In this document: positions 1-64,000 of the stretch, one piece after another
How the letters are laid out: each line of letters begins with the position of its first letter
How positions within the stretch are numbered: position 1 is the stretch's first letter
Assembly: GCA_014584695.1 (NCBI GenBank)
Contig: JACTMI010000010.1
Location: 62,001 to 126,000 of the forward strand
Reading direction: 5' to 3'
DNA length: 64,000 nucleotides
Origin: Acidobacteriota bacterium
GTDB lineage: Bacteria; Acidobacteriota; Thermoanaerobaculia; Multivoradales; JAGPDF01
Made by a program: the position numbers and the translations under genes
The notes under the pieces: model-generated
What the model saw: the letters and a program-made list of their open reading frames with translations, nothing else
The model's database searches: none
What the model was told of the DNA's origin: nothing

Positions 1-158
1 CCGTCGCCCGCGCGCGACACGAAGCGAAAGAACACCAGCGCCGAGCGAGAGCCCTGCACCCGGACGGCGCGGCGGCACAGCTCCAGGTCGTGCTCGAGAA
101 TGCGACCGACCGCGACCTGACGCCACGGCGTGCTGGCTCCCCGGCCAAGCCACCTCAT
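1..158 (-). CDS. Partial protein of unknown function (N-terminus only)
   Basis: A minus-strand frame opens with ATG at 158 and runs off the left edge, giving about 52 residues beginning MRWLGRGASTPWRQVAVGRI. The ATG overlaps the TGA stop of the upstream GNAT gene (ATGA), so it looks like the third gene of a coupled operon. The visible part has a basic N-terminus, then a stretch like LELCRRAVRVQGSRSALVFF. That stretch could begin an alpha/beta domain, but I cannot assign a family. The start rests on the four-base overlap alone; the remainder lies outside the window. Confidence 0.5.
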   Translation of the reverse strand, partial: MRWLGRGASTPWRQVAVGRILEHDLELCRRAVRVQGSRSALVFFRFVSRAGD

Positions 159-856
159 GCCGACACCAGCGGTTCGAGCGTTGGCCGCCCGGACCGGGCG
201 CGCTCGCGCAACCCTAGCAGTCGCCCCTCGAGCCCGCGCGCGAGCTCGGCCGCGACGCCGTGCCGGCTGCCCAGGCGCTCGAAGGCAGCCTGGAGATCCA
301 GGCGCAGGAGGATCCGTCGGCTGCCGCAGGCCAGCTCGCCGCGCTCGTGCCAACCGATCCGCTCGAAGCCGAGGCGACGCTCGTGGAAGTCGAGGGGCGA
401 GTGGGGGTCGTTCTCGAACACCGTCGTCAGCAGCTGCTCCGCGCCGCGCTCCAGACCCTCGGCGAGAGCCGCCCGCATGAGCGCCAGCACGACGCGAGGG
501 TGGCTTCGCCAAGCCCGGCGCACCATCAACCTACCGACCTCCGCGAATCGCCCTTGCCGCGTCAGACGATCGATGTCGACACCCGCCGCGAAGTGGACGC
601 CAAAGCTTTCCGGCATCTCGATCGGCGGGTCGACCATCAGGCGCAAGACGCCAACTGCTTCGACGCCGACGCGGGCCAGCAACCAGACCACGTTCTCCAC
701 CACTGCTGGTTCCGGCGGGATCTCGGCGTCGGCAGCCGCCAGCCATCCCTTTTCCTCGCGGAAGACCTCGTCGATCACCTCGAGCGCCGCGGCGCGTTCG
801 TCGGCACTCCTCACCACCACGACGTTCACCCGCTTCGCGTCGCTTCTCTGGCTCAT
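155..856 (-). CDS. GNAT-fold N-acyltransferase, FeeM-like
   Basis: This 233-residue protein resembles N-acyl amino acid synthases of the FeeM type and the exosortase-associated acyltransferases, both GNAT-fold enzymes that transfer a long acyl chain from acyl-ACP. Visible landmarks are an early acceptor-loop-like stretch (residues about 20-45, DEVFREEKGW), a central FAEVGRLMVRRAWRSHP segment that matches the EVGRLaV signature of this group, and a late RLGFERIG motif typical of GNAT domains. The start ATG at 856 overlaps the stop of the upstream acyltransferase gene, and its own stop overlaps the next start. The cluster therefore pairs two acyltransferases, as the environmental fee clusters do. 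The family is inferred from motifs; the substrate is unknown. Confidence 0.6.
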   Translation of the reverse strand: MSQRSDAKRVNVVVVRSADERAAALEVIDEVFREEKGWLAAADAEIPPEPAVVENVVWLLARVGVEAVGVLRLMVDPPIEMPESFGVHFAAGVDIDRLTRQGRFAEVGRLMVRRAWRSHPRVVLALMRAALAEGLERGAEQLLTTVFENDPHSPLDFHERRLGFERIGWHERGELACGSRRILLRLDLQAAFERLGSRHGVAAELARGLEGRLLGLRERARSGRPTLEPLVSA

Positions 857-1644
857 GCCACGCTCCTCAGCTCCCCGGCACGGCGGGGGTCTCGAGCCGG
901 CAGCTTGCGCGACAGCCGCGCGAGCTCGCCTTCGACGACCCGCAGCAGCTCGCGCGCCGCGGCGCGCCTCACATTCTCCGGCCCCGCCGACACCGCCTCG
1001 GGCGGCGCCACGATCGGCGCACCGATGCGCACGACGACGCGACCGATCCTCGGTTTGCGGCCGAGACGTGCCGCCGCCGGCAGGTCGATGCCGACCGGGA
1101 TCACCGGCGCGCCCGTGGCCATGGCCAGGTGCGCTACCCCGCGACGGAGGCGCGACAGGTGGCCCGCGCCAGTGCGGCGCGTGCCCTCCGGATAGAGCCC
1201 CACGTCGCCGCCGCGCTCGAGCGTCCAGACCGCCTCGGCGAGAGGGTCGAAGTGGCGACGCGCCCGCCGCCGACGCTCGCGCAAACCGAAGCGGGCCGGC
1301 TTGGCGTAGATCGGAATCGGATCGATCTCGCGCACGATCCAACCCGTCCACGGCAGCTCGGCGAACATCCAGTCGACGAGAAAGCGGATTGGCCGGCCGC
1401 GCCGGAGCGCTACCAGGGTCGCCGGCGCCAGCAGCGTCTCCCAGACTCCATGGTGGGAGAGGGCGAAGACCGAGCCGCCGGGCAGGCCATCGAGACGCGA
1501 CCGCCCCTCCACACGGAGCGCGCCGAGCGAGCAGCAGAGCAGTGCCCGCAGCAGGACACGCCGGCGTCGGCTAGGCATCTCCGAAAGGTCGAGCCCGGCG
1601 ACCCTCCGGGGGTCGAGTCGGAGCGCGTCCGCTACCGCAGCCAT
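853..1644 (-). CDS. PlsC-type lysophospholipid/1-acylglycerol-3-phosphate acyltransferase
   Basis: This 263-residue protein has the LPLAT/PlsC layout. It shows a block I motif SHHGVWE (residues about 63-69), a hydrophobic FLVDWMF region, the block III signature YPEGTRR (about 152-158) and the block IV VIPVGI (about 183-188). Family members acylate lysophospholipids or related acceptors at the inner membrane. The usual H(X)4D catalytic pair appears here as H(X)4E, which is conservative but unusual. It is the first gene of a coupled set: its TGA overlaps the ATG of the GNAT gene. It is divergent from the glycosyltransferase gene, with 172 bases between the starts. It could act on a precursor of the N-acylated product made by its neighbour. 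Confidence 0.75.
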   Translation of the reverse strand: MAAVADALRLDPRRVAGLDLSEMPSRRRRVLLRALLCCSLGALRVEGRSRLDGLPGGSVFALSHHGVWETLLAPATLVALRRGRPIRFLVDWMFAELPWTGWIVREIDPIPIYAKPARFGLRERRRRARRHFDPLAEAVWTLERGGDVGLYPEGTRRTGAGHLSRLRRGVAHLAMATGAPVIPVGIDLPAAARLGRKPRIGRVVVRIGAPIVAPPEAVSAGPENVRRAAARELLRVVEGELARLSRKLPARDPRRAGELRSVA

Positions 1645-1816
1645 GGCGTCTTTCTAGCGCGCCGCCGCGACGGAACACCGACGGTCGTTCGACCGCGCCG
1701 TGACGATGTCGCCACGAGGCCGTCGCGCCCTCCTTCGCTGCACGCCCGTCGCGGCGCCGTCACGTCGGCGCCCGACGCCACACCTAGATTCACCGCCGCT
1801 ACCGGAGGCCCGGCCG

Positions 1817-4282
1817 ATGAAGCGACGCTGCGACATCCACGTCCACAGCAAGCATTCCGACCGTCCCAGTGAGTGGTACCTCGAACAGCTCGGCTCACCC
1901 GAGAGTTTCACCGAGCCGCTCGAGATCTACCGCCTCGCCAAGGCGCGCGGCATGGACTTCGTCACCATTTCGGACCACGACTCGATCGCGGGCGCGCTCG
2001 AGATCGCGCATCTGCCCGACACCTTCCTCGCGAGCGAGATGACCGTGAGATTCCCCGAGGACGGCTGCGCCGTACACATCCTGGTGCTCGGGGTGACCGA
2101 GGCGCAGCATCGTGAGCTGCATCGGCTGCGAGGCAACCTCTACGACTTCCGCACTCATGCGCGCGCGGAGGGGATCACGCACGTCGTCGCCCACCCGCTG
2201 TTTCGCGTCGACGATCATCTCGACATCGCGCATCTCGAGCGGCTGCTGGTCCTGTTCCGGCTCTTCGAGGGCTCGAACGGCACCCGCGATCCGCGCGCCT
2301 CGGACCTCTTCGCCGCGGTGACCGCGAACGCCACGTCCGAGTTGCTCGCGGCGCTCGCCGAGGAGCACGGCCTCGAGCTCGACCTGCCCCTCCACTATGC
2401 ATCGACCGGAGGCAGCGACGACCACGGCGGGCTCTACGTCGCCACCACCTGGACCGAGACTCCCGCCGCCACCGATCCGACGGAGTTCCTGGCCCACCTG
2501 ACCGCCACGCCTCCGCGCTGCCGCGCCGGCGGAGAGGCCGGTTCGTCGCTCAAGCTGGCGCGCAGCTTCCAGTTCCTCGCCCACGACTACTATCGCGCCA
2601 AGGTCCTGGGCGGCTCGCGCTGGCGAAACGATCCCTTCGCTGACCTGCTCCGCCGGATCGCCGGCGGCGAGCTCGATCCGGAGCGCCCGGAGGGGAGCGC
2701 CTGGGGCCGCGCCCTCCGCAAGCTACTCCTCTTCGCTCCGGCGGCGCCGCCGCAGCGCCCGACGCCACTGCCCGCGCCCAGCGGAGAACGCCGGCGAGGC
2801 GACGCCCGGGTCGAATCGGCACTCGCGCGAGAGGAGGAACGGCGGGCCTTCGAGGCTTCCTGCCGCCTCGGGCAGCGCACCGCCGCGCAGGTGCTCGAGC
2901 GCGTGGTCGCCGGATTGGAGTCCGGCGACCTGCCACGCGCGCTGTCGGCGCTCTCGGATCTCGCCCCGGCCGCCGTCACGTTGTCGCCCTACCTTGCCGC
3001 GTTCCGGTTCCAGCACAAGGACGAACCCTTCCACCGCGCCGTCGCCGACCGCTTTCCGTCGGCTCGCTCGCTCCGGGACAAGAGCTCGAAGGTCGCCTGG
3101 GCCACGGATACGCTCGACGAAGTCAACGGCGTGGCGAGGACGATCGACCGCGTGGCCGCGCTCGCGACACGGCAGGGAGTTCCGCTGACGGTGATCACGT
3201 GTGAGAGCAGTCGCCGTCGCCATGGCTTCGGCGTCGAGCGCTTCGCTCCGCTCTGGGAGACGCCGTTGCCGCGCTACGAGGAGCTCTCTTTGCGGGTTCC
3301 GCCGGTGCTGGACCTGATCGAGCAGTTCGAACGCGAGGCGTACGGCCGGATCCTGGTCTCGACGCCCGGACCCGTCGGCCTCGCCGCCGTCGCCGCCGGC
3401 AAGTTGCTCGGCGTGCCGCTCGCCGCCATCCACCACACCGACTTCCCTCGCTATGTCAGCGCGCTCACCGGGTCCAGCAAGCTCGCAGGCTTGGCCGGGA
3501 CCTACCTGAGCTGGTTCTACCGGCAGATGGATGAGGTCTTCGTCACCGGGGATTCCTATCGGCGACAGCTGGCGGACTTCGGTGTCGAGGCCTCGCGCCT
3601 GCGCGAGTTGCCGCGAGGCGTCGACGGCGAGCAGTTCACGCCCACGCGACGACGACCCGGCTACTTCGACTCGCGGTTGCCCGGCGGCGGACCCGTGATC
3701 CTCTACGTCGGCCGGCTCAGTCGCGAGAAGAACCTCGAGGCGCTGCTGTTCGCCTTCGGCACGCTCACCTCTCGCGGCATCGAGGCGCGGCTCGCCTTGG
3801 TCGGCGACGGGCCCGAACGGCGCCCGCTCGCCGAGCGCTGGCGTGTTTCCGGGCTCGCCTTCCTCGGCCGCCTGGAGGGCGACGAGTTGGCCACCGCCTA
3901 CGCTTCGGCCGACCTCTTCGTCCTCCCCAGCCGCACCGATACCTTCGGCAACGTCGTGCTCGAAGCGATGGCCTCGGGCCTCACACCGATCGTCGCTAGC
4001 GAGGGGGGACCAGCGGAGCAGGTCACCCACGGCGTCGACGGGCTGGTGGTAAACCTCGACCAGCCCGAGGCCCTCGCCGAAGCCATCGCGCTCGCCCTCC
4101 GCTCCTCGCCTCTGCGCCTCCGGCTGGGCGCGGCCGCGCGCGCGACCGCCACGCGCCGCGGCTGGGAGCGATCCGTCGCCGCGCTGTTTCCACCGGGTGA
4201 GGAGCGCGCGGCCGACGGCGGCCGTCGAGCGAGCGAACCGCCCTACCGGCTGGCCAGGGCGGCCGGACTGGCCGCGAGCTGA
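1817..4282 (+). CDS. PHP-domain / GT4 glycosyltransferase fusion
   Basis: This 821-residue protein joins two enzyme modules. Residues about 1-270 are a PHP (polymerase and histidinol phosphatase) metal hydrolase domain with HVHSKHSD near the start, TISDHDS (about 51-57), a VVAHPLF histidine and a GGSDDHGG motif, so the metal ligands look intact. Residues about 400-800 are a GT-B, GT4-type glycosyltransferase. This half contains ILYVGRLSREKN, LVGDGPER, an acceptor loop and the E-X7-E region FGNVVLEAMASG. A linker of about 120 residues joins them. ATG 1817 is chosen because GGAGG lies eight bases upstream and the PHP motif starts immediately; an upstream in-frame ATG at 1700 would add residues with no visible motif. 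It may make a glycolipid or glycan and hydrolyse a phosphoester in the same route; the substrate is unknown. Confidence 0.85.
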   Translation: MKRRCDIHVHSKHSDRPSEWYLEQLGSPESFTEPLEIYRLAKARGMDFVTISDHDSIAGALEIAHLPDTFLASEMTVRFPEDGCAVHILVLGVTEAQHRELHRLRGNLYDFRTHARAEGITHVVAHPLFRVDDHLDIAHLERLLVLFRLFEGSNGTRDPRASDLFAAVTANATSELLAALAEEHGLELDLPLHYASTGGSDDHGGLYVATTWTETPAATDPTEFLAHLTATPPRCRAGGEAGSSLKLARSFQFLAHDYYRAKVLGGSRWRNDPFADLLRRIAGGELDPERPEGSAWGRALRKLLLFAPAAPPQRPTPLPAPSGERRRGDARVESALAREEERRAFEASCRLGQRTAAQVLERVVAGLESGDLPRALSALSDLAPAAVTLSPYLAAFRFQHKDEPFHRAVADRFPSARSLRDKSSKVAWATDTLDEVNGVARTIDRVAALATRQGVPLTVITCESSRRRHGFGVERFAPLWETPLPRYEELSLRVPPVLDLIEQFEREAYGRILVSTPGPVGLAAVAAGKLLGVPLAAIHHTDFPRYVSALTGSSKLAGLAGTYLSWFYRQMDEVFVTGDSYRRQLADFGVEASRLRELPRGVDGEQFTPTRRRPGYFDSRLPGGGPVILYVGRLSREKNLEALLFAFGTLTSRGIEARLALVGDGPERRPLAERWRVSGLAFLGRLEGDELATAYASADLFVLPSRTDTFGNVVLEAMASGLTPIVASEGGPAEQVTHGVDGLVVNLDQPEALAEAIALALRSSPLRLRLGAAARATATRRGWERSVAALFPPGEERAADGGRRASEPPYRLARAAGLAAS

Positions 4283-4343
4283 GCTCGGCGCCGTCGGCGC
4301 CGGTGCTGATTCGCGGGTCGGGGCAGGTCGCTGGGCGTCCGCG

Positions 4344-5357
4344 TCACGGCTCGTCGGCGGCGAAGATCGCCGTCACCGGCGCACCGTCGTCGACGATCCA
4401 GCCGCGGTACATCCCCGGGGTGTTGAAGGGCAGCGCGAAGTTGCCGTGGCCGTCGAGCGCGATCACGCCGCCCTCGCCGCCCGCGGCGCGCAGCGTCTCG
4501 ATCACCTGCGTCGCCGCCTCGCCGACCGGCAGGCCGGCGAGCTCGATCAGGGCGCAGATCCGCGCCGCCACGTGCCAGCGGATGAAGTACTCGCCGTGCC
4601 CGGTCGCCGACACCGCGCAGGTCGGGTTCGCGGCGTAGGTGCCGGCGCCGACGATCGGCGTGTCGCCCACCCGCCCGTAGCGCTTGTTGGTCATGCCGCC
4701 GGTCGAGGTGCCGGCGGCGAGGTTGCCGGCGCGGTCGAGCGCCACCGCGCCGACGGTGCCGAAGCCGCGCCGCTCGACCGCGCTGGTCGCCGAGGTCGTG
4801 GCGGCGGGCTCCGGCCGCAGCGCCTTCTGCAGGGCCTTCCAGCGCCGCTCGGTCCAGAAATAGGAGGGATCGACGACCTCGAGGCCCTGCGCGGTGGCGA
4901 AGACCTCCGCGCCCCGGCCGGTCAGCATCACGTGCTCCGAGCGCTCCATCACCGCGCGCGCCGCCGAGATCGGGTTCTTGAGGATCGTCACGCCGGCGAC
5001 CGCTCCGGCGGCGCGGGTCTGGCCATCCATGATCGAGGCGTCGAGCTCGTTGCGCCCTTCGTGGGTGAACACCGCCCCCTTGCCCGCGTTGAACAGCGGT
5101 GAGTCCTCGAGATGGCGGACCGTGGCCTCGACGGCGTCGACGCTCGTGCCCCCGCCGCGCAGGATCGCCTGCCCGATCCGCAGCGCCTCGGCGAGCGTCG
5201 CCCGGTAGCTCGCCTCGAGCTCCGCGTCGAGCTCGGCACGCGCGATCGTCCCGGCACCGCCGTGGACCACCAGCACGATGGGCGGCGCCGGCTCGGCGGC
5301 GAGCGCGCCGCCCCCCGCCAGGCCAAGCCAGCACGAGAGCGCGAGCCTCTTCCCCAT
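4344..5357 (-). CDS. iaaA: Exported isoaspartyl peptidase / L-asparaginase (Ntn hydrolase)
   Basis: This 337-residue protein belongs to the plant-type asparaginase family (T2). These enzymes self-cleave into two chains and hydrolyse isoaspartyl dipeptides and asparagine. The N-terminus MGKRLALSCWLGL...ALAAE is a signal peptide, followed by VVHGGAGTI, the family's conserved opening. The nucleophile is the threonine in GTVGAVALD (about residue 200), followed by GTSTGGMTNKRYGRVGDTP and an ATGHGE segment. Start 5357 was preferred over an ATG eight codons upstream because TGGAGGT lies six bases before it. The gene converges on the glycosyltransferase; a GGCGCC-GTC-GGCGCC hairpin (4287-4301) lies between them. 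With the exported PCMT at 24.2 kb it suggests handling of isoaspartyl damage in the envelope. Confidence 0.88.
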   Translation of the reverse strand: MGKRLALSCWLGLAGGGALAAEPAPPIVLVVHGGAGTIARAELDAELEASYRATLAEALRIGQAILRGGGTSVDAVEATVRHLEDSPLFNAGKGAVFTHEGRNELDASIMDGQTRAAGAVAGVTILKNPISAARAVMERSEHVMLTGRGAEVFATAQGLEVVDPSYFWTERRWKALQKALRPEPAATTSATSAVERRGFGTVGAVALDRAGNLAAGTSTGGMTNKRYGRVGDTPIVGAGTYAANPTCAVSATGHGEYFIRWHVAARICALIELAGLPVGEAATQVIETLRAAGGEGGVIALDGHGNFALPFNTPGMYRGWIVDDGAPVTAIFAADEP

Positions 5358-5709
5358 GAGCGACCTCCACAACCTGTCCATTCGCTGGAGTTTAGCCGCT
5401 CTTTCCCGGCGCGGGCGGCGAGGCGTCGGAAATGGGAATCGGGGGCTAGGCAGGAGCCTCCGGCGGGCCTATGATGGCCGGGAGGCGAGGGGCGCTGCCC
5501 CCCGCCGACCCCCGCCGACCGAGGGTTGCATCATGGCCGCCGCGCCTTGGGCCGCGGTCGCCCTCTCGACCGCACGATGCATCGGTCGCCTCGCCCGAGC
5601 CCGCGGGCCCCCGCTCCGACTTCGACGAGACGTCGACTCCCCCCGTGCGCGACCCCGCAGCGGGGCCGCGACGGCAGGCAGCAACTCGTTTCGAACAAGG
5701 AGGACCGAG
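5358..5709. other. Intergenic region between divergent iaaA and the SnoaL-like gene
   Basis: These 352 bases hold no convincing gene. A promoter candidate for the rightward gene lies at 5447-5475, and the Shine-Dalgarno AAGGAGG sits just before 5710. A short tandem of CCGCCGACCC units occurs near 5500-5521. The leader predicted from that promoter would exceed 200 bases and is very GC-rich, but no known riboswitch was recognised in it. Confidence 0.5.
5447..5475 (+). promoter_or_regulatory. Candidate sigma-70-type promoter for the SnoaL-like gene
   Basis: TAGGCA (5447-5452) and TATGAT (5470-5475) are separated by 17 bases, and each resembles the -35 and -10 consensus. They read toward the gene at 5710. 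The match is by eye only. Confidence 0.35.
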
Positions 5710-6144
5710 ATGTCCGAGAAGCGCACGAAACTGGTGCAGCAGCACCTGGGCGCCCTGAGCATCCGGGACTGGGGCCGCTACAAGGAGTCCCTGCTGCCGA
5801 AGGTGATCTACGAGGAGCGGGCAACCGCCCTGCGCGCCGAGGGGGTGGACAAGACCCTCGCGGCGATTCAGAACTGGACGATGGCCTTCCCCGACCTGAA
5901 GTGCACGGTCAAGAACCTCCTCCATCAGGACGACATGGTGATGGCGGAGATCGTCTGGGAGGGCACCCATCAGGGCCTGCTCAAGGGGCCGTTCGGTGAG
6001 GTCCCCGCGACGGGCAAGCGGAGCTCGATCAACGCCGTCGAGCTCTTCCACTTCGAGGGCGACAAGATCCGTGAGGTCCGGCACTACTTCGACATGATGA
6101 CGCTGTTGAACCAGCTCGGCGTCCAGCCGCTGGTCAAGGTCTGA
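5710..6144 (+). CDS. SnoaL-like / ester cyclase family protein
   Basis: This 144-residue soluble protein has the look of the SnoaL-like (NTF2-fold) family. It shows an N-terminal helix pair, a central AFPDLKCTVKNLLHQDDMVMAEIVWEG-type strand region with the family's D-x-V-x-x-x-x-x-W-x-G pattern, and the late segment FHFEGDKIREVRHYFD (about 115-130), which is diagnostic of this group. Members range from polyketide cyclases to isomerases and many have no known reaction. The ATG at 5710 follows AAGGAGG with seven bases spacing. The gene stands alone; a strong GC hairpin follows at 6238-6265. No active-site prediction is safe. Confidence 0.75.
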   Translation: MSEKRTKLVQQHLGALSIRDWGRYKESLLPKVIYEERATALRAEGVDKTLAAIQNWTMAFPDLKCTVKNLLHQDDMVMAEIVWEGTHQGLLKGPFGEVPATGKRSSINAVELFHFEGDKIREVRHYFDMMTLLNQLGVQPLVKV

Positions 6145-6237
6145 ACGGATCGTCAGCTCCGGCGCGGCCCGACCGACCGGCGGGGCGTCCGAGCCCGGCT
6201 CGGGCCCCGGCGCGTCGCGACGGTCGCGCCCGCAAGC

Positions 6238-6265
6238 GCCCCCGGCGACGGTTGCCGCCGGGGGC
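6238..6265 (+). terminator. Hairpin, possible terminator, without T tract
   Basis: GCCCCCGGCG (6238-6247) and CGCCGGGGGC (6256-6265) form a perfect ten-base-pair stem with an eight-base loop, 94 bases after the SnoaL-like gene. No T run follows, so intrinsic termination is uncertain. The remainder of 6145-6443 shows nothing recognisable. Confidence 0.4.
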
Positions 6266-6443
6266 GAGACCGCCGAGCGGCGGGTGGCATTCCTCTCCTC
6301 CCGCAGGGGCCAGGGAGGGCTCGGCGCGGGAATTCCGTGTCGGTTTTTCGGTGGCCGGCGAGAACCCCGGCGGGGCAGGATCCCCTCGCCGCCGGCGGCT
6401 CGGATGGAGCCGGCCGCGCCCATTCCGATTCGGAGGCCCCTCG

Positions 6444-6917
6444 ATGAGTGCATCGTTTCGATTCGTCGCCTTGCCGGCGGAGCAGTTCTCGCCCCTCCAC
6501 GACCTGTCCGACGAAGAGCTGGCGCGCGCCGGGGCCCGGCGCATCGTCGTCGACGAGAAGCCGGGCTATCCCTGCCGGGTCAGCCTGGCCGACGCGGAGA
6601 TCGGCGAGACCGTCCTGGCGCTCTCCTTCGTCCACCACGACGTCGACTCGCCTTACCGCTCGGCGGGTCCGATCTTCGTCCGGCCGGGGGTCGCGACCGC
6701 GCGCTTCGCGCCGGGCGAGATCCCGACGCTGCTCGCGCACCGGTTGCTCTCCCTGCGCGCTTACGACGGCGCCGCGACGATGGTGGGCGCGGAGGTGGTC
6801 GAGGGCCGTGACCTGACAGCCGCCCTCGAGCGCCTGTTCGCCGACCCGCGAGTGAGCTGCCTGCACGTCCACAACGCCCGCCCGGGCTGCTTCAACTGCC
6901 GGGTGGAACGGGCGTAG
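6444..6917 (+). CDS. DUF1203 family protein
   Basis: This 157-residue protein matches the DUF1203 family of unknown function. It has an opening FRFVALPAE followed by PCRVSLADAEIGETVLALSFVHHDVDSPYRSAGPIFV-type sequence, and a C-terminal HVHNARPGCFNCRVER segment with two cysteines. It has no signal peptide or membrane segment and is probably cytosolic. CGGAGG stands eight bases before the ATG at 6444. It ends 40 bases before selD on the same strand and could share its transcript, though nothing known links DUF1203 to selenium metabolism. Confidence 0.8.
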   Translation: MSASFRFVALPAEQFSPLHDLSDEELARAGARRIVVDEKPGYPCRVSLADAEIGETVLALSFVHHDVDSPYRSAGPIFVRPGVATARFAPGEIPTLLAHRLLSLRAYDGAATMVGAEVVEGRDLTAALERLFADPRVSCLHVHNARPGCFNCRVERA

Positions 6918-6957
6918 CGGGTGCGGCGACCCTCGCCATCCCGACTAAGATCTCGGC

Positions 6958-8001
6958 ATGAGCGACGAACGCGACGCCTACCGCCTGACCGCGGCGGCGA
7001 CCAGCGGCGGTTGAGCGGCCAAGGTAGGTCCGGGCGACCTACAGGCCATGCTCGGGCCGCTCCTCCGGCGCACCCGGAACGAGGCGGTGTTGGTCGGTCC
7101 CGAGACCGGCGACGATGCCGGTGTGTTCCGGCTCGGCGACCTGGGCTTGGTCGCCACGGCCGACTTCATCACTCCGGTCTGTGACGAACCCCGTCGCTTC
7201 GGTCGGATCGCCGCCGCCAACTCGATGTCGGACGTCTGGGCCATGGGCGGTCGGCCGCTGTTCGCGCTCAACCTCTGCGCTTTCCCCGTCGACGCGCCGG
7301 CCGAGACGCTGGCCGAGATCCTCGAGGGCGCGGCGGACGCGCTGGTGGAAGCGGGCGCGGCGCTGCTCGGCGGTCACACGGTCAAGGATCGCGACCTCAA
7401 GTACGGGCTCGCGGTGGTCGGCGTGGCCGATCCCGAGAACCTGCTCGCCCACAGCGGCGCCCGCGCCGGGGACCGGCTGCTGCTGACCAAGCCGCTCGGC
7501 ACCGGCGCCATGATCAACGCGTTCCGGATCGATCGGCTGGACGCCGAGCGCCTGGAGCCGGCGTTGGTGGAGATGGAACGGCTCAACGCCGAGGCCTGCC
7601 GGCTGGCGCTCTTGCACGGCGCGAGCGCCGCGACCGACGTCACCGGCTTCGGCCTCGCCGGCCATGGCCTCGGGATGGCCGAGGCGTCGGGGGTCGCGTT
7701 GCGGTTCGTATTCGACGACCTGCCGCGCCACGAGAGCTACTTCGACCTCGTGCGGGCCGGCGTCTCCACCGGCTGCAACGGCCCGAACCGCCGCCACACG
7801 TCGAGCCGCCTCGCGGACCGGCGCGGCCTCGATCCAGTCGAGCAGGAGCTGCTGTTCGATCCGCAGACCTCCGGTGGCCTGTTGATCTCGATCGCGCCCG
7901 AGCGCGCTCCACGCCTCCTGGACGACCTGCTCGCCACCGGTCACCGAGCCGCCGAAGTCGGCGACGTGCTCGCCGGCCCGCCGCGCATCGAGATCGTCTG
8001 A
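6958..8001 (+). CDS. selD: Selenide, water dikinase (selenophosphate synthase), itself a selenoprotein
   Basis: SelD uses ATP to turn selenide into selenophosphate, the selenium donor for selenocysteyl-tRNA. The frame from ATG 6958 is 348 codons long (the E. coli enzyme has 347 residues) if TGA at 7012-7014, codon 19, is read as selenocysteine. Around it the protein reads TSGG-U-AAKVGPGDL, where U occupies the catalytic position that is Cys in E. coli SelD (SGCGCKISP). Downstream are the GDDAGVF metal/nucleotide motif, AANSMSDVWAMGG, GGHTVKD and a C-terminal PQTSGGLL, all family signatures. A conventional gene caller would start at ATG 7048 and lose the glycine-rich loop. A hairpin suited to a bacterial SECIS follows the TGA. 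The Shine-Dalgarno is weak. selB lies at 45.8 kb. Confidence 0.92.
7024..7042 (+). promoter_or_regulatory. Bacterial SECIS-like hairpin in selD mRNA
   Basis: GTAGGTC (7024-7030) and GACCTAC (7036-7042) form a perfect seven-pair stem with loop CGGGC. An outer GGCC/GGCC pairing (7017-7020 with 7044-7047) is possible. The loop begins 16 bases after the UGA at 7012-7014, within the spacing known for bacterial SECIS elements, and carries the guanines that SelB reads in the apical loop. It lies within the coding sequence, as bacterial SECIS elements do. Confidence 0.75.
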
Positions 8002-8066
8002 ACCCTTCCTTGCGTGTGACCGGGTCCGCACCCGCGGGCTCCGCTTGCCCGTACACTGTGGAGAGG

Positions 8067-9416
8067 ATGCGTTCGCGATCGAAGCGAGTGTCGCCGGCGA
8101 TGCCGTCACGCCGGCGCGACTGGGCGCGGCGAGCCCTCGGCGCCGGGCTCGTCGCCTTCGCCTGGCTGGCGCCGGCCGGCGCGGTCGCCTCGGGCCCACC
8201 GCGCGCGGGGGCCACCATCGCCGCGGCGTCCTGCTCTCCGAACGACGTCGAAGCCGCGATCGACGCCGCCGCGGACGGTGACACGGTGCTCGTCCCGCCC
8301 GGCACCTGCTCCTGGACCACGGGCTTGAGCTTCGACAAGGGGATCCATCTGACCGCCCGCGAGCGCGGCAGCGTGACGCTGATCCACGACGCCGGCGCGA
8401 GCTACCTGCTCGAGGTCACCGAGAACGCGGGCCGCCCGATCGAGATCAGCAACCTCCGGTTCGTCGAAGGCACCGGCACCGCCGACGCGCATCTGGCCGT
8501 CTACCCGGGGGGCCGCCCGGTGCTGCTCTACCGCAACCTGTTCGAGACCAACGGCGGCCTCGTCCGCTCGATCCGGTGGGTTCCGAACCGGGGCGTCATC
8601 TCCCACAACCTCTTCTTCTCCAACCGGCAAGACGACCAGGCGATCGTGTTCGTCGACAACCAGAACATCGCTTCCTGGACCACGGCCTCGACGATGGGCG
8701 CCGACGACCTCGACGGCGAGTCGAACGTCTACGTCGAGGACAACGTCTTCCGCGAGATCCCGCTCCAAGCGCTCGACCCGGACAGCAACTCGCGGGTGGT
8801 CGTCCGCCGCAACCGCTTCGACAATTCCGGCATGGCGAGCCACGGCGCCGACACCAGCCTCCACGGCACCCGCCACTGGGAGATCTACGACAACCGCTTC
8901 CTGTTCACCAATCACGGCGACTGCGACGGCTCGCAGACGCTCAACCTCAACTGGTTCTTCTACATCCGGGGCGGTACCGGGATCATCGCCGACAACGAGC
9001 TGGTCGATATCGCCTCCTGCGCCTGGGGCGACAAGACCGAGATCGCCATGACGGTCCAGAACATCCGGCGCAACGCCGGCCCTTACCCCTGCTGGACCAC
9101 CTACCCGGCGCCACGGCAGGTCGGTCAGAGCCACGACGGCTCGGGTCCAATCACCGACCCCGTTCACATCTGGGGCAATACCGGCGGCGGAACCCACGGC
9201 CTGACCGACTATCAGCCGGACGAGTGCGGCAACGGCCAGACGGTCGCCGACTACATCCAGGAAGGGCGCGACTTCGTCCTCGCTCCCAAGCCCGGCTACT
9301 CGAAGTTCGTCCATCCGCATCCGCTGCGCAGGTTTCTGTTCGGCGACGACTTCGAGTCGGGGGATACCTCGGCGTGGGACGCCGCGGAGGCGCTGCTCGA
9401 CCGCCACGCTCGGTGA
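8067..9416 (+). CDS. Secreted right-handed beta-helix protein with C-terminal DDFESGDTSAW motif
   Basis: This protein of about 449 residues is exported. After a basic N-terminus (SRRRDWARRALGAG) comes a hydrophobic AGLVAFAWLAPAGAVA signal segment. The body consists of pectate-lyase-like beta-helix coils with recurring N-x-F and R-N-x-F steps such as ISNLRF, YRNLFETN, ISHNLFF, VEDNVFREI, RRNRFDNS and YDNRFLFTN, plus PPGTCSW near the start. Such proteins often bind or cleave polysaccharides; no catalytic set is evident. The last residues include LFGDDFESGDTSAWD, a short motif that recurs at the ends of secreted proteins in this lineage as I remember it. ATG 8067 follows GGAGAGG closely; ATG 8100 is also possible. 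The gene begins 65 bases after selD but has no evident functional tie to it. Confidence 0.75.
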   Translation: MRSRSKRVSPAMPSRRRDWARRALGAGLVAFAWLAPAGAVASGPPRAGATIAAASCSPNDVEAAIDAAADGDTVLVPPGTCSWTTGLSFDKGIHLTARERGSVTLIHDAGASYLLEVTENAGRPIEISNLRFVEGTGTADAHLAVYPGGRPVLLYRNLFETNGGLVRSIRWVPNRGVISHNLFFSNRQDDQAIVFVDNQNIASWTTASTMGADDLDGESNVYVEDNVFREIPLQALDPDSNSRVVVRRNRFDNSGMASHGADTSLHGTRHWEIYDNRFLFTNHGDCDGSQTLNLNWFFYIRGGTGIIADNELVDIASCAWGDKTEIAMTVQNIRRNAGPYPCWTTYPAPRQVGQSHDGSGPITDPVHIWGNTGGGTHGLTDYQPDECGNGQTVADYIQEGRDFVLAPKPGYSKFVHPHPLRRFLFGDDFESGDTSAWDAAEALLDRHAR

Positions 9417-9726
9417 CGGAAGCCACCGCGACCCGCTCCTGCGCGGGGAGAGGCGTGCGCCCGGCGCTGCCCCCCTACGGTCGCTTGATCCAGACCTGGT
9501 AAGTGCCCGAGCCGCTTCAGGCGTCGACCCGCCAGCGGTAGGAGCCGGCGGCGCCGGTGTCGACCAGGTGGGCCCGCACGCTGGAAGGCCTCGTGTCGTG
9601 AGGTCGGGGCCGACACGCCCGTCACCGGAGATCGGTTCGCCGGGATGGTCGCCGGTCAACCCCGCATCGAGACCGCTCGACGTCGCGGTCCCCGAGGCGC
9701 GTCAGGAGCGCTCCAGGCCGGTCGCT
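9417..9726. other. Intergenic region with a decayed gene end
   Basis: This 310-base gap between the convergent beta-helix gene and the PPK2 gene contains no intact gene. On the minus strand it carries what looks like the eroded C-terminus of a secreted protein (see 9475-9579). The rest shows nothing recognisable. Confidence 0.45.
9475..9579 (-). pseudogene. Remnant of a secreted-protein C-terminus, with in-frame stop
   Basis: Reading leftward, one frame gives VRAHLVDTGAAGSYRWRVDA, then TGA (9517-9519), then SGSGTYQVWIKRP and TAG (9475-9477). The two halves join naturally into a beta-sandwich end of the YRWRVxxxSGSGxYxxWxxRP type found at the C-termini of extracellular proteins. No open frame extends upstream past about 9600, so the rest has been lost. 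The in-frame TGA is most simply a nonsense mutation in a decaying gene. Confidence 0.35.
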
Positions 9727-11205
9727 TCACGCCCTTTCTTCCACCGCCTCGCACAGGGTCCGGAGCACCTCGAGCCGGGCGGCGCGCTTGTCGTTGGCGG
9801 CGACCAGGGTCCAGGGGGCGATCTCGGTCGAGGTCCGCTCGACCATGTCGTGGACGGCCCGCTCGTAGACGCCCCACTGCTCGCGGTTGCGCCAGTCCTC
9901 GGCGGTGATCTTGAAGCGCTTGAACGGGGTCTTCTCGCGCTCGCGGAAACGGCGCAGCTGCTCGGCGCGGTCGATCGCCAGCCAGTACTTCACCACCACC
10001 ACGCCGTGCTCGACCAGCTGCGCCTCGAAATCGTTGATCTCCGCGTAAGCCCGCAGCCAGTCCTCCTCGGCGCAGAAGCCCTCGACCCGCTCGACCAGCA
10101 CCCGGCCGTACCAGGAGCGGTCGAAGATCACCACCTCGCCCCACCGCGGCAGCTGCCGCCAGAACCGCCAGAGATAGGGCTGCACCCGCTCCTCCTCGGT
10201 GGGCGCCGCGATCGGCACGCAACGGTAGAGGCGCGCGTCGAGAGCGCGGGTCACCCGCCGGATCGCGCCCCCCTTGCCGGCCGCGTCCTGACCCTCGAAG
10301 AGGGCGACCACGGCCGTCTTGCGGAACCTCTTGCGCCGAGTCAAGCGGGCGAGCCTGCCCTGCAGCTCCTCGAGCTCGCGCTCGTAGCGGCGCTTGGCGA
10401 CGCCGCGGGTCTGGTCGAGCTCGGAGAGCACCGTGCGGGAGTCGAGCGCCGGGGGCAGCGGCGGGGTGCGGTCGGGCCGCGCGGCGGCCGGCGCGGCGTC
10501 GAGCCGCTCGCGCAGCGAGTCGAGCAGGATGCGGCCGACCATCGCCGAGCGATAGGCCGGATCGGCCCCGGGGACGACGTACCAGGGCGCGCGGCCGGTG
10601 CTGGTGGCCCGGATCAGGTGCTGCGACACCTCGGCCAGCCGGTCGTAGTGGGCGAACAGCTCGCGGTCGCGCGCGGTCACCCGCCACGCCGTCCGCTCGT
10701 TGCCGGACAGCTCACGGAAGCGTCGTTTCTGTTGCTTCTTGGACAGGTGGAACCAGAGCTTGATCAGCAGCAGGCCCTCGTCGGTGAGCATCCCCTCGAA
10801 GGCCCGGATGGCGGCGATCCGTCGGTCGAGCTCGGCGTCCCCGATCCGGTTCTCGGCCCGGTCGAGGATGGGCGCCGAGTGCCAGGCGCCGAAGAAGATG
10901 CCGATCCGCCCGCGTGGCGGCAGGGCGCGCCAGAAGCGCCACATCGGCGGCCGCTGCCGCTCTTCCTTGGTGGGCGGCCCGAAGGCGGTCGCGATCAGGT
11001 GACGCGGGTCCATCCACTCGTGCAGGAGGTTGACCGTCTCCCCCTTGCCGGCCCCCTCGACGCCGCCGATGACGATCAGCGTCGCGAAGCGCTTCTGCTG
11101 CGACAGGTCGAATTGCGCGTCGAGCAGTGCCGTGCGCAGCCGCTGCTCCTCGCGTCGCCACTGCGCCGCCGCCAGGCGGTGATCCAGCTCCGCATCTTCG
11201 AACAC
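9727..11205 (-). CDS. pap: Polyphosphate:AMP phosphotransferase (two-domain PPK2)
   Basis: This 492-residue protein contains two PPK2 domains in tandem, the arrangement of class II PPK2 enzymes that phosphorylate AMP with polyphosphate. The C-terminal domain (about 260-480) is complete, with Walker A EGQDAAGKGGAIRR, the lid residues and DRSWYGRVLVERVEGF. The N-terminal domain (about 15-240) has GGVEGAGKGETVN but a degenerate second motif (FFGAWHSAPILDR), as is usual for the structural half of this class. No ATG fits, so the GTG at 11205 (VFEDAELDHRL) is taken as start; longer readings upstream lack homology-like sequence. It diverges from the molybdate operon with a 111-base gap. Likely role: nucleotide recycling from stored polyphosphate. 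Confidence 0.9.
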   Translation of the reverse strand: MFEDAELDHRLAAAQWRREEQRLRTALLDAQFDLSQQKRFATLIVIGGVEGAGKGETVNLLHEWMDPRHLIATAFGPPTKEERQRPPMWRFWRALPPRGRIGIFFGAWHSAPILDRAENRIGDAELDRRIAAIRAFEGMLTDEGLLLIKLWFHLSKKQQKRRFRELSGNERTAWRVTARDRELFAHYDRLAEVSQHLIRATSTGRAPWYVVPGADPAYRSAMVGRILLDSLRERLDAAPAAARPDRTPPLPPALDSRTVLSELDQTRGVAKRRYERELEELQGRLARLTRRKRFRKTAVVALFEGQDAAGKGGAIRRVTRALDARLYRCVPIAAPTEEERVQPYLWRFWRQLPRWGEVVIFDRSWYGRVLVERVEGFCAEEDWLRAYAEINDFEAQLVEHGVVVVKYWLAIDRAEQLRRFREREKTPFKRFKITAEDWRNREQWGVYERAVHDMVERTSTEIAPWTLVAANDKRAARLEVLRTLCEAVEERA

Positions 11206-11284
11206 GCAGACAGTGTAGCGCCGCCGGTGCTCGGGGCGGTGGGCGAGAAGCTCCGGGGGCTCGGTGCCGCCGACGGGGATTGAT

Positions 11285-11315
11285 TGTATTTTCTCGGATA
11301 TGATGAGTGGATACA
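11285..11315 (+). promoter_or_regulatory. Dyad operator over the mod operon promoter
   Basis: TGTATtttCTC (11285-11295) and GAGtggATACA (11305-11315) form an inverted repeat matching at eight of eleven positions. They flank GGATATGAT, which contains a good -10 box TATGAT at 11299-11304. No clear -35 box is seen. The dyad lies directly before modA in an otherwise GC-rich gap and is the natural target for the ModE-like regulator encoded at the end of the operon. It does not match the E. coli ModE consensus. Confidence 0.5.
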
Positions 11316-11316
11316 C

Positions 11317-12153
11317 ATGATGTTCTCCGCTCGTCGACCCGCCCGTGCGCCCTGGCGTGCGGGCGGTGTCACGCGCCGGGCGCCACGACCAGGGGTCTGT
11401 CGGATGCTGACCGCCGTGGTGCTCGCTCTCGCCGGCCCAGCGACGGCCGAGACGATCACCGTCGCGGCCGCGGCCGACCTGAAGTTCGCGCTCGACGAGA
11501 TCGTGACGCTGTTCGCGGCGCGTCACCCCGGCGATCGCCTCGAGGTCGTCTACGGCTCCTCGGGCAAGCTCTCGACCCAGATCCGCCAGGGCGCGCCGTA
11601 CGACCTCTACTTCTCCGCCGACATCGACTTCCCGCGCCGGCTGGCCGAGGACGGCTTCGCCGCGAGCCCGGTCGTGCCCTACGCGCGCGGCCGGCTCGCG
11701 CTCTGGAGCCCGCGGCTCGACGCCGCCACGATGACGCTCGCGAGCCTGCTCGATCCAGCGATCGCCCGCGTCGCGATCGCCAATCCGAAGCACGCTCCCT
11801 ACGGCCAACGGGCGGTCGAGGCGCTGCGCGCGGCGGGCATCTGGGAGCGGGTCGAGCCGAAGCTCGTCTTCGGCGACAACATCGCGCACACCGCGCACTT
11901 CGTCGAGACCGGCAATGCCCAGGTCGGGATCCTCGCGCTCTCGCTCGCTCTCGCTCCTGGCCTCGAGCGCCAAGGCGGTCACTACTTGATCCCGGACCAG
12001 CTCCACCGCCCGCTCGAGCAGGGTTTCGTCGTCACCCGCCGCGCCGCCAGCAGCGACCTGGCACGGCGCTTCGCCGAGTTCGTCGTCTCCGCCGAGGCGC
12101 GCGCCGTGATGGCGCGCTACGGCTTCGAGCCGCCCGAGGAGGAGCCACGATGA
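11317..12153 (+). CDS. modA: Periplasmic molybdate-binding protein
   Basis: ModA captures molybdate or tungstate and delivers it to ModBC. The protein of about 278 residues has a long basic N-terminus and then the hydrophobic signal [16 protein letters not shown]. The mature part begins [17 protein letters not shown], and carries [35 protein letters not shown] and [22 protein letters not shown], the classic ModA ligand-site and hinge motifs. The exact start is uncertain: ATG 11317 or 11320 lies right at the end of the operator, ATG 11404 would leave a very short signal peptide, and a TTG at 11284 is also in frame. It heads a tight operon; its TGA overlaps the modB ATG by four bases. Confidence 0.9.
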
Positions 12154-12833
12154 CGCTCGCAGCGGAGGACCTTCGCGCCCTCTGGTTGACCGCGCGACTC
12201 GCGGGCCTGGTGACGCTGATCCTGTTCGCTCTGGGCACGCCCGTCGCCTGGTGGCTGGCGCGCACCCGCAGCTGGTGGCGCGGCCCGGTCGGCGCCGTCG
12301 TCGCGCTCCCGCTCGTCCTCCCCCCGTCGGTGCTCGGCTTCTACCTGCTGGTCGCGATGGGACCCGAAGGGCCGGTCGGCCGGATCACCGGGGCGCTCGG
12401 GATCGCACCGCTCGCCTTCACTTTCCGCGGCCTCGTGGTCGCCTCGGTCCTCTACTCGCTGCCGTTCATGGTCCAGCCGCTGCAGGCCGCCTTCGAAGCG
12501 CTCGGCGAGCGCCCGCTCGAGGTCGCGGCCACCCTGCGCGCGAGCCCCCTCGACGCCTTCTTCTCGGTCGCGGTCCCGCTCGCGCTGCCCGGCTTCGTCA
12601 CCGCGGCGATCCTGACCTTCGCCCACACCGTCGGCGAGTTCGGGGTGGTGCTGATGATCGGCGGCAACCTGCCGGGGGTCACCCGCGTCGCCTCGGTTCA
12701 GATCTACGACCACGTCGAGGCGCTCGCCTACGCCGACGCCCATCGCCTCGCCGCGGTCCTGCTGACCTTCTCCTTCCTGGTGCTGCTCGCGGTCTACTCG
12801 CGGCGGCGGCGCCCCTGGCGGCTCTCGGCATGA
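12150..12833 (+). CDS. modB: Molybdate ABC transporter permease
   Basis: This 227-residue integral membrane protein has five or six hydrophobic segments and the permease EAA loop ([25 protein letters not shown], about 125-150), which docks on ModC. It also shows [15 protein letters not shown] and [19 protein letters not shown], which are characteristic of ModB/CysT-type permeases. Both ends overlap neighbouring genes by four bases (ATGA), so ModA, ModB and ModC are translated together. Confidence 0.93.
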
Positions 12834-13900
12834 GCGGCGTCCGGGCGCGCTTCCGGCTCGACCGCCCCGGCTTCTCGCTCGACGTCGACCTCGAGCTGCC
12901 CGGCCGCGGAGTGACGGGAGTCTTCGGCCCCTCGGGCTGCGGCAAGACCTCGCTGTTGCGCTGCGTCGCCGGCCTCGAGCGGGCGTCCCGCGGGCATCTG
13001 TCGATCGACGGGGAGGTCTGGCAGGACGAGCGTAGCTGGCTCCCCACCCACCGGCGCCCGCTGGGCTACGTCTTCCAGGAACCGAGCCTGTTTCCCCACC
13101 TGACCGTGGCCGGCAATCTCCGCTTCGGCGAGCGCCGCTCGAAGGCTCTCCCCCGGGTGCTCCTCGCGCGCGCCATCGAGCTGCTCGGCCTCGGTCCGCT
13201 GCTCGAGCGCCGGCCGGAGAGCCTCTCCGGGGGCGAGAAGCAGCGCGTCGCCATCGCGCGGGCCCTCGCCACCAGCCCGCGCCTCCTGCTCATGGACGAG
13301 CCGCTCGCCGCCCTCGACCTGCCGCGCCGGCGCGAGATCCTCCCCTACCTCGAGCGGCTGCACGACGAGCTCGAGATGCCGGTGCTCTACGTCAGCCACG
13401 CCCCCGACGAGGTGGCGCGGCTGGCGGACCACCTGGTCGTGCTCGAGCGGGGCCGCGCGCTCGCCAGCGGTCCGCTGGCCGAGACGCTGACGCGGCTCGA
13501 GCCGCCGCTGCGGCCGGCCGAGGAGCCGGGGTCGGTGGTCGAGGCCACGGTCGCGGAGTTCGATCCCGAGTGGCGGCTGGTCCGTCTCGACTGGAGCGGG
13601 GGCAGCCTCTGGACGGTCGACCAGGGCCTGCCCATCGGACGCCGCGTGCGCGTGCGCATCCTGGCCCGCGACGTCAGCCTGGCGCGGGATCACCCGGGCC
13701 GCAGCAGCATCCAGAACGTGCTGCCGGGTCGGGTCGACGCGCTGGGTGACGACGAGCACCCGGGCTCGGCGCTGGTTCGGGTGCGCCTCGGCGGCGCGCC
13801 GATCCTCGCGCGGCTGACCCGCCGGGCCGTCGCCACGCTCGCGCTCGCGCCCGGCGACGAGGTGTGGGTACAGGTCAAGTCGGCCGCGTTGATGGAGTGA
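12830..13900 (+). CDS. modC: Molybdate ABC transporter ATPase with C-terminal TOBE domain
   Basis: This 356-residue protein energises molybdate uptake. The ATPase half (1-235) has Walker [10 protein letters not shown], the Q-loop [12 protein letters not shown], signature [15 protein letters not shown], Walker [13 protein letters not shown] and H-loop YVSHAPDE. Residues about 280-356 form a Mop/TOBE domain ([12 protein letters not shown]... [14 protein letters not shown]), where oxyanion binding can feed back on transport. The start overlaps the end of modB, and the regulator gene follows after seven bases. Confidence 0.94.
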
Positions 13901-13907
13901 GGCCCCG

Positions 13908-14285
13908 ATGCCGCGCGGTCCGAAAGCCGATCCGGAAAGCGGGAGCGCCTGGCGAGCCCTGCCGCGCTGGCGGATCTGCCGCGGCGACGAGATCGCCCTC
14001 GGCCCGGGCAAAGCCGATCTGCTGGCGGCGATCCAGCGCTCCGGCTCGATCTCCGGCGCGGCCCGCGAGCTCGGCATGTCCTACCGCCGCGCCTGGCTCC
14101 TGGTGGCGACCATGAACCGCTGCTTCCGTCGCCCGCTGGTCGCCACTTCGCCGTTTCGCCGCGGCGGCGCGAAGCTGACGCCGGTGGGGGTCGCCGTCCT
14201 GGCGCTCTACCGCCGCGCCGAGACGACTAGCCTCGCCGCCACGGCTCCGCTGTGGCGGTCGCTGCGACGCCGCCTGGAGGAGTAG
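13908..14285 (+). CDS. ModE N-terminal-type transcriptional regulator
   Basis: This 125-residue protein is the winged-helix DNA-binding half of ModE (LysR-like HTH). It has LLAAIQRSGSISGAARELGMSYRRAWLLV (about 40-68) followed by a wing with GGAKLTPVGVAVL. The C-terminal molybdate-binding Mop domains of E. coli ModE are absent, so metal sensing must occur differently or in a partner, perhaps the TOBE domain of ModC. It is the last gene of modABC and probably acts on the dyad at 11285-11315. Confidence 0.85.
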   Translation: MPRGPKADPESGSAWRALPRWRICRGDEIALGPGKADLLAAIQRSGSISGAARELGMSYRRAWLLVATMNRCFRRPLVATSPFRRGGAKLTPVGVAVLALYRRAETTSLAATAPLWRSLRRRLEE

Positions 14286-14359
14286 ACTCCAGCGGCATTC
14301 CGGTCCGAGTCGATCGAGTCTTCGGGGCGCCGAGCAAAGCGCCGCGAGGCCCAGGGAAG

Positions 14360-14386
14360 CGCCCGCCGCGCGGACCGCGGCGGGCG
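14360..14386 (+). terminator. Rho-independent terminator of the mod operon
   Basis: CGCCCGCCGC (14360-14369) pairs with GCGGCGGGCG (14377-14386) around a seven-base loop and is followed by TTTC. It lies 75 bases after the regulator gene. The T tract is short, so efficiency may be modest. Confidence 0.6.
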
Positions 14387-14453
14387 TTTCGTCGACTCGG
14401 CCGGCGCCGCGGCGCCATTTCGGCCCGCGGCTCTTCGCAGGGGGGGAAGGAAC

Positions 14454-15239
14454 ATGTCTCGATTTCGCCGCATGGGAGTGAGGACCCGCTTCGCGCTGCT
14501 CGCGATCGCGAGCCTGGGGCTGCTGGTGCCGGCGCTGGCCCGGGCCGAGGCGCCCGACCCGTTCACCTACGTCGCGGAGTGGTCGATCGCCCGCGATCAG
14601 TGGGGCGGTTACTCGGAGTGGACCATGAAGCACCACAAGCCGATCCTCGAGCGGCTCGCCGCCGACGGCACCCTGGTCGGCTGGGGTTTCTACGAGACCT
14701 ACATCCACACCGCGACCGGTCCCACCCACGGCGTCTGGTGGACATCCCTCGACTTCGCCGGCATCGAGAAGGCCCGCGTCGAGCTGCTCAAGGCCCCCTT
14801 CCATCCCGCCGCGGCCGCCGGCGCGCACCGCGACCTGCTGCTGCGCGCCAGCTTCAAGGGCAGCCGCTCCGGAGCCGTCACCGGCGGGTTTCTCTACGTC
14901 AACACCCAGGTGATGCGACCGGGCAAGGGCGGTGACTGGTCCAAGCTCTGGGAGCAGAACGCCAAGCCGGTGCTGGACGAGCTGGTCGCCCAGGGGGCGC
15001 TGGCGGGCTACTCGGTGCAGAACGAGGACGTGCACACCGCTCCGATGACTGCCCGCATGGTCGTCACCGTCTCGACCAGCGCCGCGGCCGAGGACCAGAT
15101 CGAAGCCGCCTTTGCGGCGGCCGCCGCGAAGCGCAGTCCGGAGGAGCGGGAGGCCCTCGCCGCCCAGACGCGCGAGCTGACCGACACCGAAGCGCACCGC
15201 GACTACATGGCCCGGGTGCTCGCCGCCTGGTTCAAGTAG
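14454..15239 (+). CDS. Secreted protein of unknown function
   Basis: This 261-residue protein starts with a clear signal peptide (basic FRRMGVRTR, then FALLAIASLGLLVPALARA). The mature part is soluble. It has two similar halves: YVAEWSIARDQWGGYSEW...LAADGTLVGWGFYETYIHT early, and a later stretch ending in LDELVAQGALAGYSVQNEDVHT. That internal repeat suggests a tandem alpha/beta barrel-like (dimeric ferredoxin-like) fold, but I recognise no family. GGAAGG precedes the ATG by four bases. It stands alone between the mod terminator and a convergent DUF5916 gene. Confidence 0.75.
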   Translation: MSRFRRMGVRTRFALLAIASLGLLVPALARAEAPDPFTYVAEWSIARDQWGGYSEWTMKHHKPILERLAADGTLVGWGFYETYIHTATGPTHGVWWTSLDFAGIEKARVELLKAPFHPAAAAGAHRDLLLRASFKGSRSGAVTGGFLYVNTQVMRPGKGGDWSKLWEQNAKPVLDELVAQGALAGYSVQNEDVHTAPMTARMVVTVSTSAAAEDQIEAAFAAAAAKRSPEEREALAAQTRELTDTEAHRDYMARVLAAWFK

Positions 15240-15288
15240 GGCGGGAGGGGATTCGGCGCCTGGCACGTAGATTTCGAGCAGCTGTGGC

Positions 15289-17688
15289 TCAGAGCGACCA
15301 GGCGTAGCCGAGCTTGGCGAAGAACGTGCGGTCGGCGCGCAGCCGGTCGAGCGAGTCGACGCCGAGCTCGGTCTCCGAGTAGCCGAGAAAGAAGACCGCC
15401 TGCGGATTCAGCTTGAAGGAGAAGAGCAGCTGTCCGAACAGGCGGTCGCTCTCCGGCTCGACGGTGTCGGAGTAGAGGGCCGGATCGCGCACCACCTGGC
15501 TGCGTTGCACGATCGCGCGCACCAGGGTGCGGACGTCGAACTGGTAGATCAGGCGCAGCTCGCTCAGATTGGCCTCGAACAGCCGCCCGGCATCGACTTC
15601 GAGCCGCTGGTAGGCGTGGCCGAGCTCGGCGCGGAGGTGGCGCCCGAGGTCCAGCCGCAGCGAGGGCGCCACTCGCCGCTGGCGCCCTGGCCGGACGTGC
15701 GCGAAGTCGATCTCGTCGCCGACCTGACCGTAGACCTCGAACGCGATCGAAGGCGTCAGGCGGAGCTCCAGCCGGCCCTCGACGAAAGTCTCCTCGAACC
15801 GGCGGCCGGCGAAGGCGCGGGTGCGGTCGCCGGCCTGGACGAAGAGCTCGAGCTCGCGCGCGCCTTCGAGCACGAACCAGATCTCGTCCAGCCGCTCGAT
15901 CAGCTCGCCGTCCTGGCTCTCGGTCGTGGCGGTGTCGACGCCGAGCTGGAAATGGGTCCACCACGCACTTTCGCGCGCCCACCAGTGACGCTCGATCAGC
16001 CCCTTGCCGTAGCGGCGATCGACCTGGGGCAGGAAACCCATGTCGGCGCGGAAGTCGCGCCCCACGTCCTCGTAGCGCGCCGACCAGCGCCAGCGGCGGG
16101 AGAGGTGCTCGTAGGAGAGCAGCAGCGCGCCATCTTCGAAGCGGCCGGCGGGCTGGTCCAGGCTCTCGCTCAGGGCTCGCGGATAGCCGGTGCGCGATCC
16201 GAGCGCCTGGAAGCGCAGCACGTCGGCATCGCCGAGTCGCACCAGACCGTCGAGGCCGGCGACCCGGTTCTCGTAGTCGCCCGCGGAGCGCGAGGTCACC
16301 ACCACGCCGACGCTCGAGCCGCGGCCGATGTCCCGCCGGTAGCGCAGCACCGCGTCGTCGCTGTCGTCGGACAGCGTCACCGCGCGCGAGCTCTCGCTGC
16401 CGGGCACCAGGAGCGCCGTCCGCTCGTCGCCGGCGACGAAGGCGCCGAAGGCGTGCGCTCCCTGCTTGCCCGAGAGCTTGAGGCCCCAGGCGGGATCCGC
16501 CACGTTGCGGGTCGACACCACACGGTAGGGGGTCGAGAAGAAGTCCGCGCCCTCGAGAAAGAAGGGGCGCCGCTCCGGATAGAACAGCGCGAAGCGCTCG
16601 TTGACGTCGAGCTGGAGCGCGTCGGCCTCGATCTGGGAGAAGTCCGGGTTGATCGCCGCGTTGAGGATCAGGTTGGGCGTCACGCCCCAAGTCACGGTCA
16701 GGCCGAGCTCGCTCTCGACCTCGCCGCGCACCAGCTCGCCGGCCGGAAACGCGGGGCGCCGGTCGGTCCGCAGCGCCGTCGCCGTCGGGTCGAGCTGCAG
16801 CGCGTGGCCCGCGCGCAGACCGCGGAAGCCGCTGACTCGCGACAGCTGGCAGACCTGGCACGAGAGATTCCGGTCGCGCGGCTCGCTGGCGAGGCGGTAG
16901 CGGTGCTGGCGCGGGCGCACGCGGACGAACGAAACGCCCCAGGTTTGGCTCCCCTCCCCGCGCGGGAAGCGCAACGAAGTGAACGGAATCGCCATCTCGA
17001 CCTCGTAACCGGTCGCGGTGATGCGGCCGGCGGAGGCCCAGATCGCGTCCCAGGTCTCGTCCTCGCTGCCGGTGCCGCCGCGCTGGCCGGTGCCCAGGTC
17101 GTCGAGGAAGAGGTCCATCTGGACGCCCAGCGGGTTGACGAAGAACTCGAAGGCGCGGCGGCGGTCGTCGAAAGGGTCGAGCAGCACGCCGACGAAATCG
17201 TCCTGGAAAGCCGCGTCGCGGTCGCTGTAGCGAGCCCGGATCGCGCTCGGTTCGGGGTCGTCGGCGCGACAGCCGATCAGGAGCGCCCGTTCGTTCCAGG
17301 TCAGCCGGCAGACCGTCTCGACCGCCGCCGGCCCGCTGTCGGCCGGCCAGGTCTCGTAGGGGAGATCGAACGCCGTGGCCTCTTCCCAGGCCGGCTCGTC
17401 GAGGCGGCCGTCGATGGTGATCGGGCCGGTGGCGGCGGCGACTTCGACGGCGGGCGGCGCCGCCCTTTCGGACTGCCCGCCGGCCACCACCGGAGCTCCG
17501 AGCGTGGCCACCAGCGCGATGGCGAAAGCGAGCCGGACGACCCCGGCCGGCTCGCCGGCCGCGGTTTCCGGCAGATCGTCGATCGGCGGGAGCAGGCCGG
17601 GAGAGCGCAAGCAGGACGACTCTATCAAGCGTCGCGGGCGCTCCGGCCGCGGGTTGCCCCCGCCGCGCCGGCGCCACGGTCGAGCCAC
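15289..17688 (-). CDS. DUF5916 outer-membrane-associated protein with CBM9-like N-domain
   Basis: This protein of up to 799 residues has an N-terminal carbohydrate-binding module family 9-like domain. The key motifs are GPITIDGRLDEPAWEEAT, then YSDRDAAFQDDFVGVLLDPFDDRRRAFEFFVNPLG and EVEMAIPFTSLRFP. It is followed by the large DUF5916 region with NPDFSQIEADALQLDVNERFALFYPERRPFFLEG and a C-terminal beta-barrel-like half rich in alternating aromatic strands. Family members are exported. The signal peptide is VRLAFAIALVATLGAPVVAGG, so the true start may be a GTG about 50 codons inside the 17688 ATG. Function is unknown; it is often near glycan or peptide degradation genes. Confidence 0.82.
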   Translation of the reverse strand: MARPWRRRGGGNPRPERPRRLIESSCLRSPGLLPPIDDLPETAAGEPAGVVRLAFAIALVATLGAPVVAGGQSERAAPPAVEVAAATGPITIDGRLDEPAWEEATAFDLPYETWPADSGPAAVETVCRLTWNERALLIGCRADDPEPSAIRARYSDRDAAFQDDFVGVLLDPFDDRRRAFEFFVNPLGVQMDLFLDDLGTGQRGGTGSEDETWDAIWASAGRITATGYEVEMAIPFTSLRFPRGEGSQTWGVSFVRVRPRQHRYRLASEPRDRNLSCQVCQLSRVSGFRGLRAGHALQLDPTATALRTDRRPAFPAGELVRGEVESELGLTVTWGVTPNLILNAAINPDFSQIEADALQLDVNERFALFYPERRPFFLEGADFFSTPYRVVSTRNVADPAWGLKLSGKQGAHAFGAFVAGDERTALLVPGSESSRAVTLSDDSDDAVLRYRRDIGRGSSVGVVVTSRSAGDYENRVAGLDGLVRLGDADVLRFQALGSRTGYPRALSESLDQPAGRFEDGALLLSYEHLSRRWRWSARYEDVGRDFRADMGFLPQVDRRYGKGLIERHWWARESAWWTHFQLGVDTATTESQDGELIERLDEIWFVLEGARELELFVQAGDRTRAFAGRRFEETFVEGRLELRLTPSIAFEVYGQVGDEIDFAHVRPGRQRRVAPSLRLDLGRHLRAELGHAYQRLEVDAGRLFEANLSELRLIYQFDVRTLVRAIVQRSQVVRDPALYSDTVEPESDRLFGQLLFSFKLNPQAVFFLGYSETELGVDSLDRLRADRTFFAKLGYAWSL

Positions 17689-17712
17689 CCGGCGCGGCTC
17701 GCTGCTGACCGG

Positions 17713-18213
17713 CTACTTGCCGGAGTGCGGCACCGCTTCGAACGTCAGGTCGATCTCCCAGAGGTCGCCGAAGAACTCCTTCTCGCCATCGGTCCGGAGC
17801 TGCCCGGACACCTTCCCGCCCTCGGCCTTCAGCTCCTTGGCCTCGACCGTGCCGCTGCTCGAGAAGCCGCTCTTCGCCAAGGCCTGGTGGCAGATCTGGG
17901 TGCCGAACACCGAGCCGCTGGCGGTGACGTGGACGACCAGCGCGTGTCCGAGCTTGCCGAACATGGCGTCGAAGTCGGGCTTCTTGACCCCCTTCGGATC
18001 CTTCTCCGAGAAGATCAGGGTGTAGGCCTTCTCGCCCGACCAGTCCTCGTGCGGCAGCACGATCGCGTGGGCGAGCTTCGCCTCCTGGCCGTTGCCCAGG
18101 TACTTGCCGCTCACCTGCCCCGCGGCGTGGAGGTCGGCGCCCGTCACCAGCGCCAGGACCGCCACCCCCACTCCGATCCAGAGACCGCTGCCTGTCCGCT
18201 TCCGCTCGTTCAT
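17713..18213 (-). CDS. Small secreted protein of unknown function
   Basis: This 166-residue protein has an N-terminal MNERKRTGSGLWIGVGVAVLALV signal segment with a cleavage site near LHAAG. The mature part alternates charged and beta-prone stretches, for example GKYLGNGQEAKLAHAI, DWSGEKAYTLIFSEKDPKG and EFFGDLWEIDLTFEAVPHSGK, with a single cysteine. No family is recognised. AGGAGGGG lies five bases before the ATG at 18213, a strong ribosome site. It is upstream of the DUF5916 gene on the same strand, so the two may be co-transcribed, and it diverges from hflK. Confidence 0.78.
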   Translation of the reverse strand: MNERKRTGSGLWIGVGVAVLALVTGADLHAAGQVSGKYLGNGQEAKLAHAIVLPHEDWSGEKAYTLIFSEKDPKGVKKPDFDAMFGKLGHALVVHVTASGSVFGTQICHQALAKSGFSSSGTVEAKELKAEGGKVSGQLRTDGEKEFFGDLWEIDLTFEAVPHSGK

Positions 18214-18425
18214 CGCTCCCCTCCTGATGGCCGACCCGCGGCTCGCGCGGGTGTCCCGGCGCCGCCGCCACGCCCCGGAGCGGTCATTCTCGCGGCAGCG
18301 CCGGTCCGGGTGCAACCGCCTCGTGCCCGCCCGAGGGGCCCGCCGGCGGCCGCGGAGCGGGCCGCGAGACGCGCGGCGGTCGCGGTTCGACGCGCGATGG
18401 TAGGGTGGCTCGCGGGAGGACCGCG

Positions 18426-19466
18426 ATGGAACCACCTGGAAACAACGGCGGGCTCGGCGGCAAGCTGGCGCAGTTCCCCGATCTGCGCCAGTCGTGGGAG
18501 CAGCAGCTCGGCCGCTTGCCGGTGCGCGGCATCGTCATCGCCGTGCTGGCGCTGCTGGCCGTCGGCAGCTCGGTCTACACCGTCGCGCCGGAGGAGATCG
18601 GGGTCGTCTTGCGCCTCGGCAAGTACGCGCGCGACGCCCAGCCGGGCCTCAATTTCAAGCTGCCGCTCGGGGTCGAGCAGGTGACCAAGGTGCCGGTCGA
18701 GCGCCAGCTCAAGGAGGAGTTCGGCTTCCGCACCGAGCGGACTGGCGTGCGCAGCCAGTACTCGGCGCGGGGCTACGACGAGGAGTCGCTGATGCTGACC
18801 GGCGATCTGAACATCGCCGACGTCGAGTGGGTCGTCCAGTACCGGATCGTCGACGCCTACGATTTCCTGTTCAAGGTGCGCAACGTCCGGGAGACCTTCC
18901 GCGGCATGACCGAGGCGGTCGTCCGCGAGGCGGTGGGCGATCGCACCGTCAACGAGGTGCTGACCGTCGGCCGCCAGGAAGTGGCGAGCCTGGTCGAGCA
19001 GAAGCTCCAGGCGCTCGCCGACCAGTACGAGACCGGCCTCAAAGTCGAGCAAGTCGTGCTGCAGAACGTCAATCCGCCGGAGAAGGTGAAGCCTTCCTTC
19101 AACGCCGTCAACCAGGCGCAGCAGGAGCGCGAGGAGCGGATCAACACGGCGCAGCGCGAATACAACCAGGTGATTCCACGGGCGCGCGGCGAGGCCCAGC
19201 AGACGGTCGAGCGCGCCGAGGGCTACGCGCTCGACCGGGTGAACCGATCGCAGGGCGACGCGGCGCGCTTCGACGCCCTCTTCGACGAGTTTCGCAAGGC
19301 GCCCGAAGTCACGCGCAAGCGGATCTACCTCGAGACCATGGCCCGCGTGCTGCCCAAGGCGGGCAAGAAAGTGGTCGTCGACGACAAGGTGAGAGGCCTG
19401 CTGCCGCTGCTCAACCTCGAAGGCGCTCGCCAGGCGCCGGCACAGACCCGGGAGGGCGGGCGATGA
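18426..19466 (+). CDS. hflK: FtsH protease modulator HflK
   Basis: HflK is a single-pass membrane SPFH (band 7) protein. With HflC it forms a cage around the FtsH protease facing the periplasm. The 346 residues show a short cytoplasmic tail, one membrane helix (about 38-58, GIVIAVLALLAVGSSVYTV), then APEEIGVVLRLGKY and the SPFH core, and a helical segment with AVNQAQQEREERINTAQREYN and RARGEAQQTVERAEGYA. The Gly/Pro-rich extension of proteobacterial HflK is reduced here. ATG 18426 follows GGGAGG. Its TGA overlaps the hflC start by four bases. Confidence 0.92.
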   Translation: MEPPGNNGGLGGKLAQFPDLRQSWEQQLGRLPVRGIVIAVLALLAVGSSVYTVAPEEIGVVLRLGKYARDAQPGLNFKLPLGVEQVTKVPVERQLKEEFGFRTERTGVRSQYSARGYDEESLMLTGDLNIADVEWVVQYRIVDAYDFLFKVRNVRETFRGMTEAVVREAVGDRTVNEVLTVGRQEVASLVEQKLQALADQYETGLKVEQVVLQNVNPPEKVKPSFNAVNQAQQEREERINTAQREYNQVIPRARGEAQQTVERAEGYALDRVNRSQGDAARFDALFDEFRKAPEVTRKRIYLETMARVLPKAGKKVVVDDKVRGLLPLLNLEGARQAPAQTREGGR

Positions 19467-20410
19467 AGCAGATCACCTCGGCGGCTCTCGCTTTCGTCGC
19501 GTTGCTCGCTCTCTGGAACGCCGGCTACATCGTCAACGAGGCCGAACAGGTCATCCTGACCCAGTTCGGACGGCCGGTCGGCAATCCGGTCAGCTCTCCC
19601 GGCTTCCACTTGAAGGTGCCCTTCATCCAGGTCGTCCACCGCTTCGAGAAGCGGTTCCTCGAGTGGGACGGCGAGGCGAATCAGCTGCCCACCCGCGACA
19701 AGCGCTTCATCTGGGTGGACACCTACGCGCGCTGGCGCATCAGCGATCCGCTCAAGTTCTTCCAGCGGCTGAAGGACGAGCGCGGCGCGCAGACCCGCCT
19801 CGACGACATCCTGGACGGCGAGACCCGCAACGCCATCGCCAACCACGACCTGGTCGAGGTGGTGCGCACCACCAACCGGACCCCGGCGCTCGACGAGTCG
19901 CAGACCGAGGAGGAGCTGGTCGTCCTGGCGCCGATCGAGAACGGCCGCGAGAAGATCCGCGGCGAGATCCTGGCCAAGGCGCAGGCGCGCACGGCGGACC
20001 TCGGCATCGAGATCCTCGATGTCCGCCTGAAGCGGATCAACTACGTTTCCGAGGTGCAATCGAAGGTCTTCGACCGGATGATCTCCGAGCGCGAGCGGAT
20101 CGCCGCCCGCTTCCGCTCCGAGGGCGAGGGCGAGGCGCTGCGGATCCAGGGCGAAAAGGAGCGCGCGCTCCAGCAGATCAGCTCCGAGGCGTACAAGTCC
20201 GCCGAGGAGATCCGCGGCCGCGCCGACGCGCGCGCGACCGAGATCTACGCCCGGTCGTACAACCGCTCCCGGGATGCGCAGAGCTTCTACGAGTTCCTGA
20301 AGACGATGGAGACGTTCGAAGCGACGGTCGACGGCGAGACGATCCTGGTCTTCTCCTCCGACGGCGACTTCTACGGCTATCTGAAGAGCAGCAGCGGCAG
20401 CTCGCGCTGA
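19463..20410 (+). CDS. hflC: FtsH protease modulator HflC
   Basis: This 315-residue partner of HflK has an N-terminal membrane helix (QITSAALAFVALLALWNAGYIV), then VNEAEQVILTQFGRPVG at the start of the SPFH domain. It continues with GFHLKVPFIQVVHRFEKRFLEWDG, TRDKRFIWVDTYARWRISDP, and a long helical region with SERERIAARFRSEGEGEALRI. The order hflK-hflC with a four-base overlap is the standard arrangement. The two proteins together regulate quality control by FtsH at the membrane. Confidence 0.93.
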   Translation: MKQITSAALAFVALLALWNAGYIVNEAEQVILTQFGRPVGNPVSSPGFHLKVPFIQVVHRFEKRFLEWDGEANQLPTRDKRFIWVDTYARWRISDPLKFFQRLKDERGAQTRLDDILDGETRNAIANHDLVEVVRTTNRTPALDESQTEEELVVLAPIENGREKIRGEILAKAQARTADLGIEILDVRLKRINYVSEVQSKVFDRMISERERIAARFRSEGEGEALRIQGEKERALQQISSEAYKSAEEIRGRADARATEIYARSYNRSRDAQSFYEFLKTMETFEATVDGETILVFSSDGDFYGYLKSSSGSSR

Positions 20411-20441
20411 CGCCCTCCGGGGCGCCCCGCGACCCGGTCCG

Positions 20442-21971
20442 TCAGGTGGCGCGGCGAGTGACGCTCTTGCGAGCGTACATCTGCGCGTCGGCGCGCGCCA
20501 CGCACGCTTCGAAGGAGCGCGTCCCGACCTCGGTGACGCCGAAGGAGGCGCTCGGCTCGAGGTCGGCCGAGGAGCTGCGCCACAGCGTGAGGATCTGGTC
20601 GCAGATGCGGGCCGCGGTCGCCTCGTCGGCCTGCCGGATCAGCAGGGCGAACTCGTCCCCGCCCATGCGGACGACCTGGTCGCTCGGCCGCAGCCGGCCG
20701 CGCGCGGCGATCACGAAATCGACCAGCAGCCGGTCGCCGCGGGCGTGGCCGTGGAGGTCGTTGACCCGCTTGAAGTCGTCGAAGTCGACCACCGCGACGG
20801 CGTCGGTCGAGGCGAGGGTCAGGTTCTCGCAGAAGGCCCGGTTGCGGGCACCGGTCAGGGGATCGGTGAGCGCGGCGCGCGAGGCCCGCTCGAGATCGGT
20901 CCCCAGCCGCGAGAGCTGAATCGCCGCCCGCAGACCCGCCGCCAAGGTGCCCGCCAGGACGCCGTAGTGGAGCAGGAAGAGGTGGCCGAAGTGAAAGCCG
21001 ACATTCAGCAGGACGTGGACCGCCGAGGCGCCGAAGAACACCCACAGCGCCGCGAAGAGCGGCTCGAAGCGGCGCACGGCGACGACCACGCCGGCGAGCG
21101 CGATCGGGATCACCAGCGCCGCCGCCCAGGTGCTGGCGCGCTTGAGCGCCACCAGGTCGGGCTGCAGCAGGGTGATCGCGGCCAGCACCGCCGCCGCGGC
21201 GAGGCTCGTGGCGCCGACCCGCCAGCGGACGCGCGCCGTCCGTTCGAGCCCCGCGGCCAACCCGGCGATGGTGAAGTAGGCGCCGGCCAGGGAGAGCTTG
21301 CGCCGGAGCAGGAAGAGCGACGTGCTCGCGATGCCCCCTCCCGGCTGGAAGTCCAGCATGTACAGAGCGGCCGTGACCGAAGTCATGCCCAGCAGCAGGT
21401 ACTCGCCGCGCTCGCGGCGGCGCAGCAGTCCGTACGCCGTCAACAGCAGACCGACGCCCAGGTTGAGGCCGGTCACCAGCGCCACCAGGTCCTCGGTCAA
21501 CCAGGAGAGCGCCGCCGCCCGCCAGCCGCCGCCGCGCCAGGTCGTCAGGTAGGGCGCCACCCGGATCCCCAGATCGTAGTGACCGAACAGCTCGAGCCGC
21601 AGGGCGCGCTCGCGCGGCGGCAGGCCCTCGAGCGGGACGCGCTGGGGCTGCAGCCAGAAGTTGGCCGGTCGGTCGGGCGCGCCCACCCGCAGACGCACCT
21701 GCCCGTCGACGGTCACTTCGATGGCGTTGCCCGAGAGGCGGGGCAACACCAGCAGGTCCGGTCCGGGGGGCAGCTCGGCGCACAGCGCGATCCAGCGCGG
21801 CGCGTCGAGCACTTCGTAGAAGGGGACCTCGCGCGGCGACTCGTGGGGACCGTCCGGGCAGGGCGAGAGCTCGACGGGCAGGTCGTCGGTACCCGGAGCG
21901 TAGAGCCAGAGAACGGTCGCGGCGAAAACGGCGTAGGCGGCGAGGCCGGCTCCGACGGCGACGGTCCGCAT
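20442..21971 (-). CDS. Membrane diguanylate cyclase (7TM sensor + GGDEF)
   Basis: This 509-residue protein makes cyclic di-GMP from GTP. After one N-terminal membrane helix, residues about 30-150 form an extracytoplasmic beta-sandwich. Seven hydrophobic helices (about 155-335) then resemble a 7TMR-DISM receptor, and the GGDEF domain occupies about 345-505. The active site is intact: VVDFDDFKRVND, and RMGGDEFAL. The inhibitory I-site RPSD sits exactly five residues before GGDEF, so product inhibition is expected. It diverges from a SpoIIE phosphatase gene that has a similar sensor layout, with only 70 bases between the starts, so shared control is likely. Confidence 0.92.
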   Translation of the reverse strand: MRTVAVGAGLAAYAVFAATVLWLYAPGTDDLPVELSPCPDGPHESPREVPFYEVLDAPRWIALCAELPPGPDLLVLPRLSGNAIEVTVDGQVRLRVGAPDRPANFWLQPQRVPLEGLPPRERALRLELFGHYDLGIRVAPYLTTWRGGGWRAAALSWLTEDLVALVTGLNLGVGLLLTAYGLLRRRERGEYLLLGMTSVTAALYMLDFQPGGGIASTSLFLLRRKLSLAGAYFTIAGLAAGLERTARVRWRVGATSLAAAAVLAAITLLQPDLVALKRASTWAAALVIPIALAGVVVAVRRFEPLFAALWVFFGASAVHVLLNVGFHFGHLFLLHYGVLAGTLAAGLRAAIQLSRLGTDLERASRAALTDPLTGARNRAFCENLTLASTDAVAVVDFDDFKRVNDLHGHARGDRLLVDFVIAARGRLRPSDQVVRMGGDEFALLIRQADEATAARICDQILTLWRSSSADLEPSASFGVTEVGTRSFEACVARADAQMYARKSVTRRAT

Positions 21972-22041
21972 CGCCGCAGCCTATCGCGGCGCTCCGTCCA
22001 GCCGCCTCGCATCGCCAGTGCCGCGCGGCTAGGATCGGAGC

Positions 22042-24123
22042 ATGGGTGGCGCTGGCCGTGCCCACGGGGTTCGAGGCGCCGAGAGCGGGTGGGCGCAAGG
22101 TCGCGCCGGTCGCCTCGGGTTGCTCGCCTGCTTGGTCGCCCCGCTCACCGCGTCCGCCCAGGAACCGGCGCCGGCGCGAATCGAAGCGACGGCGCTCGGC
22201 GGCGGACAGAGCGTCGCGCTGGTCCTCGCCTGGCGCTTCCATCCCGGCGACGATTCCTCCTGGTCCGACCCGGACTTCGACGACGCCGACTGGACGACCG
22301 TCGAGCCGCTGCGGGCGGACGCGGCGCTGCTCGGCGCCGCGGGCCCGGGGGTGGGCTGGTTTCGCCGCCATCTGCGCATCGACCCACGACTCGCCGGCCG
22401 CCCGGTGCGCCTCGACCTGGTCGCCGATGGCGAGACGCGCGTGTACCTCGACGGCAACCTGGTGCTCGAGACCCGGCGGGGACTCGTCTTGCCGGAGGCT
22501 GGACAGGCGGCGGGGGCTTGGGTCACCACCCGCCTCGGCGGACGGGAGCGACACGTCCTCGCCGTGCGCTACGCGCCGGCGGCCGAGGCGCCATCCCGGG
22601 AGCGGGGCTTCCGCGTCGCCCTCGAGGGCCACACCGCCAGCGCCGAGCGGGAAGCGGGCGGCCGCCGCCAAGCCGCGCTCGCCGCGATCTCGATCGGCCT
22701 GCCCGCGCTGCTGGTGCTGCTCCACCTGGCGCTCTACGCCTCGCATCCGAAGGAGCGGGAGAACCTCTTCTACTCGCTGGCGATGCTCGGCTTCATCGGC
22801 ATCGTGGCGTGCGACCTCGACTTCATGCGCCCGACCAGCCCGGAGTGGCGCCGCGCGGCGATCCTGGCCGCGCCCCCTTTCATCCTCGCCGCGAGCCTGT
22901 TCGTCTTCCTCACCCATCAGGCCGTGCGCCTGCCGCGGCTGGCGCCCTCCTGGCGTGGCTTCGCCGTCGCCGCTGGCGCCTTGGCCGCGCTCACGCTCGC
23001 GGTTCCGACGCCGGCGGTGCAGTCCTGGAGCTGGTACCTCTACTTCGCGGCCATGGCCGTCGAGATCGTCCGCCTCGAGGTCCGGGGCCCGACGCTCCCG
23101 CGTCCGGGCGTGAGTCTGCTCCTCGCGGGCCTGATCGCGCTCGCCGCGATCATCCTGCTCCAGATCTTCATCAACCTCGAGCTGGTGCCGCCCGTGGGCG
23201 GGGTCCGCAGCGTCTACGTCTTCGGCATCCTCGCCCTGGCGGTCGCGATGTCGCTCTTCCTGGCCCATACCTCAGCCGCCCGGAGCGTCCAACTGGAGCG
23301 GCGACTGGAGGAAGTGCGGGCGCTCTCCGAACAGGTGCTGACGCAGGAGCGGGCGGCCCTCGAGCGCGACCTCGAAGCCCGACTGCTGGCCGCCGAGCAC
23401 GCGCGCAAGACCGAGGAGATCGAGGCCGCGCGCTCCTTCCAGCTGTCGCTGCTGCCGCGCGAGCTGCCGCGCCCGGCCGGGCTCGAGGTGGCGGCCGCGA
23501 TGGCCACCGCGAGCGAGGTCGGCGGCGACTACTACGACTTCCGCCTCGACCGCGACGGCAGCCTCGTCGTCGCGGTGGGTGACGCGACCGGCCACGGCGT
23601 CGCCGCCGGCACCATGGTGACCGCGGCCAAAGCCATCTTCGCGGTGCTCGACTTCGGCCGCGGCCTGGCGGCGGCGCTCGCCGAGTGCGACCGGGTGCTG
23701 CGGGGCTTGCAGGTCAAGCGTCTGCACATGTGCCTGGCGCTCGCGCGCGTGACCCCCCGCGGGCTCGCGATCTGCGCCGCCGCCATGCCTCCGGTGCTGC
23801 TCCGGCGCCGCTCGAGCGGCGCGGTCGAAGAGATCGGCGCCGGGGGACTGCCGCTCGGAGGGCGGCTCGAGACGGCCCGCCAGGAGCTGGCAACGGAGCT
23901 CGCGCCAGGGGATGTCCTTCTGTTCGCGACCGACGGCCTGTTCGAGCAGCCCGATCCCGAGGGCGTCGCCTTCGGCTTCGGCGGCGTTGCCGCGGCCCTG
24001 CGCGAAGACCCGGCCGCCTCCGCCGACGAGATCGCCGAGCGCCTGATGGCGCGCGCCGCGGCCTGGCGACGGAGCGGCGAGCCTGCCGATGACGTGACCG
24101 TCGTCGTGGTACGGGTGCGCTGA
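22042..24123 (+). CDS. Membrane PP2C phosphatase (beta-sandwich + 7TM + SpoIIE)
   Basis: This 693-residue protein begins with a signal peptide (LGLLACLVAPLTASAQ) and a galactose-binding-like beta-sandwich (about 45-195, with SWSDPDFDDADW and VGWFRRHL). About seven membrane helices (205-400) follow, then a coiled coil (about 415-465) and a SpoIIE/PP2C domain (about 470-690). Metal motifs are present: SEVGGDYYDF, AVGDATGHGVAAG, LFATDGLFEQ and ADDVTVVVV. Such phosphatases dephosphorylate STAS anti-sigma antagonists, so the Rsb-type operon at 26.3-28.9 kb holds a possible substrate. GGATCGGAG precedes the ATG. Confidence 0.88.
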   Translation: MGGAGRAHGVRGAESGWAQGRAGRLGLLACLVAPLTASAQEPAPARIEATALGGGQSVALVLAWRFHPGDDSSWSDPDFDDADWTTVEPLRADAALLGAAGPGVGWFRRHLRIDPRLAGRPVRLDLVADGETRVYLDGNLVLETRRGLVLPEAGQAAGAWVTTRLGGRERHVLAVRYAPAAEAPSRERGFRVALEGHTASAEREAGGRRQAALAAISIGLPALLVLLHLALYASHPKERENLFYSLAMLGFIGIVACDLDFMRPTSPEWRRAAILAAPPFILAASLFVFLTHQAVRLPRLAPSWRGFAVAAGALAALTLAVPTPAVQSWSWYLYFAAMAVEIVRLEVRGPTLPRPGVSLLLAGLIALAAIILLQIFINLELVPPVGGVRSVYVFGILALAVAMSLFLAHTSAARSVQLERRLEEVRALSEQVLTQERAALERDLEARLLAAEHARKTEEIEAARSFQLSLLPRELPRPAGLEVAAAMATASEVGGDYYDFRLDRDGSLVVAVGDATGHGVAAGTMVTAAKAIFAVLDFGRGLAAALAECDRVLRGLQVKRLHMCLALARVTPRGLAICAAAMPPVLLRRRSSGAVEEIGAGGLPLGGRLETARQELATELAPGDVLLFATDGLFEQPDPEGVAFGFGGVAAALREDPAASADEIAERLMARAAAWRRSGEPADDVTVVVVRVR

Positions 24124-24165
24124 CCGGGGCGGCTGGGCGACGGAGCGAGCGCGGCGGCTCGCGCG

Positions 24166-24906
24166 TCAGGGCTTCTCGGGCTCGCGCTGGGCCTCGCCGG
24201 TCATCGGCACGAAGCGGACCGGGATGATGTTCTTCCGCTCGAGTCCGGTCGCCGTCTTGGTCAGCACCAGGAGGTCCTGGACGTAGGCGCCGACCGGAAT
24301 CACCAGCTTGCCGCCGACCTTCAACTGATCGAGCAGCGGCTGCGGCACCTTTTCGGGTGCCGCGGTGACCAGGATGCCGTCGAAGGGCGCCGCCTCGGGC
24401 CAACCCGCCCAGCCGTCGCCGACCCGGAACTGCACGTTGCGATAGCCGAGCTCCGAGAGCGTCTGCTGGGCGGTTCTCGCCAGCGGTTCGAGGATCTCGA
24501 TGGTATGGACCGAGCCGGCGATCTCCGCCAGCACCGCCGCCTGGTAGCCCGAGCCGGTGCCGATCTCGAGCACCCGCTCGCCGCCGCGCAGATCGAGCAG
24601 CGAGGTCATCAGCGCGACGATGTAGGGCTGCGAGATGGTCTGCCGGGCGCCAATCGGCAGCGGGTAGTCCTCGTAGGCCTGCGCGCGCACCTCTTCGGGG
24701 ACGAACAGGTGCCGTGGCACCTTGGCCATCGCCGCCAGGACCCGTGCGTCGGTGACGCCGCGGGCGCGGATCTGGCGCTCGACCATGCGCTCCCGGCGCT
24801 GCGCCGCCGCGTCGGTGGACAGACTCATCGGTGGCTCCGACGACGCGGGCGGCGCGGCCAGCGCGGCGAAGAGGGCGAGCGCGGTCGTGCGCGATCCGGG
24901 TCGCAT
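24166..24906 (-). CDS. pcm: Exported protein-L-isoaspartate O-methyltransferase
   Basis: PCMT methylates isoaspartyl residues with S-adenosylmethionine to start their repair. The 246-residue protein has the family core: RERMVERQIRARGVTDARVLAAMAKVPRH, RQTISQPYIVALMT, the SAM motif VLEIGTGSGYQAAVLAE, and GDGWAGWPEAAPFDGILVTAAP. Unusually it begins with a signal-like segment MRPGSRTTALALFAALAAPPASSEPP, so it is probably periplasmic, where a SAM supply is not obvious. Start 24906 is chosen for that segment; starting at the later MSLSTDAAAQ would give a cytosolic form. It diverges from the TldD-like gene. Confidence 0.9.
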   Translation of the reverse strand: MRPGSRTTALALFAALAAPPASSEPPMSLSTDAAAQRRERMVERQIRARGVTDARVLAAMAKVPRHLFVPEEVRAQAYEDYPLPIGARQTISQPYIVALMTSLLDLRGGERVLEIGTGSGYQAAVLAEIAGSVHTIEILEPLARTAQQTLSELGYRNVQFRVGDGWAGWPEAAPFDGILVTAAPEKVPQPLLDQLKVGGKLVIPVGAYVQDLLVLTKTATGLERKNIIPVRFVPMTGEAQREPEKP

Positions 24907-24980
24907 CGGGTTCGTTCCGTAGCCCATTCTCCCCACCAAGGCTGCAAAGTTCAAGCCGAGGGCGCTGGTAGGATCTCGCT

Positions 24981-26315
24981 GTGCCCCTGCCGACACCGCC
25001 GCTGCCGCTCGACGCGATCGTGGCCCGCGCGGAGCGGCTGCTCGCGCTGTCGCCCGCCGACGTGACCTCGATCGCGTGGATCGAGAGCGCGCGCGGCACG
25101 GCGCTCGACAGCGCCCGCGCCCGGCGCGCCGACAGCGGCCTGGCGCGCGCGGTGACGGTGCGGCTGCGCCTGGCGGGGCGCACCGGCAGCGCGCGCACCG
25201 ATGGCGCCGAGCCGGGCGAGCTCGAGATGGCGCTGCGGCTGGCCCTCGCCGGCGCGCGGGCGGCCGCGCCGAGCCCCGACTGGGCGCTCGGCGCGGCGGG
25301 CCCCGAGCCCGAGCGACTCGGCGGGCTGGTCGATCCCGAGATCACCGGCCTGGACGCCGGCAGCGCGGCGGCGCGCCTGGAGCGGCTGGCCGACAAACGG
25401 ACGACGCTGCGGCTGCGGTGGACCGACACGCGGGTCGCGGTGGTGGGGAGCTTTCATCGGCCGCGCGCCGCCGCCGCCACCGAGGTCACGCTCGAGGCCC
25501 GCACCGGGCGTCGGCCCGGCTCCGGCTTTGCCGCCGCCACGGCGCGGTCGTTCCGCGACCTCGCGGAGCCGGCGCTGATCGAGCGGGCGCGCGCGCTCGA
25601 GGCGCCGGCGGTGGTCGAATCCGGCGAGCTCGGCGCGCGGCCGCTGCTGCTCTCCCCCGAGGCCGCCGCGGTGCTGGTCGAGGCCCTGGCACGCCGGGCG
25701 CTCGCGGCCAGCAGCCGGCCCCCCGCGGGCGAGGATGCGGCCGGCGAGCTCCGCTTCGGTCCGTCGATCGCGCTCGCCGACCTGCCGCTCGACGGGCCCG
25801 GCGCGCCCTTCCCCTTCGACCTCGACGGCGTCGCGCGGCGCAGCCTCGACTTCGTCGAGCGCGGGCGGCGCCTCGCCATCGCCTACGACCTCGACCTCGC
25901 GGCGCAGGCCGGCGCGACACCGCTCGGCCACGGACTCGCTGCCGACGACGCCTGGCCGCTCCACCTCTGCCTTCACCCCGGGGCGGCGAGCGAGGACGAG
26001 TTGCTCGCGGCCTCGGCCGGCGGGCTGCGCATCGGCTCCCTCGAAGAGCTCGATGTCGCGGGCGAGCGCCCGTTCGCCTTCAGCGCCATCGCCCGCTCGG
26101 TGCGCCGGATCGGCGAGGACGGCCGGCTGGCCGAAGCGATCCCGCCGCTGCGCTGGAGCTCCTCGCTGCTGGAAGTGTTCGGCAGCGTCGAAGCCTTGGG
26201 CAGCCGGCTGGTGGCGTGGGCGCCGCGGCCGTTCGATGGACTCGGCGCGCCGCGGGCGCCGGCGGCGCGCCTGGCACCCCTGCGCGGCCTGTCGAGCCGG
26301 CCTCAGGACCGCTGA
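24981..26315 (+). CDS. TldD/PmbA-like protein lacking the zinc motif
   Basis: This 444-residue protein looks like a divergent member of the TldD/PmbA (microcin-processing metallopeptidase) superfamily. The N-terminal half carries a PmbA-like ARRADSGLARAVTVRLRLAGRTGSARTDG strand region with the alpha/beta start. The C-terminal half has the RRSLDFVERGRRLAIAYDLDLAAQAGATPLGHG and SSLLEVFGSVEALGS segments that match the family end. The HExxxH motif of TldD is not present, as in PmbA/TldE, and no TldD partner lies nearby. The start is GTG 24981. Assignment rests on overall pattern and is less secure than others. Confidence 0.6.
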   Translation: MPLPTPPLPLDAIVARAERLLALSPADVTSIAWIESARGTALDSARARRADSGLARAVTVRLRLAGRTGSARTDGAEPGELEMALRLALAGARAAAPSPDWALGAAGPEPERLGGLVDPEITGLDAGSAAARLERLADKRTTLRLRWTDTRVAVVGSFHRPRAAAATEVTLEARTGRRPGSGFAAATARSFRDLAEPALIERARALEAPAVVESGELGARPLLLSPEAAAVLVEALARRALAASSRPPAGEDAAGELRFGPSIALADLPLDGPGAPFPFDLDGVARRSLDFVERGRRLAIAYDLDLAAQAGATPLGHGLAADDAWPLHLCLHPGAASEDELLAASAGGLRIGSLEELDVAGERPFAFSAIARSVRRIGEDGRLAEAIPPLRWSSSLLEVFGSVEALGSRLVAWAPRPFDGLGAPRAPAARLAPLRGLSSRPQDR

Positions 26316-26328
26316 GTCGGGTGGCTTT

Positions 26329-27899
26329 TCAGCCGGGACGCTGGCGGCGCAACAGCAGCAAGGTCTGGTCGTCGCCCTGGGCCTGCCCGCCGGCGAAATC
26401 CATGACCGCCGCGCCGATCTCGTCCAGCAGGAGCGGGAGCGGACGTCCGCGGCCCGCCGCCAGCATCGCCTCGAGGCGCTCGGTGCCGAACTCCTCGTCC
26501 TCCGGTGAGGTCGCCTCGGTGATGCCGTCACTGTAGAGACAGAGCAGGTCGTCCGCCGCCAGCTCCAGCCGCTCGAGCCGCCAGCTGCCGGCGGCCAACA
26601 GGCCGAGTGGCAGCCCGCCCGGTCCGAGTCGCTCGACCCGGCCGTCGGCCCGCAGGACGAGACCGGGGTTGTGGCCGGCGTTGACGTAGGAGAGCACGCC
26701 GCTCTCGGTGTCGAGCTCCGCGACCAGGAGGGTGATGAACTTGTTCGGCGCGCTCGACTCCAGGATGTGCTGGTTGAGCCGCGAGAACAGCTCGGGGCAG
26801 ATCGACACCCGCTCGGCCAGCAAGCGCAGCGCCGAGTGCAGGGTCGACACCAGCAGCGCCGCCGGCACGCCCTTGCCGGAGACGTCCCCGACCACCAGCC
26901 CGAGATGCCGCGGATGGGGCAGCGGCAGGAAGTCGAAGTAGTCGCCGCCGATGTGGCGCGCGGGCCGGTTCCAGCCCGCGATGTCGAAGCCCGGGACGCG
27001 CGGGACCTCCTTGGGGAGGATCTGCCGCTGAATCTCCGAGGCCAGCTCGATCTCGTGCTCGAGCCGCTCCTTCTCGAGCGACTGGCGGTGGAGCTCGGCG
27101 TTCTCGAGCGCGATGGCGGCCTGGTTGGCCAGCAGCTCGAGCGTGCGGCGGTCGCTCTCCGGGAAGGGACCGACCCCGCGCCGGCTCTCCTTGTCGCCGA
27201 CCACCAGGATCCCCTTCGGTTCGCCGTCGATCGCGATCGGGACGCCGAGCAGGAACTGGGCGCCCGGCAGGGCGCACCGAGCAGCTCCACGCCCTCCTCC
27301 GAGGCCGGGTCGATCGCCGCCTGGGCATCCCCGCCGAAAGCGTGGTGGAGACGCATCATCGCGCCGTCTTTGAGATAGAGCGCGCCGCGCCGGGCGTCGA
27401 GCAGCGAGACGGCGCGCATCAGCACCTCCTCGCACAGTTTCTCGAAATCGAGCGTCGAGGCGATCGCCAGGCCGACGTCGTAGAGCGCCTCCAGCTGCAC
27501 GCCCCGCGTCTTGACCTCGAAGTCCTGGCGCTTGAGCTGCTTGCGGACTTGCTGCTCGCGCGCGACGGCGCCCAGAGCCACCACCAGCGCACCGAGCTCA
27601 GGCGACATCTCCTCGACCTTCACGCTCGAGCGCTCGCGCACGAAACCGCCGGGAAAGGACCAGACGCCCGGGCCGTCCGGGACCGCGCTCAGTCGGTCCT
27701 CGAACTGCTCGGCGCCGCTCGCGAGCTCGCGTCGGAAACCGCTCTCGGTGGCCAGGTAAAGCGCCGCGCCGCCACCCCCGGCGGCCCGATCGGCCAGCCC
27801 GAGCAGCCGCTCCGCGAGACGCAGCGAGGCGGCCTCGTCGCGCAGCAGCTTCAGCAGCTCCGCCCCGGCGGACGCGGGGACCGGGGACGGGCCGCTCAC
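26329..27899 (-). pseudogene. RsbU-type PP2C phosphatase with GAF domain, frameshifted
   Basis: The gene encodes a GAF domain (about 115-270) followed by a SpoIIE/PP2C phosphatase (about 310-520) with RHIGGDYFDFLPLP, LVVGDVSGKGVPAALL, YVNAGHNPGL, LYSDGITEAT and GDDQTLLLL all intact. It should activate the STAS antagonist by dephosphorylation. The reading frame shifts near 27268-27280: the GAF part reads SEEGVELLGAP and must move to ALPGAQFLLGVPIAID, equivalent to one missing base. The length is one base short of a whole number of codons. No slippery heptamer is evident. Either this is a real inactivating deletion or a sequencing error, since both flanks are well conserved. GTG 27899 starts immediately after the STAS gene. 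Confidence 0.8.
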
Positions 27900-27901
27900 C
27901 T

Positions 27902-28252
27902 TCAGCCGCCGAGGCCGGCGACCGCGTCGCCCTCGTCGCCGAAGATCGCCGCGTACTGCGCCAGGCCCATGATGTGGAACGTCTTCTCGATGGTCGGCGT
28001 GAGCGCGCAGAACGCCAGCTTGCCTTCCACTTCGAGCATCTTCTCGATGATCTCGATCAGGATCGAGATCCCGATCGAGTTGATGATCTTGGTGCCGGTG
28101 AGGTTGAGCAGGAGCACCTTGTAACCCGCCTCGATGAGCTCGTAGGCCGCGCGGGCGATCTCCTCGCCACCCTGGTTGTTGATGTAGCCCTCCGTGTAGA
28201 TCACGGCCAGGGCATCGCGGCGATCGATCGTCAGTTTGAGCGCTTCGGTCAT
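27902..28252 (-). CDS. STAS-domain anti-sigma factor antagonist
   Basis: This 116-residue protein is a SpoIIAA/RsbV-type STAS domain. Its motif GTKIINSIGISILIEI (about 53-68) carries the serine in NSIGI that kinases of this family phosphorylate. When unphosphorylated, such proteins bind the anti-sigma kinase and release its target. It lies between the kinase gene (16 bases upstream) and the phosphatase gene (two bases downstream), so kinase, substrate and phosphatase are made together. CTGGGGAGATGACC-type spacing gives a plausible ribosome site. Confidence 0.9.
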   Translation of the reverse strand: MTEALKLTIDRRDALAVIYTEGYINNQGGEEIARAAYELIEAGYKVLLLNLTGTKIINSIGISILIEIIEKMLEVEGKLAFCALTPTIEKTFHIMGLAQYAAIFGDEGDAVAGLGG

Positions 28253-28268
28253 CTCCCCAGCCCCTCTC

Positions 28269-28706
28269 TCAACGCGACTTGCTCATCACGACCGTGGTGC
28301 CCTGGGAGCCGGAGAGGATCTCGACCTCGTCCATCAGCCCCTGGATGATCTTGAGACCCCAACCGCGCTTCCGGTCCCCCTTGATCTTCGCCTCGATGCG
28401 CGGCTCTTCGACCGCGGCGGGCTGGAAGCCGACGCCCCGATCGTGGACCCGGATCTCCAGCCGCTCGGGTCGCGCGCCGCCGCCGATCAGTCGGAAGGTG
28501 ATGTCGACCTTGCGCTCGGCGGCGCGGCTGTGCTCGAAGGCGTTGATGCAGGCCTCGACCACCGCCATGCGGACCTCGTCGACCCGGTCGGAGCTCATCC
28601 CCACGAACGACGCCATGGCGCTCGCGGCCTGGCTGGCCACGATCTCCATGTCCGGCGCCATCGGGAGGATGAGCGTCACCTCCCGGGTCGGGGGGAGCAG
28701 GGTCAT
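28269..28706 (-). CDS. RsbW/SpoIIAB-type anti-sigma serine kinase
   Basis: This 145-residue GHKL kinase has the N-box VVEACINAFEHS (about 48-59), G1 motif VHDRGVGFQP, and a G2-like KRGWGLKIIQGLMDEVEI near the C-terminus. It should phosphorylate the adjacent STAS antagonist and bind a sigma factor or other partner. No sigma factor gene of the sigma-B type is in the operon, so its final target is unknown. ATG 28706 comes 16 bases after the microprotein stop. Confidence 0.88.
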   Translation of the reverse strand: MTLLPPTREVTLILPMAPDMEIVASQAASAMASFVGMSSDRVDEVRMAVVEACINAFEHSRAAERKVDITFRLIGGGARPERLEIRVHDRGVGFQPAAVEEPRIEAKIKGDRKRGWGLKIIQGLMDEVEILSGSQGTTVVMSKSR

Positions 28707-28722
28707 CGGCGCGACCGCCCGG

Positions 28723-28878
28723 TCAAAACGCCAGATAGAGCTCGAGGAGGTAGACGAAGAGCGGGTGAATCCGATCCTGCGCGAGCAGCCAGAGGAAGCT
28801 CGCCACGGAGGCGGCGCCCACGATCTTGTCGAGCGGCAGCGCGCGGAGCGCGTTGGTTCTGGCAACGGACGTGAGCAT
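28723..28878 (-). CDS. 51-aa hydrophobic microprotein leading the partner-switching operon
   Basis: This small frame is preceded by GGAGGAAGC six bases before its ATG and follows a sigma-54 promoter directly. The peptide begins MLTSVARTNALRALPLDKIV, continues through GAASVASFLWLLAQDRIHP and ends LFVYLLELYLAF. It has two hydrophobic segments (about 18-33 and 39-51) split by a polar QDRIHP turn, suggesting a membrane-associated hairpin. No family is known to me. Tight spacing to the kinase gene (16 bases) and the strong ribosome site support it as a real gene. It may tether or sense for the kinase/antagonist pair. Confidence 0.72.
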   Translation of the reverse strand: MLTSVARTNALRALPLDKIVGAASVASFLWLLAQDRIHPLFVYLLELYLAF

Positions 28879-28905
28879 GGAGCTTCCTCCCGGCCCTTCC
28901 CAGAG

Positions 28906-28920
28906 GCAACCTCCCTGCCA
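28906..28920 (-). promoter_or_regulatory. Sigma-54 (-24/-12) promoter of the partner-switching operon
   Basis: On the minus strand the sequence TGGCAGGGAGGTTGC matches the sigma-54 consensus TGGCAC-N5-TTGC in the invariant GG and GC at the exact spacing of 12. Transcription would begin near 28895, giving a leader of about 17 bases before the microprotein ATG. A gene for a sigma-54-type activator lies just upstream on the same strand. Confidence 0.75.
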
Positions 28921-28961
28921 ACCCGTCGCCCGCTTCGACCCTGGCCCTCAAGTGCTTTGAA

Positions 28962-28975
28962 TGGAAGCGTTTCCA
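28962..28975. promoter_or_regulatory. Inverted repeat upstream of the sigma-54 promoter
   Basis: TGGAAGCGTTTCCA is a near-perfect palindrome (TGGAA-N4-TTCCA) about 42 bases upstream of the -24 box, a position where activator sites can lie. A second pair, TGTCGCA near 29028-29034 and TGCGACA near 29119-29125, is also present in this 281-base gap. Any of these could bind the neighbouring activator. Confidence 0.4.
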
Positions 28976-29159
28976 GAGCCGACCGGAACCGCGACCGCGA
29001 AACCGCCCCACCCGCGCCGCGACGAATTGTCGCACCTCGCGCGGGTCCCGGCCGCGAGACGTGCTCCCACGCCCCAGTCCTGTTGATCCCAGAGCTTCTT
29101 GGGTCAAATTGCTGCATATGCGACATAAAGCCTCATTCTCCGCTCGGACCGACCGCAAG

Positions 29160-30650
29160 TCAGAAACCCTTGCGCTGCAATGTTTTCCGATCCACCCCCA
29201 ACAGCCGGGCCGCCTCGCTCTTGTTGCCGTGCGCGAGCCGCAGCACCTTGGCGATGTGCCGCCGCTCGACCGCGTCGAGGTCGAGCGGCTCCGGCCCGGC
29301 GACCGGCGGCGGCGCGGCGCCCGGCCCCGCCAGCGAGCGGAGCAGGTCGGCCTCGATCCGTCCGTCGGCCAGAGAGATCGCTCCTTCGATCAGGTTCTGC
29401 AGCTCCCGCACGTTGCCCGGATAGTCGTGCTCGAGCAGCAGCTGGAGCGCCTCCCGGGACAGCTGCGGCGGCGGCATCTTCTCACGGGCGCAGAAGTCGT
29501 CGACGAACAGCCGGACCAGATGCGGGATGTCCTCCCGCCGCTCGCGCAGCGGCGGCAGCTCGAGCTCGACCCCCTTGAGACGGTAGTAGAGATCCTCGCG
29601 GAAAGTCCCCTCGGCGACCAGCGCCTCCAGGTGGCGATGCGTGGCCGCCACCACGCGCACGTCCACCCGCACCGGCTGCTCGCCGCCGACGCGGACCACT
29701 TCGCGCTCCTGCAGGGCGCGCAGCAGCTTGACCTGCAGGACGGGCGGCATGTCGCCCAGCTCGTCGAGGAACAACGTGCCGCCGTCGGCGAGCTCGAACT
29801 TGCCCCGCCGGGCCTGCACGCCGGTCGCCACCCCGCCCTCGATGCCGAACAGCTCGCTCTCGAGCAGCGACTCGGGGAGCGCGCCGCAGTTGAGCGCGAC
29901 CAGCGGCCCATCGCGCCCGGACAGGTGGTGCAGGAGCTTGGCGATCAGCTCCTTGCCGGTGCCGCTCTCGCCGCGGACCAGGACGTTGACCGAGCGGGGC
30001 GCCACCCGCTCGACCAGATCGAGCACCCGGCGCATCGCCGGCGCCGAGGCGACGATGCGCTGCCCGCCGACGCGCGCTTCGAGCTGGCCGCGCAGCGCCT
30101 TGTTCTCCTCGGCCAGTCGGGCGCGCTGCGTCTCGAGCGTCTCGACCCGCCGCGCGCCGTCGACGGCGACGCCCGCCAGCGTGCCGACCGACTCGAGGAA
30201 GCGGCGGTCCTCGGCGGTGAACCCGGAGCCGCCGCCGCCGCGAGCCTCCTTGTCGAGGAGCGCCAGGTAGCCGAGGAAGACCCCTCGCGCCACCAGCGGC
30301 GCCGCGATCAGCTCGTGGAAGCCCAGCCCGGCGAGCGCTCCCTCCCGCCGCTGCAGCGGCTGGCCCTCGGCCAGCAGCTCGCGCCAGATCGGCTCGGCGA
30401 GCAGATCGCCGCCCTCGGGCTGCGCGCCCGGCCAGCCGACGATCGATAGAGCGCGCGCGCCCGCCACCGGATCGCGGGTCACCACCGCGGCGGTCGAGGG
30501 ATCGAGCACCAGGCAGACCCGCCCCAGGAGCTCGTCGAGCAGCTCCTGCTCGTCGGTCTCCCCGTGCAGCGCGAGCGCCAGGTCGTACAGCGTCTCGAGC
30601 TGCAGCAGCCGCCGCTTCTCGGCGAACGAGGGGGCGCCGGGAACCGCCAT
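29160..30650 (-). CDS. Sigma-54-type enhancer-binding regulator (GAF-AAA+-Fis) with variant GAFTGA loop
   Basis: This 496-residue regulator has a GAF sensor domain (about 10-165), a short coiled coil, an AAA+ domain (about 195-420) and a Fis-type HTH at the very end ([32 protein letters not shown]). The AAA+ motifs are intact: Walker A GESGTGKE, Walker [13 protein letters not shown], and the arginine-finger region FREDLYYRL. The loop that contacts sigma-54 reads GGVATGV where GAFTGA is standard. The adjacent promoter at 28906-28920 is its likely target. It lies 12 bases after uvrA-side sequence on the same strand but may have its own promoter. Confidence 0.9.
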
Positions 30651-30662
30651 CGCGGCCGAATT

Positions 30663-33536
<2,874 letters not shown>

Positions 33537-33694
33537 CGGAGGCGGGACGCTAGCACAAGGCGGTACTGAGGCGGAAATGCCCTGAGAAGACCCGACGCCC
33601 CCCCACCTGGATTCCGGAGACCGCGGAGGATTTTGGCGATCACGACCTCTCAGGTTCCGCGGGCCGCTCGAGCGGCGCGCGGGAGAGAGGTGCG

Positions 33695-35719
33695 ATGCGC
33701 GAGGCAAGCGGGCAGCCCGGTCCGGCCGGAGAGCGGCGGGCGGGAAGAAGGCTGGTGTTCGGATTCGCGGCCTTCGCCGCCGCGCTTTTCCTCCTGACGA
33801 GGTTGGCGCTCCTCGTTCTCCGGGACGACGCTCTCGGGAGCGATCCGTGGGCGGTCGCGCGAGCTCTGGCGGCGGGCGGGGCCTACGACTTCCTGATCCT
33901 GCTCTGGCTCAGCGTCCCGCTGGCGCTCTACCTGGTCCTCATTCCCGCGCGCTGGTTCGGCACCCGGCTCCAGCGGGCTCTGCTCTGGACGGGGATCGCG
34001 GCGGCCAGCTACGGCCTGCTGTTCGTGGCTGCCGCCGAGTGCTTCTTCTTCGACGAGTTCGAGAGCCGATTCAACTTCGTCGCCGTCGACTATCTGGTCT
34101 ACCCCCACGAGGTCGTCGCCAACATCTGGCAGAGCTACCCGACGGCCTGGATCCTGGCCGGCCTCGTCTTGCCGGCTTGCGGTGTCGCGCTCGCCATCCG
34201 GCGCGTCGTCGGCGCCGCCGTGCTCGAGGCGCGTCGCGCTCGGACGGCGCTCCTGCTCTCGATCCTGGTGGCTTGCGTCGCGCTCACCTCGGCCGTCTCG
34301 CCCGCTTGGGGGAACGTCTCCTCGGACCGGGCGCTCAACGAGGTTTCGCGCAACGGCATCTACACTTTCTTCGCCGCGCTGCGCGGCAGCCAGGCGAGCT
34401 TCGAGGGGCTCTACCGGACGCTCCCGGAGCGGGAGGTGTTCCAGCGCCTCTCCGGGCTGCTCGCCGAGTCCTCGGTCGCCCCCGGCAGCTTCAAATCCGG
34501 CTCGACGCTGCGCCGGATCGACAACGCCGGCCCGGAGCGGCGATCGAACGTCGTCGTGGTGCTCGAGGAGAGTCTCGGCTCCGAGTTCGTCGGCGCGCTG
34601 CGGCGAGGATCCGACCGGTCCCTGACGCCCAGCCTCGATGCACTGGCGAGCGAGGGCACGCTCCTGACCCGTGCTTACTCGACCGGCAACCGGACCATCC
34701 GCGCGATCGAGGCGACCACCTCCGGCCTGCCCCCGCTGCCGGGAATCTCGATCGTGCGCCGCCCGCAGTCGCAGGACCTGTTCACCCTGCCGGCCCTCCT
34801 GCGCGAGCGCGGGTACGAGACCCTCTTCGTCTACGGCGGCAGGACGCTGTTCGACGGCATGGGCAGCTACCTCGAGAGGAACGGCGTCGAGCACCTGATC
34901 GAGCAGCGGGACTATCCGCCGGACACCTTCACCACCGCCTGGGGGGTCGCGGACGAGGCGATCTTCGAACGGGCGCTGGCTGAAATGGACGGCCTGGCGC
35001 GAGCCGGCCAGCCCTTCTACGCGCTCGTCCTCTCGGTGACGAACCACCGCCCCTTCCTCTTCCCCGAAGGCGAGCTGCGTCGCGATCCCGCGCTGTCCGG
35101 CCGCGAGAACGCGGTGCGCTACGCCGACTGGGCGCTCGGCCGTTTCATGTCGGCAGCCCGGCGGCGGTCCTGGTACGACGACACCCTGTTCGTGCTCATG
35201 GGCGACCACGGCGCGCGGGTCTACGGCGCCGCCGAGATCCCGCTCGCCAGCTACGAGGTCCCGATCCTGCTGCTGGGGCCGGGGGTGGAGCGGAACCGTC
35301 GCGTCGACACGCTGGCGTCGTCGCTCGACATCCCGCCGACGGTGCTCGGCGTGCTGGGACTCGACTACGACTCGAAGTTCTTCGGTCGCGACGTCCTGCG
35401 TCTCGCGCCCGACGAGGGCCGAGCCCTGATGACCCACAACAGCTCGATCGCGCTGCTCGAGGGCCGGCGCATGGCGGTGCTCGGCTTGCGCTCGACGGCC
35501 CGGGTCTACGATTGCGACCTCGACCGCGCGACCTGCTCCGAGGACGGCTCGGCACGGACGGTGGACAGCGGCCTGGTCACCGATGCCGTCGCCTACTACT
35601 GGGGTGCCGACCTCCTCTACGGCAGCCGCAGGCTGGGGCTCGAGAGGACACGCGCCCAGACGGCGCGCGCCGATCCGCCGGCAGCTGCGCCGGATCGCAC
35701 CGTCGCTCCCAGCGGATAG
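33695..35719 (+). CDS. LTA-synthase-like membrane phosphoglycerol/sulfatase-fold transferase
   Basis: This 674-residue protein has five N-terminal membrane helices (within about 20-205) and a large extracytoplasmic alkaline-phosphatase-fold domain (about 285-620). The active-site region contains VVVLEESLGSEF (metal Glu), the nucleophile loop STGNRTIRAIEATTSG with Thr in the RTxRxxEA signature, VTNHRPF, and the metal motif LMGDHGARVYG. Family members move phosphoglycerol or phosphoethanolamine onto lipids or glycans outside the inner membrane. The C-terminal tail (about 620-674) is Ala/Pro-rich. It is followed after nine bases by a PAP2 gene, consistent with coupled lipid head-group chemistry. 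Confidence 0.85.
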   Translation: MREASGQPGPAGERRAGRRLVFGFAAFAAALFLLTRLALLVLRDDALGSDPWAVARALAAGGAYDFLILLWLSVPLALYLVLIPARWFGTRLQRALLWTGIAAASYGLLFVAAAECFFFDEFESRFNFVAVDYLVYPHEVVANIWQSYPTAWILAGLVLPACGVALAIRRVVGAAVLEARRARTALLLSILVACVALTSAVSPAWGNVSSDRALNEVSRNGIYTFFAALRGSQASFEGLYRTLPEREVFQRLSGLLAESSVAPGSFKSGSTLRRIDNAGPERRSNVVVVLEESLGSEFVGALRRGSDRSLTPSLDALASEGTLLTRAYSTGNRTIRAIEATTSGLPPLPGISIVRRPQSQDLFTLPALLRERGYETLFVYGGRTLFDGMGSYLERNGVEHLIEQRDYPPDTFTTAWGVADEAIFERALAEMDGLARAGQPFYALVLSVTNHRPFLFPEGELRRDPALSGRENAVRYADWALGRFMSAARRRSWYDDTLFVLMGDHGARVYGAAEIPLASYEVPILLLGPGVERNRRVDTLASSLDIPPTVLGVLGLDYDSKFFGRDVLRLAPDEGRALMTHNSSIALLEGRRMAVLGLRSTARVYDCDLDRATCSEDGSARTVDSGLVTDAVAYYWGADLLYGSRRLGLERTRAQTARADPPAAAPDRTVAPSG

Positions 35720-35728
35720 CCTCTTTCG

Positions 35729-36553
35729 GTGCGGGGCAATCGGGGACTCCTGCTCGTCGCCTTGGCCCTCGGCGCGACGGTCACACTGTTCGCGTCGACC
35801 GGCCTGGACGACTTCGTCCAAGACGCCCTCTACGACTCGGCGGGCGCGGGCTGGCTCGTGCCTGCCCAGGCGCGCTGGCCGCGACTCCTCTTCTACCGTC
35901 TCCCGAAAGTCGCGCTCGCCGCCTGGGGAGCATGGCTCGCCGGTAGCGCGCTCGCCCGGCTCTGGCATCGCGCGCCCGCGCGCTCCCTGGCTGTCCTCGA
36001 GCCGCTCTTCCTGTTCTCGGCCCTGGCGCTGGTACCGGCCTCGGTCGGCCTCGCCAAACAACACACCCGCGTTCACTGCCCGGCGGAGATCGAGCGCTAC
36101 GGCGGCCGCATCGCCGAGCACGACCTGCTGGCGCTGTGGCGGCCGGCCTCCGACCTCGTCACGCCCGGCCGCTGTTTTCCGGCGGCGCACGCCAGTGGCG
36201 GCTTCGCGCTGCTGGCCCTTGTCTTCGTCGGCGACCGAAGACCTCGGCGCGCGGCCTGGGGACTGGCCGCGGGCTGGGTGATGGGCGGCTATCAAATGGC
36301 TCGCGGCGCCCACTACCTGAGCCACACGCTGGTGTCGATGCTCCTCGCCTGGGGCATCGTGCTGCTGCTCGCCCGCCTCTACGGCCTCGACTCAGAGCCC
36401 GGAAACCTCGGTTGGGTTCGTCGCGAGAGGCCGCAGCTGCCGGAGAGGACGGGCGCTCGCAGCCCCGAGGAGCCGAGGCCCATCCGGCGATACGCCGCAG
36501 GCTTCGACGGGCGAGAACGCACCTCGGCTCCGGCCGATCCGGCCTCGCAGTAG
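35729..36553 (+). CDS. PAP2-family membrane phosphatase
   Basis: This 274-residue protein has about five membrane helices and the PAP2 motifs KQHTRVHCP (motif 1-like), PAAHASGGF (motif 2, with the catalytic His) and RGAHYLSHTL (motif 3). Such enzymes hydrolyse lipid phosphates or transfer phosphate onto lipid A. A polar C-terminal tail (about 225-274) extends beyond the core. The start is GTG 35729, nine bases after the transferase gene, without a clear Shine-Dalgarno, suggesting translational coupling. Confidence 0.85.
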   Translation: MRGNRGLLLVALALGATVTLFASTGLDDFVQDALYDSAGAGWLVPAQARWPRLLFYRLPKVALAAWGAWLAGSALARLWHRAPARSLAVLEPLFLFSALALVPASVGLAKQHTRVHCPAEIERYGGRIAEHDLLALWRPASDLVTPGRCFPAAHASGGFALLALVFVGDRRPRRAAWGLAAGWVMGGYQMARGAHYLSHTLVSMLLAWGIVLLLARLYGLDSEPGNLGWVRRERPQLPERTGARSPEEPRPIRRYAAGFDGRERTSAPADPASQ

Positions 36554-36575
36554 AGGCCAACCGAGGTCGCCGGGC

Positions 36576-38207
36576 TCAGAACGTGGACCGGCTCCGCACC
36601 AGCCACTGGACCCGCTGCAACTCGGGCGGGCCGCCGAGCGGGAGCGCGACGTCCAGATGGAGCACGCCGCCCCGTCCGGTCCGCGTCGGGGCCAGCCGTA
36701 GGCCGACGCCGACGTCCTGGAGCAGTCCCCGGCGATCCTCCTCGATACCGCCCCAGATCCTGCCCACGTCGTAGAAGACCGCGGCTCCCACCCGAGCCAA
36801 TCGGAGCAGGTGCCAGGGCGTGAAGAAGCGCTGCTCCACGGTCAGCGCCAGACGCGCTTCGCCGGCCTGGTAGCGCAGCGGGTAGCCGCGCAGACCGCTG
36901 TCGCCGCCCAGGGTCAGCTGGAACTCCGGGTCGAGGGCGCGGGCGAGGTCGCCCTCCAGCGCGACCAGCAGCAAGTGCTCGCCGCGGACGCGCCAGTACG
37001 AGCGCGCGCCGGCGTGCAGCAGCGTGTGGGTCAGGCCTTGCCGCTCCCAGCGGCCGCTCACGGTCGAATCGAACCGGAGGACGTTGCGGGGTTCGGGCGT
37101 CAGCACCCAGGTGGAGCCGGCGTCGAAGATCAGGGCCGAGCGATCCGCTCCGAGAGCGGGCGAGGCGATTCCGAACCGCGCGCGCAGGTGGGGCCCCAGC
37201 GGAAGGTCTTCGACCCGTCCGATCTGATCCAGGTTGCGCGACTCCCGATAGGTATCCCGCCGCCATTCCCAACCGAGCCAGGGATAGGCCAGCGTGCGCT
37301 CCGGAGGCGCCGGAGCGGCGGTGCCGTCCAGAGCTTCGAAGCGATCGCGCTGAAAAGAAAGTCCCGCGGTCCAGCGGGTGACCTCGCCGCGCTCCCGGCC
37401 CTTCGAGAGTCCACCGCGGAGCTCGAAGCGCGTCGCGTGATGGCCGAAGCGCTCGCCCGGCTGGCCGAGGTGGTAGAGCGTTTCGACCCGTTCGTCGTCG
37501 GCACCTTCGATCGCCGCCGACCAGCGCGCGTCGAGGGCGTAGAACGGGCGCTCGAGCTCCGCCCTCCAGCCGCCGCCGTCGCTGGCGCTGGCGTAGCCGA
37601 GCTCCAGCCGGAGGCGGCTGCCGAGCAGCGCCGGGTCGGCGTACCCCAGACGGTTCGTGGTCCGATCGACGTCGTCTCGACGTTCGAACAGCACCGACTT
37701 GCCGGTGCCGAGGAAGTTGCTGTCCTCGACCGCGACCCGGGTCGAGGTCGCCCCACCGGCCCGGCCGATCGAAAGCCCCGCGTTGAGCGTCCAGACGTCG
37801 CGGGCGCGCACCTCCACCGCCACCCGGCCGTCCTCGTACCCGATCGGCCGCACGACCACGTCGCGCAGATAGCGGTCGCCGCGCAGCAGCCGCTCGGACT
37901 CCTCGAGCAGCGAGCGTGAGTAGCGGTCGCCGGTGCGGAACAGCAGCTGGCGGGCGATCACTTCGCGCCGCGTCGTCGGGTGGAGGCGATTCACCCAGCG
38001 AGAGCCCGGCAGGCGGTCCTCCGGATCGTCGAGGTCGAAGATGTCCCCGACTTCGATGTGAACCTCACCGATGATCGCCTGCTCGGCCTCGAGCCGCCCG
38101 TCTTCCGGCAGGCCAGCCGTCGAACCCGGTTCGGCGGCTGGCGCCGGCGCCGCGAGAGCCGCGCAGAGCACGCAAGAGGAAAGTCCGAGCCGGAGTTGCT
38201 GTCGCAT
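36576..38207 (-). CDS. Omp85/D15-family outer-membrane protein with POTRA-like domain
   Basis: This 543-residue protein has a signal peptide (LRLGLSSCVLCAALAAPAPAAE), one POTRA-like module (about 85-155, with RQLLFRTGDRYSRSLLEESERLLRGDRYLRDVVV), then a 16-strand-like barrel (about 165-543). It contains LGGDSGLRGYPLRYQAGE, which resembles the RGY/F motif of the BamA lid loop, and a terminal VRSRSTF ending in Phe. A single POTRA and short length fit TamA- or two-partner-like members more than BamA itself. ATG 38207 is chosen by the signal peptide. It diverges from the STN-TonB receptor gene. Confidence 0.8.
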   Translation of the reverse strand: MRQQLRLGLSSCVLCAALAAPAPAAEPGSTAGLPEDGRLEAEQAIIGEVHIEVGDIFDLDDPEDRLPGSRWVNRLHPTTRREVIARQLLFRTGDRYSRSLLEESERLLRGDRYLRDVVVRPIGYEDGRVAVEVRARDVWTLNAGLSIGRAGGATSTRVAVEDSNFLGTGKSVLFERRDDVDRTTNRLGYADPALLGSRLRLELGYASASDGGGWRAELERPFYALDARWSAAIEGADDERVETLYHLGQPGERFGHHATRFELRGGLSKGRERGEVTRWTAGLSFQRDRFEALDGTAAPAPPERTLAYPWLGWEWRRDTYRESRNLDQIGRVEDLPLGPHLRARFGIASPALGADRSALIFDAGSTWVLTPEPRNVLRFDSTVSGRWERQGLTHTLLHAGARSYWRVRGEHLLLVALEGDLARALDPEFQLTLGGDSGLRGYPLRYQAGEARLALTVEQRFFTPWHLLRLARVGAAVFYDVGRIWGGIEEDRRGLLQDVGVGLRLAPTRTGRGGVLHLDVALPLGGPPELQRVQWLVRSRSTF

Positions 38208-38421
38208 CGATCCTGGGCGGCAGCGCGAACCGTACCGAAGCCGCGCTCCGGCGATAGGAGTCCGGAGGGCGGGAGATCCTTCGGGAGAGCGCTCCGCTCC
38301 CGCCGATCGGTTCGTCGAGCTCGGTGCGCGTAGAATCGACGGGGCGAGGCGTGAATCCACGCCGTCGCCCCCGGTGCGCGTCTGCCGGCGCGTCCCGTTT
38401 CGATTCCGAGCAACCCGGACG

Positions 38422-40791
38422 ATGGCCGCCGCCACCAGACTTGCGATCGCCCTTGCCCTCTGCGCCGCCGGAGCCGGCTGGGCGTCGGCGGTGGCCGGGC
38501 CCCGTCCGACGGCAGCGCGGGAGCTTCGTCCCCCGCTCGCGGGCAAGACCCTCGCCGAGGCGCTGCAGACGCTCCAGGCCGAGGGGCTGCCAATCGTCTT
38601 CTCTTCGGCTCTCGTCCTGCCCTCGATGACGGTTGCGACCGAGCCGCGGCCGGGCCCGGCGTCCGCGCTGCTCGCGGATCTCCTGCGGCCGCACGGCCTC
38701 GCGGCCGCGCAGGGCCCGGGAGAGCGCTGGATCGTGGTGCGAGCGGAGCCCGCGACGACCGCGACGACCCCGGACGAGGCCGAACCCGATCCGCTCGACC
38801 TGCCGACCGCCCGGGAGCGGATCGAAGTCACGACACCGCTCGGCGAGTCGCGCCACGGCGAGCCCGTGGCGGCGACGCTGCTCGTCCTGTCACCGCACCG
38901 GCGAGAGGGTCCCCACTTCGGCGGCGACGTCTTCCGCGCCACCGGCCTGCTCCCCGGGGCGGCGACTCGGGAGTCCTCTTCGCGCGTTTCCGTACGCGGG
39001 GCGCGCGAGGACGACACACTGATCCTGCTCGACGGACTGGAGCTCCTGGCGCCGTTCCACCTCCAGGAGTTCGACGCCGGCCTGGGCATCGTGTCGGCCG
39101 CGTCTCTGGGCCGCGTCGAGCTGATGGCGGACCCGCCGCCGGTCGAATACGGCGACCGGTTGGGCGGCGTGCTCGACATGACCTCGCGCACACCGGACTC
39201 GCCCTTCGCCCTGAGCCTGGGGCTCGGCTCGCTCTTCGCCGAGGCCTCCGCGGCGGGTCTCTTCGGCGATGGGCGCGGCCAGTGGCTCGGCTCTCTGCGC
39301 GGCGGCAACTATCGGTTGGCTCTCGAGGCCAACGGCAGGCGGGCGGACCCGCGCTACTGGGACCTGTTCGGCAAGCTGGGGTATCGCTTGCGGCCCGACC
39401 AGCAGCTCGAGCTCCGGCTGCTGCTCGCCGCCGACAAGTTCCGCGTCGCCGGAGACCTGGTGGGCGGCGGCAAGTACCGCAGCCGCTGGGAGAGCTCCTA
39501 CCTCTGGCTGACCCACCAGGCCTCTCTGGGCGGCTCCGCCCTCGCCGAGTCGATGGCGTGGGCCGGGCGGCTCGAGCGGATCCGCGTCGGCAACGACGCC
39601 GTCCAGGGCGGAGCACGGTTCGAGCTCGACGATTCGCGAACGCTCGAGTTCGTCGGCGTGAAGACGGTTTGGCGTCTCGCCCCCCAGGGCGCGCCCTGGA
39701 CCGTCGATGGCGGCGTCGAGGCCCGCCAGCTCCAGTCGCGCATCGACTACCTGGCCGAGCGCCGAGGCGGCCCTGCTGCGCTGCCCGGCTCGAGCGCGAA
39801 CGGCAGTGACGTCGCCTTCGCGAGCGACCTCGAGTTCGAGCAGCTCGGAGTGTTTGCCAGCAGCCGCTGGCACCCGACGGAGAGCTTCCGGATCGAGGCC
39901 GGGCTGCGTTACGACCGGAGCGGGCTGACCGAGGAATCTCACCTGAGCCCTCGTCTCCACCTCGCCTGGAGGCCCGCGGACCAGGGCGTGCTGCGCGCCG
40001 CCTGGGGCAGGTTCCACCAGAGCCAGCGACCCTACGAGCTCCAGGTCGAGGACGGCGAGACGAAACTCTCGCCCGCCGAGCACGAGGAGCAGCGCCTGCT
40101 CTCCTACGAGCATCAGCTGGCCCGCAGCGCCTCCTGGCGCGTCGGCGCCTTCCACCGGCGGTCGAGCCATCAGCGCGCTCGCTACGAGAGCCTGTTCGAC
40201 GCCGCGGTGCTCTACCCGGAGCTGGCGCCGGGCCGGATCCGGCTCGAGCCCGCGGCCGGTCGGGCGCTGGGGTTCGAGCTCTCCTTCCAGAGCCGGGCGG
40301 GAGCACGCGGCAACTGGTCCGCGGCCTACTCCCGCGCCACGGTCGCCGACCGGTTGGCGGACCGCTGGGTGCCACGAGCGACCGACGAGCCGCACTCGTT
40401 TCGCCTCGAGGGCCACCTCGCTCTCGACCGGGGTTGGGCCGTGAGCGGTTCGTGGCTCTACCACACCGGCTGGCCGACGACGGCGGTCGGCGCCCGCCTG
40501 GCAACGGGAACCGACGGCGCCCCCGTCGCGGAGCTGGAGCTCGGGCCGGTGCGTGGGGAACGCCTGCGCGACTATCACCGGCTCGATCTCCGGGTCGGTC
40601 GTGAATGGCAGCTCCAGAGCAGCCGACTCGGCGCCTTCGTCGAGATCCAGAACGCCTACGATCGACGGAATCCGCGGGGCTTCGAGAGCTTCGACCTCCG
40701 CATCGGGCCGGACGGTCGAGCGCTGGTCGAACCCCAGCCGGTGGACTGGGGGGGCATCCTCCCGACCGTCGGGGCGCGCTGGTCCTTCTAG
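38422..40791 (+). CDS. TonB-dependent receptor with N-terminal STN signalling domain
   Basis: This 789-residue protein has a signal peptide (ATRLAIALALCAAGAGWASAVA), an STN domain (about 40-110, with LAEALQTLQAEGLPIVFSSALV), a linker, a plug domain (about 165-270, RVSVRGAREDDTLILLDGLEL) and a beta-barrel (about 280-789) ending in WSF. STN domains pass ligand signals to a FecR-type anti-sigma factor. The facing genes encode exactly such a FecR protein and an ECF sigma factor, convergent with only three bases between stop codons. ATG 38422 fits the signal peptide; longer upstream reading is not supported. Confidence 0.88.
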   Translation: MAAATRLAIALALCAAGAGWASAVAGPRPTAARELRPPLAGKTLAEALQTLQAEGLPIVFSSALVLPSMTVATEPRPGPASALLADLLRPHGLAAAQGPGERWIVVRAEPATTATTPDEAEPDPLDLPTARERIEVTTPLGESRHGEPVAATLLVLSPHRREGPHFGGDVFRATGLLPGAATRESSSRVSVRGAREDDTLILLDGLELLAPFHLQEFDAGLGIVSAASLGRVELMADPPPVEYGDRLGGVLDMTSRTPDSPFALSLGLGSLFAEASAAGLFGDGRGQWLGSLRGGNYRLALEANGRRADPRYWDLFGKLGYRLRPDQQLELRLLLAADKFRVAGDLVGGGKYRSRWESSYLWLTHQASLGGSALAESMAWAGRLERIRVGNDAVQGGARFELDDSRTLEFVGVKTVWRLAPQGAPWTVDGGVEARQLQSRIDYLAERRGGPAALPGSSANGSDVAFASDLEFEQLGVFASSRWHPTESFRIEAGLRYDRSGLTEESHLSPRLHLAWRPADQGVLRAAWGRFHQSQRPYELQVEDGETKLSPAEHEEQRLLSYEHQLARSASWRVGAFHRRSSHQRARYESLFDAAVLYPELAPGRIRLEPAAGRALGFELSFQSRAGARGNWSAAYSRATVADRLADRWVPRATDEPHSFRLEGHLALDRGWAVSGSWLYHTGWPTTAVGARLATGTDGAPVAELELGPVRGERLRDYHRLDLRVGREWQLQSSRLGAFVEIQNAYDRRNPRGFESFDLRIGPDGRALVEPQPVDWGGILPTVGARWSF

Positions 40792-40794
40792 TGG

Positions 40795-41841
40795 CTAGCG
40801 GCCGGCGGGCGAGATCTGGAGCTCGTCGCCCGATCGCAGCGAGCGGAGCCCGCTGCCGGTGAGGACGACCTCGAGCGCTGCTTCCGGGCTCAAGTCGGAG
40901 ACCGAGCCGTGCAGCACGATCGCCTGGGGCGTCGCCGCCGGCAAGGAACCGGCCACCCGCCACCGGACACCCATCTCTCGCGCCGCCCAATCGAGGAAGC
41001 TCGCCAGCGTCTGGCCTTCGATCGCGGGCACCGGCGCGGCCTCGATGGCCCACCGCCACGCCTCGTCGTGCGGCGCCACGGCGCCGCGTCCCAGCTCGCC
41101 CGCCGCGGAGAGTCTCAGCTCGGACCCCGCGCCGACGTCGTGAATCTCGCGGTCCGTGGCGACCCGGACTTCGCCTTCGCGCACGCGCACCCGCAGCGCT
41201 TCGGAAGTCGTCCCGGTGGCCGGAACCAGTCGGACTTCGAACTGCGTCCCCAGGTGGGTCACCTCGCCGAGAGGCGTCGCCACGGCGAGCTCGGATCGTC
41301 GCCCGGCCGCGGCCCCGCTCGGCGTGTGGGGGCCGGTATCCAGGTAGAGCGCGCCGCTCTCGAGGGCCAGCGCGCTCGAGGAGACCAATCGAACCCGCGA
41401 GCCGGCATCGAGGCGCACCGAAGTCGCGTTCGCCATCCGGAGCGCGGCTCGGCCGTCCGCCCCGGTGACCAGGACGCTCCCGGCCCCGAGCTCGTCGGAG
41501 AGCTCGTACGTCCCCGCGGCGGACTGCACCGAGAGGGCTCCCGCGTGCAACTCCAGTCGAGCCACTGGCGGGCCGGGTGGGTCGGCACGCTCCGACGCCC
41601 GGAAGGCCAGGCCCAGCGCGACGAGCAGACTGGCCGCGAGCGCGCCGCCCGCCCAGATCTGGCGCCGCCGCGCCGATCGCCGGGCGAGCTGCCGATGCCA
41701 AGCGTCGCGCGCCGCCGCGCGGATCGCGGCCACCTCGGCTTGGTCCAGCGTCGGTGGCGGCCCGGCCAGACGGAGCAGCCGCGCCACCTCGTCCTCGCCG
41801 AGCGCCTCGCTCGTCGCGCGCGTCTCGAGCTCGCCGCTCAC
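40795..41841 (-). CDS. FecR-family anti-sigma / transmembrane signalling protein
   Basis: This 348-residue protein has an N-terminal cytoplasmic anti-sigma part (1-80), one membrane helix (about 87-105, IWAGGALAASLLVALGLAF) and a periplasmic FecR domain (about 115-275, ATPLGEVTHLGTQFEVRL). Its C-terminal segment (about 285-345, TLASFLDWAAREMGVRWRV...LEVVLTGSGLRS) resembles an STN fold. GTG 41841 overlaps the sigma-factor stop by four bases (GTGA). It should hold the sigma factor until the outer-membrane receptor is engaged. Confidence 0.87.
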   Translation of the reverse strand: MSGELETRATSEALGEDEVARLLRLAGPPPTLDQAEVAAIRAAARDAWHRQLARRSARRRQIWAGGALAASLLVALGLAFRASERADPPGPPVARLELHAGALSVQSAAGTYELSDELGAGSVLVTGADGRAALRMANATSVRLDAGSRVRLVSSSALALESGALYLDTGPHTPSGAAAGRRSELAVATPLGEVTHLGTQFEVRLVPATGTTSEALRVRVREGEVRVATDREIHDVGAGSELRLSAAGELGRGAVAPHDEAWRWAIEAAPVPAIEGQTLASFLDWAAREMGVRWRVAGSLPAATPQAIVLHGSVSDLSPEAALEVVLTGSGLRSLRSGDELQISPAGR

Positions 41842-42485
41842 GATTCGCCCTCCACGGCGTGTACCGCCCCGGCTGGCAGCGTCGCCAAGCTCGAGTAACC
41901 GTCGCGGAACGTCTGCCGGGCCCGGGTGAGCAGCGACTCCGCCGCCTTGACCGAGACCGCCAGCCGCTCGCCGATCTCGCGCACCGAGAGCCCGTCGACG
42001 TACTTCCAGACCAGCACGCTCCGGTAGTGCGGCGGCAGATTGTCGATCGTGACGTGGACGAGGCGGCCGATCTCGCGGCGCAAGGCCTGGTCCTCCGGAT
42101 CCCCGAGCTCGAACGACAGCGATTCCAGGCTGCCCCGCGCCTCGAGCCCGTCCTCGGGCAGCTCGACCTCGAGCGGCCGCCGGCGCAGCTTTCGAAAGTG
42201 GCCGGTGATCTCGAACCGGCAGATCGAGCAGAGCCAGCTGAACAGCGGCGCCTCGCCGCGGTAGGTCTCCAGCCGCTCGATTCCGCGGCAGATCGCCGCC
42301 TGCGAGATGTCCCGCGCCAGCTCGACGTCGTGCCCGACGCGCACCAGGGCGAACCGGTAGAGCCCCTGGATGTTGGCCTCGAAGAACTCCTCGAACGCCG
42401 CCGCTTCTCCCGCCCGCATCCGGCGCACGAGGGCGCGGTCGTCGGGCCGGAGCTCGGGCGGGCGGGACTTGCGGAACCACATCAT
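41838..42485 (-). CDS. ECF-family sigma factor
   Basis: This 215-residue protein has sigma region 2 (about 25-95, FFEANIQGLYRFALVRVGHDVELARDISQ and ETYRGEAPLFSWLCSICRFEI) and region 4 (about 135-190, LPPHYRSVLVWKYVDGLSVREIGERLAVSVKAAESLLTRAR). It is the first gene of a pair with the FecR-type regulator (GTGA overlap). Probable targets include the STN-type TonB receptor facing it. Two ATGs stand in tandem at 42485 and 42482. Confidence 0.92.
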   Translation of the reverse strand: MMWFRKSRPPELRPDDRALVRRMRAGEAAAFEEFFEANIQGLYRFALVRVGHDVELARDISQAAICRGIERLETYRGEAPLFSWLCSICRFEITGHFRKLRRRPLEVELPEDGLEARGSLESLSFELGDPEDQALRREIGRLVHVTIDNLPPHYRSVLVWKYVDGLSVREIGERLAVSVKAAESLLTRARQTFRDGYSSLATLPAGAVHAVEGES

Positions 42486-42580
42486 CGGCTTAGAGGCGAT
42501 TCGAAGCTGAATCCTTCGCGCGGCTTCAGATCAGCATAGCGCCGATCCGATCCGTCGCCGCCCCGCCGGGCGTCCCCGTC

Positions 42581-43051
42581 TCAGTCCCGTTCCCCGGCCA
42601 TGGCGGCGCGGGCTTCGCGGTCGAGCTCGCGGCGGCGTTCGGTCTCGCGCTTGTCGTACTGCTTCTTGCCCTGGACCAGACCGAGCTCCACTTTGATCCG
42701 GTCGCCCTTGAGGTAGAGCGAGAGCGGCACGACCGAGAAGCCCTTGGCCTGGGCGCGGCCGCTCCAGCGGTCGATCTCGCGCCGCGACAGCAGGAGCTTG
42801 CGCTCGCGCTCCGGCGGCGGGCTGTCGCGCGGGCCCGCCTCGTAGCCGCTGACGTGGACGCCCACCAGCCACGCTTCGCCGGCGCGGAAGTCGACCCAGC
42901 CGTCTTTCAACTGGACGCGGCCGGCGCGGCAGGACTTGACCTCGGTCCCGGTGAGCGCGATGCCGGCCTCGATCCGCTCGTGGACGAAGTAGTCGTGGAG
43001 CGCGCGGCGGTGGGTGGCCAGTGGGCGGATCGGCTTCGGGGCATCGGACAT
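42581..43051 (-). CDS. smpB: SsrA-binding protein SmpB
   Basis: SmpB delivers tmRNA to stalled ribosomes. The 156-residue protein has the diagnostic HDYFVHERIEAGIALTGTEVKSCRAG opening, LKDGWVDFRAGEAWLVGVHVS, RKLLLSRREIDRW, GFSVVPLSLYLKGDRIKVELGLVQGKKQYDKRE and the basic C-terminal tail that enters the decoding site. Length is normal. No tmRNA gene was seen nearby. The gene diverges from DUF4390 with 41 bases between the starts. Confidence 0.96.
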   Translation of the reverse strand: MSDAPKPIRPLATHRRALHDYFVHERIEAGIALTGTEVKSCRAGRVQLKDGWVDFRAGEAWLVGVHVSGYEAGPRDSPPPERERKLLLSRREIDRWSGRAQAKGFSVVPLSLYLKGDRIKVELGLVQGKKQYDKRETERRRELDREARAAMAGERD

Positions 43052-43092
43052 CGGCGGCGTTCCTCGCCGCCAATGCTACAGTCCCCACTCCG

Positions 43093-43629
43093 ATGGGACT
43101 CCGGCCGGCTCTCCTGCTCGTCGGCCTCCTCGCCGGCGCTGGCGGGGGCGAGCCGGCGATCCGCGATCTGTCGATCAGCCTCGACGGTCCCCGGCTGCTC
43201 GCCAGCTTCCGGCTCGAGAACGGCTTCTCGGACGAGCTGCTGGCCCGCATCGAGTCGGGTCTGCCGTCGGGCTTCGTCTACGAGCTCGAGCTCAAGCGCG
43301 ACCGCAAGCGCTGGTCCGACGCCCATCTGGGCGCCGCCCGCCTCGAGGTGGTGGCGATGTACAACGCGGTGACGCGCGAGTTCCTGGTCAACATCAAGCA
43401 CGACGGCCGCCTGATCGAGAGCCGGACCCTCCAGGAACGCGCCGACCTCGAAGCGTCGATGACCCAGTTCGCCGCCTTCCAAGCGTTCACGCTCGATGGC
43501 GCCTCGGAGCGCGAGCGCTACCTGATCCGGGTGCGCGTCGAGCTCGCGCCGGGCGAGGTGCTGGGCTTCATCCCGGTCCGCCGCACCAGCTCCTGGGTCG
43601 AGTCCAACAAGGTTCGCCCACGGCGTTAG
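43093..43629 (+). CDS. DUF4390 protein
   Basis: This 178-residue exported protein (signal LRPALLLVGLLAGAGGGEP) has the DUF4390 pattern SISLDGPRLLASFRLENGFSDELLARIESGLPSGFVYELEL and EFLVNIKHDGRLIESRTLQERADLEAS. Its function is unknown, but it commonly precedes NtrY-type sensor kinases, as here, with 13 bases to the next gene. ATG 43093 gives the signal peptide; an upstream in-frame ATG at 43021 would put the signal peptide internally. Confidence 0.85.
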   Translation: MGLRPALLLVGLLAGAGGGEPAIRDLSISLDGPRLLASFRLENGFSDELLARIESGLPSGFVYELELKRDRKRWSDAHLGAARLEVVAMYNAVTREFLVNIKHDGRLIESRTLQERADLEASMTQFAAFQAFTLDGASERERYLIRVRVELAPGEVLGFIPVRRTSSWVESNKVRPRR

Positions 43630-43642
43630 AGAGACGGCGGTC

Positions 43643-45853
43643 GTGGCACTGCGCGAAAAGTTCGAGCGCCGGCGCAAGGACGCCCGCTGGGTCGCCGCCG
43701 CTTACGGCGTGCTGCTGCTCCTGCTGACGGTCATCTACTACCTGGTGCAGCGCGGGCGCGACCTGCCCTCGATTCTGGTCACCAACCGGGTGCTGCTGTT
43801 CGTGCTGCGCAACGTCAACGCGCTGCTGATCCTGATCATCCTGTTCGTGCTCGCGCGCAACCTGCTCAAGCTCTGGCTCGAGCGGCGCTCCCGGGTGCTC
43901 GGCGCGCGCTTCAAGACCAAGCTGGTGGCGACCTACATCGGCCTCTCACTGGTGCCGGTGCTGATTCTCTTCTTCTACGCCAGCGAGCTGCTGCAAGGCG
44001 CCATCGACCGCTGGTTCTCGGGCTCGCTCCGCTCCGTGCTCGAGGGCGGCTACTCGATCGCGCAGTCGCTCCAGGAGGAGATCGCCGAGCGCAACGGCCG
44101 CGACGCGGCGCGCCTGGCGCGCGCGGTACCGGCCGCGGAGCTCGACACGCCGGAGCGGCGGGCCGCGGTGGTGCGGCGGCTGGCGGGCTGGCGGCTGGAG
44201 ATCGGCGCCGATTTCCTGGCCCTCTACGACGGCACCGAGTTCGTCCAGGCGGTGGTCGACCCGAGCTCCGGGCTGGAGGATCTTCCCGAGATCGCCCGCC
44301 CCTTCCTGCTCACCGCCGTCGACACCGGTCGGGCCACCCGCGTGGTCGTCCCCGCCGGCGGCCGCGGCCGGCTCATCCTCGCCGGCGCCACCGGCACCGC
44401 TCCTGGGGGCCGGTCCCGGCCGCTCGTCGTGGTCGGCACTCTGCTCGACCCGGTCACCGCGGCGCGCAGCGAGGATCTGATCCAGTCCTACCAGGCCTAC
44501 CGCCAGCTCGAGGTCCAGAAGAGCCAGTTCAAGGCCAGTTACCTGCTGATGTTCGTGCTGGTGACCCTGCTCATCCTGCTCGCCAGCTCGTGGATGGGCC
44601 TCTTCCTCGCCCGCCGCCTGATGACTCCCATCCAGGCCCTCGCCGAAGGGACGCGCCGGATCTCCTCGGGCGACCTCGACCATCGGATCGAGGTCGCCGC
44701 CGACGACGAGATGGCCGGCGTGGTCGACTCGTTCAACCTGATGACCGGCGAGCTGGCCCGCAACCGCGCGGTGATCGAGACCAAGCAAAGGGAGCTCGTC
44801 TCCGCCAACCGGACGCTCGCCGAGGAGCGCGCGCTGGTCGGCGCGATCCTCGAGAACCTGGCCGCCGGCGTGCTGGCGCTGGGCGCCGACGGGCGGGTCC
44901 TGGCGGCCAACGGCGCGGCGTTGCGCATGCTCCACCTGCGCGAGGCCGAGCTGGTCGGCCGTCCGATCGCCGAGGCCTGGGCCGACCCGGAGCGGACCCG
45001 CCTCGCCGCGCTGCTCGACGCTCCCGCGGGCTCCCCACCCGCGCAGGTGAGCCTGGTGCTCGGCGGCGAGCGCCGGACCTTCGAGGCCAAAGTCACCGAC
45101 CTGCCCGACGCCGGGGGCGGCTCGGCGGGGCGGGTGCTCGTCCTCGAGGACCTGACCGAGCTGATCCGCGCCCAGAAGCTCGCCACCTGGACCGAGGCCG
45201 CCCGCCGCATCGCGCACGAGATCAAGAACCCGCTGACCCCCATCCGCCTCGCCGCCGAGCGGCTGCGCGCGCGCCACCGCCAAGGGGGAGAGGGCCTCGA
45301 CGAGCTGGTCGAGCCGTCGGTCGACATCATCGTGCGCGAAGTGGGCAACATGCAGGGGCTGGTCGACGAGTTCTCGCGCTACGCCCGGATGCCGGGGCCG
45401 CAGCTGGCGGCGACGGCGCTCGACCGCGTCGTCACCGAGGTCCTGGCGCTCTACCGCGACGTCAAGCCGGGGGTCGAGGTCGCGGCTCGCGTCGGCGCGG
45501 AACTGGGCGAGGCCTGGGTCGATCCCGAGCAGATCCGCCGCGTGCTGATCAACCTGATCGACAACGCGGTCGAGGCGACCGAGGCGCCCGGGAAGATCGA
45601 GGTCGCCGCCGAGCGCCACGGCGAGTCGATCGAGCTCGCGGTCGCCGACACCGGCCGTGGCATCGCGCCGGAGGACCGCGACAAGCTGTTCCTCCCCTTC
45701 TTCTCACGCAAGGGGCGAGGCACCGGCATGGGCCTCGCGATCGTCCACCGGATCGTCTCCGACCACGCCGGCACGATCCGGGTCGAGGACAACCCGCCGC
45801 GGGGGACGATCTTCCGCGTCGAGCTGCCGGCCGGCGGCAGGAGCGGCGGGTGA
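43643..45853 (+). CDS. NtrY-like sensor histidine kinase
   Basis: This 736-residue kinase has two N-terminal membrane helices (about 17-35, 55-72), a third (about 95-115), a periplasmic region, another helix (about 300-322), HAMP (about 322-375), PAS (about 400-480), HisKA with RIAHEIKNPLTPIRLAAERL (His near 522) and HATPase with LINLIDNAVEAT, VADTGRGIAP and GRGTGMGLAIV. Its layout matches NtrY. No response regulator gene (NtrX) follows: the next gene is selB, which overlaps it by four bases. GTG 43643 is the start. Confidence 0.9.
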   Translation: MALREKFERRRKDARWVAAAYGVLLLLLTVIYYLVQRGRDLPSILVTNRVLLFVLRNVNALLILIILFVLARNLLKLWLERRSRVLGARFKTKLVATYIGLSLVPVLILFFYASELLQGAIDRWFSGSLRSVLEGGYSIAQSLQEEIAERNGRDAARLARAVPAAELDTPERRAAVVRRLAGWRLEIGADFLALYDGTEFVQAVVDPSSGLEDLPEIARPFLLTAVDTGRATRVVVPAGGRGRLILAGATGTAPGGRSRPLVVVGTLLDPVTAARSEDLIQSYQAYRQLEVQKSQFKASYLLMFVLVTLLILLASSWMGLFLARRLMTPIQALAEGTRRISSGDLDHRIEVAADDEMAGVVDSFNLMTGELARNRAVIETKQRELVSANRTLAEERALVGAILENLAAGVLALGADGRVLAANGAALRMLHLREAELVGRPIAEAWADPERTRLAALLDAPAGSPPAQVSLVLGGERRTFEAKVTDLPDAGGGSAGRVLVLEDLTELIRAQKLATWTEAARRIAHEIKNPLTPIRLAAERLRARHRQGGEGLDELVEPSVDIIVREVGNMQGLVDEFSRYARMPGPQLAATALDRVVTEVLALYRDVKPGVEVAARVGAELGEAWVDPEQIRRVLINLIDNAVEATEAPGKIEVAAERHGESIELAVADTGRGIAPEDRDKLFLPFFSRKGRGTGMGLAIVHRIVSDHAGTIRVEDNPPRGTIFRVELPAGGRSGG

Positions 45854-47790
45854 CCGTGACGGCCGGCGGGCCCCGGCTCGCCGTCGGCACCGCCGGGCAC
45901 GTCGACCACGGCAAGACCGCGCTGCTCGCGGCGCTCACCGGCATCGACTGCGACCGGCTGCCGGAGGAGAAGCGGCGTGGCATCACGCTCGACCTGGGCT
46001 TCGCGCACCTCGAGCGGGACGGGGTCGAGATCGGCTTCGTCGACGTTCCCGGCCACGTCGATTTCCTGCACAACGCCCTCGCCGGGCTGGGTGGCATTCG
46101 CCTGCTCCTCCTGGTCGTGGCGGCCGACGAAGGGGTGCGTCCGCAGACGCGCGAGCACCTGGCGATCGCCGAGTTGCTCGAGATTCCCGAGCTGATCGTC
46201 GTCCTGACCAAGCTCGACCTGGCGGGAGAAGAGCTCGCCGACCTGGTCGAGCTGGAGGTGGCCGAGCTGCTCGAGCCGACGCCGTTTCGCGGCGCCGCCG
46301 TGGTTCGCACCTCGAGCTCGACCGGCGCCGGCATCGAGCCGCTGGCGGCGGCGCTGGTGGCGCGCGCGCGGGCGCTCGGCTCCCCGCCGGCCGACGGCCC
46401 GGCCCGCCTGCCGGTCGATCGCGCCTTCCAGCTCACCGGCAAGGGGCTGATCGTGACCGGCACGCTGGCGAGCGGGCGCATCGCCCCCGGCGACACGCTG
46501 GAGCTCGCGCCGGCCGGCGTCGCGGCGCGGGTCCGCGCGGTGGAGGTCCACGGCCATTCGCGCGAGCTGGCGGCGGCTGGACAGCGGACGGCGCTCCAGC
46601 TCGCCGGCGTCGAGCTGGCGCAGGTCGCCCGCGGCGACGAGCTCGTCGTGCCCGGCTCGCTCGGCGCCAGCCGGCGCCCGCTCGCGCGGCTGCGCTGGCT
46701 CGCCGGCGCACCGCCGCTCGAAGGGGCGCTGGCGGTGCGTCTCCACCTGCTCGCCGCCGAGCGCCTGGCCACGGCCCGCGCGCTCGAGCCGGCTCGTCTC
46801 GAGGGCGGGCAGTCGGGGCTGGTGGAGCTGCGCCTCGACCGGCCGCTCGCGGTGGCGCGGGGGGACCGGCTGATCCTGCGCCGGCTGACGCCGGCCGCCA
46901 CCCTGGGCGGCGGCAGCGTGCTCGACCCCGGCTTCCGGCGACCTCGCGGCGCGGCCCTCGGCGCCGCCCTCGCCGCGCTCGCCGGCACCACCGAGCAGGC
47001 CCTGGTCCACTGGTGCGATCTCGCCGCCGAGCGCGGCGCGAGCGCGGCGGAGCTCGCCCCCCGGCTCGCCGAGCGCGAGACGCGAACCGAGCAGCGTCTG
47101 GCGGCGCTCGCCGCCGAAGGATTGCTGGTCGCCGACGCCGAGGGCCGCGCCGGTCGCCGCTACTTCGCCCCCCGGCGACTCGTCCAGCTCGAGCGCCGGC
47201 TCGCGGAGCTCTTCGCGGCGACTTTCGGCGCCGATCGGATGGCGGACGGCATGTCCCGGGCCGAGGCGGTCCGTCGCCTGCTGCCCCGGCGCGCGCTCGG
47301 CCAGGCCGATTTTCACCTGGCGTGGCTCGCGCGGCGGGGAGTGGTCGAGCTCGACGGCGACCAGATCCGCCCCCCGGGCCGCCGGGCCGAGCTCTCCGGC
47401 ACCGAGACCGGGCTCGCCGCCGCGATTCTCGGCTGCTACGAGAGCGCGGGGCTCGAGGGTCCTTCCCCCGCCGAGGTCGCGCGCCGATTGGCCGCCAAGC
47501 CCGCGATCGTCGACGGCCTGGTGCAGCATTTGATTCGCCGCGGCCGGCTGGTTCGTCTGCCCGGCGGCCTGGTCGCCGCCGCGGCGGTCGCGCTGCGACT
47601 CGAAGCCGATCTGCTCACGACCGGCTGGGAGCGCTTCGACGTCCCCCGCTTCAAGGAGCGCTTCGCTCTGTCGCGCAAATGGGCCATCCCTTGGCTCGAG
47701 CATCTCGACGGTCTCGGCGTCACCCGCCGGGCCGGCAACGAACGCGTCTTGCTCCGCCGTCCGCCCCCGGCCGCGCATCCGGGCGGCTGA
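45850..47790 (+). CDS. selB: Selenocysteine-specific elongation factor
   Basis: SelB is a GTPase that brings selenocysteyl-tRNA to UGA codons marked by a SECIS hairpin. The 646-residue protein has the G1 motif GTAGHVDHGKTALL, switch KRRGITLDLGFAHL, G3 DVPGH, TKLD and SSSTGAGI, domain II with FQLTGKGLIVTGTLASGRI, and the C-terminal winged-helix repeats (about 380-646) that bind SECIS RNA. It ends with SRKWAIPWLEHLDGLGVTRRAGNERVL, the family's last wing. GTG 45850 overlaps the kinase stop. With selD in the window it shows an active selenocysteine pathway; selA and the tRNA gene are not here. Confidence 0.96.
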   Translation: MTVTAGGPRLAVGTAGHVDHGKTALLAALTGIDCDRLPEEKRRGITLDLGFAHLERDGVEIGFVDVPGHVDFLHNALAGLGGIRLLLLVVAADEGVRPQTREHLAIAELLEIPELIVVLTKLDLAGEELADLVELEVAELLEPTPFRGAAVVRTSSSTGAGIEPLAAALVARARALGSPPADGPARLPVDRAFQLTGKGLIVTGTLASGRIAPGDTLELAPAGVAARVRAVEVHGHSRELAAAGQRTALQLAGVELAQVARGDELVVPGSLGASRRPLARLRWLAGAPPLEGALAVRLHLLAAERLATARALEPARLEGGQSGLVELRLDRPLAVARGDRLILRRLTPAATLGGGSVLDPGFRRPRGAALGAALAALAGTTEQALVHWCDLAAERGASAAELAPRLAERETRTEQRLAALAAEGLLVADAEGRAGRRYFAPRRLVQLERRLAELFAATFGADRMADGMSRAEAVRRLLPRRALGQADFHLAWLARRGVVELDGDQIRPPGRRAELSGTETGLAAAILGCYESAGLEGPSPAEVARRLAAKPAIVDGLVQHLIRRGRLVRLPGGLVAAAAVALRLEADLLTTGWERFDVPRFKERFALSRKWAIPWLEHLDGLGVTRRAGNERVLLRRPPPAAHPGG

Positions 47791-47807
47791 AGCCCGATCC
47801 GGACCTC

Positions 47808-47842
47808 GGGACGCCGTGGGACGAAATTCCCGCGGCCGTCCC
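47808..47842 (+). terminator. Long hairpin after selB, possible terminator
   Basis: GGGACG-CCGTGGGA (47808-47821) can pair with TCCCGCGG-C-CGTCCC (47828-47842) around a six-base CGAAAT loop, with one bulge and one G-T wobble. It starts 18 bases after the selB stop. No T run follows. A tRNA fold was looked for here and not found. Confidence 0.4.
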
Positions 47843-48007
47843 TCGGTATGACCCGAGACTCACCAGCAACTCCTGAGGATAGACCACTTGCGGCCGCCAT
47901 CCCGAAACCGGGACAGCGGGGTCGGCTGGCACCAGGCTGGCTTTCCCTGCCCGGAGCTGCACGTGAACCCGGCGGGAAGCCCCCGCCATCTCGGACGGAG
48001 GTGAGAG

Positions 48008-50902
48008 ATGAATCGACGATTTTCGTTGAGTTGGATCGCCCTGGCGCTCGCGTTCGCCACCGCGACCGCGGGCTTCGCCCAGGGGGTCCAGAGCGCCACG
48101 CTGATCGGCACGGTGACTTCGGCGGACGGCGATCCGCTGCCCGGCGTCAGCGTGACGGTGACCTCGCCGGCCCTGATCGGCGAGCGGACCACCTTCTCCG
48201 GCTCGAACGGCGACTACATCATCAAGAGCCTGCCCCCCGGCAGCTACGTCGTCCGCTTCGCGCTCGAGGGGATGAAGTCGGTCGAGCGCACCGCGACGCT
48301 CTCGCTCGGCGGCACCACCCGCTCGGACGCGGCGCTCGACCTTTCCGCCGCGGAGGAGACGATCCAGGTGGTCGGTGAAGCGCCGTCCGCGCTCGAGACC
48401 ACCACGGTGGGGGCCAATTTCAAGGCCAGCGAAGTCTCGAAGCTGCCCATGGGCCGCACGCTTTCCGACATCGCCGCCTTCGCGCCCGGCCTGACGGCGA
48501 ACACGCCGAACGTCGGCCAGGTGACGATCTCGGGTGGCTTCGCTTACGACAACGTGTTCCTCGTCAACGGCGTCGACGTCAACGACAACCTCTTCGGCAC
48601 GCCGCACAACCTCTTCATCGAGGACGCCATCGCCGAGACCCAGGTCTTGACCTCGGGCATCTCGGCCGAGTACGGCCGCTTCTCGGGCGGTGTCATCAAC
48701 ACCATCACCAAGAGCGGTGGCAACCAGTTCTCGGGCTCGCTGCGCGCCGACTTCACCAAGCCCGAGTGGCGTGACGAGACGCCGTTCGAGAAGGAGCGCG
48801 GCCTCGAGCGCGAGGGCGACCTGTCGAAGTTCTACCAGGCGACCCTCGGCGGCCCGATCCTGCGCGACCGGATCTGGTTCTTCGCCGCCGCGCGCGACGA
48901 GAAGTCGGACACCGCCAACACCTTCGCCGTCACCGGCATCCCCTACAACCTGGGGGTCGAGAACGAGCGCCTCGAACTCAAGCTGACCGGCAACCTGACG
49001 CCGAGCCATTCGCTCCAGGCCTCTTACACCGACAACCCGACCAATCAGAGCAACCGGCCGGCGTTCGCCTTCTCGATCGATCCGCGGGTGACGGTGAACC
49101 GCACGCTGCCGAACGAGCTCAAGGTGGCCAGCTACAGCGGCGTCCTCACCAACAGCCTGTTCGCCGAGGCGCGCTGGTCGGAGAAGACCTTCGGCTTCCG
49201 CGGCACCGGCGGCACGTCGACCGACATCGTCAACTCGCCCTTCCTCGCCCGCGGCGCCACCCCGGGCATTCCGGTCAACTCCCACTACAACGCCCCCTAC
49301 TTCGACTCGAACGACCCCGAGAACCGCAACAACGAGCAGCTCGCGGCCTCGCTGTCCTACTTCCTCACCTCGCCCGTGCTCGGCAGCCACGACATCAAGC
49401 TCGGCTGGGAGGGTTACACTTCGAGCCGCGTCGGCGGTAACTCGCAGACCTCCACCGGCTTCGTCTTCATCGTCGATCCGGTCGCCGTCGGCGGCGTGCC
49501 GCAGCTCGACGCCCAGGGGCGCTACATCCCGAACTTCGTCCCCGGCGTCAGCCTGCTCAACGAGTGGATCCCGACCCGCGGCGCCACCATCGACATCGAG
49601 ACCGACTCGTACTTCCTCAACGACCGCTGGAACCTGAACGCCAACTGGACGTTCAACCTCGGCGTTCGCTACGAGCAGGTGCGCAGCAGCGCCAGCGGCG
49701 GCATCGCGACGCTCGACACCGACACCCTGGTGCCGCGCCTCGGCGTCTCCTTCGACCCGCAAGGCAACGGCAAGTACAAGATCGACGCCACCTACGCCCA
49801 GTACGCCGGCAAGTACAGCGAGGCGCAGTTCGGCCGCAACACCGCGGTCGGCAACCCGACCCAGATCCAGCGCCAATACACCGGCCCGGCCGGCCAGGGG
49901 GTGGACTTCGCTCCCGGCTTCAACCTGGCCAACTGGGGCGTGATCACCGGCATCAACGTGCCCACCGGCAACGTCGCCTTCGGCGACGACCTGTCCTCGC
50001 CGACCACCAACGAGATCACCTTGGCGCTCGGCATGGAGCTGCCCAAGGGGGGCTACGCCAAGCTGATCTACACCGACCGTGAGGTCGAGGACTTCATCGA
50101 GGACTTCGTCCGCTTCGAGGACGGGCGGGTCAACGTCACGCTCGCGGGGGTGACGCGCACCCTCGATCTCCGCATCTACGAGAACAGCGATCTGCCGAGC
50201 CGGGAGTACCAGGGGCTGCAGTTCCAGGGGCGCTACCGTCCGCTCGCGAACCTGACCGTCGACCTCGGCTGGACGTACCAGATCAAGAACGAGGGGGACT
50301 TCGAGGGCGAGGGGGTCAACACGCCGGCGATCGGCACGTTCATCGGCGACTTCCCCGAGCTGCTGGTGCGCGAGCGGGTCGAGCCCACGGGCCGGCTCAA
50401 CGACTTCCAGGAGCACAAGATCCGTCTCGCCGGCATCTACGGACTCGAGCTCGGCCGCGCCGGCAGCGTCGACCTGGGTCTGGTCTGGCGCTACGACTCG
50501 GCCACCACCTTCAGCTACTTCGCCTCGGCGGTGCCCCTGTCGGCGCAGCAGATCGCGCGCAACCCCGGCTACGCCATCCGGCCGACGACCCAGACGCTCT
50601 ACTTCGGCGAGCGCGGCGCGGGCGAGTTCAACGACACCAGTCTGTTCGACTTCGCGGCCACCTACCGGATCCCGATCTGGCGCTCGGTCGAGCCCTGGGT
50701 CCGTTTCCAGGTCAACAACCTCCTCAATGACGACACTCTGATCACCTTCAACACCACGGTGACGCCGAACAACGCCGGTCCGCGCGACGCCGATGGGCTG
50801 CCCACCGAATTCGTCCGCGGCCCGAACTTCGGCCGCGCCACCTCGGCGGTCAATCACGTCATCCCGCGCGAGTACTTCCTCGCGGCCGGCATCCGCTTCT
50901 GA
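48008..50902 (+). CDS. TonB-dependent receptor with carboxypeptidase-like N-domain (paralog 1)
   Basis: This 964-residue outer-membrane receptor has a signal peptide (RFSLSWIALALAFATATAGFAQ), a carboxypeptidase-D regulatory-like domain (about 28-110, with GDPLPGVSVTVTSPALIGE and LPPGSYVVRFALEGM), a plug (about 125-230, GGFAYDNVFLVNGVDVND) and a barrel ending in YFLAAGIRF. This architecture imports large nutrients such as peptides or glycans with TonB. It has two close paralogs at 53.4 and 56.8 kb. ACGGAGGTGAG stands seven bases before the ATG, and an intrinsic terminator follows. The ligand is unknown. Confidence 0.9.
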   Translation: MNRRFSLSWIALALAFATATAGFAQGVQSATLIGTVTSADGDPLPGVSVTVTSPALIGERTTFSGSNGDYIIKSLPPGSYVVRFALEGMKSVERTATLSLGGTTRSDAALDLSAAEETIQVVGEAPSALETTTVGANFKASEVSKLPMGRTLSDIAAFAPGLTANTPNVGQVTISGGFAYDNVFLVNGVDVNDNLFGTPHNLFIEDAIAETQVLTSGISAEYGRFSGGVINTITKSGGNQFSGSLRADFTKPEWRDETPFEKERGLEREGDLSKFYQATLGGPILRDRIWFFAAARDEKSDTANTFAVTGIPYNLGVENERLELKLTGNLTPSHSLQASYTDNPTNQSNRPAFAFSIDPRVTVNRTLPNELKVASYSGVLTNSLFAEARWSEKTFGFRGTGGTSTDIVNSPFLARGATPGIPVNSHYNAPYFDSNDPENRNNEQLAASLSYFLTSPVLGSHDIKLGWEGYTSSRVGGNSQTSTGFVFIVDPVAVGGVPQLDAQGRYIPNFVPGVSLLNEWIPTRGATIDIETDSYFLNDRWNLNANWTFNLGVRYEQVRSSASGGIATLDTDTLVPRLGVSFDPQGNGKYKIDATYAQYAGKYSEAQFGRNTAVGNPTQIQRQYTGPAGQGVDFAPGFNLANWGVITGINVPTGNVAFGDDLSSPTTNEITLALGMELPKGGYAKLIYTDREVEDFIEDFVRFEDGRVNVTLAGVTRTLDLRIYENSDLPSREYQGLQFQGRYRPLANLTVDLGWTYQIKNEGDFEGEGVNTPAIGTFIGDFPELLVRERVEPTGRLNDFQEHKIRLAGIYGLELGRAGSVDLGLVWRYDSATTFSYFASAVPLSAQQIARNPGYAIRPTTQTLYFGERGAGEFNDTSLFDFAATYRIPIWRSVEPWVRFQVNNLLNDDTLITFNTTVTPNNAGPRDADGLPTEFVRGPNFGRATSAVNHVIPREYFLAAGIRF

Positions 50903-50928
50903 CCCTCCGCTGCAACTGGCGGTACTCG

Positions 50929-50950
50929 AGGGGCGGCTCCGGCCGCCCCT
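50929..50950 (+). terminator. Rho-independent terminator after the TonB receptor gene
   Basis: AGGGGCGG (50929-50936) pairs perfectly with CCGCCCCT (50943-50950) around CTCCGG and is followed by TTGCTTTG. It lies 27 bases after the receptor stop. The rest of 50951-51188 shows no gene or recognisable element. Confidence 0.7.
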
Positions 50951-51188
50951 TTGCTTTGCCGGCGCTCCACCCGCGGGGCAGACCCGCGCCGGTGGAAGCC
51001 CGGATCCAGAAGAAGGGACCGGAGAAGGGCAAGAAGCTCGCCGTCCAGAGCGCGCACACCGACAATAGCGAGCGACCGCGCGTGAGGGCCCGATGCCGCC
51101 CGTCTCTCTGGTCTCTGCTTTCGGGCTCGACCGCGAGGGGTGGGCGCAAGGCCCCTGCTCGGCCGCGACCGGGACGGGCGACTCCGGG

Positions 51189-51554
51189 CTACGGGACCCT
51201 CGCCGGGGCGATCGGCGTCACGGCGTCGGCGTCGGTCTCGCCGGTGCGGATGCGGACGACGCGCTCGACCGGCAGGACGAAGATCTTGCCGTCGCCGACC
51301 TCGCCGGTGCGGGCGGCGCCGACGATCGCCGCGACCGTGACGTCGACGAACGGCTCCGAGACGCCGATCTCCAGCCGCACCTTCTCGACCAGCTCCATCT
51401 TGACCGTCGTGCCGCGGTAGGTCTCGACCGCTTCGAGCTCGCCGCCGTGCCCCTGCACGCGGGAGATCGAGAGGCCGGTGACCTGGGCGCGGAAGAGGGC
51501 CTCGAGGACGTCGGAGAGCCGCTCCGGGCGGACGATGGCGGTGACCAGCTTCAT
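51189..51554 (-). CDS. glnK: P-II nitrogen regulatory protein, Tyr51 replaced
   Basis: P-II proteins sense ATP/ADP and 2-oxoglutarate and gate the AmtB ammonium channel. The 121 residues show MKLVTAIVRPERLSDVLEAL, the T-loop VETYRGTTVKMELVEKVRLEI, and the C-terminal signature GDGKIFVLPVERVVRIRTGE. In the T-loop, the residue equivalent to Tyr51, the uridylylation site, is valine, so control by GlnD at that tyrosine is not possible. It follows amtB by three bases, with GGAGG before its ATG; the amtB-glnK pair is a classic arrangement, here with amtB first. Confidence 0.92.
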   Translation of the reverse strand: MKLVTAIVRPERLSDVLEALFRAQVTGLSISRVQGHGGELEAVETYRGTTVKMELVEKVRLEIGVSEPFVDVTVAAIVGAARTGEVGDGKIFVLPVERVVRIRTGETDADAVTPIAPARVP

Positions 51555-51557
51555 GGC

Positions 51558-52880
51558 TCAGCCTCCTGCCGGCGCACCCAAGGGGCGCGGTTCCGGCGCG
51601 AGCGAAGGGGTGGAGCGCGGCGGCGCCGGCGACGGGCCGTCGAAGACCAGGATCGCCCCTTCGCCGGTGCCGTAGGCCTCCTCGCCGTGGAGCTCGACGT
51701 CGAGCCCGCGGCCCTGGAGGCGCGCATCGGCCCGCAGCGGTACCGCCCGCGCGAGCAGGTGGAGCAAAGCGAAGGTGGCGCCGCCGGAGTAGAGGCCGGT
51801 GGCGGCGACCGCCAGCGCCTGCTTGCCCAGCAGCGCTACGTTGCCTTCGAGCCAGCCGGCGGTGCCGCCCCAGGCGGCGCTCGCGAAGACGCCCGTCAGC
51901 AGCGCCCCGGTCAGGCCGCCGAGACCGTGGGCCGCGACCACGTCGAGCGAGTCGTCGAGGCGGGTGCGGGCCCGGAAGAGGATGCCGTAGTAGGACGGGA
52001 GCGCGGCGAGCGCGCCCAGCGCGAGCGCGGCGAGCGGCGGCACGAAACCCGCCGCCGGGGTGATCGCGACCAGGCCGACCACGGCGCCGGTCGCCGCGCC
52101 GACGGCGGTGACCCGCCGGGTGCGGAGGCGGTCGAGCGCCATCCAGACCGCCAGCGTGGCGGTGGGGGCGAGCAGGGTGTTGGCGAAAGCCAGGACCGCC
52201 GAGGCGTTGGCGGCCAGGGCACTGCCGGCGTTGAACCCGAACCAGCCGAACCAGAGCAGCGCCGCGCCCAGCAGCACGAACGGGACGTTGTGCGGCAGCA
52301 GCGCCTGCCGGCCGTAGTCGCGGCGCGGGCCGAGCACCAGCGCGGCGACCAGCGCCGCCGCCGCCGCGTTGACGTGCACCACCGCGCCGCCGGCGAAATC
52401 CAGGGCACCCAGCTCGGCCAACCAGCCACCCCCCCAGACCCAGTGGCAGACCGGGGCGTAGACGACGAGGGTCCAGAGCACCGCGAAGGCGACGAAGGGC
52501 CCGAAGCGCATCCGCTCGACCACGGCGCCCGAGATCAGCGCCGCGGTGACGATGGCGAAGGTCCCCTGGTAGACGAAGAACAGCAGGTGCGGAATCGACC
52601 CCTTGGCCTCGACGCCGACCCCGGTGAGCAGGGCGAAGTCGAAGCCGCCCACCCAGCCGTTCCCCGGGCCAAAGGCCAGCGAGTAGCCGAGCAGCGCCCA
52701 GGTGAGCCCCACCGCGGCGATCGCCGCGAAGCTCATCATCATGGTGTTGAGCGCGTTCTTGGCCCGCACCAAGCCGCCGTAGAAGAAGGCGAGACCGGGG
52801 GTCATCAGCAGGACCAGCGCCGCCGCCACCAGCATCCACGCGGTGTCGGCGGCGACGATCGGCGAAGCGGTCGGCTCCAT
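51558..52880 (-). CDS. amtB: Ammonium transporter AmtB
   Basis: AmtB conducts ammonia across the inner membrane. The 440-residue protein has about eleven membrane helices and family motifs DTAWMLVAAALVLLMTPGLAFFYGG near the start, YAPVCHWVWGGGWL, DFAGGAVVHVNAAAAALVAALVLG (with pore His) and DDSLDVVAAHGLGGLTGALLTG (second pore His). It ends with a proline-rich tail of about 30 residues after the region where P-II docks. ATG 52880 is chosen because GGAGGAG lies seven bases upstream; an ATG 18 codons earlier would add no transporter sequence. Confidence 0.94.
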   Translation of the reverse strand: MEPTASPIVAADTAWMLVAAALVLLMTPGLAFFYGGLVRAKNALNTMMMSFAAIAAVGLTWALLGYSLAFGPGNGWVGGFDFALLTGVGVEAKGSIPHLLFFVYQGTFAIVTAALISGAVVERMRFGPFVAFAVLWTLVVYAPVCHWVWGGGWLAELGALDFAGGAVVHVNAAAAALVAALVLGPRRDYGRQALLPHNVPFVLLGAALLWFGWFGFNAGSALAANASAVLAFANTLLAPTATLAVWMALDRLRTRRVTAVGAATGAVVGLVAITPAAGFVPPLAALALGALAALPSYYGILFRARTRLDDSLDVVAAHGLGGLTGALLTGVFASAAWGGTAGWLEGNVALLGKQALAVAATGLYSGGATFALLHLLARAVPLRADARLQGRGLDVELHGEEAYGTGEGAILVFDGPSPAPPRSTPSLAPEPRPLGAPAGG

Positions 52881-52905
52881 CGGCGAGCTCCTCCAGAAGG
52901 AGCGC

Positions 52906-52934
52906 AGTGTGGCGCCATCTGGCATAACTGTCAA
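52906..52934 (-). promoter_or_regulatory. Candidate amtB promoter
   Basis: On the minus strand a perfect TTGACA (52934-52929) is followed after 17 bases by CACACT, a poor -10. Transcription would start near 52899 with a leader of about 20 bases. The adjacent AT-rich stretch could supply an UP element or activator site. Confidence 0.4.
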
Positions 52935-52990
52935 TAGATTTAAATTAGAAGTTGCATAAACAATATTAAATACATTCTAATTAAGTATTA
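52921..52990. promoter_or_regulatory. AT-rich island upstream of amtB
   Basis: These 70 bases are roughly three-quarters A+T in an otherwise very GC-rich window. They include ATTTAAAT (a palindrome), and AATAC-N11-GTATT on the minus strand. Position directly upstream of the amtB -35 box suggests an UP element or binding site for a nitrogen regulator. Confidence 0.5.
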
Positions 52991-53295
52991 CATGCGCACT
53001 CTTGACCAGTTCGAGCGGGCGTCGTCGTCGGCACCTGGGGCTTGGGAAAAGACCAGTTAAGGGAAAAAGCCTGCCAGACAGGGCCCTGGAGCCCATGGCG
53101 GCGACCGGCCGAGCGCGTGTCGGCCGCGCTCACCCCCTTCCAGGGTTCTTTCTTTCCCTGCCGACCCACACCCATGGGTGAAGACCCGGATGCGCGGCAT
53201 CCCCGGTCGCCAGCTTTGCTGCGCGCGGCGGCTCGGGAGGTGGAAGAAGCTAGAAGCCCATGGGGAGGAAGGAGGGGGGCGAGCGAGGTGGGACC
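52991..53295. other. Intergenic region upstream of amtB
   Basis: About 300 bases without a convincing gene lie between the AT island and the terminator of the leftward TonB receptor gene. The only structure noticed is the palindrome and three-way junction at 53158-53213. Short open frames here lack codon bias or a ribosome site. Confidence 0.45.
53158..53213. other. Possible three-way-junction RNA or palindromic site
   Basis: CTGCCGACC (53158-53166) pairs with GGTCGCCAG (53205-53213) at eight of nine positions. Inside are the perfect 12-base palindrome CACCCATGGGTG (53169-53180) and the hairpin GGATGC-GCG-GCATCC (53188-53202). The fold works on either strand. It resembles no riboswitch I can name. 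The palindrome alone could equally be a protein-binding site. Confidence 0.35.
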
Positions 53296-53328
53296 AAAAA
53301 AATCGGGGCGGCCGAAGCCGCCCCGATT
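53296..53328 (-). terminator. Rho-independent terminator of the leftward TonB receptor gene
   Basis: On the minus strand AATCGGGGCGG pairs with CCGCCCCGATT across a CTTCGG loop and is followed by a run of seven T. It lies 25 bases after the receptor stop. This is a textbook intrinsic terminator. Confidence 0.92.
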
Positions 53329-53352
53329 CAACTGACAGCCTTGGTGCTGGAC

Positions 53353-56253
53353 TTAGAAGCGGATGCCCACCGAAACGAAGTACTCGCGCGGCGTGACGTA
53401 GTCCGTCGCGGCACGAGCCTGGCCGAAAGCCGAGCCCCGGTTGAAGCCGGTGCGCAGGCCGTCGGCGTCGAGCGGGCTGGTGTTGTCGACCGTGATGCCG
53501 ATGTTGTGGAGGATCAACGTGTCGTCGTTGAGCACGTTGAAGACCTCGAACTTCACCCACGGCTCGACCCGCTTGAACACCGGGATGCTGTAGGAAAGGG
53601 CGAAGTCGAACAGGCTCGTCGAGTTGTACTCGCCGATGCCACGGTCGCCGAAGAACAGCGTCTGGGTGGTCGTGATCGACTGGTAGCCGGGGTTGCGGTT
53701 GCGCTGAATCGTCGAGCGCGGCACCGAGGTCGAGTAGCTGAAAGTGCGGGCCGAGTCGTAACGGTAGACCAGGCTCGCCGCCAGGTCACCCGCCCGCCCG
53801 AGGTCGAGGCCGTAGGTCGTCCACAGCCGGACCTTGTGCTCCTGGTACTGCTCCAGGCGGCCGAGGGGGAACTCGCGCCGCGACTGGATCTCGGGCCGGT
53901 TGCCGATCGGCGAGGTGCCGATCGACTGCCCGCCCTCACCCTCGTAGTTGCCTTCGTTCTTCAACTGGTGGGTGTAGTTGCCCTCGAGCGACCAGTTGCG
54001 CATGATCTGGTAGCGGCCCTGGAGCTGGATCGCCTCGTACTCACGCTTCGGCACGTCGGTGTTGCGATAGACGATGTTGTCGAAGCAGCCGGCGTTGATG
54101 CCCTGGAAGATGACCTGCGAGCAACCCTGGTCGAGGGTGATGAAGTCGTCGATCACCCCGGTCAGGCTGCGGTTGACGTAGGTCGCCTTGAGCCAGCCGC
54201 CGCGCGGCAGCGACATGCCCGCCGACACGGTGAACTCCTCGTTGACCGGCGAGGCGAGACCGTCCTCCATGAAGATGTTCGCCCGCGGAACGCTGGCGTA
54301 GTAGAAGACGTAGTTGTTGACATTGAAGCCCGGGGCGAAGTTGCGCCCGGTGCCGTTCGGACCGACGTAGTAGCCGTAGAGCAGCGCCGGCGAGCCGACC
54401 GGGCTGTTGCGGCCGATGATCGACGGGTTGTAGCGGCCCGAGTACTCGGCGTAGGTGACGTCGAACTTGTACTTGCCGTTGCCCTGCGGATCGAACGAGA
54501 CGCCGAGCCGCGGCACGATGGTGTCGGTGTCGACCGAGGTGATGTTGCCGGTGGCCTCCGACTTCACCTGCTCGTAGCGCAGGCCGAGGTTGAAGGTCCA
54601 GTTCGAGTTGAGGTCCCACCGGTCGTTGATGAAGAGCGAGTCGGTGGTGACGTCGAGCTCGGCGCCGCGGGTCGAGACCCACCAGCCGATGCGGGTGTCG
54701 TTCGACAGACGGCCATTGGCGGCCGAGACCCACTGCGGCTGGAGACGGCCGGAAGAGTCGAGGACCGGCGTGTTCCCCTGCACCACGTAGCCGGTGTAGA
54801 AGACGTAGTCGGTCGAAGACTGGCTGTTGCCACCGGTGCGGATGACGGTGTAGCGCTCGATGCCGGCCTTGATGTCGTGCGAGCCCATCGACTGGGTCGA
54901 CAGGAAGTACGACAGGGCGCCGAAGATCTGCTCGTTGTTGCGATCCTCGGGGTCGGTGGCATCGAAGTACGGGGCGTTGTAGGTGAAGGTGCCCGCGTTG
55001 CCGGGGAAGCGCGCCGAGGAGCGGAAGGGGCTGTCCAGGATGTTGGTCGAGGTGCCGCCCAGGCCGCGGAAGCCGAACATCTTCTCGGAGTAACGGGCCT
55101 CGGCGTAGAGGGCGTTCGAGAGCACGCCCGAGTAGCCGACCGCCCAGCCGTCGTTCTCGCGCTTGGAGTTCAGGCCGATCGCCTGAATCTCGGCCGGCGC
55201 GACCTGGATCTCGTGCGTCGCCTCGACCGGGTTCTCGACGTAGGAGAGTTGCAGGCTGTGGCTCGAGGTCAGGTTGGCGGTGAGCTTGAGCTCGTAGCGG
55301 GTGTTGGAAATGACGCGCGGCACGTTGACGCCGGTGACGCCGAGCGCCGCCGGGGCGGTGTTCTCCTCGTCACGGCCGGCGAGGAAGAACCAGAGCCGGT
55401 CGCGGAGCACCGGACCGCCGAGGGTGACCGAGTAGATCTCCCCGAGGTCGCCCTCGCGGGTGATTCCCCGGTCCTTCTCGAACGGCGTCTCGTCGCGCCA
55501 CTGGGGCTTCGAGAGGCTGGCGCGGAAGCTGCCGCTGAACTGGTTGCCGCCGCTCTTGGTGATGACGTTGAGCACGCCGCCGGTGAAGTGGCCGTACTCG
55601 GCGGTGATGCCCGAGGTCAGGACCTGCGTCTCTTCGATGGCGTCCTCGATGAACAGGTTGTTGGTCTGGCCGAAGATCGGGTCCTGGACGTTGATGCCGT
55701 TGACCAGGAACGAGTTGTCGTAGGCCATGCCGCCGCTGATCGAGAGCTGGCCGGCGACCGGGGTGCGGTCGGTCACCGACGCCGACAGCGAGCCGATGCC
55801 GGTCGGGGTGCGGGTGACCGCCAGCTTGTTGACCATGTCCGAGGAGATGTTGGTGCCGACGGTCGTGGTTTCGAGCGCCGACGGCGCCTCACCGGAGACG
55901 ACGATCGTCTCCTCGACGGTGGCGAGCGCCATGCGGGCGTCGACGCGCGTGGTGAGGCCGAGCGGCAGGTTCGAGGTGACCTCGACCGCCTGCATCCCCT
56001 CGAGGGAGAAGCGGACGGTGTAGTCGCCCGGAGGCAAGCCGCGAATCGTGTAGTCGCCGTTGATGCCGGTCTCGGAGCGGCGCTCACCCATCAGGGCGGG
56101 CGACGTCGCGACGACCGTGACACCCGGCAGCGGCGAGCCCTCGGGGCCCGTGGCGTTGCCGATCAGCGTGGCGGTCTGCACGCCCTGGGCATAGACGCCG
56201 CTCGCCAGAGCGACGGCCAGGACCAGGCAGACCCAAGTGGTTCTGCGTCCCAT
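53353..56253 (-). CDS. TonB-dependent receptor with carboxypeptidase-like N-domain (paralog 2)
   Basis: This 966-residue receptor has a signal peptide (TTWVCLVLAVALASGVYAQ), the carboxypeptidase-like domain (GSPLPGVTVVATSPALMGE, LPPGDYTVRFSLEGM), plug (GGMAYDNSFLVNGINVQD) and barrel ending YFVSVGIRF. It shares long stretches with the receptors at 48.0 and 56.8 kb, for example EYGHFTGGVLNVITKSGGNQF. GGGAGG lies eight bases before ATG 56253. It diverges from paralog 3 across a 567-base gap and ends in a strong terminator. The ligand is unknown. Confidence 0.9.
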   Translation of the reverse strand: MGRRTTWVCLVLAVALASGVYAQGVQTATLIGNATGPEGSPLPGVTVVATSPALMGERRSETGINGDYTIRGLPPGDYTVRFSLEGMQAVEVTSNLPLGLTTRVDARMALATVEETIVVSGEAPSALETTTVGTNISSDMVNKLAVTRTPTGIGSLSASVTDRTPVAGQLSISGGMAYDNSFLVNGINVQDPIFGQTNNLFIEDAIEETQVLTSGITAEYGHFTGGVLNVITKSGGNQFSGSFRASLSKPQWRDETPFEKDRGITREGDLGEIYSVTLGGPVLRDRLWFFLAGRDEENTAPAALGVTGVNVPRVISNTRYELKLTANLTSSHSLQLSYVENPVEATHEIQVAPAEIQAIGLNSKRENDGWAVGYSGVLSNALYAEARYSEKMFGFRGLGGTSTNILDSPFRSSARFPGNAGTFTYNAPYFDATDPEDRNNEQIFGALSYFLSTQSMGSHDIKAGIERYTVIRTGGNSQSSTDYVFYTGYVVQGNTPVLDSSGRLQPQWVSAANGRLSNDTRIGWWVSTRGAELDVTTDSLFINDRWDLNSNWTFNLGLRYEQVKSEATGNITSVDTDTIVPRLGVSFDPQGNGKYKFDVTYAEYSGRYNPSIIGRNSPVGSPALLYGYYVGPNGTGRNFAPGFNVNNYVFYYASVPRANIFMEDGLASPVNEEFTVSAGMSLPRGGWLKATYVNRSLTGVIDDFITLDQGCSQVIFQGINAGCFDNIVYRNTDVPKREYEAIQLQGRYQIMRNWSLEGNYTHQLKNEGNYEGEGGQSIGTSPIGNRPEIQSRREFPLGRLEQYQEHKVRLWTTYGLDLGRAGDLAASLVYRYDSARTFSYSTSVPRSTIQRNRNPGYQSITTTQTLFFGDRGIGEYNSTSLFDFALSYSIPVFKRVEPWVKFEVFNVLNDDTLILHNIGITVDNTSPLDADGLRTGFNRGSAFGQARAATDYVTPREYFVSVGIRF

Positions 56254-56820
56254 CTTCTTCCTCCCTCGAGGGCGTTTGCCGCCCTCACCCTAGGGTTCAC
56301 GTTGGTGCTCCGCCCCGGCAGATCCGTGCTTCCGGCTGCTGGGGGGACACCCCGGCCACAAAACGTAACCGTCAGTTCTGCAAGACCTAAGCCCGTTGGG
56401 GCCACCGGCCGAAATGCTTCCTGTGCAGCATCTTACACGACGGGCGGTCCCTCGTGCTCCAGGCCCTTGAATCGTTGGATCCGAAATCCCGGAGCGCGGG
56501 CGATCGAGCCGGTCCACGGGACGGTTGGGAGGGGCGCCGACCCGGCTCGACCCACGAGATTCGATTCACCCCTTCGCGCCCTCAATTCAAAAATATGCAC
56601 GAAGGTGCAACCTCATGGTCCGAATCGTCCCGCGGCCGGGTTCTCCCACCCCGAAACCACCCCGCGGGTGTGGGCACAACTCCTTTCCTTTTCGATATAT
56701 CTCCGTTCGTCACGTTTGAGGACCGACAGGTCCCAGATGGCACGAAACTCGCCTCATCGACTGTGGAAGACCAGCGCGGCGCGCGCGCTGGAAGAGCGGT
56801 TCATCCCAAGGAGGTAGTGA
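56254..56820. promoter_or_regulatory. Shared regulatory region between divergent TonB receptor genes
   Basis: This 567-base gap contains no convincing gene. It includes AT-rich patches near 56580-56600 (CAATTCAAAAATATG) and 56685-56705 (TTTTCGATATATC), unusual here and likely promoter elements for the rightward receptor. TGCAC-GAAG-GTGCA (56596-56609) is a perfect inverted repeat that could be an operator. The strong ribosome site AAGGAGGTAGTG precedes 56821. Confidence 0.5.
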
Positions 56821-59757
56821 ATGATCGTACGCAGCATGAAGGTCGGCCTCGCCCTGCTGGTCGGGTTCGCGCTCGCGACCGCCGGCTTCGCCCAGGGCAG
56901 CCAGACCGCCACGCTCATCGGCACCGTGACCAGCGCGGACGGTGAGCCGATCCCCGGAGTCACCGTGACCGTCACCTCGCCCAGCCTGATCGGCGAGCGG
57001 TTCACGGTCTCGGCCGCCAACGGCGACTACATTTTCAAGAACCTCCCCCCGGGCACCTACACGGTCCGCTTCAGCCTCGAGGGGATGAACACCGTCGAGC
57101 GCTCGGCCAGCCTGCCGCTCGGCGGCACCACCCGTTCCGACGCGCAGATGCAGGTTTCGGCGACCGAAGAGACCATCGTCGTCACCGGTGAGGCTCCGTC
57201 GGCGCTCGAGACCACCACCGTGGGCGCCAACTTCCAGGCCTCCCAGGTGGCCACCCTGCCCCTGCCCAACCGCAACCTGCAGTCGGTCGCCGAGCTGACC
57301 GGCGGCTTGACCGACAACGGCACCGTCGCGGGCCAGGTCACCATCGGTGGCGCCTTCGCCTACGACAACGTCTTCCTGGTCAACGGCGTCGACATCAACG
57401 ACCGCTATTTCGGCACCGCCAACGACCTCATCGTCATCGAGGAGGCGATCGAGGAGACCCAGATCCTGACCTCGGGCATCTCGGCCGAGTACGGGCGCTT
57501 CTCGGGCGGCGTGATCAACGCCATCACCAAGAGCGGCGGCAACCAGTTCACGGGCAGCTTCCGCACCGACCTGACCCGTCCGCAGTGGCGTGACGAGACC
57601 CCCTACGAAAAGGACCGCGGCCTCACCCGCGAGGGCGACCTGTCGAAGACCTATTCGGCCACCCTTGGCGGCCCGATCGTTCGCGACCGGGTCTGGTTCT
57701 TCCTCGCCGGCCGTGACGTGACCTTCGACCAGGCGGCGACGCTGCCGATCTCCGGCCAGGCGTTCGCCAACACCAACGAGCAGACCCGGTACGAGTACAA
57801 GGTCACCGGCAACATCAACCAGAGCCACACCCTGCAGGGCAGCTACACGGACTCCGAGAGCGTCAACAGCCGCGAGCGCCAGGTCACGCCGCTCGAGGAT
57901 GCCGCGATCAGCAGGAATTCGACGCGCGAGAACGACGCCTTCGCGATCTTCTACAACGGCGTGCTCTCGAACAGCCTGTTCGCCGAGGTGCGCTACTCCG
58001 AGAAGCACTTCGGCTTTCGCAACCTCGGTGGCACCTCCACCCGCATCCAGGACTCGCCGATCAACTACGTCATCGGCTCGACGTTCGTCACCTACAACGC
58101 GCCCTACTTCGACGCCACCGACCCGGAGGATCGTGACAACGAGCAGTGGTACGGCGCGCTGTCGTACTTCCTCGGCACCGAGTCGATGGGCAGCCACGAC
58201 ATCAAGGTCGGCTTCGAGCGCTTCAGCGACATCGGCGTCGGCGGCAATTCGCAGAGCTCGACGGGCTACACCTTCTTCGCGCCCTGGAAGAGCACCGACG
58301 GCTCCGGCGGGGCCACCCCGGTCTTCGACAGCGCCGGCAAGCTGATTCCGGTGTTCGACACCTACTACGCGACGATGTACTACTGGGACGCCACCCGTGG
58401 CGCCAAGAACGACATCCAGACCACGTCGATCTTCGTCAACGACCGCTGGAACATCAACGCCAACTGGTCGGTGAACCTCGGCGTCCGCTACGAGGACATC
58501 GTCTCGAAGTCGCAGTCGGGCATTCCGGAGATCGGCAGCGACTCGATCGTGCCGCGCCTGGGCGTCAGCTACGACATCCAGGGCAACGGCAAGTACAAGC
58601 TCGACGTCACCTATTCCGAATACTCGGGCAAGGCGAACGCCAACCAGTTCGGGGCGGCGTCCCCCTCCGGCAACCCGTCGTACGCCTACGGCTACTACGT
58701 CGGTCCTCCGGGTGAGGGCACGAACTTCGCGCCCGGATTCGACCCCAACAACTACGTGTTCTACGGCTTCTCGAATCCCTTGCAGACCGTCGACCTCGAC
58801 GATAACCTGAAGAGCCCTCGCACCCGCGAGTTCACGGTCGCGGGCGGCATGGAGCTGCCGAAGGGTGGCTACCTGAAGCTGATCTACTCGAACCGTGACA
58901 CCGCAGACTTCGTCGAGGACTTCACGGACCGCAGCTCGCGTATCACGGCCGTCCAGGTCGGTCCGTTCACCGGCGATCAGACCGAGGTTCGCCGCATCGG
59001 CAACAGCAACGTTCCGACGCGCGAGTACCAGGCGCTCCAGCTCCAGGGTCACTACCGGATCCTCGACAACTGGACACTCGGCGGCAACTGGACCTACGAG
59101 CTGAAGAACGACGGCAACTTCGAGGGCGAGGCGGGCCAGTCTCCAGCGACCTCCTCGACCTTCGGCGATTATCCGGAGGTCTTTTCGGCCAACCGCTACT
59201 TCCCGACCGGCCGACTGGACAACTTCCAAGAGCACAAGATCCGGCTCTGGAGCAACTACTCGCTCGGCTTGGGCCGGGCCGGCGCGCTCGATATCGGCGC
59301 CATCCTCCGGTACGACTCGCCGCTGACCTTCAGCTACACCCGGACCCGCTTCCCGATCAGCGCCACGCAGCGGGCGGCGGGAGCCGGCTACTTCTCGCTG
59401 CCGGCGAGCGGAACGCTCTTCTTTGGCGAGCGCGGCGCGGGAGAGTTCGAGGAGACCTACAGCCTCGATCTGGCCTTCCAGTACTCGATTCCGGTCTGGC
59501 GCTCGGTCGAGCCGTGGGTGAAGTTCACCGTGACCAACGTCACCAACGAGTCGAACCTGGTCCTCTTCAACACCACGATCAACCCCAACTGCGCCACGGC
59601 GACGACGTCGGGGGGCTGCTCGGGGATCGCCGGGCCGGTCGACGGACAGGGTCTGCCGACCACCTTCACGCGGTCGGCCGCCTTCGGCACCGCCCGCAGC
59701 GCGGCGGACCATCAGATTCCACGCGAGTACTTCATCAACGTCGGAATCCGCTTCTGA
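56821..59757 (+). CDS. TonB-dependent receptor with carboxypeptidase-like N-domain (paralog 3)
   Basis: This 978-residue receptor has a signal peptide (RSMKVGLALLVGFALATAGFAQ), the carboxypeptidase-like domain (GEPIPGVTVTVTSPSLIGE, LPPGTYTVRFSLEGM), plug (GGAFAYDNVFLVNGVDIND) and barrel ending YFINVGIRF. It is closest to the receptor at 48.0 kb in its first 200 residues. Two cysteines near the end (NCATATTSGGCSG) lie in a surface-loop-like insertion not shared with the others. CCAAGGAGG lies seven bases before the ATG, and a strong terminator follows. Confidence 0.9.
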   Translation: MIVRSMKVGLALLVGFALATAGFAQGSQTATLIGTVTSADGEPIPGVTVTVTSPSLIGERFTVSAANGDYIFKNLPPGTYTVRFSLEGMNTVERSASLPLGGTTRSDAQMQVSATEETIVVTGEAPSALETTTVGANFQASQVATLPLPNRNLQSVAELTGGLTDNGTVAGQVTIGGAFAYDNVFLVNGVDINDRYFGTANDLIVIEEAIEETQILTSGISAEYGRFSGGVINAITKSGGNQFTGSFRTDLTRPQWRDETPYEKDRGLTREGDLSKTYSATLGGPIVRDRVWFFLAGRDVTFDQAATLPISGQAFANTNEQTRYEYKVTGNINQSHTLQGSYTDSESVNSRERQVTPLEDAAISRNSTRENDAFAIFYNGVLSNSLFAEVRYSEKHFGFRNLGGTSTRIQDSPINYVIGSTFVTYNAPYFDATDPEDRDNEQWYGALSYFLGTESMGSHDIKVGFERFSDIGVGGNSQSSTGYTFFAPWKSTDGSGGATPVFDSAGKLIPVFDTYYATMYYWDATRGAKNDIQTTSIFVNDRWNINANWSVNLGVRYEDIVSKSQSGIPEIGSDSIVPRLGVSYDIQGNGKYKLDVTYSEYSGKANANQFGAASPSGNPSYAYGYYVGPPGEGTNFAPGFDPNNYVFYGFSNPLQTVDLDDNLKSPRTREFTVAGGMELPKGGYLKLIYSNRDTADFVEDFTDRSSRITAVQVGPFTGDQTEVRRIGNSNVPTREYQALQLQGHYRILDNWTLGGNWTYELKNDGNFEGEAGQSPATSSTFGDYPEVFSANRYFPTGRLDNFQEHKIRLWSNYSLGLGRAGALDIGAILRYDSPLTFSYTRTRFPISATQRAAGAGYFSLPASGTLFFGERGAGEFEETYSLDLAFQYSIPVWRSVEPWVKFTVTNVTNESNLVLFNTTINPNCATATTSGGCSGIAGPVDGQGLPTTFTRSAAFGTARSAADHQIPREYFINVGIRF

Positions 59758-59788
59758 GACCGACTCCGGGCTCGCCCCGGAGACCGCA

Positions 59789-59818
59789 CCCCCGGCCCTC
59801 GCGGGCCGGGGGTTTTTT
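59789..59818 (+). terminator. Rho-independent terminator after TonB receptor paralog 3
   Basis: CCCCCGGCCC (59789-59798) and GGGCCGGGGG (59803-59812) form a perfect stem with TCGC loop, followed by six T. The stop codon is 31 bases before. Confidence 0.95.
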
Positions 59819-59842
59819 CTCGCGCGTCTATACTCCACCGCC

Positions 59843-61783
59843 TTGAGCCGTTCGGTTCTCCGCCTCCGTCCACCGCTTCTGCTGGCGCTCGCCGTTGCTG
59901 TGCTGGCCATCGCCTGCGGCCGGCAGCCGGATCCCCCCCCGATCGTGCTGATCTCGATCGACACGCTGCGCTCGGACCGCCTGGCGGCTTACGGCTACGA
60001 CGCCGGAGCGACACCGGCGATCGACCGTCTGGCGCGGGACGGCATCGTTTTCGAGCGAGCATTCGCCCACGTTCCACTGACGCTGCCTTCGCACGCCTCG
60101 CTGTTCACCGGGCTGCTGCCACCCGACCACGGAGCGCGGGACAACGTCGGCTTCTCGCTGGCTCCCGGGGTCGGCCGGACCCTGGCCGAGCGGCTGGCGC
60201 CGCTCGGATACGCGACCGGCGGCGCCGTTTCGACTTTCGTGCTGCGCGCGGACAGCGGCATCGGCCGGGGCTTCGAGCGCTACGATGCCCCCGAGGCGGC
60301 GGAACGTCCGGCTCCCGCCACCTGGGCACGCCTCCTGCCCTGGCTCGACGAGTGGCAGGCACGTCGTTTCCTGCTCTTCTTCCATCTCTACGAGCCGCAC
60401 ACGCCCTACCGCGCGCCGCCGGAGATCGCGGCCCGCGTGCCCGACCCGTACGATGCCGAGATCGCCACCGCGGACCGCGCCGTCGGCGAGCTGCTCGCCG
60501 CGCTGGACCGGCTCGGGCTCTATGACCGAGCCTTGATCGTTCTGCTCTCCGACCACGGCGAGGGCTTGGGTGACCACGGCGAGCAGGAGCACGGCATCCT
60601 GCTCTATCGCGAGTCGATCCAGGTGCCCCTGGTGATCAAGCTCCCGGGTGGCCGGCGCGCCGGCGAGCGCGTGCGCCGGGCCGTGGGCCTGGTCGACGTG
60701 TTGCCGACGCTGCTCGCGGCCGCCGGCGCCCCCGCCGACGTGGCGCTGCCCGGCCACGATCTGCTGGTCGAGCCGAAGGCGCCGGCGCCGGTCTACGCCG
60801 AGACGTTCTATCCCTTCATCCATTTCGGCTGGAGCGAGCTCTTCGCCGCGGTCGAGGGCCGTTTTCACTACATCGAAGGCCCGCGGCCGGAGCTCTACGA
60901 CCTCGACGCCGATCCCGCCGAGCTGCACGACCTGCTGACCGCGGAGCGCCGTGCCGCCGCCGCGCTGCGCGACTTCCTCGCGCGCTTTCCACGGGAGTTC
61001 GCGCCGCCGGCCGCGGAGAGCGACCCGGAGACCCTGGCGAAGCTCGGCGCGCTCGGCTACCTTTCGGGCGGGGCGGCCGCCGTGCGCGCGGGGCCGAAGC
61101 CCAATCCGATCGACGAGCTGCCGCGCATCGCGCCGGTCCTGCGGGGCGTGCGCGCCTTCCACGACGGCCGCTACGCCGACGCCGTCGCCATTCTCGAGCC
61201 GGCGCTGGCGGACCACCCGTCCTCCGTACTCGGCTGGGAACACCTGGGCAAGTCGCTGCGCGCGCTCGGCCGGGAGACCGAGGCCCAGGCCGCCTTGGGC
61301 CGCGTCTTCAAGGCCGCGCAGCGCGATTCCTTCCTGATCGTCTCCTCGGCGCTGCGGCTGATCGACTTGGGCCGCGCCGAGGAGGCGCTCGCGCTGGTTC
61401 GCCGCGAGCTGGATCGCGAGAGCTCGAGCGGCGACCTGCGAGTCGTCGAGTCGCGGGCCCTGATGGTCCTCGGCCGCGGCGAAGAGGCGCTGGTCGCCGC
61501 CGGCGCGGCGGTCGCGGCCGAGCCACGGAACGCGGACGCCCGCTACCAGCGCGCCGTCGTCGCCCTCGCCCTCGGCCGCGCGCTGCCGGCCGAGGAGGAC
61601 CTCCGCGCCGCGCTCGAGCTCGAGCCGAGACACTTGCAGGCGGTCAAGGCGCTGGCCGTCCTCCGTTTCCGGCTCGGCGATCCGGCCGAGGCCAAGCGCC
61701 TGCTCGAGCGGGCGCTCGAGCTCGCCCCGGGCGACGTCGACGCCACCGAGGGTCTGGCCAGCCTGGCGCGCGGCACGCGATGA
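59843..61783 (+). CDS. Lipoprotein sulfatase-like hydrolase with TPR domain (copy 1)
   Basis: This 646-residue protein has a lipoprotein signal (lipobox LAIAC, cysteine near residue 25), a sulfatase/alkaline-phosphatase-fold domain (about 33-400) and a C-terminal TPR array (about 425-640). Metal ligands appear in LISIDTLRSDRLAAYGYD and LLSDHGEGLGDHGEQEHG. The nucleophile site reads PLTLPSHASLFTG: the CxPSR cysteine that becomes formylglycine in true sulfatases is threonine, as in phosphotransferase relatives. The start is TTG 59843, the only one giving the signal peptide. Its TGA overlaps the next ATG by four bases. The substrate is unknown. Confidence 0.82.
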   Translation: MSRSVLRLRPPLLLALAVAVLAIACGRQPDPPPIVLISIDTLRSDRLAAYGYDAGATPAIDRLARDGIVFERAFAHVPLTLPSHASLFTGLLPPDHGARDNVGFSLAPGVGRTLAERLAPLGYATGGAVSTFVLRADSGIGRGFERYDAPEAAERPAPATWARLLPWLDEWQARRFLLFFHLYEPHTPYRAPPEIAARVPDPYDAEIATADRAVGELLAALDRLGLYDRALIVLLSDHGEGLGDHGEQEHGILLYRESIQVPLVIKLPGGRRAGERVRRAVGLVDVLPTLLAAAGAPADVALPGHDLLVEPKAPAPVYAETFYPFIHFGWSELFAAVEGRFHYIEGPRPELYDLDADPAELHDLLTAERRAAAALRDFLARFPREFAPPAAESDPETLAKLGALGYLSGGAAAVRAGPKPNPIDELPRIAPVLRGVRAFHDGRYADAVAILEPALADHPSSVLGWEHLGKSLRALGRETEAQAALGRVFKAAQRDSFLIVSSALRLIDLGRAEEALALVRRELDRESSSGDLRVVESRALMVLGRGEEALVAAGAAVAAEPRNADARYQRAVVALALGRALPAEEDLRAALELEPRHLQAVKALAVLRFRLGDPAEAKRLLERALELAPGDVDATEGLASLARGTR

Positions 61784-63909
61784 TCCGGGCCCGGACCGCC
61801 CTCTGCGGCAGCCTCGGCCTCGCCGCCCTGCTCACGCTCGGCTGTGCCCGCGACCGGCGTCCGCCCGTGGTCTTCGTCTCCATCGACACCGTGCGCGCCG
61901 ATCGGCTTCCGGATTGGGGCTACGCGCCCGGTCGCACGCCGCACCTGACCGCGCTCGCCGAAGCCGGCCTGCGCTACGCGAACGCCTACGCCCAGGTCCC
62001 GCTGACGCTCCCCTCCCACGTCTCGCTGATGACCGGGCTGCTGCCACCCGACGCCGGCGTGCGCTCGAACCTCGGCTACCGCTTCGTCGCCGGCGGTCGG
62101 CCGACGCTCGCCGCCGCGCTCGCGGCGCGTGGCTACGCCACCGCCGCCTTCGTCTCCTCCTACGTCCTGCGGCACGAAACCGGATTCGCGGCCGGCTTCG
62201 AGCACTTCGACGACGCGATGGAGGTCTTCGAGGCGGCGCCGCTCTCCTCGGTCCAGCGCGCTGGCGCCGACACCGTGGCCGCCGCCACGGCGTGGCTGGC
62301 GGCTCAGCCGCGGAGTCGCCCCTACTTCCTGTTCGTGCACCTGTACGAGCCGCACTGGCCCTACACCCCGCCCCACGGTTTCCGGGACTTCGCGGATCCT
62401 TACGACGGCGAGATCGCCGCCGCCGACGCCGCGATGGGTAGGCTGCTGACGGCGCTGCGGGAGCGGGGCGACTTCGATTCCGCGCTGGTCGCGGTCTTCT
62501 CCGATCACGGCGAGGGGCTCGGTGACCACGGTGAAAAGGAGCACGGCGTCCTGCTCTACCGCGAGACGATTCACGTGCCGCTGGTGCTGAAGCTCCCGGG
62601 CGGGGCGCGGGCCGGCGAGACGGTCGAGGCGCCGGCCGCGCTGCTCGACCTCTACCCCACCGTCGCCGAGCTCACCGGCGTCGCCGTTCCGCCGGGCGCG
62701 GCCGGCCGGTCGCTGCTCACGCTCCCCGCCGGGGGCTCCGGGCGGGCGATCTACGCCGAGACGCTCTATCCGCGCATCCACTTCGGATGGAGCGAGCTGC
62801 GTTCGATGGTCGACGACCGGCACCACGCCATCGTCGGACCGGATCCCGAGCTCTACGACGTGGTCGCCGACCGGCGCGAGACCCGCAACCTCCGGGCCGA
62901 ACGGCGGCGCGAGTATGCCGCGCTCGCCGCCGCGCTCGACGCCATTCCGCTCGCTTTCGAGCCACCGGCGCCCGCGACAGCAGAGGAGATGGCACGCCTC
63001 CAGGCGCTGGGCTACGTCGGCGGTGTCGCTCCCGAACCGCAGGGACCGCTCGCCGATCCGAAGACCCGGATCGGCGTCCTCGATCAGATGCAGCGCGCCT
63101 TTCAGCTCACCCACGAGGGCGAGCTCGAGGCGGCGCTCGCGCTCACCGTCCAGTTGCTCGGCGACCAGCCCGACCTCGTCGATCTGCGCAACCAGCTCGC
63201 CGCGATCCTGCGCCGGCTCGGCCGCTTCGAGGAGTCGCTCGCGGTCTACGAGGAGACCGAACGCCGGCTGCCGCAGCTCGCCGAGTCGCTGGCGATGGAG
63301 AAAGCCAAGCTGTTCCTCGACCTCGGGCGCATCGACGACGCCGAACGGACGGCGCGCGCCATCCTCGGCACCAACGAGCTCGGCGCGCGCTTCGTCCTCT
63401 CGGCCGTCGCCGGCCGCCGCGGGGATTGGGCGACAGCGGCCGCGGAGGCCCGCCGCGGGATCGGCGATCCACGCCACCCGCGCGTGCCGGCGATGCTGCT
63501 GCTGGCGCAAGCGCTCGCGGCCGAGGAGCGGCTCGCCGAGGCGCTGATCGAGATCGATCGCGCGGCCGAGCGGCTGTCGCGCCCCGGCGTGGCGCCGGTC
63601 GTCAACGTCTTCGCCACCCGCGGCGACCTCCTGGCGCGCCTCGGACGGGATGCCGAGGCCGAGGTCTCCTTCCGTCGGGAAGTCGAGCTCTTCCCCGCCA
63701 ACCCCGACCCCTACGTCCGCTTGGCGGTCCTGTTCGCCGCGCAGCACCGTTTCGACGAGATCGAACCGATGCTCGACGCGCTGGCGGCCAACGTCGGCGG
63801 CGCTCGCGGCCTGGAAGCCGCGGCCGCGACCATGGAGCGCCTCGGCAACGCCGACGGCGCCGCGGCCTACCGTCGCCGTGCCGGACGGGCGGCGCAGCGA
63901 CTTCCATAG
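61780..63909 (+). CDS. Lipoprotein sulfatase-like hydrolase with TPR domain (copy 2)
   Basis: This 709-residue paralog of the preceding protein has a lipobox (LLTLGC), the motifs FVSIDTVRADRLPDWGYAPG, PLTLPSHVSLMTG and VFSDHGEGLGDHGEKEHG, and TPR-like helices over about 430-700. As in copy 1, threonine replaces the sulfatase cysteine. The ATG at 61780 overlaps the upstream stop, so the two are translated together and may form a pair with related substrates. A further gene begins ten bases after its stop. Confidence 0.82.
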   Translation: MIRARTALCGSLGLAALLTLGCARDRRPPVVFVSIDTVRADRLPDWGYAPGRTPHLTALAEAGLRYANAYAQVPLTLPSHVSLMTGLLPPDAGVRSNLGYRFVAGGRPTLAAALAARGYATAAFVSSYVLRHETGFAAGFEHFDDAMEVFEAAPLSSVQRAGADTVAAATAWLAAQPRSRPYFLFVHLYEPHWPYTPPHGFRDFADPYDGEIAAADAAMGRLLTALRERGDFDSALVAVFSDHGEGLGDHGEKEHGVLLYRETIHVPLVLKLPGGARAGETVEAPAALLDLYPTVAELTGVAVPPGAAGRSLLTLPAGGSGRAIYAETLYPRIHFGWSELRSMVDDRHHAIVGPDPELYDVVADRRETRNLRAERRREYAALAAALDAIPLAFEPPAPATAEEMARLQALGYVGGVAPEPQGPLADPKTRIGVLDQMQRAFQLTHEGELEAALALTVQLLGDQPDLVDLRNQLAAILRRLGRFEESLAVYEETERRLPQLAESLAMEKAKLFLDLGRIDDAERTARAILGTNELGARFVLSAVAGRRGDWATAAAEARRGIGDPRHPRVPAMLLLAQALAAEERLAEALIEIDRAAERLSRPGVAPVVNVFATRGDLLARLGRDAEAEVSFRREVELFPANPDPYVRLAVLFAAQHRFDEIEPMLDALAANVGGARGLEAAAATMERLGNADGAAAYRRRAGRAAQRLP

Positions 63910-63918
63910 AATGCCGCG

Positions 63919-64000
63919 GTGACGACTCCACTGCGCTCTACCGCCGTCATCCGGCGCCGCGCCGCGGGCGGCGCGGCGCTCGCCGCCGGGCTGCTGCTCG
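63919..64000 (+). CDS. Partial protein with apparent signal peptide (right edge)
   Basis: GTG at 63919 opens a frame that continues to the window end, giving 27 residues with a basic start (VTTPLRSTAVIRRRA) and a hydrophobic stretch (GGAALAAGLLL) like a signal peptide. It starts ten bases after copy 2, so it may be a third member of the operon. No family can be assigned. Confidence 0.45.
   Translation, partial: MTTPLRSTAVIRRRAAGGAALAAGLLL

Follow-up and report, generated by a model that had tools for sequence, protein, structure and literature searches.

Switches built from a serine kinase, a STAS antagonist and a phosphatase usually control a stress sigma factor. The locus described here, in which such a switch is headed by a sigma-54-type box, raises two questions: whether sigma-54 drives the operon, and what the switch acts upon. 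An earlier note on this DNA had answered both, proposing a sigma-54 promoter that feeds an Rsb-type module and thereby links sigma-54 to a sigma-B-type system. Here, the first proposal is strengthened and the second is not supported.

Organization of the locus

The operon lies on the minus strand of the window (the whole 64-kb stretch of DNA that was analyzed), in the order microprotein, kinase, STAS protein and phosphatase. The kinase, STAS and PP2C phosphatase genes, with a microprotein in front, were found where the earlier note had placed them; the extent it gave to the system proved too short, as the system reaches further upstream to operators (29018-29135) and to the gene of an enhancer-binding protein (EBP; 29160-30650). 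The features, in the direction of transcription, are as follows.

29160-30650, minus strand: EBP with GAF, AAA+ (sigma-54 interaction) and Fis HTH domains, 496 amino acids (Pfam)
29119-29135, minus strand: operator 1, TGAGGCTTTATGTCGCA, centred 207 bp before the -24 box (de novo palindromic motif, position conserved)
29100-29116, minus strand: operator 2, TGCAGCAATTTGACCCA, centred 188 bp before the -24 box and 19 bp from operator 1
29018-29034, minus strand: operator 3, TGCGACAATTCGTCGCG, centred 106 bp before the -24 box
28905-28920, minus strand: sigma-54 -24/-12 promoter, TGGCAGGGAGGTTGCC, with core box TGGCAGGGAGGTTGC at 28906-28920 and predicted +1 at ~28894
28723-28878, minus strand: microprotein, 51 amino acids, two predicted hydrophobic helices, C-terminal LxF (Shine-Dalgarno sequence and alignment)
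28269-28706, minus strand: RsbW/SpoIIAB-like serine kinase (HATPase_c_2), 145 amino acids (Pfam E 8e-26)
27902-28252, minus strand: STAS protein (RsbV/SpoIIAA-like), 116 amino acids, Ser59 in INSIGIS (Pfam E 5e-11)
27285-27899, minus strand: phosphatase N-terminal part, start of the GAF domain, first frame (frame comparison with relatives)
26329-27300, minus strand: phosphatase C-terminal part, rest of the GAF domain and SpoIIE/PP2C domain, second frame (SpoIIE E 4e-47)

The kinase profile matched the structures of RsbW (6m36) and SpoIIAB, and its hallmark residues were invariant among relatives; its scores fell below the NCBIfam equivalog cut-offs. By these features, it is an RsbW/SpoIIAB-type GHKL serine kinase whose ATP site is intact. 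Ser59 of the STAS protein aligns with Ser58 of SpoIIAA, the preceding Asp being replaced by Asn, and the NSIG motif with its phosphorylatable Ser is present in nearly all relatives. The phosphatase is of the SpoIIE/PP2C type, with a GAF domain and with the hallmark residues kept. In the window, its frame is broken near 27285 (N-terminal part from 27899 to ~27285, C-terminal part from ~27300 to 26329). Both halves lie in one frame in 108 relatives; the break therefore most likely reflects an indel specific to this assembly, and the frame change at 27270-27300 is probably an assembly or sequencing indel. A programmed frameshift in the phosphatase was ruled out, since the relatives are in frame.

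Kinase and STAS genes (the latter with NSIG) without an EBP or a sigma-54 box were observed in other Acidobacteriota classes (L229 and L231) and in Poribacteria (L137). In L229 and L231, two SpoIIE-like phosphatase genes follow one another, one of them encoding a long membrane part; no sigma factor was evident beside these tandem genes.

The promoter, its activator and the operators

The box TGGCAGGGAGGTTGC is present at 28906-28920 on the minus strand, as had been reported, with the correct GG-N10-GC spacing. A single box is near chance (11 near-matches in the 64-kb window versus 10 expected) and is not significant alone; its significance derives from conservation. Kinase orthologues were sampled from same-order relatives, from 80 GTDB loci, whose record titles mostly named Acidobacteriota, Thermoanaerobaculia or Holophagales and after these Poribacteria, and from 20 additional genomes spread over the phylum. 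A box was counted at nonredundant loci with enough upstream DNA if it scored at least 17 of 19.6 and lay at most 450 bp upstream of the kinase gene. The box was found at 67 of 71 nonredundant Thermoanaerobaculia loci, versus 3.4 expected from first-order shuffles, and a control interval inside the operon contained one at 1 of 70 loci. At three of the four remaining loci, the box sits further upstream, before the microprotein gene; the fourth (L085) is the sole case among the 71 class loci in which no box was found. The T-GG and T-GC columns were invariant over 80 promoters; conservation of the flanks was weak at most, and the spacers took 60 different forms. These sites were picked by best score, a bias for which the first-order shuffles control.

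Box and EBP were found together at all 10 additional, more distant loci of the same class, and none of 14 outgroup loci had the box. In other Acidobacteriota classes, an adjacent upstream EBP was found at 0 of 10 loci, though kinase and STAS genes were present, and a strong box was missing from these loci, which yielded only two isolated matches scoring 17.2 and lacking the initial T. The genome contains rpoN, and no sigma-70-type promoter was seen in 28700-29300.

The EBP, whose gene lies immediately upstream in nearly all class members, has the domains of an NtrC-family bacterial EBP by Pfam (Sigma54_activat, 4e-62; GAF; HTH_8, 1e-10). Its L1 loop, the sigma-54-contacting segment, reads GVATGV in 76 of 76 readable orthologues, while other readable EBPs of the same genome have GAFTGA or GSFTGA. 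Because GVATGV stands in place of GAFTGA, the EBP was counted as a variant of the family. GAFTGA has been described as essential (PMC12316311, PMC2941729), and its Phe was reported to be essential in PspF (PMC2941729); a Desulfovibrio EBP with GVATGV has been predicted to serve sigma-54 promoters (PMC4641369). The GVATGV-loop EBP is a predicted sigma-54 activator, and its naturally invariant loop offers a means to test the true role of the GAFTGA Phe. The GAF domains of the EBP and the phosphatase are 35 to 37% identical in some relatives; in the genome studied here, the phosphatase GAF is not a clear best match of the EBP GAF. The EBP may thus have acquired its GAF domain from the phosphatase in the past, but only the identities in those relatives point that way. 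The EBP gene starts 12 bp after a uvrA-like gene (30650-30663, minus strand). Since uvrA precedes the EBP gene in many relatives, EBP expression may be coupled to uvrA.

A de novo search for palindromic motifs in 66 EBP-to-promoter intervals returned the 17-mer YGSGRCAWWWTGYCSCR, with 173 sites compared with 3.1 in shuffles; the motif was trained on the intervals in which it was counted, so this count is descriptive, and the fixed spacing was not an input. Measured from the -24 box, the three sites stand near -208, -189 and -107, and in most loci they are spaced 18 to 20 and 79 to 84 bp apart; two of the three operators in the window are imperfect. This arrangement resembles an NtrC-type operator. 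The three 17-bp palindromes are likely the enhancer of the promoter, with the EBP as their predicted binder.

The promoter thus combines a conserved -24 GG and -12 GC with upstream operators, an EBP and rpoN in the genome. Sigma-54 control of the operon is strongly supported at the sequence level by the conserved box, the adjacent EBP, the three phased operators and their joint absence in outgroups.

In 72 genomes, the exact operator occurred 35 times, 27 of them at the module, and a reversed control pattern occurred 0 times. A larger EBP regulon was rejected: matches in the genome studied here, with one mismatch allowed, do not exceed the control, and exact matches are mostly at the module. 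Isolated exact operators off the module were observed at L185, L183, L182 and L180 (G026, G048, G043 and G006), with no strong sigma-54 box within the 2- to 3-kb locus around the match; one of these matches is apparently inside a gene.

Palindromes that match the operator fully or nearly were also observed at type I-E-like CRISPR arrays, 2 to 3 nt away from the first repeat, in five leaders from three genomes of the order (L170, L171/L245, L177/L246, L242 and L243; G034, G028 and G039). Such leader palindromes account for three of the eight exact operator matches away from the module. A search for the leader-plus-repeat pattern in 396 genomes of the phylum gave otherwise only apparently unrelated sequences; the palindrome was not seen in the readable leader of an Acetobacter type I-E match, and other plasmid matches read for the pattern looked like spacers or chance. 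In some relatives, the EBP may bind these leader palindromes, or they may be a separate leader motif.

The microprotein and the target of the switch

The microprotein gene has an ATG at 28878 with GGAGG ahead of it; among relatives, the start typically lies 25 to 37 nt past the -12 GC and is preceded by a Shine-Dalgarno sequence. A family profile detected the microprotein at the module in 62 of the 71 genomes from this order, with two extra marginal matches elsewhere. It is essentially a single-copy family adjoining the promoter. Its C-terminal part is the most conserved: P39 and L49 are invariant, F28, W30, L32 and L45 are nearly so, and the last residue is mostly Phe. In distant class members, the layout is kept and the microprotein sequence has diverged. 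A spurious open reading frame was ruled out by the Shine-Dalgarno sequence, the alignment, the occurrence in 62/71 genomes, pairwise Ka/Ks values of 0.22 to 0.32 and the presence in distant class members. No Pfam or NCBIfam family matched. By these sequence comparisons, the microprotein is a real family that lacks a name in Pfam and NCBIfam. An AlphaFold2 model had two hydrophobic helices, at low confidence (mean pLDDT of 66).

That the operon encodes no sigma-B-type factor, as the earlier note had stated, is true and understated. The genome (97.8% complete) shows one region-3 sigma-70 protein, a 576-amino-acid frame of RpoD size, and nearly all strong region-3 matches in 71 genomes of the order are in RpoD-sized frames. 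This survey was a Pfam search for region-3 sigma-70 proteins; within it, no factor of the sigma-B, sigma-F or FliA type, and thus no cognate group-3 sigma factor, was found in the genome. The proposed link from sigma-54 to a sigma-B-type system is therefore not supported, and the target of the partner switch must be of another kind.

The locus is very probably a self-contained one-component sigma-54 circuit consisting of the EBP, operators, promoter, microprotein and partner switch. In such a circuit, the GAF-domain EBP would bind the three palindromic operators ~100 to 210 bp upstream of the -24/-12 promoter, and a signal to its GAF domain would lead to remodeling of sigma-54 RNA polymerase. 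The microprotein, serine kinase, STAS protein and GAF-SpoIIE phosphatase would be transcribed as one, rpoN-dependent operon. Kinase and phosphatase would set the phosphorylation of STAS Ser59 and thereby whether the kinase holds the STAS protein or another partner, for which a housekeeping sigma factor, an ECF factor, the EBP itself (feedback) or a nonsigma protein are candidates. The microprotein is probably located at the membrane, as an anchor or sensor for the module. Points that weigh against the circuit are the GVATGV loop of its EBP, the imperfection of two window operators and the boxless L085 locus.

One specific version of this output step is that the switch controls the housekeeping sigma factor: kinase induced through sigma-54 would tie up RpoD and so release core polymerase to sigma-54, making a feed-forward sigma switch. 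RpoD is the sole region-3 sigma-70 protein found, and a report on Chlamydia RsbW and sigma-66 (PMC11619594) provides a precedent; the interaction with RpoD is, however, predicted by analogy, and ECF factors are candidates as well. We consider this version improbable. The fuller scheme, in which the kinase sequesters the housekeeping sigma factor, core polymerase shifts to sigma-54 and a membrane microprotein serves as sensor or anchor, is improbable as well.

A different division of the operon would make the microprotein the primary sigma-54 target, with the partner-switch genes transcribed mostly from their own or other promoters and only loosely coupled to it. In G039 (L065), three operators, the promoter and the microprotein gene lie together 2.7 kb upstream of the kinase gene, from which they are separated by intervening genes, one on the opposite strand, and at a few loci the microprotein and kinase genes lie far apart. 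In nearly all genomes, however, a few tens of bp separate the two genes (16 bp in the window), and the lack of a visible sigma-70-type promoter in 28700-29300 also speaks against separate transcription, which makes this division unlikely.

An undetected sigma-B-type factor encoded elsewhere is a very unlikely target: the resemblance of the kinase and STAS protein to RsbW/RsbV and SpoIIAB/SpoIIAA would fit it, but it is contradicted by the lone 576-amino-acid region-3 protein and by the RpoD-sized frames across the order, unless a divergent group-3 sigma factor escaped the Pfam search or sits in the missing 2% of the genome. Finally, a chance origin of the box, with transcription of the operon by read-through from uvrA and the EBP gene, might be suggested by ~10 near-matches per window and by the closeness of the EBP gene to uvrA. 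This reading is scarcely credible and is contradicted by the operators and by the conservation of the box, which rules out chance (67/71 versus 3.4 expected).

Comparison with known systems

The locus resembles the RsbU-RsbV-RsbW system of Bacillus and Listeria sigma-B and the SpoIIAA/SpoIIAB/SpoIIE system in having a serine kinase, a STAS antagonist and a PP2C phosphatase in one operon, with the conserved Ser and the ATP-binding residues. It differs from them in that no sigma-B-type factor was found in the operon or the genome, in its sigma-54 promoter with EBP and operators, in its extra microprotein and in the Asn for Asp before the Ser. The Rsb switch of Chlamydia also operates in a genome without sigma-B, with the housekeeping sigma factor as a possible partner; unlike the present locus, neither a sigma-54 promoter on the switch genes nor a microprotein is described in the accessible part of that report (PMC11619594). 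Bordetella Btr, Vibrio SypA/SypE and Pseudomonas HsbA/HsbR share the kinase/STAS/phosphatase logic and have outputs that are not of the sigma-B type or not yet known, but the accessible part of their description (PMC8256260) contains no EBP-operator-sigma-54 unit and no microprotein. The DVUA0100 EBP of Desulfovibrio vulgaris has the same GVATGV L1 loop, and its gene is co-located with sigma-54 promoters predicted as its targets; in contrast to the EBP described here, it serves type III secretion operons (PMC4641369).

Partner switches of this kind were already known. What appears to be new is the enhancer dependence of the switch, together with its dedicated variant-loop activator and a new microprotein family; the arrangement is apparently conserved throughout a class of environmental bacteria in which no sigma-B-type factor is seen that the switch could control. 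In the literature searched, a single paper named both Thermoanaerobaculia and sigma-54, and the operator, promoter, variant-loop EBP and microprotein provide testable parts for the wiring of sigma-54 to serine phosphorylation in Acidobacteriota.
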